Origin: Moesziomyces globuligerus
Taxonomy: Eukaryota > Basidiomycota > Ustilaginomycetes > Ustilaginales > Ustilaginaceae
Reading direction: 5' to 3'
Assembly: GCA_030849465.1 (NCBI GenBank)
Contig: JARVLF010000012.1
Coordinates: 124,001 to 188,000, forward strand
Length of the DNA: 64,000 nt
The notes under the pieces are model-generated. The model worked only from the letters and a program-made list of their open reading frames with translations. It did no database searches and was not told the DNA's origin. The position numbers were made by a program, and so were the translations under genes. Positions 1 to 64,000 of this stretch are shown here, one piece after another. The first letter of the stretch is position 1, and each line of letters begins with the position of its first letter.

Positions 1-59
1 CTGCACCCCCACCACCTCCCCACAGCATCGCCACCATTTCGTCGGTCATCAACGCAAGT

Positions 60-1223
60 ATGGCCTCGCGCCGTCGCGCGGCCAAGAAGGGCCAGTCGTT
101 CTGCCTCATGGTCGTCGGCGCTTCCGGCACGGGCAAGACCACGTTTGTCAACACGCTCTGCGAATCCGAAGTCATCGGCCACAAGGTCAGCGACAACCCC
201 GAGACCGCCCACATCGAGGAGGGCATCCGCATCAAGCCCGTCAACGTCGAGCTCGAGGAGGATGGTCAGCGCATCGGCCTCACCATCGTCGACACGCCCG
301 GCTTCGGCGACAACATCGACAACGAATATGCGTAAGTCTTGGTCTCCTCTCGCCTCTCGACGTTGCCAACCTTGGTCGACGCGACGCTGACATGCCTCTC
401 CTCTTTCCTCCACAGCTTCTCTGAGATCGTCGGCTTCCTCGAGCGACAGTACGACGACATTCTCGCCGAGGAGTCGCGAATCAAGCGAAACCCGCGATTC
501 CGCGACAACCGCGTCCACGCCGTCCTCTACTTTATCACGCCCACCGGCCACTCGTTGCGCGAGATCGACATTGAGCTCATGCGCAGGCTCTCGCCGCGCG
601 TCAACGTGATCCCCGTCATCGGCAAGGCCGACTCGATGACGCTCACCGAGAGGCAAGACTTTAAGAAGCGCATCATGGAGGACGTCGAGCACTACGGCAT
701 CCCGGTCTACAACTTTCCCTACGACGTCGAGGAGGACGACGAGGAGACGATCGCCGACAACTCGGAGCTGCGCGGCCTCATGCCGTTTGCCATTGTCGGC
801 TCCGAGGAGGACGTGGTGGTCAACGGCGAGCCGGTGCGTGCGCGCAAATACCCCTGGGGCATCGTCGAGGTGGACAACCCCAAGCACTCGGACTTTGCGC
901 GCCTCCGATCCGCGCTGCTCATCACACATCTCAACGACCTCAAGGAGATCACGCACGACTTTCTCTACGAAAACTACCGCACCGAGAAGCTCTCGAGGAC
1001 CGTGCACAGCGACTACGCCGACACGTCGATCCCGGGCGAGGAGCTCGCCAACCAGTCGGTGCGCCTCAAGGAGGAGCAGCTCAAGCGCGAGGAGGACAAG
1101 CTCAAGGAGATCGAGCTCCGCGTGCAGCGCGAGATCCAGGAGAAGCGCCAGGAGCTCCTCGCAAAGGAGGAGAGCCTCAGGAACCTCGAATCGCGTCTGC
1201 AGGCCCAGAACATCAACGAGTAA
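60..1223 (+). CDS. CDC11: Septin, Cdc11-type (one intron)
   Basis: GTP-binding cytoskeletal protein that forms hetero-oligomeric filaments at the bud neck, septum and hyphal tip. Exons 60-331 and 416-1223 give 359 aa. The intron 332-415 has GTAAGT, CTGAC and CACAG signals. The P-loop GASGTGKT lies at residues 20-27, the G3 motif DTPGFGD near 78-84, and G4 appears as GKAD. Stretches such as YNFPYD and RKYPWGI, together with a C-terminal coiled coil (about 295-355), resemble yeast Cdc11 more than Cdc3, Cdc10 or Cdc12. The start is the first ATG in the exon. An extra upstream exon before base 1 cannot be excluded because only 59 bases are visible. It converges on the next gene. The septin family is certain; the Cdc11 subgroup is likely. 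Confidence 0.93.
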
Positions 1224-1438
1224 GCGCCGCGCTCGGTCAAGATTGTGCGTGTGCGCGCTCGATGCTGTACAGGTCTGCATCTTATTCAGCCGCTCTCCAG
1301 CGTGACTGCGAGCCAATTTCCACACTTGCTTTCGTTTGTTCTCACAGCGCGTGCGGCCTCGAGCCGCTTTGGTCTCGCAGTAGTGGGGGTGTGGGGGTCC
1401 GGGATTGCATTTGTGTCGATGTGAGCAGTGAAGGCGAC

Positions 1439-2144
1439 CTATTCGAGGCCGCGGGCCTTTCGCCAGGCGTGGATCCACTGGATGATGCGGTCGACGTTTT
1501 CCTCGACGTCGCCCGACTCCTGGCTTCGAAGCTCGACGATGGCCTCGGCCGGGTAGGAGGAGCGGGCGTCGTCGGCGACGACGCCCATGATCTCTGCCTC
1601 GTTATTCTCCTGAATCTTCTTGAGCGCATATCCTCTGTTGCATCCAACGGGAAACAAGTCAGTTCTGTGGTCCACTTGCTTTCGAAAGGGATGGGGCTTA
1701 CCGTTTTTCGAGACGTTGCCAGAGGACGGCATGGTCGCAGCGGAGCACGACGACCAGATCGGCCCAACGCTCTGGCCACACATCGCAGGTGTGCCAATCC
1801 AGGATCAATCCGCCCCTCTGCTCATCCTCGTCGGACTGTTGCTGTGCCTCTGCGGCTTCGGCCGGGTCAAAGTCGTCCGAGTCGAGCGGCTCGGGAGCCT
1901 TGGTGCCCGTCCAGGGCTCGAGGTGATCCAGCAGCTGGTCCTCGTTGACCTCGTAGCTCTGCCACTCCTCGAGATACTCGGTGTAGAAGCCCTCGCTCTT
2001 GACCATCGCACCCACATCGATCGCACGCAGCGGCTGCGAGCTCGAGCCCGCAGGCGAGTAGCTCGAGGCGAGCAGCGTGCTGTGCGTCGACTTGCCCGTC
2101 CCGGGCGTGCCCGTGATCACGATGTTGGGAAAACTTCGCACCAT
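1439..2144 (-). CDS. FAP7: Fap7/AK6-type nucleoside-triphosphatase, 40S maturation factor
   Basis: Adenylate kinase isoenzyme 6 family (yeast Fap7, human hCINAP), an ATPase/AMP kinase needed for late 20S pre-rRNA cleavage with Rps14. Exon 1 is 2144-1702 and exon 2 is 1634-1439, giving 212 aa. The 67-nt intron has GTAAGC, ACTGAC and CAACAG signals. The P-loop GTPGTGKS is near residue 11. The family hallmarks DWHTCDVWPERW, LVVVLRCD and, after the splice, AEIMGVVADDA are present. An acidic, Gln-rich insert (about 90-115) lengthens it slightly relative to yeast. I chose ATG 2144 because the fold starts a few residues later, although the frame stays open upstream to 2402. Confidence 0.93.
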
Positions 2145-2749
2145 GATCGTGCTTCCAACGCTCTCTTGCTCCAGGTCAGGTGGGATGCGAATAGAGATGA
2201 AAGAGATGGCGTCGGTCGAGCTGAGATGCACGACATGCATGGTAGCACCGAGATGGGCCAAAAAGTTTTGGACCCAACCTGGCTTCGTGTGGAGAAGGCC
2301 GCAATCCGCGCCGAAAAGCAAGATTCCTTCGACGTAACATCCGCTGCTGTTTTTCACACATCGTGTCAGATCGCCAGTCTTGCACGCGCGAGCCTCGTCC
2401 AAGGGCCGGTCGACCGGCTAGGAGGCTTCCGGTAAAGGGCGGAAACGCTTTGCCGACCGCGAGCTGCTGACACAGAAGCAACTCACAAGCCACTCACAAG
2501 TGCGGGGGCCAAGACCCGCCTCGACCGACATGCAGCATCGCTCTCGCTCTCCTCGCGGGTCCGCCTCGCCGTTGAAGGTGGCAACTTCTCGGCTGGACCC
2601 TAGGCGCGCGCGGCCCGTGCTGAGCTGGCCGTGGCTCGTTTGCCCCGCATCCTTTGCAATTTCGCACGCCGTTTTCGCACTGGGACATCCTTGCCACCCT
2701 TCCACCATCGTACATCCTCCTCCACCACGCAACTCCGCTTCTACACACA
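2145..2749. other. Divergent intergenic region, FAP7 / nitronate monooxygenase
   Basis: About 600 bases between two divergent starts, presumably holding both promoters. A short direct repeat ACTCACAAG occurs twice near 2483-2500. I see no RNA gene and no convincing coding frame. The open frames here are Arg/Pro/Ser-rich and unrelated to known families. Confidence 0.5.
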
Positions 2750-3913
2750 ATGGCTTCTCCTCAGCAGATCAAGACCCCGCTCACCGAGCAATTCGGCCTC
2801 AAGCACCCAATCATGCTTGCCGGCATGTAAGTCGATCCAGCTCCATCGAGATCCTTGGCCGCGTCCGACTTGCTGACCGACTTTGCCCATCCTCCCCATC
2901 TTGATACGCTTCGTAGGAACGTCGCTGCCGGGCCTGAGCTTGCTGCTGCTGTCACCAACGCCGGAGGCATCGGCGTCATCGGCGGCGTCGGCTACACAAA
3001 GGTGATGCTCCAGCGACAGATCGCCGAGCTCAAGTCGTATCTCAACGACAAGAACGCGCCCTTCGGCGTCGACCTCCTCCTGCCCAAGGTCGGCGACGGT
3101 GCACGAAAGACCAACACCGACTACACCAACGGCCAGCTGCCCGAGCTGATCGACATTATCATCGAGTCCGGTGCCAAGCTCTTTGTCTCGGCGGTGGGCG
3201 TGCCGCCCGCCGAGGTGGTCAAGAAGCTTCACGGTGCGGGCATCGTCGTCGCCGGCATCATCGGCCATCCCAAGCACGCACCCAAGGTCCTCCAGGCCGG
3301 CGTCGACATGGTCATCTTCCAGGGCGGTGAGGGTGGTGGACACACGGGCGATGTGCCGCTCTCCATCATCGCGCCGCGCGTGGTTGATATCTGCCGTGGA
3401 CACAAGAGCCCGCTGACGGGCAAGCCCATCATCACCGTCGCTGCCGGTGGTATCTTTAACGGACGCGGGCTGGCTGCTTCGCTGTGCTACGGTGCCGACG
3501 GTGTGTGGGTGGGTACGCGCTTCGTCGCCTCCAAGGAGAGCGGCGCTCCCAAGGCGCACAAGGAGGCGGTGCTCAAGTCGACGCACGAGACCGACATCCG
3601 CACCATCATCTTCACCGGTAGGCCGCTGCGCTTGTTCAAGACGCCCTACATCCTCGACTGGGAATCGCGTCCGGACGAGATCAAGAAGCTCACCGACCAG
3701 GGCATCATCCCCGTCTACCACGACCTCGAAAACGACGACGAGGAAGGTAGCAAGGAGGCGCAGGCTCGTCAGCGCTTCCTTCTTGGAAAGTGCGCCTCGG
3801 TCATCGACGACATCAAGCCCGCAAAGGACATTGTAGACGATATGGTCAACGAGGCCGTTGCCGTGCTCAGGAATGGAAACCAGCTCCTCACCGGTCAGGC
3901 CGCTCGTCTCTAA
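2750..3913 (+). CDS. Nitronate monooxygenase (2-nitropropane dioxygenase family)
   Basis: FMN-dependent TIM-barrel enzyme that oxidises alkyl nitronates such as propionate-3-nitronate to keto acids, a detoxification role. Exons 2750-2826 and 2917-3913 give 357 aa. The intron 2827-2916 starts GTAAG, carries GCTGAC and ends GTAG, and the splice falls inside the ATG of AGMNVAAG. The N-terminal KHPIMLAGM, the glycine-rich FMN segment GGEGGGHTG near 162-170 with its family histidine, and AAGGIFNGRG near 201-210 are all characteristic. There is no targeting signal at the N-terminus. The length is normal for the fungal class. The actual substrate cannot be read from sequence. Confidence 0.93.
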
Positions 3914-4687
3914 GCCACCGCCACCTGGCCCCTCATCGCCCATGACGATGTCGTAGTGCGTTTCGACTTTTTTAGCATCTGACTGCAATCTGCACGGGTT
4001 TTGAATGCATGCACCTTGGTCTGACTTGCGAGCCACATTTTGCTTGTAGCTTGACTGCCGTCCGCGTGAGACTGGTCGCAGCTTGGGGTGGATGCGGAAT
4101 GGCGACATGGCTGAGGCGTGTCGATGCGACCGCCGTGTGTGACCAAGGCCACAATCTGGGACTTTGATTGGAAGTTGGGTCAGGACAGCGCGGCTGCGTG
4201 ACCTTTGTCGAGGCCACCGACGTCGTACGAGATTACGCAAAAAGACTCACCATTGCCCTCGGACAGTCTTGGCTTTCGTCGCTCGACATCGTGCCATTGT
4301 GCCATTGTGCGATCGTGCGGACAGGCAAGCCGTGACACGCATTCCGCGCTTCGGACAAGCACAACGCTCTTCTCTCCGAGCTCCTTTGCACCCAAGCACT
4401 TGGCCCGTTCACGCTTGTGCCTCCTCGAGCATCTCCGACACCACCGGCAAAATCTCGGAGCAAGCTCTGCACAGCCTCCATTTTTTCCACGACCCAAGTT
4501 CACACTTCCCCCCACAAGCCTCGCTGAACCCTTTCATCGGCCGTCAACAAGACTTGGCCTTTGTCCAGAGCCATCCTGTCGCACGCTCGTCCACATCCGT
4601 CGCCATCTGGTGCACACGCAAAACACACTCGGCACTGTCTATGATTTTTTTCCTCGTGAGCGTACGTACATGCTAGCCTCGAGGCAT
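3914..4687. other. Convergent intergenic region
   Basis: A 774-base gap between two convergent gene ends, long for 3' UTRs in this compact genome. It contains a short tandem repeat (TGCCATTG twice near 4291-4306). I see no tRNA signature and no frame with protein-like composition. Confidence 0.4.
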
Positions 4688-7600
4688 CTAGCCTTGGTGG
4701 CGGCCGATCTCGTCCTTGGCGGCAGCCGACTGGGCGTGACGCACGATCTGGAGGAAGAGCGATTCGAGCGAGACGGGCGAGATCTGGTATCCGACGATGC
4801 CCACGTCCTCGCGTTCGCGCCTGGCCTGCTCGAGCGTACGGAAGAGCGACGAGACCGACTGGTCGTCTGCGAGCGGGATCTCGAAGCGTGCGCTCGCCTC
4901 ATCCGACGACGTGGCGTGCGGGAAGAGCTGCTTGACCAGGCGCTCGACGCGGCCATACGCATCGTGCGAGCCGCGATGCTCCTGAGCCAGATCGAGCTGC
5001 AGCTCGTACGCCGGATGGCTCCTACGCAGGTTGCCGATCGTGTCGATGGCGAGGATGCGCGATGCCTGGATCGCCACACGCGAGGCGAGCGCCGCCGCCT
5101 CCTCCATGCTATGCGACGTGATGAGCGTCGCTCGACCCTTGCCCGCACGACGAAGCGTCTGCCACAAGCCGCGCTTGGTCCACGAATCCACGCCAGACGA
5201 CAGCTCGTCCAGAAGCAGCACCGACGGATTGCCCAGCAGCGCAATCGCCAACGAGAGCTTACGCATGTTGCCACCCGACAGCGCGCCCGCACGCCGGTCG
5301 GCATACTGCGTCAGGTTGGTCAGATGCATCACCGCCGCTACATTGTCGCTTCGCAGCCGCCTCTCGACACCCTTGATGCGCGCGTACGTGCGCAGGTGCT
5401 CCTCCACCGTCAGCAGCGGATCCAGTCCGTCAAACTGCGGAACCGACGCAATGTGCGATCGCGCCAGCGTCCGTTGCTGCGCCACGCTGATGCCCGCAAT
5501 CACGACGCTGCCAGTATCGGGAGCAAGCTCACCGCGAATGAGCGCGTGCGTCGTCGTCTTGCCGCCACCGTTGATGCCCAGCAGAGCCACCGTCTCCTCG
5601 CGCCGCACGCCGATCGAAACGTCGTCGACCGCGAGCAGCTTTCCGTACGACTTGTCGAGGTGCTTGGCCTGCAGAACGTCGTCGCAGGTGGGCGAATCGA
5701 GTCGCAGCGCCTCCTCGCGCACACCCTGGCCCGTCGGCTGCACCTTGGCCTCCTCGTGCTCATCTCCCTTGCCGCTGCGGCGCGAGCGGCGCGCAAAGCT
5801 GAGCCACGTCGGCCACAGCGAGACGCCAGAGTCGTGGGCGATGAGGATGGCGAAGCACACCAGCGCCCAGGCAAGGGTGTACACGATCGGCGCGCCGAGC
5901 AGATCGATAGCGCCGATGCCGCCGCTCTTGTAGCCGCCACGTCCGTTGCACAGCAGGTTGAATAGGTTGACCGAAACGAAGCCCGCGCGGGTCATGCTGA
6001 CGCTCGGAGCGAGGATGGCCTCGACGTAGTAGGCGGCGTCCAGTGCGCCAGCCAGTCCGTTGCCGACATAGTAGGTCACCGTCAACATGGTGGTGGCAAA
6101 GTAGATGAGGAAGGCAAGCACGTTCCACGCCGCGACGATGGCGAACGCCGCCAGCTGGTTGGGAGCGTACAGCGATACCACAAAGCTCTGGAGCGTCGCA
6201 GAGATGCCGTACAGGAAGAGCACGACCCAGAAGACGCCCTCGCCTGCAAACTGCGACGATGCAAACGCGTACACGAGCGCCACGGGCACCGTGCTGATGA
6301 CGATGACCGGCAGCTCGGCGAGCAGGTGGCCGAGCCAGAGCGGGATCGCGCGCATGCCGTTGGTCAGCGCCATGGCCTTGACGCGGTTGTTGCGTTCGGC
6401 AGACGGATAGAGCGCCGCAAACGCAGGCCACACTGCCTGCACCAAGCCGAACACCACCGCCCACTTGAGCGACGAGCCGAGTCCGTTGCCGAGGCTCAAG
6501 TTGCTCAGCGGACGATACGAGGACGTGATGGTCGGCGAGCCATCGGCGCTGTTGGAGGACGTGCGGACGTTGGCGAGACCAGCGTTGCTGAGCAGGTTGA
6601 GCATCGCGATGGGCGTCTCGGGGCCCTCGTCGGCGAGGTAGGAGATCTGGTTGGCGGCACCTCCCGTTCCGGGCAGAGCGATGCCGCCGAGGCCGCGCTG
6701 TTCCTGGTTCCACATGCGCGCTACCGTCGCATTGTACTGGTCGACCGGAACACGGTCGAACGAGACCGAGGCGAGGTCGAATCCGGTGCCGAAGACCGTC
6801 TGAGCATTCGCCTCGGGTGCGGCGTAGAGCAGCTCGGTGGCCGAGGAAGCGTTGCCCCAGTAGGTCGCCCGGAAGCTGAATTCCTCGTCGGCGAATCCTC
6901 GAGTGCACGAAGGATCGCGGTCCGAGAAGAAGGCGAGTGGCACGATCGAACCGATCACGGCGACGAGGATCGCAAAGATGGCCGGCAGGTAGATGCGGCG
7001 ATAGAGCACCATGCGCTTACCGAACTGCGCCAAGGTCAGGCCGAGAACACTCGAGACGGAGCCATCCGAGAGGCCTGACTGGGAGCCTGCATCTGCATGG
7101 CTCCAATGTCCGACATTGCCTTCCATTTCGTCGACCTCTTCCTGGCGGCCGTTGAGGCGCGCATGATCGGAGTTGAGCGTCAGGAACACACTTTCCAGCG
7201 AGGGTCCAGCGACATCGTAGCCATGCACACCCACGGCCTCCTTGCGCGACTCGATCGCTTCGAGGACCTTGGCCACCAGAGCCTGATCCGTGGAAGGAAG
7301 CAAGAAGGAATCCTGTTCGGGTTCGATCGAAGCGATCTGCTTGGTTCCAGGAGCCACCTCGTTGAGCAGGGGAAGCACGTCGCGGCCTCTCGGCGAGACG
7401 TGGACCGTCGTGCCCTGGCCATAGGACGTCTTGAGCTCGATCGGCGTACCTTCGCAGAGTTTCTTGCCGGGTGCAGCGAGGATGACGATGTGATCGCCCA
7501 GCAGATCGGCCTCGTCGAGGAAGTGGCTGGTCAGCAGGATGGATCGCTTGCCGCGTTCGTTGAGCAGGATCTTCCAGATGGCTCGGCGCGAGAGAGGGTC

Positions 7601-9670
7601 GAGCCCGGATGTGGCCTCGTCGAACATGAGGAACGTCGACTGGCCCACCAGCGCGGCTGCCGTCTGCAGTCGGCGCTTCTGGCCACCCGAGAGCTGGTAC
7701 GGCTTGCTCTTGAGCTTGTGCGCGAGCTCGCACCGCGTGAGCAGATCTTGCGGATCGTCTCTGGTGCCGCGGCGGTGCTTGATGGCGCGGAAGAGCTCGA
7801 CGTGCTGCATGCAGGTGAGCTGGTTGTACAAGACATCCTTCTGCGGACACACGCCGATGATGCCCGGCGGCGCGGCTCCGCGTTCGAAGCCATCAATGTA
7901 GACTTGACCCGCCGTCTTCCTGATGGTGCCTCCGACGACTCCGATCGTCGTCGACTTGCCCGATCCGTTGGAGCCGAGCAGACACGTGATGCTTCCGCGT
8001 GCGACTTGGAGGTCGAGGCCATCGACGGCGAGGCTGCTCTCCTTCTTGCCGTACTTTTTGACCAGGCCGTTGATCTTGAGCGCCGGCGTCGTCTTGGCAG
8101 CGGATGTGCCCTTCTCCGAGAGCTCCGAGCTGCCGAGGTGCGCGTCGGGCGACTCAGATCGACGGCGACGGAAGAGCCACTGGAAGAAAGGCTCGGAGAA
8201 GAAGAGCTTGCGTTCGAGGAGGATGGTGAGTGCAGGGAAGAGGAAGATGCCGATCACCTGGACGATGATCTGACCGAGGATGGAGGGTCCCTTGTTGATG
8301 CTGTCGTGCGATGCTGTGACGTCAGCGGCGAGACCCTCGTGCTCGTAGGCCGAGATGGCGATGAACTCGTAGACGAAGGAGGCCGAGGGGAAGAGAAGAC
8401 CGATGACGATGCCGCCTCCCTCGCCGATGTGTTTGGTGATGAGCGCGACGATGGCAAAGAGGATGGCGATGGCGGTGGTGATGATGCTCGAGACGTTGGC
8501 ACGGGCGAAAAAGGTGGCGACGAAGAGCGACCAGCTCGCCATTGCGAGGCCGGGAAGCACATGGGCAAAGATGCAAAGTGCCTTGTTGCTCGTCGTCCAG
8601 AGCGTGGCGGAGAGGGTGCCGCCCATGACGAACCAGGCGGGAAGGTAGGAGAGGCCCGGGCCGCAGAGCCACGAGAGCAGGCGCGGGAGCTGTGCGCAGC
8701 CCATGGTGGTGAGTAGGGCCGTCATGCCCGAGCCCCTCTCTTCGGAGACGGAGGAAGGCAGATGCCAGACGACGCCGAGCATGCCGATGAAGAAGGCGAG
8801 CACGGTGAGCTGGTCGACGCCGCCGAGGAAGCCCCTGCGCTGGCTCTCTGCCTGTTCGGCGTTGGTCTGATTCGAGTAGGGCTGCTCGAGCGGCGGTTGG
8901 TCGTAGGCGGTGGCGGGAGCGCCGTTGAGCTGGAGGATGGCCGAGTCGATGGCAAACTGGAGGGGGAGGGTGCGCCTCTCTGCGTCGCCGCTGTTGGTGC
9001 TGACCTTGACGCGGTTGAGGCCCGGGTCGAGACGGAGGGTGTAGGCGACGCTGCCCTGTGCGGAGATGTTGGAGAAGTCGACGGCGCCAAAGCAGGAGCT
9101 GAGGCCGTTGAAGGCCTGCGGGCATGCCAAGCCGAGCTCGTCGTCGCTGGTGACCTGCCTGACGAGCCGACGTTGGTCTGGCTGCAACGAGTCGAGGACG
9201 ACGTCGATGATCTGCTGGGCGGAGAAGCGCGAGTCGGCGGACTGGGAGCGTGTGTCGAGCCAGTAGATCGGATTGCGGAGGTCGTCCGAGAGGCGGCGGA
9301 TGGGCACGGCCTGGCCGAGGCCGAGATCGTTGGTGGTGTTGAAGAAGTTCTTGGCCTCGCCGAGGAAGACGTAGTAGGCGATGGGGATGATGAGGCATCG
9401 CAGGAGGTTGACGAGCCAATACGAGCGCAAGACGATCCAGTTCTTTTTGGTAAGTGCGAGAAACTGGTTCCAGCGGATGGCAGACGAGGAGAGGCTCGGC
9501 GTCTCGGACGAATCGATGCGCTGGAGCGATGCGTCCGAGTCCAGGGACGAGTCGTGCTCATCCCTGCGCGGCGTCGCCACCGCTGCCGAAGACTGGCCGC
9601 TGTGCATATCGGACGGCAGTGCCGACGCAGGGGCCGAGCCGCCATGGCCCTGGCCTTGCAAGGATGCCAT
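4688..9670 (-). CDS. Full-length ABC transporter, ABCA (ABC1) subfamily
   Basis: Membrane lipid exporter/flippase-type pump with two halves, 1660 aa, no intron. A cytosolic N-terminus is followed by a membrane segment (about 55-75), a large extracytosolic loop and a TM cluster (about 270-480). NBD1 has Walker A GSNGSGKS near 565, signature LSGGQKRRL near 657 and Walker B FLMFDEATSGLD near 678. The second half repeats this: a TM segment, a loop, a TM cluster, then NBD2 with GINGGGKTT near 1364, LSGGNMRKL near 1462 and LLLDELSSGVD near 1481. The TMD-NBD-TMD-NBD order and the large loops between the first and second TM of each half fit ABCA rather than PDR (reversed order) or MDR. The substrate is unknown. 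Confidence 0.93.
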   Translation of the reverse strand: MASLQGQGHGGSAPASALPSDMHSGQSSAAVATPRRDEHDSSLDSDASLQRIDSSETPSLSSSAIRWNQFLALTKKNWIVLRSYWLVNLLRCLIIPIAYYVFLGEAKNFFNTTNDLGLGQAVPIRRLSDDLRNPIYWLDTRSQSADSRFSAQQIIDVVLDSLQPDQRRLVRQVTSDDELGLACPQAFNGLSSCFGAVDFSNISAQGSVAYTLRLDPGLNRVKVSTNSGDAERRTLPLQFAIDSAILQLNGAPATAYDQPPLEQPYSNQTNAEQAESQRRGFLGGVDQLTVLAFFIGMLGVVWHLPSSVSEERGSGMTALLTTMGCAQLPRLLSWLCGPGLSYLPAWFVMGGTLSATLWTTSNKALCIFAHVLPGLAMASWSLFVATFFARANVSSIITTAIAILFAIVALITKHIGEGGGIVIGLLFPSASFVYEFIAISAYEHEGLAADVTASHDSINKGPSILGQIIVQVIGIFLFPALTILLERKLFFSEPFFQWLFRRRRSESPDAHLGSSELSEKGTSAAKTTPALKINGLVKKYGKKESSLAVDGLDLQVARGSITCLLGSNGSGKSTTIGVVGGTIRKTAGQVYIDGFERGAAPPGIIGVCPQKDVLYNQLTCMQHVELFRAIKHRRGTRDDPQDLLTRCELAHKLKSKPYQLSGGQKRRLQTAAALVGQSTFLMFDEATSGLDPLSRRAIWKILLNERGKRSILLTSHFLDEADLLGDHIVILAAPGKKLCEGTPIELKTSYGQGTTVHVSPRGRDVLPLLNEVAPGTKQIASIEPEQDSFLLPSTDQALVAKVLEAIESRKEAVGVHGYDVAGPSLESVFLTLNSDHARLNGRQEEVDEMEGNVGHWSHADAGSQSGLSDGSVSSVLGLTLAQFGKRMVLYRRIYLPAIFAILVAVIGSIVPLAFFSDRDPSCTRGFADEEFSFRATYWGNASSATELLYAAPEANAQTVFGTGFDLASVSFDRVPVDQYNATVARMWNQEQRGLGGIALPGTGGAANQISYLADEGPETPIAMLNLLSNAGLANVRTSSNSADGSPTITSSYRPLSNLSLGNGLGSSLKWAVVFGLVQAVWPAFAALYPSAERNNRVKAMALTNGMRAIPLWLGHLLAELPVIVISTVPVALVYAFASSQFAGEGVFWVVLFLYGISATLQSFVVSLYAPNQLAAFAIVAAWNVLAFLIYFATTMLTVTYYVGNGLAGALDAAYYVEAILAPSVSMTRAGFVSVNLFNLLCNGRGGYKSGGIGAIDLLGAPIVYTLAWALVCFAILIAHDSGVSLWPTWLSFARRSRRSGKGDEHEEAKVQPTGQGVREEALRLDSPTCDDVLQAKHLDKSYGKLLAVDDVSIGVRREETVALLGINGGGKTTTHALIRGELAPDTGSVVIAGISVAQQRTLARSHIASVPQFDGLDPLLTVEEHLRTYARIKGVERRLRSDNVAAVMHLTNLTQYADRRAGALSGGNMRKLSLAIALLGNPSVLLLDELSSGVDSWTKRGLWQTLRRAGKGRATLITSHSMEEAAALASRVAIQASRILAIDTIGNLRRSHPAYELQLDLAQEHRGSHDAYGRVERLVKQLFPHATSSDEASARFEIPLADDQSVSSLFRTLEQARREREDVGIVGYQISPVSLESLFLQIVRHAQSAAAKDEIGRHQG

Positions 9671-11036
9671 ACCAGAGAAAGACGCCTGGAGAGACTCCGG
9701 AGGTTACTGTCGGCTGAATGCCGACGCGGACAAAGAGCCGGTGCTTTTAAAGGGCGTGAGAGATGCCCATGGACCGGCCAGCTTGGAACGCAGGAGAAAC
9801 AAGGCGAGGTGCTGCAGTTGGTAGTCGATGTGGAAAGGGCATGGAGAAGCGTCTGGGGGGGGGGGGGGGGGGCAGAGAGAGCGTCGTGGCTGGGCAGAGG
9901 TTCGGAGGTTCGGAACTTTGGAGAGGAGGACGTTTGCAGGGCGGGCGGTGCAAGCCAGATTGGGCGCACGGCAGCGTTACGAAACATCTTGCCATGTGTG
10001 GTTCTTGGCGAAGGGTTGCAGGTGCGGAATTCGGAGGATGCGCAGCATAGCATGGCCGTCGGAGACGATTCATGTTGCAGGCTGCATCGCGCTCCACACG
10101 AGCCTTTGTGCGCAGAACCCTGAGGCTGGCAAAGACCCTTGCTAGAGCCGCTTGGGCTTGGCCGGCAGCCGAGTGTGGCGCCGTGACCGCGTGGGGGTGC
10201 CTGGTGCTGCGCCTTTGGCCGCCTCTGCGGCGGCCGACTGTCATGCGAACAAGGTGCAGCTCGCAGCTGCAGCTGCATGTTGTGATTGCCTTCGCATTTT
10301 CCTCATTTTACCTAAGGCCAAGACCAGACGCGCATTTGGCGACCAACACAAAGCGGGTCGATGCGAAGCTGTGGGTCAGGCACTCGACATCGGCCTCACT
10401 GGAGCTCACCGAATTCCGAGCCGGGCTTGCGTCGGTGTGCGCGGTGGCTTTGGGGCGTCCGGCTGTCCCGCTCGACGTTCCGAGTCGAGCCAAGAGCGCC
10501 TAGATGCGATGCAACCAGACCGCCTTGCGATGCGCATACTGCCAACTTAACCCAAGTTAGCATCCGAGACTCTGTGGTCGGATCGTCCGACGCCTTTTCT
10601 CGCATACGTTGGGCGGCGAGGAAAGGAGAACAAGAAAGAAGCAATCCCGGAGCGAACGAAAAACGTGCTTGAATTCCGCGGAGGCTTGTGGCGGAAAATC
10701 GAGCCTCGCCATCGTGCGCCGAGCTCGAGACGCGCCAAGCAGACCGCCGTGGCTGCGATGGCGTAAGCCAAGCCCCAGACGGTCAGCGTACGCTCAGCGT
10801 TGGGTTGAGGCTGATCCTTTTTCCGCCCTGACACGCTCCCTCGAGCCCGTATCCCGTATGCAATGCTCGGCCAATTCGGGCAAGGCTCTCCGCTCAAGTC
10901 ACAGCCGCGAGGAGCCACTCAGGGCGTGGACCGTAGTCTCCACTGCATACGCCTCACATTGATTCGAACGAACAGAGCATGACGATCTCGATACGAGCAA
11001 AGATCTCTACAGCGTAGCCGACTGAAACAGCTGCGG
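9671..11036. other. Intergenic, promoter side of the ABCA gene, with poly-G tract
   Basis: 1366 bases upstream of the ABCA start and downstream of the nitrilase stop. It holds an uninterrupted run of 18 G at 9855-9872, about 185 bases from the ABCA start codon (so poly-C on the coding strand). No RNA gene or supported coding frame is visible; the open frames are Arg/Ala-rich. Confidence 0.5.
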
Positions 11037-12164
11037 CTAGCTGCTGCGACCGTCGTTGACGTGGAGCTGAAGAACGTCGTTGCGAGCATAGTGTCCTGCG
11101 GCGTCAAAGTCCATCTTGGATTCGACGAGGGCGGTTTTGCTGACTCTGGCGACGAGGATGCCCGGCTGGTCGTAGAGGGGGCCTGCGAGGATGTCGCCGA
11201 GGGGACCGACGATGACGCTTCCGCCGCGGGTGACAATGTCGTCCGACTTGAGATCGTGCAGCGCCGGATAGTCGTCGGGGAAGTCGGCGCGCGTGTTGAA
11301 CTGGTTGCACGAGACGACGAAGCAGCGCCCCTCCATGGCGATGTGCTGCATGCTCGACGTCCACGTCGGCCGACTGTCGGCCGTCGGAGCGCAGTAGATC
11401 TCGACGCCACGCTCGTACATGGCGCTTCGCAACAGCGGCATGTAGTTCTTTGAAGCCCAGTCCCCCCAAAAAGAAGTGCGGACGAATGAGTTCATGACAA
11501 GAACGTTTGGGCAAGTCTCAAGGCGTTGGGGTCTGTTGGTACTTACCTCCCAGCAGATGACTGCGCCTACGTTTCCGGCGGGGGTGGGGACGACACGGAT
11601 GCCCTGTCCGTCGCCCTGGCCCCAGACGAGACGCTCCGTTCCTGTGGGCATGAGCTTGCGATGCGAAGCGAGCACCTCGCCCGTGGGCGAGATGGTGAGC
11701 GCGGTGCAGTAGATGGTTCCCGACCCGCCTGGCACGTTGCTGCCGTACTCTGCGCGCTTCTTGCCCGTCTCGGGACGATCGCAGCGTTCGATGACACCGA
11801 CGACGAGCGTGATGCCGTTCTGCTTGGCGATGTTGCGGATGGCGCTCATCTCGGCGCCCTCGGTATCGCACACGGCTACCGACGAGGCGTGGTAGCGCGC
11901 AAACCAGCTGCGGCCCTCGGCGGTGCGCGAGCCGATCTTGGCGCCGAAGTCGAGCCCGCGCGGATACGCGCTGAGGAACGCCTCTGGAAACAGCACCACG
12001 ATCGGCACCGAGCACGAGGATGCGAGCGCGCGTGCCTTTGTCGCCGCCTCGCCCGCCAGCTTGGACAGCTTGTCCAGCGACGCCGCCAGGTCGAACGAGA
12101 CCGGACTGTCCTGCACGCAGCACAGGATCGCTTCGTCGCTGGCCGTCTCTGCTGTAGCTGCCAT
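11037..12164 (-). CDS. Nitrilase (carbon-nitrogen hydrolase), in-frame intron
   Basis: Cytosolic nitrilase-superfamily enzyme hydrolysing nitriles to acids or amides. The genomic frame is open throughout (375 codons), but a 99-nt stretch 11546-11448 starts GTAAGT and ends AAAG. It interrupts the active-site segment after AVICWE with residues foreign to the family. Removing it gives 342 aa and restores the usual order CWE-NYMPLLR. Catalytic residues are E61 (in LFPEAF), K170 (in SHRKLMPTG) and C204 (in AVICWE). Exons are 12164-11547 and 11447-11037. True nitrilases (branch 1) carry HRKLMPTxxER as seen here. The preferred substrate (cyanide, arylacetonitrile or aliphatic) is not readable. The neighbours do not form a pathway. 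Confidence 0.9.
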   Translation of the reverse strand: MAATAETASDEAILCCVQDSPVSFDLAASLDKLSKLAGEAATKARALASSCSVPIVVLFPEAFLSAYPRGLDFGAKIGSRTAEGRSWFARYHASSVAVCDTEGAEMSAIRNIAKQNGITLVVGVIERCDRPETGKKRAEYGSNVPGGSGTIYCTALTISPTGEVLASHRKLMPTGTERLVWGQGDGQGIRVVPTPAGNVGAVICWEVSTNRPQRLETCPNVLVMNSFVRTSFWGDWASKNYMPLLRSAMYERGVEIYCAPTADSRPTWTSSMQHIAMEGRCFVVSCNQFNTRADFPDDYPALHDLKSDDIVTRGGSVIVGPLGDILAGPLYDQPGILVARVSKTALVESKMDFDAAGHYARNDVLQLHVNDGRSS

Positions 12165-12724
12165 CGTGTTCGATCAGAGTTCGGACGAGCCGTGAGGAGC
12201 ACGCTGTTGCAAGCACAAAGTCGAGATGGATGGCGTCGGTCGCAAGGTCTGCTGTGCAGACGCTCTAGCAGTGGCCCCACCGCAGCTGTCTAGCCGACGG
12301 TAGCCGAGGCTGCAACCGACGCGCTCAGACCCGCGTTTGGTGATCTCGGGCCTGGCATCGCCGTGAGCGGGGCAAGGATGCTTGCGCTTTCTCGAGTCGC
12401 AGACGAGCCAAAGCATCTCTTCGGATGCGGGCCGAGCCAAGACGAGCCAGCCATCTGCTTGCGCATCCTTTGCCTCACTGTTCCGCCGATTCGCCGGCGC
12501 ACCCGAATGCTAGCCTTTTGGAATCGTTTCGATTCGACGGCTCTTCCGATAGCACAAGCTCGGCACGTCAGCAGAGCGTGACGCTGCCAGTGAGAGCCAT
12601 GGCCGCAGTTCGACTCAACGAGAACTACTGCTGAAAGCTGCCGAAGCTATCGACTTCTGCGGCGTTGCCGCCCGTGATGCACGCCGGTCGATCCACCACC
12701 ATCCGCTCCATCGCGCACATCGTC
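12165..12724. other. Divergent intergenic region
   Basis: 560 bases between the nitrilase start and the start of an unrecognised gene. A small frame beginning ATG at 12599 stops after a dozen codons and is not supported as coding, though it could be an upstream ORF. Nothing else is recognised. Confidence 0.4.
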
Positions 12725-13937
12725 ATGGCCGAGTCACTCGTCAGAGCCGCACTGGTGAGATTCGCAAAGCTAAGCGAGCGACAAGAACCTCAGTTTCGAT
12801 CCATGGGCTGACCAGCTTGGCCGGCGTTGGGTACGCTAGATTGTGTTGAGCGAGAGACGCGGGTTCGACACGCGTGGGCGTGATGCCAAAGGGATGGTAG
12901 CACGCGAGGTGATCGCGCTGCTGCGATCGCTGGTCACCCTGCCACACAGCGCGCCCGAGTCGCTGCCGTTCTCACTCGACGTCTACCGCGACTACTTTGT
13001 CCTCGTCGCGCAGTGGAGAGACGGTGAGTCGGGTCTCAACCATGGCACAGTTCGAGATAGATTCGCTGACGATGATGACATGTGCTCTGCAGCCGAGACT
13101 TCGATCGATGCCCGCTGTACGGTCGACGCCGTACGCAGCTGGCTCGAGATGGCGACGGTCGACGAGCGGGCTGCGCTCGACGGCGAGCTGGTGAGCGACG
13201 TCTGGTTCTGGGGCGGACCGTGCGAGTGGACGTGCAAGCTGCTCGACCGAGCCGCGGCGCTTCACGCCGGCCACGCCGTCGCCGACGAGCTCGCCTGCAT
13301 CGCCGGTAGGCTCCTCGACAGCCTCGAGGCTGCCGCTGCTGTCCTCCCTCCTGTGCTCCCGGTGCCCGCGGCCCGCGCGAGATCGCGGGGCACCACGATG
13401 GCCTTGCTGGGAATCTGCATCGACGTGCTCGCAGAGATAGGCTGGAGCGAGCCCGATGCCGAGGGCAGAGATGCTGGCGCTCGAGCAGCACGGCTCTTGG
13501 TCGAGCTGGTCTGGCACGGCGACGAGGTCGAGTCCAAGCACGCGGCCGGCTTGCTCGAGCGCACGCAGGCACGTCGCAGCGCCTTCTCGATCGGCGTGGC
13601 TCTCGACGTCGCCGCCGCCATCGTCGAGCGGCTGAGCCACGAGCTCGCCAGCGGCGCACGTGGTGCGTCGTCGCACGGCCATGCGCGGCCCCTCGCGACG
13701 GGCATCGATGGGATCTTCGCGCGATGCCTGCATGCCATGCTCACGCTGAACGAGGCGCACGCCATCGCCGCTATGCGCTGCCACCTCCTCGAGCCGCTCT
13801 TGGCGCTCCTCAAGCCGGTGCTCGAGTTTACTGCCGACGCGCGGGGCGACGACAGCCGGGCGCTCGAACTCGACTCGCTAGTAACCCGTCTCTTTGACCA
13901 ATGCTCCCACGTAGTTGACGGGGATTTCGTCGGATGA
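12725..13937 (+). CDS. Unrecognised helical protein (three exons, 30-nt first exon)
   Basis: I do not recognise this protein. The model has exons 12725-12754, 12840-13023 and 13093-13937, giving 352 aa. Both introns have GTGAG donors, GCTGAC branch points and AG acceptors, and both phases join cleanly. The first exon encodes only ten residues (MAESLVRAAL). The product is Ala/Leu/Glu/Asp-rich and predicted largely helical, with repeated Leu-Leu spacing that suggests an armadillo/HEAT-like solenoid. No catalytic motif, signal peptide or TM segment is visible. It ends 18 bases from the stop of the convergent NAA38-like gene, so the two 3' UTRs must overlap. Coding status is supported by splice consistency and composition, not homology. 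Confidence 0.6.
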
Positions 13938-13955
13938 CGATGGGGCCATGCGCGT

Positions 13956-14312
13956 TCAGGCATACATCGAGTCGTCATCGGGCCATCCGGCTTGCGCCAT
14001 CGAGCCCGAGAACGCGGCCGGCCGCGCGGGAGGATCGGCGGGCGGCTGGGGTTCGCGCTGCACCTCGACCTTGACGACGTAGTTGCCCGGAATCATGACC
14101 ATGCCGACGTTGCGCGCCGACGTGCCTCCCGTAGCCGTGAGCCTCAGCTCGTCCGCATTGCCCAGGATCAGGTTGCGGCCCGAATCGACGCAGAGCAACG
14201 TGCCGCAGAACGCCCGCCCGTCGGGGATGTGCACCACGCCCGTTCGCCCCACAAAGTGCGCCTCGATCCGCGCGGCGGCGTCCGAAGCAGCCCGGTCTGC
14301 GTCCGAGCTCAT
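13956..14312 (-). CDS. NAA38: Sm-like protein, Naa38/LSMD1-type (NatC auxiliary subunit)
   Basis: Small Sm-fold protein, 118 aa, likely the auxiliary subunit of the NatC N-terminal acetyltransferase at the ribosome. Sm1 is seen as DGRAFCGTLLCVDSGRNLIL and Sm2 as NVGMVMIPGNYVVKVEVQRE. The latter matches the LSMD1/Naa38 pattern (VPGxHIVSIEVQRE) rather than LSm1-8, which carry a different Sm2 ending in RG. A Pro/Ala-rich C-terminal tail follows. ATG 14312 gives MSSDADRAA and was chosen because upstream in-frame residues (from 14360) look non-coding. It is tail-to-tail with the preceding gene and divergent from the lipase gene. Confidence 0.75.
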   Translation of the reverse strand: MSSDADRAASDAAARIEAHFVGRTGVVHIPDGRAFCGTLLCVDSGRNLILGNADELRLTATGGTSARNVGMVMIPGNYVVKVEVQREPQPPADPPARPAAFSGSMAQAGWPDDDSMYA

Positions 14313-14692
14313 GCTGACCCGCAGAGAAACGCACGAGCAGCTGCGCTGTGCAGTATGCAAGGATCAGACTCGATCGAAATCGTGCTTCGAGGTGGTGGTG
14401 GCTTCTTGACCAAAGTCGAGCGCGTGCGTTTGCGCTTGTTAGACTCGGTCGGCGCGGGTGGAAACGTGGAGGTTGGATTTCCGCTTCCCCGCGGAGCTGC
14501 ACGCCGATAGCAAGCCGCGTGGGCCTTGATGTGGTAAACCGCTCGCCGAGCAACGCACGCACTCAGCTCTATGCTCGGACCGCCGTCTCACCTTTCAGCA
14601 TCGCCTTCATTCGTACCATCCACCTCCGACGCTAGAAAAACCGCACTCTGTAGCCGTGACGGGACGCTGGTTCGGAGAAAGAGATCCGTGCG
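14313..14692. other. Divergent promoter region, NAA38-like / lipase
   Basis: 380 bases between two divergent starts. No element beyond a presumed shared promoter is identified. Confidence 0.35.
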
Positions 14693-16384
14693 ATGCTGTC
14701 GGCCAAGGTCCATCTGGTGGTGGTGCACCACGGTCTGTGGGGGACGCCGGAGAATACGGCGTTTCTGACGACGCGGCTAGCAAAGTATCACGGCGGGCAG
14801 GCTACGGCCGGGAGCAAGCTGGTGGCGCCCGAGTCGACGACGACGCTCGAGGTGCATGCGTCGACGCATGCGAACGCGGCGCGCGAGGTGCGCATGGTGG
14901 TGCTCAACAGCTCGGTCAACGCTTCCGACCACACGTACGACGGCGTCGACTGGTGCGCCGAACGTCTCGTCGGCGAGATCTACGGCGAGATCGAACGGAT
15001 GGAACAATCGCCCGCCGACTCGGCTTCCGGGTCTGGGGCTCAGCCGACGCGCGTGGTCAAGCTGAGCTTGGTCGGCTATTCGCTGGGCGGGTTGGTGGTG
15101 CGGTATGCAGCTGGACTCATGTACACGGACGGTGTCTTTGCTGCGAGTCCACGCAGCCAGACCAAGTTGCCGTTTAGCTCAAGACCGACGGCGGCGTCGT
15201 TGTCGACGATCGCCACACCGCATCTGGGCATCGCGGCGACCGGGTCGACGTTCAGCAAGCTGGCTCAGTTCGTCGGAGCGCGCATGTTGGGCCGGTCGGG
15301 TCGACAGCTCTACCTCGCAGACCGCGGCTGGATGCCACCGGATTCCGGATCGTCGACGTCGCATCCAGATGCGCAGTCGGACGAGTCGCAGGCGGGCTTG
15401 TGTCTGCTCGAGGCGCTCGTCGACGATCGCTTCTCGTTCTTTGCTGCGCTGCGTCTGTTTGCGCGCATCGACATCTACGCCAATGCGGTAGCCGACCTCA
15501 CGGTACCCTACCGCACCGCAGCATTCGAGCCCTACGATCCGTTCATCGTTCCGGACGCCGTGGCGCTCGTACGTGATACCCAACATCCTGTGCTGCTCAC
15601 CTCGTATGCGGCCCGAACGCCCGAACGCCAACCTCTGTGGAAGCGCGTGTCGTCGAGCTTGTCGCCCAACAACTTGCCCTGGATCCTCAACCCACAGCGA
15701 CTGCCGTTTCGATTCCCGCTCAACTACGCTGCGTGGATAGGCTTACCCGTGTTGCTGCCCGTGATGCTCGCTCTCGTGCTGCACAAGTTACGCTCCGACA
15801 GTCGCGTCTCGAACCGGCGCGTCGCGGGCTTCGAGCGCAAATGGGCGATCGACCATGGTCATCTGCCCGCATCCGAGACGAACTCCACCGAGTCGGGAGA
15901 ACCGGGAGTCTCGGGAGAAAGGGGAGTGAAGCCGTTGGATCGGCAGACGATGGGTCGACTCGAACGCAAGCGTGTGGCTCGTCTGCTCGCGCACGTCGAA
16001 GCCGATGCCGAAGAGGCTATCCGTGAGCTCGGTGAAGACTACGTCGACAAATCCCCGACCGAGTCGACGCCTTCTCTCGACGATCCGCTAGAGGTGGACG
16101 ACGAGACGAGATACGTGCAAAAGTCGAATGCTGCTACTCTCTCGTTGTCCCAAGACGACGAGTTCAAGCTGTCCAAGCACCACAAACCTCTCTCGGCCAC
16201 TCAGCTCCGCATCGCAGCTAAACTCAACGACCCTTCCCTCCTCCCACAACTCAACAAGCACCTCGCCCACTTTGACAACGTCCTCAACGCCCACGCCGTC
16301 ATCATCGTCCGATCCACCACCATCGAAGCCCACAAAAAGGGCATCCCCCTCATCAACGCCTTTGTCCAACGCTTCCCCCTCTAG
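14693..16384 (+). CDS. DUF676 serine lipase, Rog1/Lpl1 type
   Basis: Alpha/beta-hydrolase of the putative serine esterase DUF676 family (yeast Rog1, Lpl1), acting on monoacylglycerols or phospholipids at ER or lipid-droplet membranes. 563 aa, no intron. It opens with the oxyanion-side motif VHLVVVHHGLWGT (residues 6-18). The nucleophile is S130 in GYSLGG. A conserved Asp lies in DLTVPYRTAAFEPYD, as in Rog1. A single hydrophobic segment near 343-362 is followed by basic residues and a long polar, acidic tail, consistent with membrane anchoring after the catalytic domain. The start ATG gives MLSAKVHLVVVHHG, which leaves no room for a signal peptide. Confidence 0.85.
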   Translation: MLSAKVHLVVVHHGLWGTPENTAFLTTRLAKYHGGQATAGSKLVAPESTTTLEVHASTHANAAREVRMVVLNSSVNASDHTYDGVDWCAERLVGEIYGEIERMEQSPADSASGSGAQPTRVVKLSLVGYSLGGLVVRYAAGLMYTDGVFAASPRSQTKLPFSSRPTAASLSTIATPHLGIAATGSTFSKLAQFVGARMLGRSGRQLYLADRGWMPPDSGSSTSHPDAQSDESQAGLCLLEALVDDRFSFFAALRLFARIDIYANAVADLTVPYRTAAFEPYDPFIVPDAVALVRDTQHPVLLTSYAARTPERQPLWKRVSSSLSPNNLPWILNPQRLPFRFPLNYAAWIGLPVLLPVMLALVLHKLRSDSRVSNRRVAGFERKWAIDHGHLPASETNSTESGEPGVSGERGVKPLDRQTMGRLERKRVARLLAHVEADAEEAIRELGEDYVDKSPTESTPSLDDPLEVDDETRYVQKSNAATLSLSQDDEFKLSKHHKPLSATQLRIAAKLNDPSLLPQLNKHLAHFDNVLNAHAVIIVRSTTIEAHKKGIPLINAFVQRFPL

Positions 16385-16731
16385 AATCCCCTTCCTTCCC
16401 CCCTTGCCTCTGAGTCTTGCGTACCAACAGCTTCCGCCTTGCGAGAGTCGAGACGATGAGAAGAAATGCAATTAGAGCCGCGGCTGTGCGAACCAAGACG
16501 CGGAAACGTGGGCCCAAGCGGTACAAGTACAAAGAGCAAGGCGCCGAGGTGCGGGCCGAGCATCTGGCGCGGGGGGGGGGGGGGGGGGTGGGGGGACGAG
16601 GTATGAGAGTGACAAAAACGATGCGATGCTGTGCGTGCGTGGAGCGGAGCGGGCAGCGCTAGCGACCCGATCCGACTCGAGAATTAAAGCTGAAAACCCA
16701 AGAGACGAGCGGACGAAAAGAGGTAGGCGGG
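16385..16731. other. Convergent intergenic region with poly-G tract
   Basis: 347 bases between two gene ends, with 18 G at 16571-16588, one T, then six more G. No coding signal is seen. Confidence 0.5.
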
Positions 16732-18234
16732 TTAGAAGGTCGACTCCTTGCCGTAGCCGCAGAGGTAGGTCTCCCAGTGGCCGAAGTAGTCTCGGGCCTT
16801 GGAGGCCGAGGCGGGTGCGTGGCTACGCGGGGCGATACGTGGGGGCGCATACGGAGCCTGCGGAGCGTTCAGGGCCTGCGGAGCCTGTGATGCCAATCCG
16901 GCCGCGACGGGACTGAAGGGGGAGCGCAGGAGCTGACCGTACTTGTTGCGCTGCGGCTCTGCCGCCTTGACGGCGACTGCGGCCTTGCGTTGACGCGTCT
17001 CATGCTGAGCACGAGTAAAGTCGATCATGGCCGACAGCGTGGCAGGCGGCGAGAGGTGCAGAGCGACCTTTCGGTTTGCTTCGGCGCGGACAGCGTCACG
17101 AGCGAAGCGCGAGACCTGCTGCGCCACCCTCGCCGCGCCCCGGGCGTGCGGTTCAGCTCCCGGGGTGAGCGGCGAGCGATCTTCGTCCGACGAAGCCATA
17201 CCAGGCTGCAGGCCGAGCGGGCGAGGTGCAGCGGCGAGCGATTTGGGCGATACGGGTGCGTCGACGGCCATGCCGAGGGGTGGGTGGGTAAAGTGGGTGG
17301 TGGAGAGCGAGAGCATGCGTGCGCCCGTGTAGTCGAGCTGGTGGTCGATGATGGGCCAGAAGCGCTGCCGCTCGGGCGCCTGCTTGGCGTTGCGCTCGTC
17401 GTACACCTCGAGCGTCTGCGCCAGCGGATTGACCAGCGACGCGAGCCGCGTCCAGCCAATCGGCGCCGTGCGCGTCGCCGACAGCAGCCGCAGCTCGGGC
17501 AACACATCCCCCCTCCCCCCTGCCACGCTCGTCGACGACGTCGTGCGCTCCTCGCTGCCGCAGCAAGAGGTGGGCGCTGGGGCAGAGGACGACGTGCGTG
17601 CTTTGCGAAAAGCCAACGAGGTGTTCGGCCGGATGATACTGCGCCGACGTCGTTTGAGATTCTGACGCCATGACGTCGCCACGGAAGGGACGCGGGTGCG
17701 CGAGCCGGCGGCAACAGGAGAGGCCGACATGATCGGCAGTGATGCAGACGCGGAGCGGACACCGCTCGTCGAGCGCATCGAGTCGCCCATGCCGCCGTGT
17801 GTACGGCTGCTCTTGGCAAGCCGAGGCGAACCCACGTCGCCTTCCGAGAGGACGCGTTTGGGAGCGCCGAGATTCGGCCTCGACCCAGCGCGCGGCTTGC
17901 TTCTGCGGCGGGACAGACGATGGTCGAGGCGCATGTCGATGTGGTCGAAGCTGGTGCTGCTCGAGTCGGAAGCCTGGGAGAGCGGCGTCTGGGACGGCGA
18001 AGCGGAGCCAGTACGTGCGGATGCCTCGCTCGCTGGTGGCGAGGGGGTAGGAGAAGTACTGCGTCGGCGAGGATCCACCGACATGGAGGCTGAGGCTGAA
18101 GTGGCAGCGAGAGGCAAGGTGAGCTGCTTGTGGATGTGTTCGGGCGAAGAGGCGGGGGGTGAGGCGAGCGAGCGAAGACGTTCGCGCATCTGGCGGAATG
18201 CGTCGGAATGAAACGGCTCTAGTGGTGAAGTCAT
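16732..18234 (-). CDS. Hypothetical low-complexity protein
   Basis: I do not recognise this gene. ATG 18234 gives 500 aa beginning MTSPLEPFHSDAFRQMRERL (the frame is open to 18288). It is rich in Ser, Pro, Ala and Arg, with several SP/TP sites, basic patches such as RRRRS and a more ordered C-terminal third (about 270-500). The tail DYFGHWETYLCGYGKESTF is aromatic and unlike chance frames, which supports coding. No TM segment, signal peptide or enzyme motif is visible. The product is probably a largely disordered phosphoprotein. It has an unusually long gene-free upstream region. Confidence 0.6.
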   Translation of the reverse strand: MTSPLEPFHSDAFRQMRERLRSLASPPASSPEHIHKQLTLPLAATSASASMSVDPRRRSTSPTPSPPASEASARTGSASPSQTPLSQASDSSSTSFDHIDMRLDHRLSRRRSKPRAGSRPNLGAPKRVLSEGDVGSPRLAKSSRTHGGMGDSMRSTSGVRSASASLPIMSASPVAAGSRTRVPSVATSWRQNLKRRRRSIIRPNTSLAFRKARTSSSAPAPTSCCGSEERTTSSTSVAGGRGDVLPELRLLSATRTAPIGWTRLASLVNPLAQTLEVYDERNAKQAPERQRFWPIIDHQLDYTGARMLSLSTTHFTHPPLGMAVDAPVSPKSLAAAPRPLGLQPGMASSDEDRSPLTPGAEPHARGAARVAQQVSRFARDAVRAEANRKVALHLSPPATLSAMIDFTRAQHETRQRKAAVAVKAAEPQRNKYGQLLRSPFSPVAAGLASQAPQALNAPQAPYAPPRIAPRSHAPASASKARDYFGHWETYLCGYGKESTF

Positions 18235-21200
18235 ACTGTACGCTCGAACAGGTGCCAACGGACGGTGCTCCACTCGATCGACACCCAAGGCAATCGAGGA
18301 AGCGTCCTATACGACGCGATCGGGGCTAGTAGCGTCGAGAATGGGTTGCAATGGTGGTGGTGGTGGTGGTGGTAGTGGTGGTGGTGGTGGCGAGTGAGAG
18401 AGACCTCGGGAGAGGGCGGTTGTGATATAGAGGAGAGAAGCAGCGAGGTGGCGATGATGGAGTGGTCGTGAGAGAGGAGAGGAGAGAGGAGGGGAGGGGA
18501 GGGATGGTTGCAAGGGGGGCAAAGGGAGTGGGATGGCTAGAGTCTATTGAGAGGCGTGCATATGACTGAGCGGCAACGCAGCTGTGCATCCAAGTCGGAT
18601 TGTCGGTGCAGCCGAGTTGAGGCGCACGGCGGCTGACAGGCGAGAGGCAGCGGCGTGGGATGCATGGATGCACTTCCGAGCGTCTGTGATTAGAGCGTTG
18701 GAGCGTTGGAGCGTTGCGGGTGATGGACTGACGATGTGCAAGGCTAGCCTGGGTTCTGTTACTGTCCTGGGCGGCTGCCATCTGGCGGTGCTCGATGGGC
18801 GTGGGCAAAAACCACTTTGACGCTCGGAAGCGCACCGAGGTGGAAGCCAACGCGGCCATCGAGGCTGCCACGGCCTGCTACGGCCTGCGAGAGGCTGCCA
18901 CCGAGGCGAGTGCGGCTCGATCTCGAAGCGCATCGTCGACGCGCATCGTCGACCGAAGCCGCCGCCGTGTGCACACGAGAGGCATTCAGGCTGTCATGAG
19001 CCTTAATCCATCTCGCCCAAGCGAAGCCAGCGAAGCCAGCGAAGCCAGCGAAGCCGCCTGCTGCCGATGCGCTCGACCAAAGGCGCGGGCGGGGGCGGCG
19101 CGTGTGTGGATCGGCGTGGCACCTCTCCATGATGCATGCCAAATTTCTGGGTTCTGGCACCCTCTCGCTCTGCTCTTCGACACGCCATGATGCGCGCATC
19201 TCACTCACCTTTTTTCTCTCGTGGCGGGTCATCGCCATGCCCCCACCCGCAGTCGGCGCCAATCGCGCGTACAAGCTCAAATGAAAGCCCCTCGAACTCC
19301 TCCCCGTTGCCACAACATGAAAGGCATTACGCGATCAAACCTATGTCACAATGCTCGACGTTGCAAGGTGGGCACGAATCATGATATGGGAGCCGATTCG
19401 AGCAGCGCTGGGCAGAAGTTGCCGGTGAGGATCGAGACGCGGGGGGTCGCAGTCGCAGCCACCCAGGCTTGGAGAGCGACGATCGACTTGTCACTGCGGC
19501 GAGGTCGATGCACGTCCACAGCGTCATGCCGACGTAACCTTTTTTTTTTTTTTTGGCCATGGCAGAGGCGCTATGGACAAGGCCGAGAACCAACCGAGCG
19601 CGAGCTCAGGGCTCCAGTAGCGACCTTCTCACGCTTCGGCACCTTTCGCCTCTTGTTCCGGCCCATCGCCTGCCTATGCTACGTGACATTGTGACTTTGT
19701 GACGATGCCAGGCTCGAGGGGGGTTCGGATTGGCCGACTTGGCTCAGGGCGGGAAATTGTCATCCGAATCCGATCGCGCGTCACGAAATGCGCGCTGAGC
19801 ATCGAGGGTGACCCAGGAAAAGAATCCAGAGGCGAGCGCTGTTTGAGCTCGTCCGATCATGCATGCATCGCGACGCACATGGCCCTTTTTTTCTGCAACA
19901 CCAAAGCTCCATCCGAACCCGCAGACTGGATGCACGACCAGTGATGACTGTCAAGTCTGGCGCTGCGGATCTTCAACGCAGAGCGGCTGTCGATTCGTCA
20001 ATCAGCCCACGCCCCGGCTGGTTACTGCCCAGTTGCGGCAAGTTGCGTTTGTTGTGTCGAGTGTTGTGCATGGAAAAAGAAACCGGCTTCGCTCATGCAT
20101 TTTCGCATGGAGCGGAACTCTGGCTGGGGATTGAGCATCGGCACCGCTCTGGCTCTTTTTTTTTCGATTGCTCCGTCCAGAGGCGGAGGGATGGCAGGAG
20201 TGAGTCTAAATCCTTTTTCCACCACCACGATCGGCTCTCGGAAATGACGTTTCTGGATGTCAGCATCTAGGCCCCAGCCGCAAGAGCTCTCGATCTTGCT
20301 GAAACGTACCGCTTCACTGGCTCTTTGCCATTCCCATCCCCATTCCCATTCCCATCGGTGTGGTGCCGTGGTGGCGTGGGGTTCCGTCTCTCTCTGTGAG
20401 CAATTTGCTGATCGTCGACCGCGCGGCGTACGCCGAGTCATTCGCCGTTACGATCTCGACGCTCCCGCGGCTTGGATCTCGCTCCGCCCAAGAAGATAGA
20501 AACGCCGATCCCGTTGGCGAGCCTCTGCCTTTTGCGCGTTTTTCTTTTTCCGGACAGACTTTAAGCTTTCATGTTTCGCATCGAGCCTGCATCGCCACTC
20601 CTCCCAGAACAGGCGTCGAGATCCACAGGCTCCACAGGCTCCACAGGCAAGCGTCTCCGAGTTTGTCAAGTACGCCAGTTAGATGCCCAGGGCGCGTCGG
20701 CGCATTGGCCGGTTAGGCGGGTAGGCGGGTGGCCAAAGGCGAGGCGGCTGCAGGGCACGATCGAGCGGCACGCACCTGCATGACAGTGGAAAAAAAGTCG
20801 GCATCGAACTAACCGCGCCCCCGCAACTTAATCGTAACCTTAACGCTGCAATGCCCTCTCCGAACCGCGCAACCGCTCCGAACGCTCCGAATGTGCAGCC
20901 GTGCATGCATCCCCCAATCCAATGCGCTCCCGAATGCACCTCTCAGCTCGATCCGCTTCCCTTCGCTCCTTGGCTCCTTCGCTCCTTCGGTCGTTTGGGT
21001 TTCGTTTTGGGTGGCATTGTTTGTACTGCATCTGTAGCGTGGTCAAGGTGCTGAGGTGTAGGCTTGGATGCTGCGCCGCGACCGAGGCGCGAGGGCCTAG
21101 AACCTCAGCGCTCAGGATTCAGAGTCTCGCCCACTCGAGCTTTCGATAGGCCGGGATGCATCCCCGATTCCCACTGCCGCGAGTGCGTACACGCCCCCGT

Positions 21201-21468
21201 CCCGACAGATCCGATCCGAGACTATTCGAGCACCGCCCATCACGCCTCGTTCTCAGCAGCCAAGCCGTCGCTGTCGCGCACCCGGCATTCACGCTACTAT
21301 GCAAACCCAAGCCCAAACCGCCGAAGTCGACGCTAACCCGAAGCTCAAATGCCCCCTCACCCTCGCCTTGCGCAAGCAGCGAGACCCCACCCGATCACTC
21401 GCGGCAAACTCACGGCAATCGGCGCGAAAATGACGCAAGTCGAATGGCTACACCGCGATCGCTGAACC
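18235..21468. other. Gene-poor 3.2-kb region with simple repeats
   Basis: The longest stretch of host sequence without a supported gene. It contains a (TGG)n tract at 18352-18390, a (GCGAAGCCA)n block around 19019-19055, a 15-base T run at 19540-19554 and a CATTCC repeat near 20335-20356. Frames up to 184 codons exist but are Arg/Ala/Ser-rich without family resemblance. No tRNA B-box (GGTTCRANYCC) was found by eye. It may be a long regulatory region or host an untranslated transcript. Confidence 0.45.
18352..18390 (+). repeat. (TGG)n microsatellite
   Basis: Trinucleotide repeat with a single TAG interruption, just upstream of the hypothetical low-complexity gene. Confidence 0.85.
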
Positions 21469-22686
21469 TTAGAGCAGTCCGCTTCTTGTAAGAAAGTCGA
21501 TCTCGCAACGCGAGAGCCGCGTGCCTGTCTGTTGCGGCTTCGAATCCGTAGGCGCGGGGGCGAGATCATGCATGCTAAAGTCGGAGCGTCCGCGTGCGCC
21601 GACGGCGAACCTCGACTTGAGCGCATGCACTTTACCGGGCCTTACGCCCGCTGCGTTGACGAGGCGCTCGGCAGCACGCAACCGCGCACGCACACCGAGT
21701 GGATCGTTCCGAGTCGGCGACAAAGCCTCGTCGACAGCATGGTCGAAGCGCTCGATGACCAGCAGCGGCGTTTCGTACAGCAGTCGACCGTAGATGCGCC
21801 GCCGCGCTCGCGCCGCAGTGTAGTCGGTCGGATGCGATGCCCACCCCTGCATCCGCAGCGCCCGCTTCCGCCTCGCAGCCCCCGACATCGACGACCGATA
21901 CATCCCCACCCCTTTCCGCGCCGCTGAAAGGTACGGCCCTGTCCGTGACCTCGTCCCGATCGCTTCGGTATCCGCGACGCGAGGTGGCTGGGCGAGGCGC
22001 TCGAGGTGTGCAAAGAGCGAGCGCTCGAGGTCCGCGCGCGTGTGTCCCGGGACGACTACATCGATGGGCAACTTGACCTTCTTGACCTGCGCACGGAAGA
22101 ACTTGCGAGCCGCATTCGCCACGCGCCTCCTACTCGTGGCTCGTGCGAACATGGTCACCAGCGGATCGTCGAGCGCAGGCAGATACGGCGGCGGCGGCCT
22201 CCCCGTAAGATGTTCCAGCTTTCTCACCGGCGTCCCGTTCATGCTGTTTGCATTCACCATCAGCCCCTGCAGCACCACGGGCACGTGCCTCTGCCGGAGC
22301 CTTCGCGGGTACCTGTGCTCCTCCTGCTCCGTGGATGCGCAGGGCGAGAGGTCGGAGAGGGCGTCGCGACGCAGTTTCCCGTGGCGCGCATAGGCGAGCG
22401 AGAGCGCACGGAAGACGGCGTGTTCCCAGCCGACGTTGGCGTCCGCTAGCTGTCGACGATGTACCTCTGCGCGGTCGAGGCGTTTGCGAGCACAAGGGTA
22501 CGCAGAGGTGAGGAGGGGCTCGAGGTTCTTGCGCGCGAGGAATCGATGCGAGGTATACACCACCGGATCGGCCAACGTCGTCGAGAGCAGCCGCGCCTGC
22601 TGCAGCAGCGTACGGTAGAGATGCTTCAGGCCCTCTTGGCTCGTCCGTGCCGCGAGTCGGCTCGAACCCGTCGATGAAGACGCCAT
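21469..22686 (-). CDS. LYR-motif mitochondrial protein (Cup1-like)
   Basis: 405 aa, no intron. The N-terminus holds the LYR tripeptide at residues 23-25 (GLKHLYRTLLQQARLL) followed by a Phe/basic pattern (HRFLARKNL), as in LYR proteins that bind mitochondrial acyl carrier protein and act in respiratory-complex assembly or Fe-S transfer. The rest (about 130-400) is basic and has no domain I can name. The length and the N-terminal LYR followed by a long basic region resemble fungal Cup1-type LYR proteins. The frame's GTG one codon upstream is not a start; ATG 22686 is the first. It is divergent from PKR1 with 185 bases between starts. Confidence 0.7.
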   Translation of the reverse strand: MASSSTGSSRLAARTSQEGLKHLYRTLLQQARLLSTTLADPVVYTSHRFLARKNLEPLLTSAYPCARKRLDRAEVHRRQLADANVGWEHAVFRALSLAYARHGKLRRDALSDLSPCASTEQEEHRYPRRLRQRHVPVVLQGLMVNANSMNGTPVRKLEHLTGRPPPPYLPALDDPLVTMFARATSRRRVANAARKFFRAQVKKVKLPIDVVVPGHTRADLERSLFAHLERLAQPPRVADTEAIGTRSRTGPYLSAARKGVGMYRSSMSGAARRKRALRMQGWASHPTDYTAARARRRIYGRLLYETPLLVIERFDHAVDEALSPTRNDPLGVRARLRAAERLVNAAGVRPGKVHALKSRFAVGARGRSDFSMHDLAPAPTDSKPQQTGTRLSRCEIDFLTRSGLL

Positions 22687-22871
22687 CACCTCCTTACCTC
22701 CAAGTCGAGGTTGAAGGGGAAAAGAGCCAAGCGAGTGGTTGGTGGGTTTTTGGACCCTGAAATTTCCACACGCCTAAGCCCGACTTCCGACTCGGAAGAT
22801 CCGAATCCCCAACACCGCGCCGAACTCGCACTGTCGTCGCAACCGCTCATTGCGCCCAAAGATCTGTCACC

Positions 22872-23322
22872 ATGTCGTCATCCGCACCTGATCGCAGCAC
22901 TTCCGACGCACCTCGTGCTGCCGGTGGACCCGTGGTGGAGGGGATGGGATTCTGGGCCGATCTGCTCAACTCGGTCTTCTCGCCCGCCTACAACACGGTG
23001 CCGCAGCGCATCATGAACCTCTCGTTCTACGGCCTCTTCCTCGTCCTCTCGATCCTCGTCTTCCTCACCGACTACAACCCGCACGTCATCGCCCTCCTCA
23101 CGCTCGCCATCGGCCTGTGGATGAGCGTCAACTGGTAAGTACCATCCTCCCTCACTTGGACGCTGCGACATGCAGCCATGCTCATCATCCGCCTCGAGTC
23201 TTCTCGTTCCGCCGTCTAGGTTCATGAAGGAGCTCGCAAAGATGCCCGCCTCGAGCAAGCAGGTGCAGCAGATGCCCGATGCCGCACAAGCCCACGCGAC
23301 CGAAGCCAAGAAGGCCCTCTGA
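22872..23322 (+). CDS. PKR1: V-ATPase assembly factor Pkr1
   Basis: ER membrane protein that helps assemble the V0 sector of the vacuolar H+-ATPase. Exons 22872-23134 and 23220-23322 give 121 aa. The intron has a GTAAGT donor and TCTAG acceptor and splits the Trp codon in SVNW. Two TM helices (about 49-66 and 71-89) are preceded by FWADLLNSVFSPAYN, the Pkr1 family signature region (SVFEPG in yeast), and followed by a short charged tail. It converges on the dynein gene, 152 bases away. Confidence 0.88.
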
Positions 23323-23474
23323 GATCACCCGGCTTCATCACTCTCTCTGCACACAAGATACCCTCCAACCCACCGGCATTTTCATGCACACGTCTAGACT
23401 ACAGCACGCAATGCAGAATCTCCTCGCATTACCGCGGCCCGACTTGGCCGGCGCGCTCCCTTTTCGCGGCGGCA

Positions 23475-25697
23475 TCACTTGGACGGCGGCGGATCGCGAC
23501 GGGCCGTGGAGGGGGTGGACCTGTTGAGGCGGTCGAGTTTGGGCGAGGCCGAGGCGGCGCCCTTGTCCTTGAGGAGCGACTGGAAGAAGCTATGCAGCAC
23601 CTCTGACTGTTTGGGAGCGCCGGGCGACGTGGTACCCGGACTCATGGCCGGGCTTGAAGGTCTGCTGTTCCTCTCTCCCGTCATGGCTGCCACCGCTGCG
23701 GCGGCGGCTGCAGAGGTGCTTTCGCGTCTCGACGCCGCCGCGGTCTCGAGCCTCGGCCTGGTCAACGCCTCGGTCGGAGTGGGCAGGGGCGAGGTAGCGG
23801 CGTCCTTTGCTTCGCGCGCCATGTACTTCTCCACCGACGGCAGTGCGGCAGTGGCTCCGGTCATGGGACCCACGACGCCGCGCTTGCTGAGCTTGGACTT
23901 GGGATCCGGATCCTTCTGCAGCGCCGCATGGTGCGTGGTGAGGAACGCCTGTTCGTCCGGGATGCGCACGCGCGTGCTGGCATCCTTGCCCGCAGGTCCC
24001 GCCTGCCAGTCGGCTACAATGTCTTCGTACAGCTTCATCGCCGACTGCGCCTCGTCCGCATCGCTGGCTCCGTCGGCACGTCGCTCCGCATGCATCTCCT
24101 TCTCCAGCGCATCCTCCACCTCTCTCGACCGCGCCAGCCCGCGCACGCGACGCAGCCGATCCACCTCACAGTCGTTCTCCCACCCCCTCCCCACGCTGCG
24201 ACAGTCAAACGGCTCGCGCAGCGCCCGGATCTTACCCCAACTGTCCCAGCCCGCCGGCACGAGCAACGTGTCCCGATCCGTCGTCGAGGCGCGGTACGCG
24301 AATCCGAAGGCTGCCGCCCCTCCTGCCGCCGCAACGCCGTTGGCCGTCGAGGTAGATGCGGCGTTGGACGCCGCCGTGCCGGGCGGCGGCTGGTGCGTGG
24401 GCGTAAAGAGGCGATGGAGCAGGTAGGAACGCAGGATGTCGATCGACTGCGCGCGCATCGACGAGGTGTAGAAGAGCGCGGCGCCGTACTGCATGCAGAC
24501 GGTGCGCAGCACCTGCTGGATGTAGTCGAACTGCTCCTCCTTGAACTCGTTGTCGCGCTCGAGCCGCGCGATGGCGTCCGCCTTGTTGCAGACGACGACG
24601 ATCGGGATGCCCAGATTGTGCGTGAGCATGCCGTCGGTGAGCGGATTGTGATCTTCGCCCTCGAGCTGCACGCTCACCGTGGTGATGGGAGCCGCCAGAG
24701 CGTTCGTTGCTTCCGGCGCACCTGCGCCTTCTGCAGCATCACCATCTGTCGCGCCGATCGCCGCCTCCGAGCTCGCCTCGGCGACGCGTTGCATCGGCTC
24801 GACGTAGGCTCTGATGTACGCTTCGAGGCGCTCGCGCATCTCGTCGAGGGCGACGCGCGACCTGCTCCACTTTGCGTCTCGCTGCTGGTGCGACGAAAGC
24901 GCGCCGTCCGAGGCTCGGTCGATGAGCTCGCGCAGGATGCTGAGCCAGTTGCGCAGCTGCTCCAGAAACGTCCAGGGCTGCTCCCAGTCGAGGACGATGA
25001 CGATGATGGCGTCCTTGAGCGAGTCGATGGAAGCCCTAGACGAAGGCGAGCGCATAGGGTCGGGGGAAGACGTCGAGACTGCAGCGTTGGACGACATGGT
25101 CGCCGAAGCGAGCGCAGCCATGGCAGCCGCGGTCTCGTGTTCTGTCGAGCTGAGGTTGGACTCGGGAAAGGCGAAGGGGAGGAGCGAGGTATAGGCGGCG
25201 TGGGACGAATGGAGGGTATAGGCGCCGACGCGGGCGACGGTCTCGTCCCGGTCCTTCTCGTCGGCTACATCAAAGTAAGCGTAGGCGAGACCGAGATCCT
25301 CAGGATTGGATCTCGCGCGTGGTGCTGCTGCTGTTGCTGTGGCCTTGTTGTCGTCGGGAGCACTGGTGGCCGAACCATTACGAGTGTACGTGGAACGGCC
25401 GCTGACGAGGCCGAAGGGCGAGGTGGATGCAAGCGCGGTGAGGATGGACGACTTGCCGGTGTTGGGCTCGCCGAGCAGCACGATGTTTTTGGTCGAGATG
25501 GCCTTGGAGCTCTTGACGCTGTTGAGGATGCTGGACCAGAGGTCTTGCTGCGGCGCCGAGTCGTGGCTGGACGGCTCGCTTGCCGAATGCTGATGGCCGT
25601 TGTGGAGGCCTGTGGACGGCCTGGCCGGTGTGCCAGCATGTGCGAGCGGATTGGACGAGCTCGCGGGTGCCCTTTGTGGAGAGGCGAGTAGATCCAT
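23475..25697 (-). CDS. Dynein light intermediate chain
   Basis: Subunit of cytoplasmic dynein-1 linking the motor to cargo adaptors; acts in nuclear and endosome transport along hyphal microtubules. 740 aa from ATG 25697 (MDLLASPQRAP). The frame continues upstream to 25814, but that stretch is not family-like. The Ras-like fold has P-loop GEPNTGKSS at about 76-84, a DWEQPW segment typical of DLIC and VVVCNKADAI (G4-like). An extended Ser/Ala/Pro-rich C-terminus carries the adaptor-binding region. No intron is needed. Confidence 0.9.
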   Translation of the reverse strand: MDLLASPQRAPASSSNPLAHAGTPARPSTGLHNGHQHSASEPSSHDSAPQQDLWSSILNSVKSSKAISTKNIVLLGEPNTGKSSILTALASTSPFGLVSGRSTYTRNGSATSAPDDNKATATAAAPRARSNPEDLGLAYAYFDVADEKDRDETVARVGAYTLHSSHAAYTSLLPFAFPESNLSSTEHETAAAMAALASATMSSNAAVSTSSPDPMRSPSSRASIDSLKDAIIVIVLDWEQPWTFLEQLRNWLSILRELIDRASDGALSSHQQRDAKWSRSRVALDEMRERLEAYIRAYVEPMQRVAEASSEAAIGATDGDAAEGAGAPEATNALAAPITTVSVQLEGEDHNPLTDGMLTHNLGIPIVVVCNKADAIARLERDNEFKEEQFDYIQQVLRTVCMQYGAALFYTSSMRAQSIDILRSYLLHRLFTPTHQPPPGTAASNAASTSTANGVAAAGGAAAFGFAYRASTTDRDTLLVPAGWDSWGKIRALREPFDCRSVGRGWENDCEVDRLRRVRGLARSREVEDALEKEMHAERRADGASDADEAQSAMKLYEDIVADWQAGPAGKDASTRVRIPDEQAFLTTHHAALQKDPDPKSKLSKRGVVGPMTGATAALPSVEKYMAREAKDAATSPLPTPTEALTRPRLETAAASRRESTSAAAAAAVAAMTGERNSRPSSPAMSPGTTSPGAPKQSEVLHSFFQSLLKDKGAASASPKLDRLNRSTPSTARRDPPPSK

Positions 25698-26111
25698 GGT
25701 GTGGGAGCGCCGATCGTGGTGAGGGTGAGAGAGCAACACTCGAGCGGCCTCAAGTCGTGGCGTGTCGCCCTTGAAAGCCGGGAAAAGTAACACGCGCCCC
25801 CTGCACCTTGCCATCGGGTGGGGAGCTGACCGATTTCGACAGCACCCGATGGTGGGCGTGCCGATCCAAATGCGCGGGTGTTGCAGCTGGCGGGGGCGGA
25901 GAGCGAGGCGAGGCTCCGAGACCCTTTGCTGAGCCGCGGCGGAGACTGGCTTGGAGCCACACGGGCCAGCCTCTGCGTTGGTCTGCCTCCACTCTGCTCA
26001 GTGCTCAAACGCCCGTAGCCGCCCTCATGCACGACATCCATCTCGACCGCTCGCAACCATCTTCGATTCGCACCCATCCGCATCGAACACCTTCCAGATT
26101 GCCCGTGCATC
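25698..26111. other. Divergent promoter region, dynein LIC / PP1 inhibitor-2
   Basis: About 410 bases between two divergent starts. No distinct element is recognised. Confidence 0.35.
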
Positions 26112-27115
26112 ATGTCGAGCCCACGCCACTCGCCGCCGCCGTCGGCTGCGGCGCCCAAGCCGAGGGGCATCCTGAAGAACGCGGGCGATCGGAGACCGTC
26201 GCAAGGCGAAGCGCTGCTCAGCGACGAGGATGCGGCCAACAGGTGAGTGAGCCGAGCCAAGCACGATCTCGTGCGCTGTGGATGGCGAGCTGACCAGCTT
26301 GACGATAGACTGCAATGGGACGAGACGAACCTGACGCTGCACGAGATCGAGCGTGAGCAGCAGGAGGCGCGCATGAAGATCGACGAGCCCAAGACGCCGT
26401 TTGTGCACGGCACCTCGCTGGGTCCCGTAGGCGACGATGACGGTGAGTGGGCCTGGCCAAGACGCGCTGGGCTCGAATGCAGCCAAGCAAGCGGCAGGGG
26501 CTGACACGTTTTGGAGTTTGGCATCGGCATAGTTTTTGACCTGGACGGAGCTGCTCCGAGCAACAACAGCAACGCTGGCGGGAGCCGTCGTGGATCGGCA
26601 GCCGAGCAGCTGGCAGCCAACACGTCGGCCAACGCGGGTCGCAATGCGGGCGAGGCGTCGGGTCTTGCTATCGGGCTCGATGCTGCCGACCTCGGCAAGG
26701 CGTCGACGAACGCCGGGGCAGCAGCGGAAGAGGTGCGGCCGTGGTCGGCGCGTTCGACGTCGCGATCTCCGTCGTTCTCGCTGCCGCCCAAGAGCCCGTC
26801 GTCGCGCCGCTCGAGCTCGCGATCGGCCACCGCCGCCGTCGCCGACGACCAGCGCAGCGACGTCCGCCAGCAGGCGCACGAGATGGACGTCGACGAGGCA
26901 GACGACGGCGAGGTCGAGGAAGAAGACCCCGATCCCGAGAGTGAGTTCTGCACGAGACTGTCGTGGTTTGCCAGTGCGTCTGCGCTGACACCAAGCCTTG
27001 CCTTGCTCTTGTTCCCTCAGCGCAAGCCAAGCATGCTGCCTTTGCTGCCAAGCGCAACCAGCACTACGGCAACGAGGCCGAGGCGATGAAGATCGCCGCC
27101 GCCCTCGCGGCTCAG

Positions 27116-27157
<42 letters not shown>

Positions 27158-27235
27158 CAAGACGAGGCCGGAGAGGCGCGTCGCATTCCGCCCGTGCCTG
27201 CGGGGCCCAACGGAACGGCAGCGCGATCCTCATGA
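26112..27235 (+). CDS. GLC8: Protein phosphatase inhibitor-2 (Glc8-type), four exons
   Basis: Regulatory partner of protein phosphatase 1. Exons 26112-26242, 26309-26442, 26533-26940 and 27021-27235 give 295 aa; all introns have GTGAGT donors and AG acceptors. The three IPP-2 docking regions are in order: PRGILKN near the N-terminus (KGILK-type), LQWDETNL followed by MKIDEPKTPF (the phosphorylatable TP of the GSK3/CDK site) around 45-75, and KRNQHYGNEAEAMK near the C-terminus (HYNE-type helix). The middle is Ser/Ala-rich. A 13-residue Asp run lies after the last docking helix. No single open frame contains the protein, so a frame-only annotation would miss it. Confidence 0.88.
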
Positions 27236-27860
27236 TGCTCTCGAAGCGTCGAGCGCTGGCCGGCTTGACCATGCTTGTTTCGTACTGCACTGCACTGCAC
27301 TGCACTGCACTGCTTGAATTGCATCTGCTCTTTCGTTGTTTCGTCGAGTGGGCGAGGGCTCATGTGGAGGCAACCGAGGTCGGAGACTCTCACACTGTGA
27401 CTGGGAGGGTGTGTGGGCTGAGTCGCTGGCCTGAGAGCGCGCGAGGCTGCGGCTCAGAGCAGAGCAACACAGCGCAGCCGCCGTGCCTCGTAAGGGGCCA
27501 ATCAACACCAGCCGAGCGCCGGGGGTTTTGCTCGTTTTTGGAAAAATTCAACGCTTTCTGTAGGCACCTTTTGGATGTGCTCCACTCGAAACCAGCACCT
27601 CACGCTCTCACACCGGTACAGTAGCATCCCACTTGCACCCTCTGTCGGCCCACCCAAGCCACCACCACCACCACCCTCACCCCCTATCCCTCATCACCAC
27701 CTATCACCCAGAACTCTGATTCGCTCACATCGGAAACCCTACACCACCGCTTACACCGCTTACGACTACGACACGACCCTGGACCACCACACCGAACGCC
27801 AACCTGCAGGCTTGTGCACCCGCAGCCGCAGCCGCATTTACGACTACAGCTTGAAGCCGA
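27236..27860. other. Intergenic region with (TGCAC)n repeat
   Basis: 625 bases between two tandem genes. A pentamer repeat TGCAC about six times lies around 27285-27313. No RNA gene was seen. Confidence 0.45.
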
Positions 27861-29021
27861 ATGTCGCTGGGATCGATTCAACAAAGCGGCGCATCGACCA
27901 AGCCGATGGATCTGTCGAATCTGCGCACGAGTCTGCGCGAGGAGGAGGTCTCTGGACGGCGCCGCGGAGCGCATCTGCGCGCGGCCGAGGACGAGCTCAA
28001 CGGCTACTTTCGTTCGTCGGCGTTGGGGCTGACGACGCTCTATCGGCAGGCGGTGGCAGCGTCCAAGGCGTCGTACGAGAAGGGATACGCGCACGCGCTC
28101 GCGCATGTGCTCGAGCTGTGCGACCGCGACCGCGACTGGCTCAAGGGCTATCTGCAGCGGCGCATCGAGGCGATCGAAGCCGACGCCGACGACGAGACCG
28201 ACGACAAGGACAGCGCGCCCCCGCACCACCCACCGCGCGATGACGACCACGACGACGCGCGCGCTTCCGCCTCCCCCGTCCGCACTCGTGGAGCCTCCGA
28301 CCGAACACCAACGACGACGGCGGGGGCACCGCGTCCGGCGACAGCGACGTTCGTAGGCCAATCCACCGCAGCGTGTAGGCAGACGAATAAGCGCACGCGC
28401 GGCGCCGCCGCATCCCATCGCAGCAGCAACGAAGACGAGCCCGCGGATCGGAGGATGATCCAGCGTAGCGGCGCGAGCTCGTCGCGTCTACCGGCGCGCA
28501 CGTCGAATGCGACACCTGCATCGTTCGGCTCGGCGAGCTTCGACTTTGCTGCGCCGCTCGCGTATCCCGACGGCGCGAGCGCGAGGGTGGAAGTGGGGGC
28601 CTCGAGGACGCCGATGCACGTGCGCGCCTCCGGATCCTCGGGCGCGGTGGAGGGCGCGGTGATCAAGACGTCGAATCCGGCTGCGCAGCGACGGAGGCTC
28701 CAGCGGCTCAAGGGGCTGCGTGCGGGCAAGGATCGCGTGCTCGAGGTCTCGCGCGCCCACGACGCCATGGACGACGCAGACGACGCCATCCTCCAGGATC
28801 ACGAGGACGAGGCCTGGACCGACGACGACGACGACGCGGAGCCTGACAAGGAGCCTGCACGCAGGAAGCTCGTGGTTTGGACAGAGAGGGCAGACCGAAC
28901 CCACGACGAGAATCAGCGAGACGAGTCCAGGACCGTAGAGCGCTTCGATCGCAGAAAGCGGCGCAGAACTTTCCAGCCCCTCTCCACCCCGTCCGCCTCC
29001 AACGACCAACGGCTACCATAG
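27861..29021 (+). CDS. Possible HAPSTR1/C16orf72-like protein
   Basis: 386 aa, no intron. Residues about 40-95 (YFRSSALGLTTLYRQAVAAS, then YEKGYAHALAHVLEL) form an ordered helical segment. It resembles the DUF4588 core of C16orf72/HAPSTR1, a stress-response partner of the E3 ligase HUWE1. The rest is disordered: Asp-rich, Ser/Thr/Ala-rich, with basic clusters such as RRKRRR near the C-terminus that could be a nuclear signal. The family match rests on pattern memory for one short helical region, so it is tentative. That the gene codes for a protein is more certain. Confidence 0.5.
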   Translation: MSLGSIQQSGASTKPMDLSNLRTSLREEEVSGRRRGAHLRAAEDELNGYFRSSALGLTTLYRQAVAASKASYEKGYAHALAHVLELCDRDRDWLKGYLQRRIEAIEADADDETDDKDSAPPHHPPRDDDHDDARASASPVRTRGASDRTPTTTAGAPRPATATFVGQSTAACRQTNKRTRGAAASHRSSNEDEPADRRMIQRSGASSSRLPARTSNATPASFGSASFDFAAPLAYPDGASARVEVGASRTPMHVRASGSSGAVEGAVIKTSNPAAQRRRLQRLKGLRAGKDRVLEVSRAHDAMDDADDAILQDHEDEAWTDDDDDAEPDKEPARRKLVVWTERADRTHDENQRDESRTVERFDRRKRRRTFQPLSTPSASNDQRLP

Positions 29022-29215
29022 TCCGTACCGCAACCACCCTTTGCCACACTCAGCTTTGCCCTCACTGCATCGCGACGACCCAAATCGCAATTCGCATCAC
29101 CCATTCCAACCCGCACGCATCACAGTGTCAGCGCGTGCGAGGTTGGTGAGAGGAAAAAAGCCCTTGTGAATTCGTGTGTGTGTGTGACTGAGAAATTGAG
29201 ATGGGAGTGGGAGGA

Positions 29216-32200
29216 TCAACCCTTCCATTCGAACCTGATCTCGCCAGTTTCGAGGAGCGGATCATGGTCTTCGACCGCGTCGTCGTCGTCATCGATGTCG
29301 TCGTGTTCGTCTTCGCTGAGGCGTTTCTGTTTGGTGGCGCGGGTGGGGTGTTGAAATTCAAACGGCTCGTCGAACGAGTTCCGGCTGCTGGGGTTGGCGT
29401 CTAGATCGCTGACGTCGTCATTGTCATCGTAGCCCTCCGAGTCGTAAAACTCCTGGCCCTCGTCTTCGCTCTCTGGCTCGGCGGTGATCACCGCGCCGAC
29501 CAACGGCGACGTTGCTCTCGGCGATCTCGACAGCTCGTCGGGCGAAGCTGCGCGTCGCCTCCACGGCGCCGTCCACGAACTCGACGCCACCATCCCCGCC
29601 TCCTCGCCGCCCGTCTGCAGCGCAGGCTCGGCAGACGTAGCTCGCTGTCGACCCTCCCCCTCCCCCTCCCCCTCCCCCTTGCCAGTCCCGGACTGAGACC
29701 CCTTGCGAGAAAGCCCCAAGGACCCCAGTCCAAACCGACTCAATCGTCCCGGCTTCTCCTCCGCGCCTGTCACGGGCACAGCCGAATCCGAAGTCACCGA
29801 CCGAACCGACTTGACCGACCGCAACGACCTCCCCGACCTCGCCGATAGCGCCGGAGACACTGGCGGCGTGCCCAACAGCTCGTCATCCGCCGGCAACTCC
29901 ACCTCAACCAGCGCAGGACGCCAGTAGTTAAAGTCGTTGTACTCGGGCCTGCGCGGCTCCTTCTCCTCCTTGGCCGTGATCGGGGGGAACATCTGATCCA
30001 CCAGATCCGTCATGTGGATGTACGACGACTTGTAGCCCGCGAGCTCGAGCAGCTCCATCTTGACCTCGCCGTTGGTGTCGATGGTAAAGATGCGCGACGA
30101 GGGGATGTTGACGCTCCGGTACGAGAGCGCGTCCGTGATGCGGTTGCCAAAGCCGGCGTAGAACGGCGTCGGATGCTCCTCCTTCTTCTCGCGCGCCGCC
30201 GCCGCCGCGTCGGGAGGAAGCGACAGCCCACCCGCCAGCGTCGGCGACGACAGATTCGAGGCCGACGGGCTGGCGCGTCCCGAGCGCACGCTGCCCGTAT
30301 CCGCCTGCGCCGACGCCTCGTTGGCTTCGGACGGAGCTGCGGTCGCCGCGCCCGCACCGGGGCTATCGTCCGCGCCTGCACCGACGCGCGCATGCTCGAC
30401 CGCCTTCGGATCGACATCCTTCGGCTCGGCGCCCGGCTGGCTATGCGCCGTCCTCGGATCCGCGCCAAACAGCCGGGCGATGTCGCGGAGACACGCCATC
30501 TTGAACACCTCTGGCTTGCGGAGGATGACCTCCCTGTGGAGACTGGCGATGAGTCGATCGGGCGACATGATGACCGGTCCATCCGGCAGCTGGTAGCCGT
30601 TCTGCCGGATGCCCTTGAGGTAGTCGCGCGTCGAGTCGGCCTGCCCGATGGCGCGCGAGGTGAGGTACATGATGCGGTAGCCGTTGCGCGCAATGTCCGT
30701 GTACAGCTTGGCCACGCCGAGATGCGTCCAGTCGCGCCCGATCATGGTGAACACGTGTCCGAGCGCGTCCGACTTGGTGATGGTGCCGTCGATGTCCGAG
30801 ACGACGATCTTGTGGTTCGCCTCCCACACAAAGATGCGCGCCGAGCACGTCGCCACGCCCGAGTACGACGAGGTGACCGAGAACGTGATGCTGTTCGCAC
30901 CCTTGCGCAGGTTGAGCGACTTGAGCTGGTCCGACGTCAGCCGCAGCGTCTTGGCATACGTCTTGCCCGTCCTCGCTGCCCTCGCCGCCGCCGCGCCCTC
31001 CTTGCCCAGCTTCGCCGTCGCCGCCGCCGCTGCCGCCGCCTTGTCCGCCTCGAGCAGCACCGAGTCCGTGTTGGACCGCTCGATGTGCGCGCCGCCGCCA
31101 GACGTCGTATCGACAGTGAGCGACTTGGGCGGCTTTCCCCCCTCCAACTCGCCCGCCAGCGCCGGCCCGTCCCCGTCGGCGGCCGCCGCCGCCTTGAGGT
31201 CGGGGATGCTCTTGCTGCTGCGCTTGAACCAGCGCGACCAGTAGCTCGCCGTCGACGCGCGGTCCGCGCCGTCGACCTCTTCGTCGTCCAGGTTGGTCGC
31301 CGACGTCGAGCTCGACAGCGTGCGGCGGTAGAGCGAGAGCGTCGCCAACACGGGCGAGGCGTTCTCCCACGTCAGGAATCGATCGTGGTAGCGGATGACC
31401 AGCCGCTCGTCGTTGACCACGTCCTCGTCGTGCGCGAAGCGTTCGAACGAAACGCGGTTTTCGCGGAACGCATACTCGTCCGCCGTCTCCTCCTGGCCGA
31501 ACTGCGCCGTGTAGCACAGGCTGAGCTCAAACGAGTGCGAGCTCGAATCCTCGAGCTGCAGCAGGAACGCGTACGGATCCTCGTCGGAGCTAGCCAGCTT
31601 ACCCGCAGCTTCGCCCTGGTCGTTCTGTCTACGGAGCGCCTCGAGCGCCAACGCATCCGACGAGCGCGCCGCCTCGTAGCCGTCGGTGCTGGCGAAGCGG
31701 GTGCGACGACGGGGCGTGGGTCCTGTAGGCGTGGAGGCGGACGAGGCGTCGGCGGGATCGGCCCACTGCCACCGGCTGTTGCTCGAGAGGCCGAGATGGG
31801 CGGCGCCGGCATCGTCGAGGTACGACGGCGCCTCCTCGCTCGGCAGGCGCAGATCGCGCAGGCTCGAGACGACGCCCGAGACCGAGTAGGACGAGGCGAG
31901 CGCCTCGGTCGAGTTTTCGACCGAGTTGTGGCCCGAGGCCGACTTTGCGTGCGGCACCTCGGCCTCGGTGTCCGAGAGCGAGAACTCGTGCGTGTGGCGC
32001 GAGCCGCGCCCATTGCCCCTACGCCTTGCCGCAGCACTTGCCTCGTCGTTCGGCTGCCTGTTGCGGCTGGTGAGCGAGGCGTGCCTGCGAAGCGACTCGG
32101 CGGGCTTGGTCTGTCGTCGGCCGCGCGCGCGGGAATCTGTAGAGCGGTTCATACGCGCCAGCCTGGCCAGATCCCTCGACAGCTCGAGCTCGTCGCGGTG

Positions 32201-34078
32201 ACCGCTGGACTGGCCGGGCGAGCCGAGGCGCGGCGAGGCCTGCTGCGCGTTGAAGCGGGCGACGCTCGCCGTGGCCGCCGAGTCGTCGAAGCTCTCGCGG
32301 CGGGCGTCGCGCTCGCGGCTGTGCGAGGCCGAGGTGCGGTTGGTGCGGTAATCGACCGAGAAGCTGGGTCGGTGGGAGCGCGAGCCCGACCCGCGTCGCA
32401 TGGCGGTGGACGAGGAGCCCGGGAGCGAGACCTTGTGCTGGTGGCTCGAACTGTTGAGGCGGTCCGAGTGGCCGTGCCGCCCCTTGCCACCATGCCTCCT
32501 GCCGAGCGGCATCTCATCTGCGAAGCGATGACCCTCCTGGAAGGCGAGGTCCTCGCCATCGGCGGTCATCTTGTAGCCGTCCATGTCGAGCATGTACTGA
32601 AGCTGCTCCTTGTGCTGGTTGAGCTTGACGGCGCCGACGGCGTCGACGTCGTCGGTGGCGTCGCCGTCCGCGTCGTCGTCTTCATCGTCGACGGCTGTCT
32701 CGTCATCGTCGTCGTGTTCGCTGGTGTGGCGCTGTTGGCGCTGCTTGTGGAGGTGGATGTGGGTCGAGGCGTCGGTCATGGCCGGGTCGATGGTGCTCGC
32801 GCCGTCGCCGATGGGGACGGGCTTGAGTCGCTTGCCGGCGAGGTACTCGGAGTGGTGGATCGAGGCGACGGACTTGGTCTTGCTGCGGTGCTTGGCGCCG
32901 GCGTCGGAGCCGAAGGGTGCCGGATAGGCCTCTTCGGCCGAGTCCAAGCTGCGCAGACTGTCTGCGTCGTGGTCGCTCATGGCCTCGTCCTCGATGACCT
33001 CGAGCGCCTTGTCGCGGAGCTGTTTCTCGAGCGTCTCTGTGGCGTTGTTGGGTTCGGACTGCGCCGCGGAATCGTCCCGCGCTTCTTGACGCTTCTTGCC
33101 TTGTGGGCCGCCCTGCTGCGGCTGGTAGCGGTGGGCGTCGTTGTGGTCCTCGTCGACGGGGGCGCCGGTGGCGCGGTCGGTGGGGTCGTTGCGCTGCGCC
33201 TTTTCGGCCGTCTTGTCGAGGCGGGGATTGGCGCTGCCGCCGATGACGGCGCGGCCGGCCGCACCGATGACGCCGCTCGCCTTGGAGGCGGCGGAGCCGA
33301 CCTTGTTGAGGAGCGAGTCGGAGCCGGCAGCGGCGCCGGAGCCGGTCTTGGACGAGTCTGAGGGCACGTTGAGGTCGCCCTGCTCGCCGGGCTCGCCGCT
33401 GCGTTTATTGTCTTTGAGCTGCTCGGTGGTGTTTGCATCCGGGCCTACGTCCATGTTGGTTGGTTCTTGGGCGTCGCTAGCGTCGTCATCGTCGTGCCCT
33501 GCTTCGCCTGCTTCGCCTGCTTCGCCTGCTTCGCCTGCTTCGCCGAGCTCGAGTGGCTCGACCTCTGCTGCGGTTGCGTTTTGGACGTCGTCGGCAAAGT
33601 CGCCGTGCGGTGCGGTGACGGGGCTTGCGGCTGCGCTGAGGATGGGGCTGGTGACGAGGTCTGCGGGGATGTTGTTGCGCTCGTCCTCGTCGTCGATCTC
33701 GAGGACGAAGAAGGCCTCGCCCGAGTCGCCGACCTTCATGGCGAAGGGAAGGGGGTCGGTGGAGTTGTTGAGGTGGAGCGTGACCTTGCGCTCTCCCGGG
33801 CGGAGGACGCTCATCTTGCCGAAGCGGACGTGGAAGGGCGTGCTCGCGAGTTCGGTGACCTGGCGTTTGACCGTCTTGTATCTGCGCTGGTGCTCGGGGA
33901 TGGCGGCGGCCTCGTGTTCGGGGAGCTCGTTGCCGTGCGCATCGACCTGGACGTCGCGGTCGACGTCGACGGTGCGTTCGACAACGATGACATCGATGGC
34001 GCCGCTGAGGGTGGCTGGGTTGATGTTGGGCGTGATGGTGTTGTACACGGTCGAGACGAGCTTGCCGACGTACTGCAT
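29216..34078 (-). CDS. PAH1: Lipin-type phosphatidate phosphatase (Pah1/Ned1)
   Basis: Mg2+-dependent phosphatidate phosphatase that dephosphorylates phosphatidic acid to diacylglycerol. It controls triacylglycerol synthesis and nuclear/ER membrane growth. 1620 aa, no intron, roughly twice yeast Pah1. The N-LIP domain starts at once (MQYVGKLVSTVYNTITPNIN), with the amphipathic helix at the very N-terminus. The catalytic LNS2/HAD domain has VVSDIDGTITKSDALG with DxDGT at about 1095-1099, followed by MYLTSRAIGQADSTRDYL and LPDGPVIMSPD. The extra length is disordered Ser-, Asp- and Glu-rich sequence, including an EAG tandem repeat from (GCTTCGCCT)n at about 33500-33545. Multiple SP/TP sites fit Cdk/Nem1-Spo7 control known for the family. 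A 17-G tract lies 65 bases upstream of the start. Confidence 0.95.
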   Translation of the reverse strand: MQYVGKLVSTVYNTITPNINPATLSGAIDVIVVERTVDVDRDVQVDAHGNELPEHEAAAIPEHQRRYKTVKRQVTELASTPFHVRFGKMSVLRPGERKVTLHLNNSTDPLPFAMKVGDSGEAFFVLEIDDEDERNNIPADLVTSPILSAAASPVTAPHGDFADDVQNATAAEVEPLELGEAGEAGEAGEAGEAGHDDDDASDAQEPTNMDVGPDANTTEQLKDNKRSGEPGEQGDLNVPSDSSKTGSGAAAGSDSLLNKVGSAASKASGVIGAAGRAVIGGSANPRLDKTAEKAQRNDPTDRATGAPVDEDHNDAHRYQPQQGGPQGKKRQEARDDSAAQSEPNNATETLEKQLRDKALEVIEDEAMSDHDADSLRSLDSAEEAYPAPFGSDAGAKHRSKTKSVASIHHSEYLAGKRLKPVPIGDGASTIDPAMTDASTHIHLHKQRQQRHTSEHDDDDETAVDDEDDDADGDATDDVDAVGAVKLNQHKEQLQYMLDMDGYKMTADGEDLAFQEGHRFADEMPLGRRHGGKGRHGHSDRLNSSSHQHKVSLPGSSSTAMRRGSGSRSHRPSFSVDYRTNRTSASHSRERDARRESFDDSAATASVARFNAQQASPRLGSPGQSSGHRDELELSRDLARLARMNRSTDSRARGRRQTKPAESLRRHASLTSRNRQPNDEASAAARRRGNGRGSRHTHEFSLSDTEAEVPHAKSASGHNSVENSTEALASSYSVSGVVSSLRDLRLPSEEAPSYLDDAGAAHLGLSSNSRWQWADPADASSASTPTGPTPRRRTRFASTDGYEAARSSDALALEALRRQNDQGEAAGKLASSDEDPYAFLLQLEDSSSHSFELSLCYTAQFGQEETADEYAFRENRVSFERFAHDEDVVNDERLVIRYHDRFLTWENASPVLATLSLYRRTLSSSTSATNLDDEEVDGADRASTASYWSRWFKRSSKSIPDLKAAAAADGDGPALAGELEGGKPPKSLTVDTTSGGGAHIERSNTDSVLLEADKAAAAAAATAKLGKEGAAAARAARTGKTYAKTLRLTSDQLKSLNLRKGANSITFSVTSSYSGVATCSARIFVWEANHKIVVSDIDGTITKSDALGHVFTMIGRDWTHLGVAKLYTDIARNGYRIMYLTSRAIGQADSTRDYLKGIRQNGYQLPDGPVIMSPDRLIASLHREVILRKPEVFKMACLRDIARLFGADPRTAHSQPGAEPKDVDPKAVEHARVGAGADDSPGAGAATAAPSEANEASAQADTGSVRSGRASPSASNLSSPTLAGGLSLPPDAAAAAREKKEEHPTPFYAGFGNRITDALSYRSVNIPSSRIFTIDTNGEVKMELLELAGYKSSYIHMTDLVDQMFPPITAKEEKEPRRPEYNDFNYWRPALVEVELPADDELLGTPPVSPALSARSGRSLRSVKSVRSVTSDSAVPVTGAEEKPGRLSRFGLGSLGLSRKGSQSGTGKGEGEGEGEGRQRATSAEPALQTGGEEAGMVASSSWTAPWRRRAASPDELSRSPRATSPLVGAVITAEPESEDEGQEFYDSEGYDDNDDVSDLDANPSSRNSFDEPFEFQHPTRATKQKRLSEDEHDDIDDDDDAVEDHDPLLETGEIRFEWKG

Positions 34079-34939
34079 GGCGGGCTAGCTTGAGTGGCAC
34101 CCGCGCGCGAAGGGTGGGCCGGGAGCGGGCTGGCTGCGACGTGGGGGGGGGGGGGGGGGTCGCTAGCGAGAGCGAGATGGTGGTCCTTCAGGTATCCGAC
34201 ATGCGTTGGGGCGTAGGAGGGGGTGGGGAATAGATGGAGCGGGTGGGCAGATGGTGGGGGATGAGGGAGGTTCAAGGCTCAACCAACCCTGAGTCTGTGA
34301 GTGAGTCTAGTCTGTTCAGGGTCGATGCTGCGATTGGGATTGGGATTTGGCTCCAGCGCTGTTTGATTTTCACGTCTGAAAAATGCGTCACCGCCCGCCC
34401 AGCGATTCGGATTCTCCGACTCTGGCCGGCAGCCTTTGCTAAAGTGGAGGAGGAGAATCGAAAGCGAGCCGAGCCGCCCATCATCGATCCCCACCAGTTC
34501 TGAGCCTGGCACTCTAACTCGCAGTCAGGGTACAGTGCTTGACAGGCAGGGCCTCGGCTGCACTCCGAAAACCCTGAACCGAGGATCGAGGTGTGGGGCT
34601 CTACAGGACCCCATCCCCATCGCCCTTCTTCCTTGACTCCATCACCACTGCTCTGTTCTCTGGAGTGACTGTGCAGACTGCATCCAGTCCAGCTCAAAGC
34701 AACCTTTCACGAGCGACAGACAGACAGGCCGGGAAGCAGGCATCGGCAGTGAGCCGATTGGAGCGGAACGGAGGTCCGGCGCGAATCGATGCCGCGTCTC
34801 GCTGTTCCGAAATGTTTGGTTGCGCTCGAGCCAAGTGGGTGAATCGATTTTTCGGATAGCCCGACGATTTAGCCGTTGCTTGGCTTGGCTTGGCCACCAT
34901 CCTCTCTGGCTTGGCTTTGCGATTGCTTCGAGATCATCC
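34079..34939. other. Divergent intergenic region with poly-G tract
   Basis: 861 bases between the lipin and second nitrilase starts. It holds 17 G at 34143-34159. An ATTGGG/GATTGGG repeat lies around 34333-34348. No supported gene. Confidence 0.45.
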
Positions 34940-36073
34940 ATGTCGACCGACACGTCTCGGATTGAGCGCATCGGCGCCTTTTCCTCGCAGCCACACGCTT
35001 CGTCGGTCACCTCGCTCAAGCCCATCGTCTCTGCGTCGGGCGAGAGCCGCGATGCGTTGCTGCACATCGCCGTCGCCCAGGTCCTTCCCGATCAGTCCGG
35101 GCTGCACAGCGCCCCGGATGGTCTAGACAGGCTCGAGGCATGGGCTGCGCAGGCCGCAAGCGAGAACGCCGACGTCGTCGTATTTCCCGAGTACTTTCTC
35201 AGCGGGGCGACGCACGAGCTCTGGCAGGACGTCCGCACCCACTCCCAGACGCAGGCTGGTGACGAGGCGAGGGAGAAGGTTTGGCTCGACCGCATCGTGG
35301 CTACAGCCAGTAAGCACGATGTAGACATCGTTGCCGGGACGGTGGTGGAGCTGGGATCGCATCATAAGCAAGACGACGAGGGACTGTTCAATACCGCCTA
35401 CTACGTGACGCGCTCGGGAGAGGTGCATCGATATACCAAGCAGAACTTATGGCATCCCGAGCGCACGACCCTCAGCCACTCGCAGGCGCACACGCATCCC
35501 GATCAGCACCATGGTCCCGCAACCTTCATCATCCAGACCAAGCGCGGCACTCGCATCCGAGCCGCTATGGCCATCTGCTGGGATCTCGCCTGGTACGATC
35601 GTTTCAACCAGATGCTCGACCCCCCTCACGTCGATGGCTCCGACCTAGATCGACATGGTCAAGTCAAGGGGCCGGATGTGGTGTTTGCACCTACGTGCTG
35701 GTATGCTTCCGACGGTGGACCCAAAGCCTTGGCTTGGAATCCCACCGCAGAGGCCAAGTTGCTCGACTCACTCACCCAGACTCGCGCCCTCGAGCTCGAG
35801 GCGGTTGTCGTCATGGCCAACGTCGCCGGTCCCGTCTTTGCAAGCGAACAGCTCGATGAGTTGAGGAATCGCATCAGGGCGGATGCAGAGACCGAGCTGC
35901 CTCTCGTCGGGCTTGGACGGAGCACCATCGCGGCTCCGTTTTTGGGCATCGCAGCTCAGCTGCCCGACGCAAGCGAGGCATTGCTCTGCCAGTCCATCGA
36001 TCTCAACCTCCTCCTCGATGCGCGCAACGTCTACAGAATGCGCTACGACCACGCTCAGCGCGCAGCACATTGA
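34940..36073 (+). CDS. Carbon-nitrogen hydrolase (nitrilase superfamily, amidase-like)
   Basis: 377 aa, no intron, starting at ATG 34940 (MSTDTSRIERIG); upstream in-frame residues are not family-like. The catalytic triad is E84 in VFPEYFLSG, K167 in RYTKQNLWHPER and C213 in AICWDLAWYD. The C-W-D context and the K-x2-LWxPER motif fit an omega-amidase/aliphatic-amidase-like branch better than true nitrilases (CWEN). It lacks obvious targeting signals. The substrate is unknown. The sequence is clearly distinct from the nitrilase at 11037-12164, so the two are not recent duplicates. Confidence 0.87.
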   Translation: MSTDTSRIERIGAFSSQPHASSVTSLKPIVSASGESRDALLHIAVAQVLPDQSGLHSAPDGLDRLEAWAAQAASENADVVVFPEYFLSGATHELWQDVRTHSQTQAGDEAREKVWLDRIVATASKHDVDIVAGTVVELGSHHKQDDEGLFNTAYYVTRSGEVHRYTKQNLWHPERTTLSHSQAHTHPDQHHGPATFIIQTKRGTRIRAAMAICWDLAWYDRFNQMLDPPHVDGSDLDRHGQVKGPDVVFAPTCWYASDGGPKALAWNPTAEAKLLDSLTQTRALELEAVVVMANVAGPVFASEQLDELRNRIRADAETELPLVGLGRSTIAAPFLGIAAQLPDASEALLCQSIDLNLLLDARNVYRMRYDHAQRAAH

Positions 36074-36641
36074 ATCATCGCTTTGCTCCCGGCTGAATGA
36101 CAACGTGGCTGCGAGTGCTTTCCCCCTGACAAGGCTGGCATGAGCCGCATCGTGCTATGAATACCACAAACCCTGCATTTGACCCCATCCTGTTCCTTGA
36201 CTGCGGCTTGTTGAGCGACATCTGCCCTGCTACGCCCTACCTTGGCCAGCGCTTGTCGCTTTGCTGCCGTGCTCTCTGGCAGCGACATGACGGCGACACG
36301 AGACCTCAACAGAGCTAGTGTTCAACCGCATGCTACTGCCTTAGCTGCCCCTGCTTAGAGTCATCTTACGTGGCCACTGCTGCATCGTCACCGCCGCGCG
36401 CGCATCCCACCCATTCGCGCCACGCTGCAGTCTCTCGCTGGAAAGCCTGCTTTCGCCCTCTCATACTCGCGACCGTCGCTTAGATCTTGCTCGCCCTCAT
36501 TCGTGACCGTCGCTTCGACCTCGCTCGCACCTCGGCTGCTCTCACCCTCGTCCTCGCCACGCATCTTCGCCTTTCACAACTGGAGCGCTCTGCGTATGAC
36601 CTTAACAGGCGTTGCATTCTGATACAGTCCATGCGAAACGG
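36074..36641. other. Convergent intergenic region
   Basis: 568 bases between two gene ends. An imperfect repeat GACCGTCGCTT occurs twice near 36471-36514. No gene is supported. Confidence 0.4.
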
Positions 36642-38582
36642 TCACCTCTGAGACCTACTTGCACCCTGCCCGGCGCCTTGCTCATCGTCGCTTTCCTCCT
36701 CGCCGACATCAAAGATCCTATCATCGTGGTCGGGGGAGCCCTTGCCAACCAGGCGTTCCAACTCGTGATCGTCCCCACCACCTTCTTGCGTGGGGGTTGG
36801 GTTGGGGGCGAATTCAGTGGTCGATGCCAGCCTGAGAGCGCCGCCTCTGCCGATGCGGTCTCTACCGAGTCTACGGCGTTTGCGCGATCGGATCAAGAGC
36901 CAGGTGCCGACGGACACGGCGATGAGGAGCACCACCAACGCCAGCGAACCTGCATCGTAGTAGGCACGCCATCTCGCCTCTTCGGCCACCTCGGCCTCGG
37001 TCTTGCCCGATCCGGGGATCACCGGCGATCCGTCCTTGCCGATCTGCGCGGTGCCTCCGCCGCCGCCAGTGACGAGCACGCGGTCCGGCTCCTCGCCTAC
37101 GCGCGAGGGGATCATGGCATTGGGCCCGGCGACCTTCATGTAGTCGATGCCCATGAAGCGCACCATCATGTCGTGGCTCTCGATCGGCTTGTCCACGCCC
37201 ACCATGTGGCTCGCACCGCTGATGCCGACGTAGGTCAGATTGCGCGCCGTCCGCCACGTACCCGCCAGACTGCCATTGACGTACCACTCCTTGGCGACCT
37301 CGGTGCCGAATCCCTTGCTGCCACCCCACTCGAGATTCTCGGCGGTGCGACGCACGCCGATCGCATTGCAGATCAGGTCCTCCTCGCCCGCAAACAGCAG
37401 CACGCGGAGGCCGCTCTCCAGTAGCTCCGGCAGCAGGTGGACCGAGGCGGGCGAGGTGACGTCGGTGCGCATGGCCGAGCCGACGTTGGCGTTGCACTCG
37501 ACCCATGCTTCCGGCTTGTGGGCCTCGTCGACGTGCAGCGCGCTGCGCACGTCGGGCCGGCGGAGATAATCGTACATGGCCGAGAGCGTGGTGGGCCAGT
37601 TCATGCCGCAGGCGGGCGAGGTGTCGGTGAGGCGCACGTCGTACATGTTGATGCACATGTAGGTCGACGCACCGGGCGGCTTGGCCACGGTTGCCGAGAT
37701 GATGGTCTGCAGGATCTCGTCGCACGTGCCGACCTCGCGCGGGCTGCCCGAGTTGGTTGTGAGTTTGGCGAGCTCCTTGTGACACTTGTCGACGATCTTC
37801 GAGACACGCTTGTAGTCGTCGGACGAGGTGGTCCAGATCTTCTTGTCCACCATGGTCTCGAGCTCGGTGCCGTACTGGTTCTTGGGGTCGATGAAGCCGT
37901 TGCCGATGGCGATGCCCCTGAGCGATACGGGAGGGTTGTGCGACTTGAGGATGGCCTTGGCGGTGTAAGGGATGTACTGGCCTGCAAAGCTCTCGCCGGC
38001 GAGAAAGACGTCGACGCCGCTGCCTTGTGCGCCAAACTTGAGCTCGACCTCGCGCGAATACTCGGGGAAGACCTCGACGAACCTCTGGAGGAAATGGAGC
38101 ACCTCGTCGGCGGCCTGGGGGAGCGTGTTTGTGTAGGCGTTGGTGTTGACATAGCTGAAGCCGGTTCCGACGGGCTGGTCGAGGAAGAGGATGTCTGCGT
38201 ACTCGTTCCAGCTGGCACCGTCCTTGACCCAGACGAGGCCGCCTTTGCCGTCCATCCTCCAGGCGCCGACCTCCATCATGGCGCCATCGAAGGACGAGCA
38301 GCCGGGACCGCCGTTGAACCAGATGATGAGTTTGCGCTTCGCGGGCACGTGGCGTGCTCGCAGCAAGAGAAAGAAGAGGTTGGCGTTGTCCTTGGCCTGA
38401 CCATTGGCATCCTGGGAGCGCGCTGGCAGATAGCCTGCGGACATCTGAAGCGGGTGGCCGACGGCGGACGAGGAGGAAGCCTCGCCGTGGAGGTCCGGCA
38501 GACCGGGCACGTGGAAGGACGAGGCGGCGGGGATGGGCACGCCTCGCCGGAGCAGCACCTCGCGAGGGTCCAACAGCGGCAT
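36642..38582 (-). CDS. KEX1: Kex1-like serine carboxypeptidase (N-terminus unresolved)
   Basis: Type I membrane serine carboxypeptidase (peptidase S10) of the late Golgi, trimming C-terminal Lys/Arg from secreted precursors such as pheromones after Kex2 cleavage. 646 aa as drawn. Substrate-binding [11 protein letters not shown] is at 90-100, nucleophile S198 in [12 protein letters not shown], Asp near 398 in [13 protein letters not shown] and His near 457 in GASHMVGVD. One TM helix (about 542-563) is followed by basic residues and an acidic cytosolic tail. No signal peptide is present at this ATG. A splice-acceptor-like TTTCCAG lies one base upstream of it, so an upstream exon encoding the signal peptide is likely but I could not place it. 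Confidence 0.85.
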
Positions 38583-39005
38583 GCTGGAAAGACGGACGAT
38601 GGATTGAAGTGGTTGGTGAGATGAAAGGAGGATTGGAGGTGGGTGTGCGTGTGCGTGTGCGTGTGTGTTTCAGCGTAAGTCGGCCAAGCGAGCCGGGCGA
38701 GCCAAGCCGAGTGAGCACGGAGGGCGCTTAGAGCTGCTGAGCATGAGCGGCTGGCACACGCACTCCGACATTCTTCGCGCTGAGCTGCCACGATTTTTGG
38801 CGAGGCGCGCCTCGGCTGTCTGTGCGTTGACACCCAACCCGCAAATCACTGCAGCGTGTTAGATCAGGCGAGGAGCCGGTCAATCAGGGTCCAATCTCGC
38901 CAACCTGCCAATCCTCCACTCGTCCACCATCTCGCCCCATCGCATCCGCTCGGCAATCCACACGCACGGAGCGATGCGCCGCTGCGCTCAAGCTGGCTCG
39001 CTACC
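38583..39005. other. Divergent intergenic region, KEX1-like / Myb gene
   Basis: 423 bases containing a (GTGTGC)n tract at about 38642-38668. It may also hide the first exon of the carboxypeptidase gene on the minus strand. Confidence 0.4.
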
Positions 39006-39161
39006 ATGGACGGTAGTGCGCCCGATCCAGCTCCAGATCCAGATCCACACCACGTCCTCCAGCAGCTCATAAGGCAGGCACAGGCCATCGCTTCCACCGC
39101 CGCACCGCCACACTCCTCTGCCACTTCACAGCCACATCAGCATGAGTATGGCGACGACAAC

Positions 39162-39193
<32 letters not shown>

Positions 39194-41177
39194 CGAAGAC
39201 GACGACGACGACGAAGACGACGACGACGACGAAGACGACGACGACGACGAAGACGACGACGACGACGATGAACGCGCCGGCAGCGACGACGATCACGACG
39301 ACGATACATCGCAGAGCGGAGCATCTTCACCGCCAGCGCCAGAAGAGCCCTCGCGCGATCTTGTTCCCTTTGCGCAGATCTCCGCCACGCTAGCCTCCAT
39401 CTCGGCAGACCGCAGCGAGCTCACCACCTTGCTCCGGCAAAAGAAGCTCCTCAGGACGGCGCAGAAACGCAACGCTGCCCATCTGCAGGCGCTCGAAAGA
39501 TCGTCGGCATTGCTTCATAGGACGCGCGACGAGCTCCGCTCGGCACTCGGCTCGCTGGATGTCGCCGACATCGTGGATGCCGAGGATCAGTCGCTCGAAG
39601 TGATCCGCGCGCAGAGAATCGCCGAGGATGCCGCATCTCTCTGCCCTCTGCCTCCCGCAGTCGTGCAGAGCATTCCGCTTCTGCGCCTGCAGTCCATCGA
39701 GCGCGCCGAGTACGACAACGCGCTCGGCTACCGGCTCTGGCTCGAGATGGAGGATCGACAGGTGCTCGCAGCCGTCAAGGCTTCCGCTCTCAAGTCCCAT
39801 ACCATCGCACTCAGCACCGACCCGAACTTCCATGGCGATCCACTGGCTGCGGCTGCCAGCCTCGATGACGACGCCGTCTTTCGAATGGCCGAGCAGATCG
39901 AATTGTCGGCCCAGGACCCACCGGGCCTCGATTGGGCCACCATCGCAGGCCGTGTGCCTAGTCGCAGCATCGACGAGGTGCGCACGCGCTGGAAAAGTCA
40001 TCTGAGGCCCAGCGTCAGCAAGGCTGCTTGGACCAAGAAGCAGATCGACCGGCTCGTCCAACTCGTTCTGCCTCATCTCATCGCACGTCTCGGCCATCGC
40101 CAGGGTTCCGATACCACGCCTGCAGCTTCCAACCAAGTCAAGCCGCCGATTCCGTGGCAGTCGGTGGCGCAAGAGCTCGGAACAGGCCACACTGCTTACG
40201 CGTGCTTTGCAGCGTTCTGCGAGGCGCTCGTGCGTCGCGATCAGCCGGACATGACGCCAGCTGAGGACGACGAGGTCCGAGCGCTCTTCAGCCTCTTCCG
40301 CGGCGCGTGGCGCTTCATGGCGCTGCAAACGTCCACGAGCCCCAACCTCTCGCTCTCGGCTCTGGATGCAGCTGCAGCCGAGGGCTCGCAGGCGGAAGCG
40401 CGCCGTTCGACCATGCTGGGCAAAGTGGGTCGCGAGCCGCAGTTCATCTACCGGCGGTTTCGCAACACGGCTGATCCGGCGCTGTCTGCGGGGCGGTGGC
40501 GGCCGCACGAAGATCTGCTGCTCATCGAAGCGGTGCGGACGCTTGGCGAGGAGAGCTGGAACGCGGTCGGAGCGCGCGTGCCCGGCCGCACCACGACGCA
40601 GTGCCGTGAGCGATGGTCGCGCAGGCTCAAGCAGGTCGTCGCCGACGTGGCAAGGTCGAGCCAATCGCAGGCGGGCCCGAGCAACACGCTGGACGACGGG
40701 GTCGAGGCACGCGATCTGGCCAGCAGGCTCGGCCGAAAGCGCCAGAAGGTCGTATGGACGCAGGAGATGGATGCGGCCCTGCTGGCGTTTCTCGACCCCG
40801 AGGCGGACTACAAGAGCAGGGCGGGCACGCCATTTGGCGCCATCGCCGCGGCGGTCGAGGCCCAGGTGGGCGTGCCGCTCGCAGACAAGAACCTCCGCGA
40901 CAGAGTGGCGTACTTTCGACGCCATCGTGTTGGACTAGGCCCACGCCATACCGCGCAGCTGGAGTCCGTGGCGGCAGCGACCAGCAAGCGCCCTGCGGAA
41001 GGGGATGCAGACGATACACACAACGTTGCCAAAGTGGTGCAGAGCCGAGATCGCGCTTACGCAGACGTGGTCGCAGCAACTACAGCGGGTGAAAGCAGCA
41101 CGGCTGATGCTGCAACGGCCGATGCGAAGCTGGAGCGCACCGCGGTTCGACCAGGAGGCAAACGGCAGAGGCTGTAG
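39006..41177 (+). CDS. Myb/SANT-domain DNA-binding protein with Asp/Glu tract
   Basis: 723 aa from ATG 39006 (MDGSAPDPAPD). A long Asp/Glu run of alternating GAC/GAA codons spans about 45-95. A helical region follows, then at least two Myb-type repeats: one beginning LDWATIAGRVPSRSIDEVRTRW, with a second Trp-containing repeat after it (AAWTKKQ), and a strong one GRWRPHEDLLLIEAVRTLGE with CRERWSRRL. A further degenerate repeat starts at KVVWTQEMDAALL. The spaced Trp residues and several repeats resemble SNAPC4-like and other multi-repeat Myb proteins, implying sequence-specific DNA binding in the nucleus. The exact orthologue is uncertain. Confidence 0.78.
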
Positions 41178-41517
41178 GGATGTGCGGAATGTAATCGATC
41201 GGGGTGGCTGCGATTCGGTGTCCGATTCGAGTGAAGTGAGAAATCACGTGAAGCTGGCCAAAGGGAGTGCGGAGAGGAGACAGCGTTGCGAGCGGGCGAG
41301 ATTTTTTCGTTTCTTCGCATCTCGGGATTTGGGCAGCACGGCTGAGCGTTCGGGAGCGGCCAGTCGGCGTGTCTCTCCACCGTCGGACGATACCTCATCA
41401 CCATTCACGATCACGAGTACGAGCACGGTCACGGCAGATTCGACACTGCACCTACCTCGTCACTGCAGCCAATTACTAGCTTCTTTTCATACGGCCTTAC
41501 TGGAGAACGGGGCAAGG
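41178..41517. other. Intergenic region between tandem genes
   Basis: 340 bases downstream of the Myb gene and upstream of uS7m. The region near 41400-41440 has a CGAGTACGAGCACGG repeat-like run. Nothing else is seen. Confidence 0.35.
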
Positions 41518-42384
41518 ATGGCTTCGGTGATGCGCACGGCGGTGCTTCGGCGCGCGGCGACGATGGCGGTGGCCGGACCGTCCAAGGTGGCAGTGGCCTT
41601 TAGCACGTCTGCGCGCAGCAGGGTTGCGGATAACAAGAACGATGCGTCTCCGGCACGGGATCACCGACCTCGATCGGCAGTAGGACCCAACGCGAGCGCG
41701 TCTCCTTCGTCGTACCGCGAGAGCAATGAGGCCGAGGTGGGTGTCGAATCGACGGCGGTGGGTAAGACGCAGCGTGCGGCGGTGGACTCAGCTATGGGTG
41801 TGTTGGACACGCTTGCGCACAGCGTCGCCTCGTCGACCACCTCTACCGCCTCTACCGCTGCGACGCCGTCCGTGGCAGAAGCTGTGCACACGCCGAGCTC
41901 TCCTGGTCTGGAAGCGGTCTACGACTCGACTGGACCTATCTATGCGCCAGCGACGTTGCCGCCAAGGAACGACGAGACGCTCGAGTTCCTCACGAATCTG
42001 CTCATGAAGGACGGCAAGAAGGCGCAGGCGCAACGCTTCACCACGCGCACGCTCTCCATCCTCGCCACCGTCACCAACTCCAACCCGCTGCCGCTTGTGC
42101 ACGATGCGATCGAGCGTTCAGCACCACTGGTCAAGCTGCAGAGCAAGAAACAGGGCGGAAAGTCTCTCCAGGTGCCCGTCGTACTGACCAAGAGGCAGAG
42201 CACGAGGAAGGCGCTCACCTGGATCATCGAGGCGAGCAAGAAGCGACCGGACCGCGAACTCGAGAAGCGCCTCGCGGCCGAATTCCTCGCCGTCATCGAG
42301 GGCACCAGCAGCGCAATCGCAAAGAAGGAGGAACAGCACAGAATGGCCACCGTCAACAGAGCCAATGCCGCCGTCCGAATCTAA
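41518..42384 (+). CDS. RSM7: Mitochondrial small-subunit ribosomal protein uS7m
   Basis: Component of the mitochondrial 30S-like subunit that binds the 3' domain of the small rRNA. 288 aa, no intron. The N-terminus MASVMRTAVLRRAATMAVAG is basic and amphipathic, a mitochondrial presequence, followed by FSTSARSR (likely cleavage zone) and a long Ser/Ala linker. The uS7 domain occupies about 155-288: FLTNLLMKDGKKAQAQR, AIERSAPLVKLQSKKQGGK and TKRQSTRKALTWIIEA. It follows the Myb gene and precedes the PalI/Sur7 gene on the same strand. Confidence 0.9.
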   Translation: MASVMRTAVLRRAATMAVAGPSKVAVAFSTSARSRVADNKNDASPARDHRPRSAVGPNASASPSSYRESNEAEVGVESTAVGKTQRAAVDSAMGVLDTLAHSVASSTTSTASTAATPSVAEAVHTPSSPGLEAVYDSTGPIYAPATLPPRNDETLEFLTNLLMKDGKKAQAQRFTTRTLSILATVTNSNPLPLVHDAIERSAPLVKLQSKKQGGKSLQVPVVLTKRQSTRKALTWIIEASKKRPDRELEKRLAAEFLAVIEGTSSAIAKKEEQHRMATVNRANAAVRI

Positions 42385-43219
42385 AAGCACCCGCCGCGTG
42401 CGCCTTGCCCTTTGGACGAAACGACGTCCTGCTTCGACCTTACACCGCAATGTATGCGCAACCGTCGCCCAAATATAGTTGTACTCTAACCTTTGACGCT
42501 GGATCCGAGTCTCCGAGTCTCCGAGTCCGATTCCGGCCCACGGCCACCGTTGGAGAGCAACTGTTGAGGAGCCCGGCCACCTGGGAGATGAGACTGAAGT
42601 TTGGGATCGGGAAGAGGGCTGAGATCGGGAAGAGGAGTGGTAGGATCGGTTGATCAATCACCAGCGGAATGGAAATGGTGGCGCGCGCGTGTGTTCGGGA
42701 GGTAGCCGAGGCTGAGGGAGAGGGGCGGCAAAGAATGCTTCTGTTGTCGGGCTCGTGCAGCTCTTGGAGCCCAAAAATAGCGCGGCAGCAGCAGCAGCAG
42801 CAGCAGCAGGAGGCAGAGTGTTGATCTCTGCATTCGGCGCGTTTGCATGCCAAGGTTGTTGGCTGCGAGTGGTCGCCGATGCGCCCATTTAGGCTCGTTT
42901 TCACATTTCGGAGCGGGCTGGCTGCGTCCCAAAACTGATTCGCCGGCAGCAGAAACCCAACGCCCAACACTCGCTCCCCTCTGCTGAAACAAGGCGTGGG
43001 ATCGGCGAGAAACACAGGGTCCGTGGCCTCAACCAAAAGCAACACGCAGCCAAGCATTAGTTATGCATCCTCGCATTCCAGCCGGGCTCTTTTTTCCCTT
43101 TCCTCCTTCATCTTGCTTCATCTGTACCACTCGCGTCTTTCGCGTCTAGCAGCCTCAGCCCTTAGCCACCGTCTCTGACTTTTTCCACCCGCCATCTCGT
43201 CCGAAGGATTGCTGCTACG
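42385..43219. other. Intergenic region with (CAG)n tract
   Basis: 835 bases. A GAGTCTCC direct repeat lies near 42507-42522, and a CAG tract (about eight units) lies at 42786-42810. No gene is supported. Confidence 0.45.
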
Positions 43220-44029
43220 ATGACGCGTCGCTATCTGTTCCCGGCGCTGGGGGTTGCGTTTGTGTCGATGATCCTGCTGGTGCTGGTGACGATCAGCACG
43301 CCGACGACGCTCTCGGACAGTACGCCCTTTGACTTTGTGCGCACTTCGCGTCTGGACGGCATCGTCGATCTCACCCCCGGCTCCAACGAGAAGCGCTCGA
43401 TCGGCGCGCTCAAGTTCGGCACCTGGGGTTACTGCTCTGCGCTCAACGGCACCGACAACTACGCCTGCTTCAAGCACTCGCACGGCTACACGGCGCAGTT
43501 CGGCATCAACCCCAACACCACCGCCACCGCCGCGCGCGAGGCGGTCACCATCGGCGCATCCTGGACTCGCGGCCTCGCCGTCCACGTCGTAGCCTTCGTA
43601 GCTGCCCTCATCGGTCTCGTCCTCACCGCCATCCCCAAGCAACCCGTCCGTCTCGCCGCAACCGTCGTCAACGCCGTCGCTGCCCTCCTCGCCCTCATCG
43701 CGTTCTGCATCGACATCGCCCTCTTCGTCTACGTCCAGAAACAGATGAAGAAGATCGCAGACTCGCCAAAGACCATGCCCGGACCCGCTTTCTACATGGC
43801 CCTCATCGCGATCCCCATCGCCATCATCGCAGCCGCACTCTCCTTCCTCAACTGGAGATCCGAAAGCCTAGACAAGGTCGTCACCGAGGGCTACGACTAT
43901 CCAGCTCAGACAGAGTGGAACTCCCACCAGATGCATCCCACCACCACCTCCACCGAACACACCCAAGGCCCCTCCTCCGCAAGCGCACAGAAGGTCCTCG
44001 ACGCCTACGAGGAGAGCAAGACCTCCTGA
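43220..44029 (+). CDS. PalI/Rim9-Sur7 family membrane protein
   Basis: 269 aa, four TM helices (about 6-27, 118-140, 146-170, 187-210) with the first loop extracellular. That loop carries FGTWGYCSALNGTDNYACF, the Gly-Trp-x2-Cys...Cys motif shared by fungal claudin-like Sur7/PalI proteins. The cytosolic tail is polar, with a Tyr-rich stretch. Members act in ambient-pH sensing (PalI/Rim9) or in eisosome organisation (Sur7); sequence alone does not tell which. The start ATG directly precedes the first TM segment. Confidence 0.82.
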   Translation: MTRRYLFPALGVAFVSMILLVLVTISTPTTLSDSTPFDFVRTSRLDGIVDLTPGSNEKRSIGALKFGTWGYCSALNGTDNYACFKHSHGYTAQFGINPNTTATAAREAVTIGASWTRGLAVHVVAFVAALIGLVLTAIPKQPVRLAATVVNAVAALLALIAFCIDIALFVYVQKQMKKIADSPKTMPGPAFYMALIAIPIAIIAAALSFLNWRSESLDKVVTEGYDYPAQTEWNSHQMHPTTTSTEHTQGPSSASAQKVLDAYEESKTS

Positions 44030-44280
44030 TCCCTTCAACTCCCCTCCCGCTTCAAACCCCGCTTAAGTTTACTCCCCCGTTCCGTCTTAATCCACCCTGG
44101 CCTACCCTTTCCACACAGCTTCTCCTTCGAATGTTCACACTCGTTTCCCAACCATCACGCTCTCACGCTCTCACGCTCTTGAGCTTCTCAGCCCCAAGTG
44201 GCTTCCAAGTGGCCTGAGGTGGTCCATCCGCTGCAGAGGGTTCAACAGCGATTCTGTTTCGCAGGGGAAAAATGAGGGCG

Positions 44281-47200
44281 TTAGGCGAACTCGGAGCCAA
44301 AGATGGTGTTGACCTTGTTGGCGGTGTGCCAGGCGGCTACGGCAGCGGCGATGGCGGCGAGTTGGGCGGCGAGCGCGGTGGTGGCGGCGAGCATGAAGCG
44401 CGGCGTCCAGATCTTGAAGAGCATGAGGTGTCTGTTGAAGAGAAGACCTGCCAGGGCAGCTGCGGCGGTGAGGAGCACGGCGTTGTAGAGCGCGAGCGTC
44501 AGCAGAGCCGAGAGCAGCGTCGAGGGCAAGGGCATCTTCCTCCCGCTTCCGCGCGGCAGGGGCGTTGTGTTCCACAGCACGGCCAGCGTGACGAGGAGCG
44601 GAGGCAGAAGCGCCAGAACGCCGAACGAGTTGAGTGCGACGAGCAGCGGCGAGAGAGGATAGCTGACCGTTGGCCCGGTCAGGAACGCCGTGCGCCACTG
44701 GATCGAAGCCAGCGTAGCCTGGTGGCCTGTACCGAAGAATCCTACGTATCCGAGCAAGGCCAGGCTGGCGATCTCGCCCGAAGACAGATGCACCGCTCCT
44801 GACGCACCACCGCTGCGTTGACGATGCACCACCACGTGATCGCGCTCCGCATCGCCCAGCTCGACACTCGCCAGTCCAGCCACCAACACGGCTCCCAACG
44901 CCAGCTGCCCTGCAGGCTGAGTCACCAGGAAGAGCAGCGCAAACACCGCACCCACCAAGAGCACGAAACTGCTCCCGAGACTGTTGGCAAAACCGAGGAT
45001 CGAGACCTTGGCCTTCTCGCCCTCGCCCGCGCCGGGCTCCTGTCGGATCTCGAGACACAGCGGCGCAAACACCCAAAACACCATCGCCACCACCCCGACC
45101 CACACCAGGTCGAACTTGGCCACGGCCGCCTTGAGCCACTCGAGCCTAGCCGCCTCGCCGGAACGCTGGACCGCCTCGAGCGGAATCGCCCAGTCGAGCA
45201 CCCAGTAGCCCGCGCCCAGCATGAGCGCCGGCCGCAGCATCCACGTGAAGAACGCCGGCGCCACACCGACGTAGCTGCTGCTCTGGCGGAGGAACCACGC
45301 GATCGCACGCGGGAGGAGGAACGCGCTCGCATAGCTCGCCACCATCACGTACGGACTGTTGAGCGCTCCCGCCGCTCCGCCCTCCGAGACAAAGAACGTC
45401 GACACGCAGTACGCCGCCTGCTCCTCGCGACACACGCGCGGGATCGAGCCCGCCCGCACGAGCACCACCGCCACCAACGCCAGCAGCCCCAGTCGCACCT
45501 GCTGCCGCGACGTCGTAGCGCTCCCGACCGCCATCGCGCCACGCAGAAGCAGCAGCGTGCCCGAGGCAAGCAGCACGAAGCGATCCTCGAACACCAAGAA
45601 CGAGTTTGACGCGAACGATGCCGCATGCAGCAGCAGCACTGCCCACCCGGCTGCATCGAGGATTCGCGTCGTCGTCGGCACAGCAGCGCATTCGGCCTCG
45701 GCAGAGGTGCGAGTAGAGATGCTGCGACGCAGATTCGTCGTCGATGCACTCAGTAGCAGCCCGAGCTGCGTGCCTACTGCAGCGCCAGCGAGCACGCCGT
45801 CGAGCAGCGTCAGGCTCACCCATCCGCTGAGCAGCGGTACGCGCGATGCGAGCGCCAGCACCGCGCCCGCCGCCGCACCCACCAGACCCGGCACCCGCAC
45901 GGCGGCATACACGACGCTACCAAGCTCCACCGCGTTGCTGCTGAGCCGACTGACCTTGTGCGCGTCTTCCTCATCTCGGGCGAGTTGGCCGACGAGGCCC
46001 GAGCGCGCGCCGGACCGGAGCATCCAGGCGCACACCAGGCCCAGGCTGAGCACTGCTAGTCCGGCGCCGATCCGGACGTGGTCGAACTGCGCCCACACGC
46101 TTTGCGCCCTCGCGAGGCTGAGCCTGGTAAAGGCGTTGTACGCCTGGGCCGCTGCTCTGCGCAGCTGTTCGACGTCCCCCTTGCTGCGCGCGTGAAGCGC
46201 GCGGGCGAGGTGCGCGTCGGCACGCACGGCGTCGAGCCAGCGCGCATCGAGCTCGCTCTGGAACTGGCCGAGTTCGGGCGAGCGGCGCGCGTAGGCGGCG
46301 AGGTAGGTGCGCATCTGCGTCGCCGTGATGCGCAGCGCGCGCAGCAGCGTATCGCGGCCCGCAAAGAGCTCGGGGATCACGCTGCCGAGGTTGCTGTACG
46401 GCACACCGACGCCGAGCAGCAGCGCCAGCGTCGGCACCAGGTCGATCTGCCGCACGCTCCGGTGCCCCTCCTTGGCGTGCGGCGGCGAGGGCAGCGGCGA
46501 AAACGGCACGCGGCTGCGGATGAGGCTCTCGACCTCCGACGTCGAGATGTACTCGGCTGAGTCGGCGCGGTCCGAACCTCTGAGACCGGACTTGGCGTAG
46601 ATCCAGATGCCGGCGCCCACTTCGAGCTCACCGTCGCCGCCGTGATCGCCGCGCTCGTCCATGCCGTGATCGCCGAGCAGCACGAGCAGCGTATCGTCGT
46701 CCATGGCCTGCGTGATGTTGCGCAGCAGCTGCTGCGTCTCGACGAGCTTGGTGGCCATCTTGGCGTGGCTGGCGCCGAAGCGGTGACCGACGTGGTCCAC
46801 GCCCAGCGTATGCCCGACGAGCAGACGCCAGCGATCGTGCACGCCCGCCACGCGCTCGGGATGGCGCGGCTGGAGGAACGGCAGCAAACGCGACTCGACG
46901 CCGCGGTCGACCGTGTCGAGGTCCTCGACGTTGAACGAGTCGTAGGTCCACGTGGTATCGTTGTCGAACAGCGACGGGAAGACGGTCGCCCATGTATCGT
47001 CGCCGGCGAAGACGAGGCCGGCGCGCTCAGTGCCGCGTTCGGCCAGGATCGAGGCGCGGAACTGGGCAATCCAGGTATCTTCGTCCACGCGCCCGACGCC
47101 CGTGCCGGCCGATCCAAAGTTGGCGCCCGCCTCGAAGAACGTCGGCAGCGTGCCCGTCGTCAGGCCCTTGAGCCGCTGCAGCGTCGTTGTGGGCGGATCC

Positions 47201-47850
47201 GCCGCGAAGTGCGCCAGGAAGCCGCCTCCCTTCGCGGTGAGCTCGGCGGGAAGCGTGAGCACGTTGTGATAGTGCGGATTGGGCTTCCACGCTTCATCGA
47301 CGCGGTCGGTCAGCGAGCCAGCGGGGGGAGGCGGGGCGATAAAGTCGTAGCGCAGCGCATCGACCACGAGGACGATCGCCTTGGAGTGGGTGGCTGGCAG
47401 CGTGCATTCGCCGAGCCCCGTGTGCGGGTCCAGCGTGTGCGACCAGGCGAGCAAAGCGGCATCGTCGAACGTGGCAGGGGGCGGTGGGAGGTTCCAGGTA
47501 GATACGGCGGGGGTGGTGCAGGTGTTGGCGCCGAGCAGCTCGTGGCGCGTGAGCAGGAACCCTTTGACGAAGAGCCAGAGCCCGGCCAAGGTGTGCAGCA
47601 GCACGAGCAGCAGGATGCCGACCACACCGACGAATGCCCGGTTCGGCGAAGCTGCCTTGGGAGGCACGCGATCCGGATGCCGCGCAGCATACGACGAGTG
47701 CGACGAATGCGATGAGTGCGACGAATGCGATGAGTGCGATGAGTGCGACGAGTGCGACGAACGTCGCCGCCGCAGCGAGTCGCCGAACGCTGGATGTTGC
47801 GCCGTGGCCATGCTCACCGCGGGCGCCGGATTGAGCGCCGACGCAGGCAT
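44281..47850 (-). CDS. GPI13: GPI ethanolamine-phosphate transferase 3 (Gpi13/PIG-O)
   Basis: ER enzyme adding phosphoethanolamine to the third mannose of the GPI anchor precursor, the group later linked to proteins. 1189 aa, no intron. Following a cytosolic N-terminus with SSH tandem repeats (about 30-53, DNA 47692-47765), the signal-anchor VVGILLLVLLHTLAGLWLF leads into the lumenal alkaline-phosphatase-like domain. Metal-site motifs are VLVVDALRYDF near 158-170 and LLGDHGMDERGDHGG near 389. The C-terminal half is a dozen or more TM helices. HELLGANTC just after the first TM is PIG-O-like. Its start lies 210 bases from the left end of the outer retrotransposon. Confidence 0.93.
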   Translation of the reverse strand: MPASALNPAPAVSMATAQHPAFGDSLRRRRSSHSSHSSHSSHSSHSSHSSHSSYAARHPDRVPPKAASPNRAFVGVVGILLLVLLHTLAGLWLFVKGFLLTRHELLGANTCTTPAVSTWNLPPPPATFDDAALLAWSHTLDPHTGLGECTLPATHSKAIVLVVDALRYDFIAPPPPAGSLTDRVDEAWKPNPHYHNVLTLPAELTAKGGGFLAHFAADPPTTTLQRLKGLTTGTLPTFFEAGANFGSAGTGVGRVDEDTWIAQFRASILAERGTERAGLVFAGDDTWATVFPSLFDNDTTWTYDSFNVEDLDTVDRGVESRLLPFLQPRHPERVAGVHDRWRLLVGHTLGVDHVGHRFGASHAKMATKLVETQQLLRNITQAMDDDTLLVLLGDHGMDERGDHGGDGELEVGAGIWIYAKSGLRGSDRADSAEYISTSEVESLIRSRVPFSPLPSPPHAKEGHRSVRQIDLVPTLALLLGVGVPYSNLGSVIPELFAGRDTLLRALRITATQMRTYLAAYARRSPELGQFQSELDARWLDAVRADAHLARALHARSKGDVEQLRRAAAQAYNAFTRLSLARAQSVWAQFDHVRIGAGLAVLSLGLVCAWMLRSGARSGLVGQLARDEEDAHKVSRLSSNAVELGSVVYAAVRVPGLVGAAAGAVLALASRVPLLSGWVSLTLLDGVLAGAAVGTQLGLLLSASTTNLRRSISTRTSAEAECAAVPTTTRILDAAGWAVLLLHAASFASNSFLVFEDRFVLLASGTLLLLRGAMAVGSATTSRQQVRLGLLALVAVVLVRAGSIPRVCREEQAAYCVSTFFVSEGGAAGALNSPYVMVASYASAFLLPRAIAWFLRQSSSYVGVAPAFFTWMLRPALMLGAGYWVLDWAIPLEAVQRSGEAARLEWLKAAVAKFDLVWVGVVAMVFWVFAPLCLEIRQEPGAGEGEKAKVSILGFANSLGSSFVLLVGAVFALLFLVTQPAGQLALGAVLVAGLASVELGDAERDHVVVHRQRSGGASGAVHLSSGEIASLALLGYVGFFGTGHQATLASIQWRTAFLTGPTVSYPLSPLLVALNSFGVLALLPPLLVTLAVLWNTTPLPRGSGRKMPLPSTLLSALLTLALYNAVLLTAAAALAGLLFNRHLMLFKIWTPRFMLAATTALAAQLAAIAAAVAAWHTANKVNTIFGSEFA

Positions 47851-48056
47851 CGTGGGCGCAATATGAGAAGCACTGACGGATCTGTGCGGCCAAAGTCGAG
47901 CCTGTGATTGACCTATGTGGACAGGATGAAAGGGTGTGGGATGTGAAACGTCCGTGCTCTCTTCTTCCGGTCACTTCCTCCACACGAATCGTCGTGGTCG
48001 CGGTCGCAATTTGTTAGACCGCGTCCATCCCTCGACAGCTGGCAATCCAAACCAGT

Positions 48057-48060
48057 GTTG
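48057..48060. repeat. Target-site duplication of the outer element (left)
   Basis: GTTG, matched by GTTG at 63058-63061. Only four bases match exactly, whereas five is usual for Ty3/Gypsy. Confidence 0.6.
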
Positions 48061-48158
48061 TGTTGTCGAGCACGCGTCGAGTCAGCCGGGGCAAGGGGAT
48101 GGTAGTTGAATTACAAGGGGACGCGCGTCGAGCGCGTCTAGAAATGAGTCATAATACA
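48061..48158 (-). repeat. 3' LTR of the outer element (98 bp)
   Basis: Identical base for base to 62960-63057. Begins TGTTGTCGAG and ends ATAATACA on the plus strand. Very short for an LTR that must hold promoter and polyadenylation signals. Confidence 0.93.
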
Positions 48159-48171
48159 CCCTCCCTCCCTT
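48159..48171 (-). other. Polypurine tract of the outer element
   Basis: On the minus strand reads AAGGGAGGGAGGG and directly abuts the LTR, as expected for plus-strand DNA priming. Confidence 0.8.
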
Positions 48172-48173
48172 AA

Positions 48174-48905
48174 ATGAATCTATCCTTTCGACCACCATCT
48201 AACCAGCCTAGAGAAAATTCGCGAAAAATGGCTCCCCGCAAATCTAACAAGACCCCTGTCGAAAATCCCCCCGCTGGCGAACCTAACATGGTCGAAAATC
48301 ACGAAAATCGCGAAAATACCGAACCTAACAGGGCCGAAAATCACGAAAATCGCGAAAATCCAGCTCCTGGATCTAACACAGAACATATCGAAGTTCCGGC
48401 CACCCAGGCAGCCACCCTGGTCTGCTACCAATGCAGATCTAACCCTGCTCGATGCAAGATCGATCCCTCGAAGCCCTCGAAGTGCACTTACTGCCGTTCG
48501 AACACGGTCAACTGCAACGTCGATGACTCGATCCCCCAATTCAGGATCAAGCAAAACCTCGAGGAGTATCTTTCCCTTCGAGCCGCCTCGAACCCCAATC
48601 GACCCACCTCGAAGGCCTCGACCCTCGACAAGCCTTGGGTTCCGGCTCGAACTACCTTCGAGAACTCTCGACCTGGCTCGACTCCCACCTCGAAGACCTC
48701 GAAGCGCAAAGCCCAAGACATCGATGCTCCTCCTGCCATCGAAGTAACTGACGAGGCCAAAGAGCGCCTCGAAGCTATTCGAATCCGGATCAAGGAGATC
48801 GATCGCGAGATCGAAGCAAAGCAAGCACTTCGATCCACCTGGTCCAAGCACTTCAAGGGCCTTCGAGCTGCCAATGAGCTCGAGGCTGAGGTCGAAGACC
48901 TCTAA
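48174..48905 (+). CDS. Antisense accessory ORF of the outer element, six-cysteine (Zn2Cys6-like) protein
   Basis: Runs opposite to gag-pol and starts 15 bases from the LTR edge. 243 aa from ATG 48174; a second in-frame ATG at 48228 (MAPRKSNKTP) has a better context (AAAAATGG). An N-terminal tandem repeat (ENHENRENTEPNRA, ENHENRENPAPG) is followed by cysteines at 84, 87, 94, 104, 107 and 114, spacing C-x2-C-x6-C-x9-C-x2-C-x6-C. That is the spacing of fungal Zn(II)2Cys6 DNA-binding domains, although the usual basic residue after the second Cys plus three is Pro here. A basic, Ser-rich linker and a charged coiled-coil C-terminus (about 185-243) follow. It ends 59 bases from the convergent pol stop. 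Function is unknown; a DNA-binding regulator is inference. Confidence 0.75.
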   Translation: MNLSFRPPSNQPRENSRKMAPRKSNKTPVENPPAGEPNMVENHENRENTEPNRAENHENRENPAPGSNTEHIEVPATQAATLVCYQCRSNPARCKIDPSKPSKCTYCRSNTVNCNVDDSIPQFRIKQNLEEYLSLRAASNPNRPTSKASTLDKPWVPARTTFENSRPGSTPTSKTSKRKAQDIDAPPAIEVTDEAKERLEAIRIRIKEIDREIEAKQALRSTWSKHFKGLRAANELEAEVEDL

Positions 48906-48964
48906 CTTACCTGTACCTAGTTTCCACCTAACGATGCCAATCGAATTGTGTTCGAGTCTTCCCT

Positions 48965-49871
48965 TCACAGCTGAGAGTCCACCTGTGACTGATCGTACCT
49001 GTCGATCTCCTCAGCTGGTCTAGAGGGGTCTTCCTCCAGAGGGACGAAGTTGTCGTTTGGCACATCGACCGTTGGACCTTGGGGTCGATGTATATCGTGG
49101 GGCTCTTCTAGGGTTTCGTGGAGCTGTCTTGCCTGCAGCTCCCCACTGGTAGGGTCTGGTGCAGTCCTTTGTGGTTGATCTTCTGCCTCGTACTCTTCGT
49201 GAATTGCTCGTTCGATGTCTCGATGCAGTTCGTCCTGATCTAGACCTGCTACATCAGGGTTTACTGCTCGAAGCCTTCGAAAGAATACCTGAAACTCTGG
49301 CTTGTTCCAGAAGTCTTCGACTAGATTGTCTCGAGGATACGCTTTGATCAACCGATTACCATGCACCAGCGCTCGAAGCGCTTGACCGCTACTCGAAGCA
49401 AGGCTGTAAGTACCAAGAGCCTGTTTGGCTTTGATCTGGTAAGGACCAAACCATTTTGCTTCGAACTTCTGTGGATTCTGATGTCGAATCAGAACCCAAT
49501 CACCGACTTCCAACTTGTGCAGTTTGACCTTTCGATCATGCAGAGCCTTTGCTCGAACTGCTCGATTGTACGTTGCCTGAGCTGCCTTGTGTCTTTGAGT
49601 CTTAAGGTTGGGCAATCGAGTTCTAGGATCTTCGATTCGTCCTTCTAGCACTCTAGGCACCAGCTCGTCTGTCGGTAACCTAGGCTCAATGCCATAGGTC
49701 AGGAAAAATGGGCTTTGACCAGTTGCAGTCGACTTTCGAACCCGGCAAGCAAAGATCGCATTGGCTAGATATTGATCCCATAGCCTCGTGCTCTTTCCTA
49801 CCATTGATCGAGTCAACATCTTGCCAATAATCCCATTCAAGGCTTCGACTTTTCCGTTTGTCCTTGGGTGG
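48965..49871 (-). pseudogene. Outer pol, 3' part (integrase C-terminal half)
   Basis: Continuation of the outer pol after the inserted element. It begins at the right-hand part of the integrase core just before the catalytic Glu (NGKVEALNG), continues through a GPY/F-type module (WFGPYQIKAKQALGTYS) and ends with an acidic polar tail at a TGA at 48965. There is no chromodomain. The reading frame matches that of the 5' part once the insert and one GGTGG copy are ignored, so the break is the insertion alone and not decay. Cut off from its start, this part is not expected to be translated. Confidence 0.88.
49867..49871. repeat. Target-site duplication of the inner element (left copy)
   Basis: GGTGG, repeated exactly at 59043-59047. 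Confidence 0.95.
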
Positions 49872-49967
49872 TGTTACAGGCCTGGACCAGACCCTGATCG
49901 ACGCAGGCACGTGTGGAGGGCGCAGGCGAAAATCCGTAGCACGGGCTACGAGCGCGCCAAGTCGCGG

Positions 49968-50033
49968 TCCGGCGAGTGGAGGCCACTCGACGAATGCCGT
50001 CAATAATTCGCCGAGTGAGGCCCACTCGACGGA
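49968..50033. repeat. 27-bp palindromic sites, LTR cluster 1 (two units)
   Basis: Units at 49968-49994 and 50007-50033, each TYCGNCGAGT-N7-ACTCGNCGRA, exactly 39 bases apart start to start. They lie about 255-320 bases upstream of the TATA-like box. The same pair recurs in the 3' LTR at 58199-58225 and 58238-58264. Confidence 0.9.
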
Positions 50034-50287
50034 CGGCCTGCGGCGACCCCGGAAAACAACGAGCGGGTCATACGATGGACGTACCCGGCTCGGAGACGAA
50101 GGGGAGGAGGAGAGGGGTGCTCGTTGGCCCAGGGGGCAACGAGCGTAACGTGCAAAGGGGAGTCATGCACGAGAGGAGGCCTGAGCCCGAGGGGGTGGGC
50201 GAAACCTCCTGGCATCAATGAGATGCTAGCAGGGGCCGTTCGAGACGGCACCCTGCCACACGCTGGCCCTCCTGGTGAGGGCAAGTA

Positions 50288-50295
50288 CTTATAGC
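50288..50295 (+). promoter_or_regulatory. TATA-like box of the inner LTR
   Basis: CTTATAGC, the only A/T-rich box in this GC-rich LTR, shortly before a hairpin and pyrimidine-rich stretch that could mark the transcript start. Assignment is by position only. Confidence 0.4.
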
Positions 50296-50312
50296 TTCGA
50301 CTCATCGAGTGC

Positions 50313-50331
50313 GATGGGGCTGCGCCCCATC
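50313..50331 (+). other. Perfect hairpin downstream of the LTR TATA-like box
   Basis: GATGGGGC, loop TGC, GCCCCATC: eight base pairs with a three-base loop. It would lie near the 5' end of the genomic RNA if the TATA-like box is used. Confidence 0.6.
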
Positions 50332-50677
50332 CACTCTACTTTACTTTACATCACTCAGTCGTTACCATTCGTCAGTATCACTGTCTTTCAGTCCATTTGT
50401 CTCACAGTAGCAATCGCAGGGCGTTGCTACTACTTGCGTGTGTGTTGTATCACCGCTTCAGACGTCGTCGACACCTTCATCGACGCTACGGCACCTACAC
50501 CGTAGGCAGTACCTCCACTGCGGCCCTGGAACCTCCACCAGTGCCTCGACAACTGTCTGAGCATTACGAGCACTCGTGCTAAGACGGAAGTCCTTCCCAC
50601 GACGCCCAAAGGCGTCTGCAGCAATCGAGTCGTGCCGCGCTACCTCTGAACGGGGTGCTCACAGTGGTCAGCCGATA

Positions 50678-50782
50678 TCCGTTGAGTCGCGTCGACTCGC
50701 CGAATACCTCAGGCGATCCGTCGAGTCCACGCCACTCGCCGAACGAGTCAAATAATTCGCCGAGTCCACGTCACTCGCCGAA
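50678..50782. repeat. 27-bp palindromic sites, LTR cluster 2 (three units)
   Basis: Units at 50678-50704, 50717-50743 and 50756-50782, each start exactly 39 bases from the last, with unrelated spacers (CGCGTCG, CCACGCC, CCACGTC) and unrelated 12-base linkers. They lie between the TATA-like box and the gag start, so they would be in the 5' leader of the RNA. Repeated in the 3' LTR at 58909, 58948 and 58987. Confidence 0.92.
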
Positions 50783-50849
50783 CAAGGATTTCGGGCACGC
50801 GACCCCTGACATTAGAGTGGATCGTTCAAGCAGCTCCCCACGACTCACC

Positions 50850-52277
50850 ATGGCGGACGAGACCCTCGTCAAGAAGCTGGATGAGCTCATCAGCCTGGTC
50901 AAAGCCCAGCTCGAGCTCACCAACCGGGCCAATCAAGAGGCCATGACGGCCCGAGCCCGCCAGCACCTTACTGAGCGTCTCTCGCAGGTCCCCGAGGAGC
51001 AGGCCGACGAATCCTCGTTCGCCGACCCGCCCACCCCTACGCCTGCGGCTCGTCCTCGCCGATCGGTGTCCTTCGCTGACGATGGCGAACGCACCTACAC
51101 CGACCGCGAGACGTACTCGACTCCGACCGGCAGTCGCTACACGAAGCCAAGGACGGAGGCCGCCTCAGGCGAGGAGGGGTACGATACCATCTCGCTCGAG
51201 GATCTTCCGCATAGCCAGCAGAAGTCCCTCTCGACGCCCTTCCCCAAGTTCAACCCCCGTGACGTCGAACTCTTCGTGATCGAGGCCGAGGCCTGGTTCA
51301 AATTCAACCGAGTCTACGACCACGAGACGATGATCAACTACACGGGCACCCAGCTTGACGGCAGCGCTCGCGAGTGGTGGACCTCCAAGCTCCGAGTCGA
51401 CCGGCCACGCCAAGGCAAGTTGTTCCATGACTGGCACTTCTTCACGAAGCGCCTCTCAGAGCAGTACAACCCGCGCAACGTCAGGATGGAGGCCTACAAC
51501 AAGCTGTTGGCCCTTCGTCTCACTAGCGACACCCCGGGCGCGGCCACTCGCCACGTCGAGCGGTTCCGCGATCTCGAGAGCCAGGTCAACCTCGAAGACA
51601 CCGAGCTGCTCATCGACCTGTTCCGAGGCAGCCTGACTCGCAGTCTGCAGGAGAAGTTCGAGCGCAACCCGCCCAGCGATCGCTGGGGGTGGTATCGCGA
51701 GGTCGAAGAGATCGACAGGCAGAGGATGTCTCTGCAGCAGGCCTCTTCCAGGCACCCAAGCCTACCGGCCCCGCGCGGGGGCATAGCAGCAAGCCAGCGC
51801 CCTGTAGGGCCCGCCGCGGTCAGCCCAGCCCGCCAGCCTGCCCCTCCGGCGCCTGGCACGCCGTATCGGCCCGGCAACCGGCCCCTGCCGCCGCACTTGG
51901 CGCAGAACCTTAGGCCGCGCGCCCCGGCAGGAGGCACAGGGCCCACGACGTTTGGTAGCACGGTTTGCCACCTGTGCCAAGGCACAGGCCACTGGGCACG
52001 AGACTGCCCAAGCAGGAAGGCACCGCCGGCAACCCCGAGGCCGGCTGGCCCAAGGGTCGCAGTGGCACTCGAGGACCCGCAACAAGGCGACCAGCCTCCA
52101 GAGGAAGCTGTGGAGGCGGAGCAGGCTGACGATGGTGAGGACTACGGGTACGACTCGGTCGATCAAGAGCCCCTGGACCTCACCCAGTTCGAAAGCCCTG
52201 CTGCGGCCGCCAACCACGCAGCTCCTCGAGACGACAACGATGACGCCCAGGAAAACTGCTATGGGGCGATGCACTAA
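50850..52277 (+). CDS. Inner element Gag (capsid-nucleocapsid)
   Basis: 475 aa structural polyprotein. I chose ATG 50850 (ACCATGG context, MADETLVKKLDEL); the open frame upstream is LTR. An N-terminal helical region is followed by a Ty3/Gypsy gag domain (about 140-290, including YNPRNVRMEAYNKL), a Pro-rich linker and one CCHC zinc knuckle CHLCQGTGHWARDC at about 373-386. It ends in an acidic tail. Its stop codon TAA shares its last A with the ATG of pol (TAATG, 52275-52279). Confidence 0.92.
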   Translation: MADETLVKKLDELISLVKAQLELTNRANQEAMTARARQHLTERLSQVPEEQADESSFADPPTPTPAARPRRSVSFADDGERTYTDRETYSTPTGSRYTKPRTEAASGEEGYDTISLEDLPHSQQKSLSTPFPKFNPRDVELFVIEAEAWFKFNRVYDHETMINYTGTQLDGSAREWWTSKLRVDRPRQGKLFHDWHFFTKRLSEQYNPRNVRMEAYNKLLALRLTSDTPGAATRHVERFRDLESQVNLEDTELLIDLFRGSLTRSLQEKFERNPPSDRWGWYREVEEIDRQRMSLQQASSRHPSLPAPRGGIAASQRPVGPAAVSPARQPAPPAPGTPYRPGNRPLPPHLAQNLRPRAPAGGTGPTTFGSTVCHLCQGTGHWARDCPSRKAPPATPRPAGPRVAVALEDPQQGDQPPEEAVEAEQADDGEDYGYDSVDQEPLDLTQFESPAAAANHAAPRDDNDDAQENCYGAMH

Positions 52278-55200
52278 TGGCATGCATGGCCCTACATCCC
52301 TGGACGCCATCCATCTGTAAATATCAAGATTGCGCTCTTTGTTTCTCAGCCAGCGACGGCAAGGCGGTGCTCGAGTTGACCGGAACGGTCCAAGGCCACC
52401 CGGCTCGCATCCTCGCCGACACCGGCGCTGGCCTGTCCATAGTCTCAGGTTCGTTCGCCCGCAAACACAAAATACCATCAAAAACAGCAAAAACAACAAC
52501 AATACATGGTGTCACCGGGCACCAGATGACCACGCGGTCCATGGCGATGACCCGGGTAGCAATTGGGGGCCACGACCTCGGCCCAGTGCCCGCGTGGGTA
52601 GTGGACGTGGCCGACTACGACTTCATCCTGGGGTATCGGGCTCTACGACGGCTCAAACCAACTATCCATTGGGATACCGGGCAACTCGAGTTCGAGCTGC
52701 TAGGGCCGATGCAGGCCTATAACGCGTCCCAGGATGACGGGTCGCTTCTACCGAGAGCCGTCAAGGAGGGCGCTCGGCGAATTTCGGTGGTGTCCGCCGA
52801 GTCGTGCCCACTCGCCGAACCTCCACTTTCGTCCGCCGAGACGCGCCGACTCGGCGAATTACCGCCCCTGTCCGTCGAGTCGACCCCACCCGCCGAACGT
52901 CAAACTTCGGCAAAGCTCCACGGCCACGAGTTTGTATCCGCCGAACGCTTGATGCAAGCAGCCGTCGAAGACGGCCCAATTGGGTTCATGCTTCTAGAGG
53001 ATCCCTGGGATTCCCTCCCGGCGTTCGGGGTCGTGCCCACCGGAGCCGACAAGGGGGTGGAGATGGAGGTGGAGCCCGACAAGCCGGTGTCGGTCGAAGA
53101 GATCCCAGAGCCTTACAGGCATCTGCGAGGCGTCTTCGACGAGGTGGAGGCAGACCGGCTACCGCCACACACGGATCATGACCTCCGCATCGACTTGGTT
53201 GAGGGCAGCAAGCCCCCTCAAGGGCCGCTGTACCTCAAGGGGCCCAAGGAGATGGCAGAACTCCGCAAGTACTTGGACGAGAATCTCGCCAAGGGCTTCA
53301 TTCGGCCATCAAAGAGCCCGGCGCGGTCACCGGTGCTCTTCGTGCCCAAGAAGGACGGTGGCCTTCGTCTCTGTGTCGACTACAGAGGGCTCAACGAAAT
53401 CACAATCAAGAATCGCGCACCACTACCGCTCATCGAGGAGCAGCTGTTCCTCTTGCGCAAGGCCAAGATCTACTCGAAACTGGACCTCAAGGCCGCCTAC
53501 AACCTGATTCGCATCTCCAGCGGCGATGAATGGAAGACGGCATTTGGGACCCAGCTTGGGCTATACGAGTACTTGGTGATGCCGTTCGGCCTGGCAAATG
53601 CCCCAGCTCACTTCCAGTCGTTCATCAACCACATCTACCGCGACATCATTGGTGTGTATGTGGTGGTGTACTTGGACGACTTCCTCATCTTCAGCGACAC
53701 ACTCGACGAGCACATCAAACACGTCACAGAGGTGCTCACAAGGCTCAAGCAGCACAGACTCTTCGCCAAGCTGTCCAAGTGTGCTTTTCACACCAACACG
53801 GTCGAATTCCTGGGGTACATCATCAAGCCCTCAGGGATCGAGATGGACCCAGAGAAGGTCCGCACGGTCAAGGAATGGCCTATGCCGGAGTCGATCCACG
53901 ACATCCAGCGCTTCCTTGGGTTTGCGAACTTCTACCGGCGGTTCATCTCCCACTTTGCCCGGATCGCCAAGCCCCTCACGTCCCTGGTGAAGCCAACGGA
54001 ACGCTTCAAAAAGTTCGAGCTGCCGGAAGACGCCAAGCAGGCCTTCCACAAGCTCATACAAGCGTTCACGACGGCAGGAGTGCTAAGACACTTCGATTAC
54101 CACCTGCCAACGCGGCTCGAGACGGACGCCAGCGACTTTGCCATTGCCGGGGTCCTGAAGCAGGAACACGAGGGCCGGTGGCACCCGGTCGCATACTACT
54201 CGCGGAAGATGGCGCCCGCCGAGAAGAACTACGAGATCCATGACAAGGAGCTTCTCGCAGTTGTGGCATGCCTCACCCAGTGGCGCCATATGCTGGCAGG
54301 GCTGCCTAGTCAGCTCGTCATTCTCACGGACCACGAGGCGCTCAAGTACTTCAAGTCGCAACGCCGCATCACGGGCAGGCAGGCACGCTGGGCGGTGTTG
54401 CTAGCAGACTTCAACTTCGTGTTGCAGTACCGGCCAGGGGATAAGGCCGGCGAGCCTGACGCCCTGACTCGGCGTCGCGACATGGAGCCGGCAGGCGAGG
54501 AGCGCGAGCACAACGTGCGGCAGCTATTGCCCTCCCGCGTATTTGCGGTAGAGCACGAGCCAATTCGGCGAGTCCTTGCAACTCGACGAACGTCCGCCGA
54601 GTCACCGGAACTCGACGGACACGCTCCGACCATGGCCAATATCGCCTCGGAAGGACTGCTAGGCCTCGCCAAGACCTTCCAACCGCTCGATAAAGAGTTG
54701 GCCGAGCTGCACGCCAAAACACCGTTCGAGGAGAAGAACGGAGTGTGGTACAAGGAAGGCCGGTTGGTAGTGCCGAAGGTAACCATGCCAGGTAGCACCA
54801 CCGACCGCAAGACTCGTCACGCCCGCGAGGTGGACGAGCAGTCGCTGTCGGTGGAGCACCTTCGCTTCATGGTAATGTCGCAGTGCCATGACGGAGTGGC
54901 GGCCGGCCACGTTGGCCGCGACGCCACGCTGCACCTGGCACGTCGACACTACTGGTGGCCAGGTATGACAACCTGGATAGCGGACTACGTCGCGAGCTGC
55001 CCTGTCTGCGCCAGATACAAAGCGCCCAGACACAAGCCATATGGCTTGCTGCAGCCACTCGCAACGCCGCAACGGCCATGGGGTTCCATATCGATGGACT
55101 TCATCGAAGGCCTGCCGCTGTCGAGCGGGTACGACTCCATCTTGGTAATCGTCGACCGCTTGACCAAGTATGCAGTCGTCGCCCCGACGCACAAGACAGC

Positions 55201-56137
55201 GACAGCCGAGCAAACCGCCGAGCTCCTCAAGCTTCACTTGTTCGCCCACTTTGGCGTCCCGGACCACATTGTGTCGGACAGGGGACGCCAGTTCATCTCG
55301 AAGACCTGGAGCGAGTTCGTCAGCAGCTTGGGAGCAAGGCACTCCCTCAGCACGGCCTATCACCCGCAGACGGATGGCCAGACGGAACGTGTCAACCAAG
55401 TCCTGGAGCAGTACCTTCGCATGTACTGCAACTACCAGCAGGACGACTGGGTTAGCCTGCTCAGCGGGGCCGCCTTCGTCTACAACAACACGGTGCACAC
55501 GAGCATCGGCGTCTCGCCCTTCTTCGCGTGCTACGGCTGGAACCCAAAGTCTCACCCGGAGATCCCGGCCAAGCTCGGCGTAAACGACACCAGTCGGGCC
55601 GAGTTCCTGGCGCAGGGCAGCGAGCGGTTCCACTACCTGCAAGACCAGATCCGGCAAGCACAACGCCGAGCGGTCGAGCAATACAACCGCAAGCACAAGG
55701 ACATCGAGTTCAAGGTCGGCGACCTGGTCTACGTCAACCGAAAGAACTGGATGACCAAAAGGCCGTCGCCCAAGCTCGATACGAGGTTCGCCGGCCCATT
55801 CCCGGTGAAGGAGCGCATCGGCAGACGGGCGTATCGCCTCACCTTGCCCGCAAGCCTCCGCGTGCACGACGTCTTCCACGTCTCGATGCTGGAGCCCGCC
55901 AAGAGCAGCGCACTGCCTCAACGCGCATTGCTACCGGTGGAACCGCCTCTGCCGGACGAAGAGCTCGAATACGAGGTGGAGGCCATCATCGGCAAGCGCA
56001 TCCGAAACCGCCAGGTCGAATACAAGGTCCTATGGCGCGGCTACTCAGAGGAAGCAGCGTCCTGGGAGCCCACCGACCTCCTCAGCTGTCCAGACCTCAT
56101 CCGGGAGTATGAGGAATTGGCGGGGGGACGGGCCTAG
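52277..56137 (+). CDS. Inner element Pol (PR-RT-RNaseH-IN-chromodomain)
   Basis: 1286 aa polyprotein. Aspartic protease ADTGAG near 47-52. Reverse transcriptase with DYRGLNE, MPFGLANAP and catalytic YLDD at about 465-468. RNase H begins at ETDASDFAIAGVL. Integrase has an HHCC finger (HDGVAAGH to CPVCARYK, about 870-915), and D, D and E in MDFIEGLP (about 940), SDRGRQF (about 1000) and GQTERVNQ (about 1037). A chromodomain follows at about 1229-1281 (VEYKVLWRGYSEEAASWEP), which in chromoviruses can direct integration to modified chromatin. No stops or shifts are seen. Between PR and RT, and again before IN, palindromic 27-bp sites are embedded in the coding sequence. Confidence 0.96.
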   Translation: MACMALHPWTPSICKYQDCALCFSASDGKAVLELTGTVQGHPARILADTGAGLSIVSGSFARKHKIPSKTAKTTTIHGVTGHQMTTRSMAMTRVAIGGHDLGPVPAWVVDVADYDFILGYRALRRLKPTIHWDTGQLEFELLGPMQAYNASQDDGSLLPRAVKEGARRISVVSAESCPLAEPPLSSAETRRLGELPPLSVESTPPAERQTSAKLHGHEFVSAERLMQAAVEDGPIGFMLLEDPWDSLPAFGVVPTGADKGVEMEVEPDKPVSVEEIPEPYRHLRGVFDEVEADRLPPHTDHDLRIDLVEGSKPPQGPLYLKGPKEMAELRKYLDENLAKGFIRPSKSPARSPVLFVPKKDGGLRLCVDYRGLNEITIKNRAPLPLIEEQLFLLRKAKIYSKLDLKAAYNLIRISSGDEWKTAFGTQLGLYEYLVMPFGLANAPAHFQSFINHIYRDIIGVYVVVYLDDFLIFSDTLDEHIKHVTEVLTRLKQHRLFAKLSKCAFHTNTVEFLGYIIKPSGIEMDPEKVRTVKEWPMPESIHDIQRFLGFANFYRRFISHFARIAKPLTSLVKPTERFKKFELPEDAKQAFHKLIQAFTTAGVLRHFDYHLPTRLETDASDFAIAGVLKQEHEGRWHPVAYYSRKMAPAEKNYEIHDKELLAVVACLTQWRHMLAGLPSQLVILTDHEALKYFKSQRRITGRQARWAVLLADFNFVLQYRPGDKAGEPDALTRRRDMEPAGEEREHNVRQLLPSRVFAVEHEPIRRVLATRRTSAESPELDGHAPTMANIASEGLLGLAKTFQPLDKELAELHAKTPFEEKNGVWYKEGRLVVPKVTMPGSTTDRKTRHAREVDEQSLSVEHLRFMVMSQCHDGVAAGHVGRDATLHLARRHYWWPGMTTWIADYVASCPVCARYKAPRHKPYGLLQPLATPQRPWGSISMDFIEGLPLSSGYDSILVIVDRLTKYAVVAPTHKTATAEQTAELLKLHLFAHFGVPDHIVSDRGRQFISKTWSEFVSSLGARHSLSTAYHPQTDGQTERVNQVLEQYLRMYCNYQQDDWVSLLSGAAFVYNNTVHTSIGVSPFFACYGWNPKSHPEIPAKLGVNDTSRAEFLAQGSERFHYLQDQIRQAQRRAVEQYNRKHKDIEFKVGDLVYVNRKNWMTKRPSPKLDTRFAGPFPVKERIGRRAYRLTLPASLRVHDVFHVSMLEPAKSSALPQRALLPVEPPLPDEELEYEVEAIIGKRIRNRQVEYKVLWRGYSEEAASWEPTDLLSCPDLIREYEELAGGRA
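52793..52897. repeat. 27-bp palindromic sites inside pol, cluster A (three units)
   Basis: Units at 52793-52819, 52832-52858 and 52871-52897, again exactly 39 bases apart. All start in codon phase 0, so each unit encodes nine residues of the type SAESCPLAE, SAETRRLGE and SVESTPPAE between protease and RT. Degenerate half-sites flank the cluster (for example GCTCGGCGAA at 52772-52781). Confidence 0.9.
54564..54619. repeat. 27-bp palindromic sites inside pol, cluster B (two units)
   Basis: Units at 54564-54590 and 54593-54619. Spacing is 29 rather than 39 bases, and the first unit is in a different codon phase from the second. Located between RNase H and the integrase zinc finger, where protein sequence is least constrained. 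Confidence 0.88.
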
Positions 56138-56454
56138 ACAGGCGGCGGGGAAGGAGCGCGGCGGAGGGGGCGCTCAGAGAGGATTCGGCGAGTATAGCGG
56201 ACTCGACGAATTTGCAGGATGATTCGGCGAGTCGAGGCGACTCGACGAATTGCAAACTCGATCCGCCGAGTGCGCGTCACTCGACGGATAGGGAAACAGC
56301 CCGACGCGAAGACCAGGAGGGCAACAACAAGCACACAGCCAGGGGACTCAACGACCAGAAGCTCGCTCAGGCTGGTCGCAGGCAAGCTCAACGGGGACAG
56401 GTCACAGTCTCACACAAGCAAGAAGAGCCAAGACGCTGGGATTACCTCACGTCG
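56138..56454. other. Non-coding spacer of the inner element
   Basis: 317 bases between the pol stop and the end of the convergent antisense ORF. It holds palindromic cluster C and otherwise no supported coding sequence. Confidence 0.6.
56184..56288. repeat. 27-bp palindromic sites downstream of pol, cluster C (three units)
   Basis: Units at 56184-56210, 56223-56249 and 56262-56288, 39 bases apart. The middle one (TTCGGCGAGT-CGAGGCG-ACTCGACGAA) has a single mismatch between arms. Located in the 3' non-coding part, beyond the 3' end of the antisense ORF. Confidence 0.92.
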
Positions 56455-58029
56455 CTACATGTCGATGTAGGAGCCGTCGCTGGGGCCCGGAGGGAAGACG
56501 GGCTCGTCAATAGGGTCGGGAGCTCCACCAGACACGGCGACGGACTCGTGCGGCTGACGCTCCGAGTATAGCGAGTGCCAACACTCCGAGAAGCGCAGCA
56601 TCACCCGCAGCAGGGGAAGGCGCAGGCGGGCCGCCGGGATCCGGAACACTCGGCGGGTCGCGACGGTCCAACCGAAGGTCTCGGTCGGGATCGTCATCCG
56701 GTCGTACGACCGGATGGCGCCTGGCCCCGGAGCACCTGCCACCGACAGGTTGGCACGTTCGGCACGTTGGCGCAAGCGGCCCGTGGGAGTGCCGTCGCCC
56801 GGGTACTCCATACCGGGGAAGGCGCGGACGCTGCGATCGCAGTTGCCGACATCAGCAAGGTGGCAGTGCGTGCACACCCGCGGCAAACGACTGCGCTCCC
56901 CATACGGGTTGGGGAACGCTGAGGGGAAACAGCTGCGAGGAAGAGGAGGAGGTCAGCAATGGCCGAAGCAGGAACAAGGAGCAGGACACGGTACTTACGG
57001 AACGCCCAGGTCAGCGCACCGGCGACACTGCCAGCTCGGCCAAGGCATGCAGCCCTCGGTCAAACGCATCATGACGATGCGCTGTAGCCGCTGCTCGGCG
57101 TTAGAGCCCGCCGCGACGAGCCAGTTCCGAGGGTATCGACCCTCGGCCACGCGCACCAACAAGTCGGCAACCTCGTACTGCCCCGACCAGCCGATGATCT
57201 CGGCATGCGACGGCTCGCGTTGGTCGGGGGGCGGCGGCGACGGGGTGCGAGGAACCTCCCACCGAGGGGGAGGCGTCAGGCGCTGCACATCCCGCTCGAA
57301 GACGGGTGTGGCAGACCGACCAAAGGGCTGGGAAGGCTCAGCGCGGCCGGGAGACGTGGGGACGGCGGCCTCGACGTCGTCGAAAGCAGCCACCGGGGAC
57401 GAGGGGACCACGTAGACGGCCCCCCAGCGATCCAGCTGCTCCCCCAGCGACAAGCCAACCGCAGCAGCTCGACGCTCGCGGTTGAGACGCGCCTCCTCAG
57501 CCGCCGCAGCCATGCCCTCCGCAGTCGGAGACGGCGGGGAGTACGACGGCGACCGCGGCTCAGAGGCCCGCGCCGGACTGGCGGGCACGGGGGGCGGCGA
57601 CCACGGGGCGTACACCGGGCTCCGGGGGGACGACAGCGGTACGGGGCTGCCCGACGCCGGACCGCTTGATGGCGCGGAGCCCAGGAATAGAGCCTCCAGC
57701 GGCGCATGGCCACTGGAGTCGAGGGCCGCGGCGGACGCAGCTCGAGGCGGTGGTGGAGTGATGGCCGGCGCGGGGGTCGGCTCGGCGGCCGATGCAGACA
57801 CGCCGCGCGTACGCGAACGCGAGGTGACCCTGCGCCGCTTCGACAACGCCGACTCTGCCTCGGGCGAGGCCAAGCGACGAGGAGATGCCGGCCCAACGGG
57901 GGCCAAAGAGTCGGAGGGCCCAGCCGTGGAATCGGCAGGGCGAGAGGGGGGGGGAAGGAGTGCCGCGCGAGCGGCAGCGGCACGAGCGCGGGTCACGCGC
58001 GGGGAGGAGCGCAGGGTGGGAGGCGCCAT
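56455..58029 (-). CDS. Antisense accessory ORF of the inner element, spliced six-cysteine protein
   Basis: Opposite in direction to gag-pol, starting 73 bases from the 3' LTR. Exon 1 is 58029-56999 and exon 2 is 56932-56455. The 66-nt intron has GTAAGT, TGCTGACC and CTCGCAG signals, giving 502 aa. The first half is disordered and Pro/Ser/Ala-rich with basic patches (SKRRRVTSRSRTR). A more ordered part (about 200-335) leads into cysteines 335, 338, 345, 364, 367 and 375: C-x2-C-x6-C-x18-C-x2-C-x7-C. The splice falls between the second and third cysteine, so the motif exists only in the spliced product. The tail is acidic. A presumed promoter lies in the 3' LTR read backwards. DNA binding is inference; basic residues typical of Zn2Cys6 are sparse. 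Confidence 0.75.
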
Positions 58030-58090
58030 GGTTGGGAAGGAGATGATGGAGAGACGGAAGGGGCACGGCCTCGACGGAGCTCGGCTCTTA

Positions 58091-58102
58091 CGAGGGGGGT
58101 AG
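58091..58102 (+). other. Polypurine tract of the inner element
   Basis: CGAGGGGGGTAG immediately before the 3' LTR. The G-rich core fits a plus-strand primer, though a T interrupts it. Confidence 0.55.
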
Positions 58103-59042
58103 TGTTACAGGCCTGGACCAGACCCTGATCGACGCAGGCACGTGTGGAGGGCGCAGGCGAAAATCCGTAGCACGGGCTACGAGCGCGCCAAGTCGCGGTC
58201 CGGCGAGTGGAGGCCACTCGACGAATGCCGTCAATAATTCGCCGAGTGAGGCCCACTCGACGGACGGCCTGCGGCGACCCCGGAAAACAACGAGCGGGTC
58301 ATACGATGGACGTACCCGGCTCGGAGACGAAGGGGAGGAGGAGAGGGGTGCTCGTTGGCCCAGGGGGCAACGAGCGTAACGTGCAAAGGGGAGTCATGCA
58401 CGAGAGGAGGCCTGAGCCCGAGGGGGTGGGCGAAACCTCCTGGCATCAATGAGATGCTAGCAGGGGCCGTTCGAGACGGCACCCTGCCACACGCTGGCCC
58501 TCCTGGTGAGGGCAAGTACTTATAGCTTCGACTCATCGAGTGCGATGGGGCTGCGCCCCATCCACTCTACTTTACTTTACATCACTCAGTCGTTACCATT
58601 CGTCAGTATCACTGTCTTTCAGTCCATTCGTCTCACAGTAGCAATCGCAGGGCGTTGCTACTACTTGCGTGTGTGTTGTATCACCGCTTCAGACGTCGTC
58701 GACACCTTCATCGACGCTACGGCACCTACACCGTAGGCAGTACCTCCACTGCGGCCCTGGAACCTCCACCAGTGCCTCGACAACTGTCTGAGCATTACGA
58801 GCACTCGTGCTAAGACGGAAGTCCTTCCCACGACGCCCAAAGGCGTCTGCAGCAATCGAGTCGTGCCGCGCTACCTCTGAACGGGGTGCTCACAGTGGTC
58901 AGCCGATATCCGTTGAGTCGCGTCGACTCGCCGAATACCTCAGGCGATCCGTCGAGTCCACGCCACTCGCCGAACGAGTCAAATAATTCGCCGAGTCCAC
59001 GTCACTCGCCGAACAAGGATTTCGGGCACGCGACCCCTGACA
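58103..59042 (+). repeat. 3' LTR of the inner element (940 bp)
   Basis: Identical to the 5' LTR except C at 58629. Carries five palindromic sites: 58199-58225, 58238-58264, 58909-58935, 58948-58974 and 58987-59013. The first pair lies about 170-235 bases upstream of the antisense ORF start. Confidence 0.97.
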
Positions 59043-59047
59043 GGTGG
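59043..59047. repeat. Target-site duplication of the inner element (right copy)
   Basis: GGTGG, identical to 49867-49871, within the outer integrase coding sequence. Confidence 0.95.
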
Positions 59048-61851
59048 TATGCTGTAGCCAATCGATGCCGCGTTTTGATCGTTCGAAGCAGATGTTCGAC
59101 AACTTCGGCCAGGAAGTTGGAACCATTATCGCTTAGAATCTCTTTGGGTGCCCCAAAGTTGAGTACGATCTCTTCGTAGATGAAGTCGGCAACCCTCCAG
59201 GCTTTTGCATCTGGTAGAGCCTTTGCAATAGGCCAGCCTGTTGCATAGTCGATTGCTGTTAGAATCCATTGGTTACCGCTAGATGTCTTCGGTAGCTGAC
59301 CAATGAAATCGATCCCCCACCTTTCGAAAGGTTGGATAGTCGAACTTGCCATGACTTGTGCGAGTTCTCGATCTTGGTTCGATCGTGATCCTTGCGATAC
59401 TTGGCACTCGACACATGTCTTACAGAACCTCGATAGGTCTGCCTGCATGTGTGGCCAGTATGCCCTGGTTCGAACCAGACCTAGCAGACCTGCTGCTCCT
59501 AGATGGCCATACGATCGATGCATCTTGTCCAAAAAGTGAGATCTATGCATGGGCTCCAGGTAAGGTGCTTGTTCGCCATCTTCGAGAATCCGCACTAACT
59601 GATCATCTGCGTCGAGCCTCCAGTGACCTGCTTCTTCGAGCACCAGTGACCTTTCTAGGCCATCAGGGACGTCTCCCTGCCTTAGATAAGTCTTGATGAG
59701 GTCTAGATGATTCGGTTCCTCCGTTAGAGAGCCCAAGAAATCCGATCGACGGGAAATTGCATCTGCAACTGTGTTCTCTTCCCCTGCTCGATACTTGATA
59801 TCCAGGTCGTACTCCCCGAATTCCGCAATCCATCTTTCTAACCTCTTCGAGGCAATCTTGGTCCTCGGTATCTGGGCTAGACTTTGATGATCAGTCAGAA
59901 TGGTAATCTTGCAACCATTCAAGATGTAGTGTCTCCAGGTTCGAAGGGCATGTCGAATGGCCAACAGCTCCTTTTCATGAACTGGATACTTGAGCTCTGC
60001 TTCAGACATCTTTCTTCCATCGAAGGCAACAGGATGCATCTTGCCAGTAGATCGATCCTCCTGTAGCAGCACACAACCAATAGCCCAGTCTGATGCATCT
60101 GTCTCGATGGTGTACTTCGAGGCAGGGTCAGGCTGTCTAAGGATCGGTTCTGAACAGAGTAGGCCTTTGATCTTTCTAAAGGCTAGATCTGCTTGATCGT
60201 TCCAGACGACCGGCACTTTCCTACTGTTCTTCGAGGAGATATCTAAGCCGCTCCCTTTGTTGACCTTGAGTAGATCGAAGAGTGGTGCTGTGATCGAAGC
60301 AAAGCCCCTGGCATATCTTCGATAGTACGAGCACAACCCTAAGAACGATCTCAGGTCGTGGATGGAAGATGGTCGAGGCCATTCTCGAATCAGCTTGACC
60401 TTATCTTCTAGGGGCTTGATTGTCCCTTGCCCAACTAGATGACCGCAAAACTCGATCGACTTGGCACCAAAGGTACACTTAGAGGGTTTTGCAAAGAGTC
60501 GATGCTCTTGAAGAACCGCCAGGATTCTTTGAACATGTTCTCGATGCTCCTCTAGCGTTTTTGAGTAGATCAAGATGTCATCTAAGTAGACAATGACAAA
60601 TTTGTCTAGAAAAGGTCGAAGTACTCGGTTGACGAGGGTTTGGAAAACCGAAGGGGCATTCTTGAGACCAAAAGGCATCACCAAGAATTCGAACTTCCCA
60701 ATTCGAGTATTGAAGGCTGTCTTTGAGACATCTTCCTTGTTGAGTCTAATCTGCCAGTAACCTGAGGTTAGATCAATTTTCGAGAACCATTGAGCTTGAC
60801 CGAGTTGATCGAGGCATTGCTGGATGATGGGTAGAGGGTACCCATTGGTTGCAGTGATTGCATTCAGTGCTCGATAGTCGATGCACATGCGCCAACCTCC
60901 ATCCTTCTTGGGCACAAAGATTACAGGAAACCCCCATGGGCTCGAGCTTTCTCGGATCATTCCTCGATCTAAGAGGGCTTGTACCTGCTCTTCTTGCTCT
61001 CGAAGCTGACTTGTGGTCAGATTATATGCTCGAATGTTCTTTGGTCCTTCCTCTCCTGTGCAGATGATGCTATCTTGAAGTTGTCGAAGCATCGGAATAG
61101 ACTCGATCCTCTCATCCTCTGGTATGTCTGTTCGAAAGACATTCCCATACTTCTTGAGGATTGATTTGATCTTCGAGTCTTCAACCTTGGCTGTATAGCC
61201 ATCAAGATTGACCTCGAGATCCTCTCGCACCACTAGAAGGAAGCAGTGACTCTCCTTCTTCATGATCGAGTTCATCTCCTTATGATCAAGGAGATCTAGG
61301 GGCCGATCCATGTTGTCTATGCTGTCCAACAGCAAAACACGATCTGATCGTCTGCCCATTAGAGCCTGCTTGATGGTTCCATCCTCGAATCGAAAGCTGA
61401 CTATGTTTGTCTCGAAATCAAGGTTGACTTGATTTGCTCTAAGCCACTCGATACCTAAGATCAAGTCATGGTGTGGCATCCGCAGCACCAATGCTTTCGT
61501 TGGGTATTCGAAGCCATCTAGCTCCATTCTAAGCTGTACGGTTCCTTCGACTTGAAGACCTGAACCATCTGCCAGCTTTACCTGTGATTGTGGACCTTCA
61601 GCTTCTACTTGAAGCGGGATTGTGTCCACCAAAGATCTTGATACAAAGGTTCGAGACGCACCAGTGTCAATCAGAGCCTTGAAGGAGCGACCTTCGACTC
61701 TGACCTGTAGTTCGATCAAGCAAAAATCTCCAGGATTTTCTTGATTTGCTACAACATTGAGGTGTCGAACCCTTCGAACCAAATCTTGTTCGATCGATGT
61801 TGATGTTCTGTTGTCAAGGGCAGCGCTTTGATCGAGAGCTCCCTGACTCAC
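59043..61851 (-). pseudogene. Outer pol, 5' part (PR-RT-RNaseH-IN up to the break)
   Basis: Open from the end of gag to the insertion point. It has protease ALIDTGASRTF, RT with DYRALN, MPFGLKNAP and YLDD (about 60575-60590), RNase H TDASDWAIG, and the integrase finger (HRSHFLDKMHRSYGH to CKTCVECQ). The first two acidic residues of the core follow (WGIDFIGQL and DNGSNF). It then runs into inner LTR sequence and stops after a dozen foreign residues. There is no ATG at the gag/pol junction. The frame is -1 relative to gag and is open across the slippery site at 61866-61872. Protease and RT could still be made; integrase cannot. Confidence 0.93.
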
Positions 61852-62906
61852 ACTCGATCCTGACCATTTCCCAACTGCGCAGGTGTTTCTTCGATCAAGG
61901 TCAATCGACGCCCTTGTGGAACTGTGATGACACAGTCAGAGGATCGATGTCCTGCCTGACCACATTTGAAGCATAGATTATTCCGCTTGCAGCGCTTCAT
62001 GAATTCGAGCTTGGCCTGGTTGCCTTGATTTGCTCGACCTTGGTTCGATTTACCTTGGGCAGGGGAAGACATCTGAACCCTGGGCTGGTTTTGAAACGAC
62101 CTCGAAGCTCTCTCGACTGCCTGATCATCGAGAAACCGGCTGTAGATCTTATCGGCAAATCGAGCAAGTGCCCTTAGAGTGGTAGGCTCGTCAGGTACGA
62201 GGCTAAGTCGGTTCAGAACTTCCCTGTTCAGACCTTTCCTGAACTTCTCGACCCTTAGAGATTCGGGGATAGGGGGATCAATGCGTTCGGCAAACTTAGA
62301 GAACTCGATGAGATACTCCCCCACCGGTCTCTTGCCTTGGACACAATTATCGTAGTCTCGTCGGCGCTTGTGGACCGCATTGATATCCTCGAACTCCGTT
62401 CTAATCCAGTTGATGAACTGATCGAAGGTCAGTTTCTGGAATAGATTGGTCTCGGTTCCAGGGCTTGCGGTATCATCGAAGGTTTGTTCCAGCTTAGAAC
62501 GTTCGATGGCCCAAGCTTCTTTGGCTGAACCAGTCAAGCTGTTGGCAGCATAGAGGATCTTCTCGAGTTCTGTGGGCAGTGCACCCTGTATCTCGAGGAG
62601 ACTAACGCAGTCTCTAACTTGCATGATCCACATTCGAACTGCGTTGTCCTCTACCGTTCCATCGAAGAACGCAGGTCGAGTACTGACCAGTCTGTTCCCA
62701 GCTTGATTGGGTTGAGCGGTAGATCGAAGCTCCCTGACTTGGGTAGACAGCTCTATGACCATCTGTCGAAGGAACTCAATCTCGCTCCCATCCCTCGATG
62801 GATCACCTTCGCCTTGGGTGGCCATCGATGCGGCTACTCTAGCGCTACGACGCTCTGTTGTGGGCACCGAGTTCACGGTGTTGTTGCTTGTCTGGTTGTT
62901 TGACAT
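61848..62906 (-). CDS. Outer element Gag
   Basis: 352 aa. A Ty3/Gypsy gag domain covers about 75-245 (FFDGTVEDNAVRMWIMQV at its start, then GEYLIEFSKFAERI), followed by a basic Gln/Asn-rich linker and one CCHC knuckle CFKCGQAGHRSSDC near the C-terminus. ATG 62906 lies 53 bases inside the right LTR, with no other upstream start. It ends TGA at 61848-61850, a few codons after the heptamer GGGAAAT. Confidence 0.93.
   Translation of the reverse strand: MSNNQTSNNTVNSVPTTERRSARVAASMATQGEGDPSRDGSEIEFLRQMVIELSTQVRELRSTAQPNQAGNRLVSTRPAFFDGTVEDNAVRMWIMQVRDCVSLLEIQGALPTELEKILYAANSLTGSAKEAWAIERSKLEQTFDDTASPGTETNLFQKLTFDQFINWIRTEFEDINAVHKRRRDYDNCVQGKRPVGEYLIEFSKFAERIDPPIPESLRVEKFRKGLNREVLNRLSLVPDEPTTLRALARFADKIYSRFLDDQAVERASRSFQNQPRVQMSSPAQGKSNQGRANQGNQAKLEFMKRCKRNNLCFKCGQAGHRSSDCVITVPQGRRLTLIEETPAQLGNGQDRV
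61866..61872 (-). promoter_or_regulatory. Putative -1 ribosomal frameshift site, outer gag/pol
   Basis: Minus strand G GGA AAT in gag phase, the X XXY YYZ heptamer, 15 bases before the gag stop codon. Slipping back one base enters the pol frame without a stop. No hairpin lies in the usual 5-9 base window; a modest one (GGGAGC pairing with GCT-CCC) starts 22 bases on. Confidence 0.65.
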
Positions 62907-62944
62907 CTTGTAGAGTGTTTACTTTTCTATGATGTATCGAGATT

Positions 62945-62957
62945 GCAGAAGCTACCA
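62945..62957 (-). other. Candidate primer-binding site of the outer element
   Basis: Minus strand TGGTAGCTTCTGC, two bases inside the 5' LTR. TGGTAGC is what a tRNA ending GCTACCA (initiator Met type) would prime. The full tRNA cannot be checked here. Confidence 0.5.
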
Positions 62958-62959
62958 AG

Positions 62960-63057
62960 TGTTGTCGAGCACGCGTCGAGTCAGCCGGGGCAAGGGGATG
63001 GTAGTTGAATTACAAGGGGACGCGCGTCGAGCGCGTCTAGAAATGAGTCATAATACA
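62960..63057 (-). repeat. 5' LTR of the outer element (98 bp)
   Basis: Identical to 48061-48158. For gag-pol this is the upstream copy. No TATA box is obvious; the sequence TGTATTATGA opens it on the minus strand. Confidence 0.93.
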
Positions 63058-63061
63058 GTTG
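63058..63061. repeat. Target-site duplication of the outer element (right)
   Basis: GTTG, matching 48057-48060. Confidence 0.6.
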
Positions 63062-63241
63062 TGGCGCGCGCGTCGGTAAAGGGGCCGTGGAGACAAAGCG
63101 GCGCAACTCGTCATTGACCAGCAACTCGCAATACCGATAGATGATGAACTTGGCGATCATCTTCCAGAACTGCCAATTGCCACTGAAGGAGTAGAGAGGC
63201 GGACTGGAGGGGATGTCGCCGACGGTGATTGTCGTTCCCAT
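63059..63241 (-). pseudogene. Possible host coding segment cut by the outer element
   Basis: From ATG 63241 a 61-codon stretch has protein-like, aromatic-rich composition (FSGNWQFWKMIAKFIIYRY, ELLVNDELRRFV), unlike chance frames here. It then runs into the LTR. In the empty site the frame would stay open into the left flank and stop at about 47971, some 28 codons further. I do not recognise the protein, and the segment may be one exon of a gene or a gene relic. Confidence 0.3.
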
Positions 63242-63626
63242 TCGATGCCCGCGCAGAGTGCTCGATGCGATCGCTAGTACACATTGGTGACGGCAATCCA
63301 GGGCTTAGGGCCTCACACTCAGCGCGCCTTGGTTGGCGTCGGCCCCGTCGCTCTAACACACCCAGCCACGCAGCGAGGGAGGGAGCAGCGTCATTCTGTT
63401 TGGACAGGCTACAGTTGAATGCTGGAGAGAGGGTGGCAGCTGGGCCTTCGCTGCGTTGCACTCTGTTCGGGACATACTGCACTTGGAACCGTGGACGAAA
63501 GATTGCGTTGTGCTTGGGTACTCTACACTATGTACACGTCCGCTCGCTGAGCGGATCCGATCTGACTATATACAAGATCTATTTACAGCCCTGTGGCGGA
63601 TGTAGCCATGTGGCGGGGGGGAGGAC
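63242..63626. other. Intergenic region, right flank
   Basis: About 385 host bases between the interrupted ORF and the last gene. No feature is recognised. Confidence 0.35.
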
Positions 63627-64000
63627 TTACTTGGACGAAGCTGCGGACTTGAGTCTCCTGAGCAGGTCGTCGTCGTCGTTGGTTTCGGGGTGGAAGGTGA
63701 GTTTGCCGTCCTTGAAGAGGGTGACGGTGTCGACGGTGGGTTCGTCGTCCTTGGCCGTGGGGAGCTGGGTCGACTTGGACTTGGCTTCCTTGTCGGTGGA
63801 GGGGTCGGAGCGCCAGTTGCCACCGATGCTGGCGACGACAAAGCCGGGGACCATGGCGAGGATGCTCTGGTGGCGGATGTTGGCCGACTTGAGCTGGTGA
63901 GCGCGCGACTCGTAGATCCTGGGCGTTGCGCGGATCCTGCCGCTGCGGATGCCGCGGAACGAGTTGAGCTGCTCGCCCACCTCGCCGACGGCGGGAAGCC
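63627..64000 (-). CDS. 3' end of an unidentified gene (runs off the window)
   Basis: The frame is open from base 64000 to the stop at 63627, giving the last 124 or so residues; no start is visible inside the window that can be defended. The first half is basic (FRGIRSGRIRATPRIYESRA) followed by a short hydrophobic stretch ILAMVPGFVVASIG. The last 60 residues are polar and acidic, ending LLRRLKSAASSK. I do not recognise the family. A membrane- or organelle-associated protein is possible from the Arg-rich/hydrophobic pattern. Confidence 0.6.
   Translation of the reverse strand, partial: LPAVGEVGEQLNSFRGIRSGRIRATPRIYESRAHQLKSANIRHQSILAMVPGFVVASIGGNWRSDPSTDKEAKSKSTQLPTAKDDEPTVDTVTLFKDGKLTFHPETNDDDDLLRRLKSAASSK

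What the first reader, a model, noticed from the sequence alone, without database searches (positions are those of the whole stretch)
49968..59013. 18 copies of a rigid 27-bp palindrome, phased at 39 bp, confined to the inner element
TYCGNCGAGT-N7-ACTCGNCGRA occurs at 49968, 50007, 50678, 50717, 50756, 52793, 52832, 52871, 54564, 54593, 56184, 56223, 56262, 58199, 58238, 58909, 58948 and 58987. Arms are conserved; the 7-base spacer and 12-base linkers are not. Within clusters the start-to-start distance is exactly 39 bases, except one pair at 29. The clusters sit in LTRs, in two unconserved parts of pol and after pol. Fixed arm spacing with free spacer sequence is what dimeric protein sites look like. 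Three units in pol keep codon phase, so they behave as tolerated insertions. I saw none in the host or outer element.
Basis: seen in the sequence. Interest (0 to 1): 0.9.

Follow-up and report, generated by a model that had tools for sequence, protein, structure and literature searches.

The report
Retrotransposon carrying phased DNA-binding-site arrays
A family of jumping genes in a smut-related fungus carries many copies of one rigid DNA landing site plus its own backwards-encoded, probably DNA-binding protein, which suggests that the element recognises and regulates itself.

Summary
In detail: all 18 palindromes TYCGNCGAGT-N7-ACTCGNCGRA are there (14 exact; 0.22 expected). They sit in a 9.17-kb Ty3/gypsy chromovirus (940-bp LTRs, one difference). 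The 18.5-Mb genome holds 303 sites at <=2 mismatches; I placed 295, all in DNA of this family. Exact pairs: 199 with loop 7, none at loops 0-6 or 8-30. Lone half-sites are near background, so specificity lies in the pair. In 38 distinct LTRs non-CpG arm bases barely change (0.12 changes/site) while linkers change fastest (1.87) at fixed length. Variable arm bases do not pair: dimer sites in DNA, not hairpins. The element also carries an antisense gene between pol and 3' LTR (502 aa, 66-bp intron, exon-2 dN/dS 0.074) with CX2CX6C-X18-CX2CX7C, invariant in the 7 relatives aligned (whole pattern in 10 of 17 hits). Two other Ty3 families here have antisense ORFs of that type, but no phased palindromes. 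Best explanation: the antisense protein binds the arrays as dimers and controls its own family, like VANC in Arabidopsis VANDAL. Sites and gene are shown; binding and function are inferred. Pfam and AlphaFold do not confirm the zinc cluster.

The parts
49872..50811 (+). 5' LTR of inner chromovirus (940 bp)
   Evidence: identical to the 3' LTR but for one base at 50398; TSD GGTGG
49968..50033 (.). U3 cluster, 2 palindromes (49968, 50007), 39-bp phase
50678..50782 (.). cluster near LTR 3' end, 3 palindromes (50678, 50717, 50756), 39-bp phase
50850..52277 (+). gag ORF (475 aa)
   Evidence: Retrotrans_gag 8.9e-07, zf-CCHC 6.7e-06; dN/dS 0.170
52277..56137 (+). pol ORF (1286 aa): protease, RT, RNase H, integrase, chromodomain
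   Evidence: RVT_1 6.8e-36, rve 1.9e-14, Chromo 2.4e-14; dN/dS 0.114
52793..52897 (.). PR-RT linker cluster, 3 palindromes (52793, 52832, 52871), frame 0
54564..54619 (.). RNaseH-integrase linker cluster, 2 palindromes (54564, 54593), 29-bp distance
56184..56288 (.). post-pol cluster, 3 palindromes (56184, 56223, 56262), in the gap between the convergent pol and antisense genes
56999..58029 (-). antisense gene, exon 1 (ATG at 58029); first two Cys of the motif, the third right after the intron
   Evidence: dN/dS 0.284
56933..56998 (-). 66-bp GTAAGT..CAG intron of the antisense gene
   Evidence: GTAAGT and CAG kept in 13 of 13 rows with data (3 further rows have none)
56455..56932 (-). antisense gene, exon 2; last four Cys of the motif
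   Evidence: dN/dS 0.074
58103..59042 (+). 3' LTR of inner chromovirus
58199..58264 (.). U3 cluster of 3' LTR, 170-235 bp upstream of the antisense ATG
   Evidence: distance from coordinates
58909..59013 (.). 3-palindrome cluster of 3' LTR

Best explanation
The inner element is a Ty3/gypsy chromovirus with its own regulatory module. The spliced antisense gene between pol and the 3' LTR makes a zinc-cluster-like protein. It binds TYCGNCGAGT-N7-ACTCGNCGRA as a dimer, one subunit per 10-bp half-site, and several dimers sit on the same face of the DNA in the 39- or 29-bp arrays (the two phases differ by about one helical turn). The arrays stand in the U3, the LTR end, both free linkers of pol and the pol/antisense gap, so a dimer that needs both halves would mark element copies and hardly any host DNA. 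Most likely effect: activation or protection from silencing of its own family, plus autoregulation through the U3 pair, which faces both the sense promoter and the antisense gene. Shown: sites, constraint, confinement of the pairs, the gene and selection on it. Inferred: that this protein is the binder, dimer binding, the sign of the effect.
For: Fixed loop: 199 exact pairs when loops 6-8 are searched, 0 at loops 0-6 and 8-30; 205 of 205 exact pairs in window and fetched loci have loop 7 (overlapping loci counted twice). Constraint: non-CpG invariant arm bases 5 changes in 42 sites (0.12/site) against linker 1.87, spacer 0.60, other LTR 0.51 in 38 distinct LTRs; variable internal columns 7 of 64 in arms against 28 of 76 in linkers and spacers, p 0.0004. 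No pairing covariation. Confinement: 303 sites, 295 placed, 0 of 296 occurrences in fetched loci outside element-homologous DNA. Antisense gene: dN/dS 0.074 in exon 2, lower than pol 0.114; splice sites kept in 13 of 13 rows with data. Six motif Cys invariant in the 8 sequences aligned (7 of 17 relatives chosen); whole pattern in 10 of 17. Three Ty3 families each have an antisense ORF after pol with this Cys pattern; the pattern occurs in only 2 of 380 stop-to-stop pieces of window+L045+L046, both being such ORFs. Relative pol P0018 has 3 core-compatible units in the homologous linkers, two of them 13 codons apart.
Against: No binding data. Pfam Zn_clus is not reached (best E 9.4 for 1 of 8 inner-type proteins, 2.7 for family B, none for the outer ORF); AlphaFold gives pLDDT <50 over the Cys region and Foldseek finds nothing. 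A 10-bp half-site is longer than a classical zinc-cluster triplet (recalled). Single half-sites are common in the genome: 946 exact against 829 for the reversed control, 398 of them in the 199 exact pairs, so a protein that needs only one half would not be family-specific. Families outer and B have antisense zinc-cluster-like ORFs but no phased palindromes, so gene and arrays need not go together. CpG bases of the arms decay as fast as elsewhere, and against the whole rest of the LTR the fraction of variable arm sites is only weakly lower (5/42 vs 153/623, p 0.063). The third PR-RT unit is imperfect in every copy shown. 7 of 17 homologue models lack the whole Cys pattern (two end at the intron).
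Confidence: 0.52

Rival explanations
1. The arrays bind a host dimeric factor (a host zinc-cluster or heterochromatin-nucleating protein); the element has gathered host sites either as enhancers/insulators or because the host evolved to silence it. The antisense protein does something else.
For: Arrays of host-factor sites inside LTR elements are known (Su(Hw) in Drosophila gypsy; recalled). Lone half-sites do exist throughout the genome.
Against: A host factor with this dimer site should have some host pairs; 295 of 303 sites were placed and none lies outside element DNA; the reversed control pattern gives 2. Lone half-sites are not clearly above control (946 against 829, and 398 of the 946 are in exact pairs).
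Confidence: 0.25
2. The palindromes act as RNA hairpins in the sense or antisense transcript (packaging, dimerisation, RNA protection).
For: Clusters fold below shuffled energies (z -1.6 to -5.4 over 5 clusters and both strands, mononucleotide shuffles).
Against: Low energies follow from the palindrome itself. Position 5/23 is pairable in only 14 of 74 distinct sites (shuffle mean 29.4, all 2000 shuffles at or above 14) and position 2/26 is at chance, 40 against 38.5.
Confidence: 0.05
3. The arrays are a minisatellite that spread by duplication and mean nothing.
For: Units are tandem, dispersed over the element, and tolerated in pol linkers.
Against: Drift would not hold loop length 7 in every exact pair, keep non-CpG arm bases while adjacent linkers change about 15 times faster per site, and keep linker length.
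Confidence: 0.05
4. The antisense protein binds the arrays but as a repressor that limits sense transcription or copy number.
For: The U3 pair lies between sense promoter and antisense gene; antisense-encoded regulators of retroviruses such as HTLV-1 HBZ repress sense transcription (recalled).
Against: Same data as the best explanation; arrays far from promoters, inside pol, are less expected for simple repression.
Confidence: 0.13

Closest known systems
VANC proteins and their motif arrays in Arabidopsis VANDAL transposons (PMC5735166 passages read; PMC10398659 abstract)
   Same: Element-encoded DNA-binding protein, short motif repeated at high density in copies of the same family, mainly in noncoding parts; motifs differ between families.
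   Different: VANDAL is a Mutator-type DNA transposon; the motif YAGTATTAY is arrayed in one orientation, not as a phased inverted pair; VANC is no zinc-cluster protein as far as I know (recalled). Anti-silencing is shown there, only inferred here.
Antisense regulators of retroviruses (HTLV-1 HBZ) and direct DNA-binding transactivators (foamy virus Tas); recalled, not looked up
   Same: Spliced antisense gene near the 3' LTR that controls the element's own transcription (HBZ); element protein that binds element DNA (Tas).
   Different: bZIP or other folds; no site arrays through pol; vertebrate viruses.
Su(Hw) site array of Drosophila gypsy (recalled)
   Same: Array of zinc-finger protein sites in an LTR element that changes its chromatin.
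   Different: Host protein, one array in the leader, not inverted 27-bp units.
Fungal Zn2Cys6 transcription factors of the Gal4 type (recalled)
   Same: CX2CX6C-X(5-12)-CX2CX6-8C pattern; dimers on inverted CG-rich half-sites with a fixed spacer.
   Different: Here the loop is 18 residues, the Pfam model is not reached, half-site 10 bp, encoded antisense in a retrotransposon.
Plant Tat/Grande-type LTR elements with antisense extra ORFs (recalled; paper searches failed)
   Same: Additional ORF in antisense between pol and 3' LTR.
   Different: No site arrays known to me; unrelated proteins as far as I recall.

Membership tests
Ty3/gypsy chromovirus | PR-RT-RH-IN order with C-terminal chromodomain, LTRs, TSD | tested here: met
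Zn2Cys6 (Pfam Zn_clus) protein, antisense product | six Cys with CX2CX6C-Xn-CX2CX6-8C spacing, conserved | tested here: met
   whole pattern in 10 of 17 homologue models; loop of 18 is longer than the usual 5-12 (recalled)
Zn2Cys6 (Pfam Zn_clus) protein, antisense product | reaches the family profile | tested here: not met
   best E 9.4 in 1 of 8; not filed as a member, called zinc-cluster-like
Zn2Cys6 (Pfam Zn_clus) protein, antisense product | binuclear cluster fold | tested here: inconclusive
   pLDDT <50 in the region of homologue P0001; no match
VANC-like self-recognition system | motif arrays almost only in copies of the family | tested here: met
   for the paired site; not so for single half-sites
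VANC-like self-recognition system | element protein binds the motif and reverses silencing | not testable with these tools
   needs EMSA, DAP-seq, methylation data
VANC/VANDAL family proper | Mutator-type DNA transposon | tested here: not met
   LTR retrotransposon
RNA hairpin element | compensatory pairing of variable arm positions | tested here: not met

The most novel reading that the evidence does not exclude
Smut-lineage Ty3/gypsy elements carry a general antisense-encoded zinc-cluster regulator that reads a family-specific CG word: phased TYCGNCGAGT palindromes in the inner family, saturating TCGA in the outer one (157 of 315 CpGs), CCGTCG-like words in family B (48 against 20.7 expected). 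Each family thereby recognises and protects only itself, and word and protein co-evolve (the relative pol P0018 implies ATCG..CGAT in place of TYCG..CGRA at the outer arm positions, a pattern fitted after seeing it).
Probability: 0.3. Interest if true: 0.92.

Novelty: new variant of a known kind. Interest (0 to 1): 0.77.

Why it matters
If the antisense protein reads the arrays, this is a self-specific DNA-binding regulator encoded by an LTR retrotransposon, a fungal counterpart of plant VANC. It would let one ask directly how retrotransposons escape silencing without harming the host, how a protein and dozens of dispersed sites change together, and why subtelomeres fill with one family. The arrays give a ready assay: one protein, one 27-bp probe, and a spacer-length test.

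Tried and rejected
RNA hairpins: rejected on anti-pairing at position 5/23. Chance or host-wide paired motif: rejected; the single half-site, however, is near background in the genome. Same palindrome in other Ty3 families of the genome: the dyad scan finds GAGT-N7-ACTC (11 observed, 0.21 expected) in the inner element only; its top scores in family B and the outer element show no such pair. Related DNA in viral contigs: none. Structure of the antisense homologue P0001: low confidence, no fold match. Solved-structure and NCBIfam searches gave nothing useful. A divergent copy of the inner antisense gene in another family of this genome: none evident among 31 matches at E <= 1, lowest identity 60%. 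A reading of P0019 (U. trichophora) as carrying a similar motif is suggestive only: 13-residue repeats by eye, no core-compatible site. Literature: worked; 59, 60, 64, 67, 71, 74 and 76 failed, so I make no claim that this is absent from print. A search for relatives of the outer antisense ORF could not be made.
Full report
OBSERVATION. The motif scan finds exactly the 18 sites listed, 14 exact and 4 with one mismatch, against 0.22 expected in dinucleotide shuffles. The host element is a Ty3/gypsy chromovirus: LTRs 49872-50811 and 58103-59042 (940 bp, one difference), TSD GGTGG, gag 50850-52277, pol 52277-56137 with protease, RT, RNase H, integrase and chromodomain. Since the LTRs repeat five sites there are 13 distinct ones, in five places: U3, the LTR end, the protease-RT linker, the RNase H-integrase linker and the gap after pol.

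GENOME. The window lies in an 18.54-Mb, 24-contig genome in which the pattern with up to two mismatches occurs 303 times; the reversed control occurs twice. Fetched DNA plus window held 291 of these sites and L047 four more, 295 in all; the 18 of the window are in the element, and of 296 occurrences in the fetched loci (some loci overlap) 296 lie in DNA homologous to the element and none outside. Eight sites were not placed. Exact arms with loops 6-8 searched: 199 pairs; with loops 0-6 or 8-30: none, so the 199 all have loop 7. With up to one mismatch per arm, fetched DNA gives loop 7 in 297 cases and loop 24 once. A result that limits the claim: the half-site TYCGNCGAGT alone occurs 946 times against 829 for its reversed control; 398 of the 946 are in the 199 exact pairs. 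Half-sites are thus not special to the element; the rigid pair is. Start distances under 80: 39 (155), 29 (11), 40 (2), 78 (2). The named relatives of its proteins are Ustilago and Melanopsichium, so the host is probably a smut-lineage fungus.

CONSTRAINT. In 42 LTR rows (38 distinct; one 304-bp duplicate fragment left out) I counted changes on a tree. Non-CpG invariant arm bases: 5 changes in 42 sites. Linker: 56 in 30. Spacer: 15 in 25. Other LTR: 320 in 623. CpG bases change often everywhere, arms included (1.47 against 1.21 per site), mainly C to T, in the arms mostly on terminal branches (44 of 56), as in decaying copies. Against the other-LTR rate 21.6 arm changes were expected (Poisson 2e-5), but the fraction of variable sites differs less (5/42 against 153/623, p 0.063); against linkers it is 2.5e-6. 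Internal clusters, 12-13 copies each: 7 of 64 non-CpG arm columns vary against 28 of 76 in linkers and spacers (p 0.0004); the PR-RT cluster alone is weak, 6 of 24, and its third unit is imperfect in all rows shown. Linkers keep 12 bases in the LTR rows printed; two copies have 13 after pol.

NOT A HAIRPIN. In 74 distinct sites position 2/26 is pairable in 40 (shuffle mean 38.5) and position 5/23 in 14 (shuffle mean 29.4, all 2000 shuffles as high or higher); related rows are not independent. In the 13 window sites the figures are 6 against 5.7 and 1 against 3.6 symmetric. Half-sites vary on their own, as for two protein subunits. The two phases 39 and 29 differ by 10 bp, near one helical turn (inference).

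ANTISENSE GENE. On the minus strand an ORF starts at 58029, 73 bases before the 3' LTR begins; with a 66-bp GTAAGT..CAG intron it gives 502 aa ending at 56455. Across copies exon 2 has dN/dS 0.074 (11 distinct rows), exon 1 0.284 (14), pol 0.114 (11), gag 0.170 (11); five other frames of exon 2 give 0.17 to 5.06, the lowest being a sense frame. All 13 rows with data over the intron keep GTAAGT and CAG while the intron drifts; 3 partial rows have none. An intron readable only in antisense survives retrotransposition of the sense RNA (established logic). Residues 255-502 have 17 relatives at E <= 1, 15 named and all from Ustilago or Melanopsichium, 2 unnamed. In an alignment of the window protein with 7 of the 17, the six motif Cys, C335, C338, C345, C364, C367 and C375, are invariant; of all 17 models, 10 hold the whole pattern and 7 do not, P0013 and P0014 because they end at the intron and P0012 and P0016 with altered models (the other three not looked at). 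Antisense homologue and pol homologue have equal longest-contig lengths in three pairs (P0001/P0019 553710, P0002/P0021 703213, P0013/P0018 6000), which suggests that the pairing of genes is older than this species.

THREE FAMILIES. The outer element (minus strand) has, antisense to it and after its pol, ORF 48174-48905 with CX2CX6CX8CX2CX6C; a third family (RT 58% identical; L045) has L045:595-1260 with CX2CX6CX8CX2CX7C. A pattern C..C.{6}C.{5,24}C..C.{6,8}C hits 2 of 380 stop-to-stop pieces of at least 100 aa in window, L045 and L046, and these are the two ORFs; none of 20000 shuffles of any of the three proteins hits. Pfam does not confirm: Zn_clus E 9.4 in 1 of 8 inner-type proteins and 2.7 in family B, both below cut-off, none for the outer ORF. 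AlphaFold of P0001 is poor there (mean pLDDT 52), and Foldseek has no match at E <= 0.001. I therefore say zinc-cluster-like.

RELATIVE ELEMENTS. Without their DNA, I asked whether each of 121 pols (the 120 listed of 492 hits, plus the window's) could encode the core CGNCGAG-N9-CTCGNCG. 108 cannot anywhere, 11 can once, the window's can four times, and P0018 (unnamed source, 6-kb contig) three times, all in the same two linkers, two of them 13 codons (39 bp) apart; 200 shuffles of P0018 average 0.28, maximum 2. Its outer arm letters would be ATCG..CGAT, not TYCG..CGRA (fitted after seeing it). Of the 10 relative pols printed, six from U. hordei and Ustilago sp. have short PR-RT linkers without repeats, P0020 and P0021 have long ones without such repeats, and P0019 (U. 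trichophora) has 13-residue repeats by eye but no core-compatible site.

MECHANISM AND LIMITS. The simplest joint account is a self-encoded dimeric DNA-binding protein with arrays in stretches that are free of essential code. The U3 pair of the 3' LTR lies 170-235 bp upstream of the antisense ATG, and that of the 5' LTR upstream of a TTATAG at 50289, so it could serve both directions. VANC of Arabidopsis is the nearest worked example: element-specific, dependent on motif density, mainly noncoding sites (PMC5735166, passages read; PMC10398659, abstract). Against: families B and outer lack phased palindromes, so arrays are not a necessary companion of the antisense gene. Binding is untested; activation against repression is a guess weighted by the arrays far from promoters.

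NOVELTY. PMC9603552 on LTR elements in smuts has no antisense, zinc or palindrom in its main text (term search only). The listings (1 paper; 15 of 89; 10 of 1,759) show no title on such arrays in LTR elements; seven later searches failed, so novelty rests on an incomplete search.

Noticed in passing
47990-49866 and 59048-63000 (outer element): TCGA makes up 157 of 315 CpG contexts, the other 15 contexts 158 together. It exceeds synonymous-codon shuffles in all four ORF pieces tested (e.g. 66 against 35.5 sd 4.3 in pol, 0 of 1000 as high).
   Followed up: partly
48174-48905: Antisense ORF of the outer element with a zinc-cluster-like Cys pattern; 5 matches at 95-100% in the genome, two of them partial, and two distant ones at 27-28%.
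   Followed up: partly
L045:595-1260: Third Ty3 family, apparently inserted in another copy of the outer element, with its own antisense zinc-cluster-like ORF; most of the 22 matches to the ORF lie near contig starts or ends.
   Followed up: partly
L005, L006 (C21:532773-550183): Two inner elements in tandem sharing the middle LTR. At C4, C11 and C20, whose contigs start with telomere repeats, truncated copies begin within about the first kilobase.
   Followed up: no
56455-58029: Synonymous divergence in the antisense gene (dS about 0.29-0.30) is more than twice that of pol (0.124) or gag (0.130) among the copies.
   Followed up: no
49872-50811 and copies: At CpG positions LTR copies change mostly by C to T or G to A (197 of 266 CpG changes), as with cytosine methylation.
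   Followed up: no
52275-52279: gag stop and pol start overlap as TAATG, a stop-restart arrangement.
   Followed up: no
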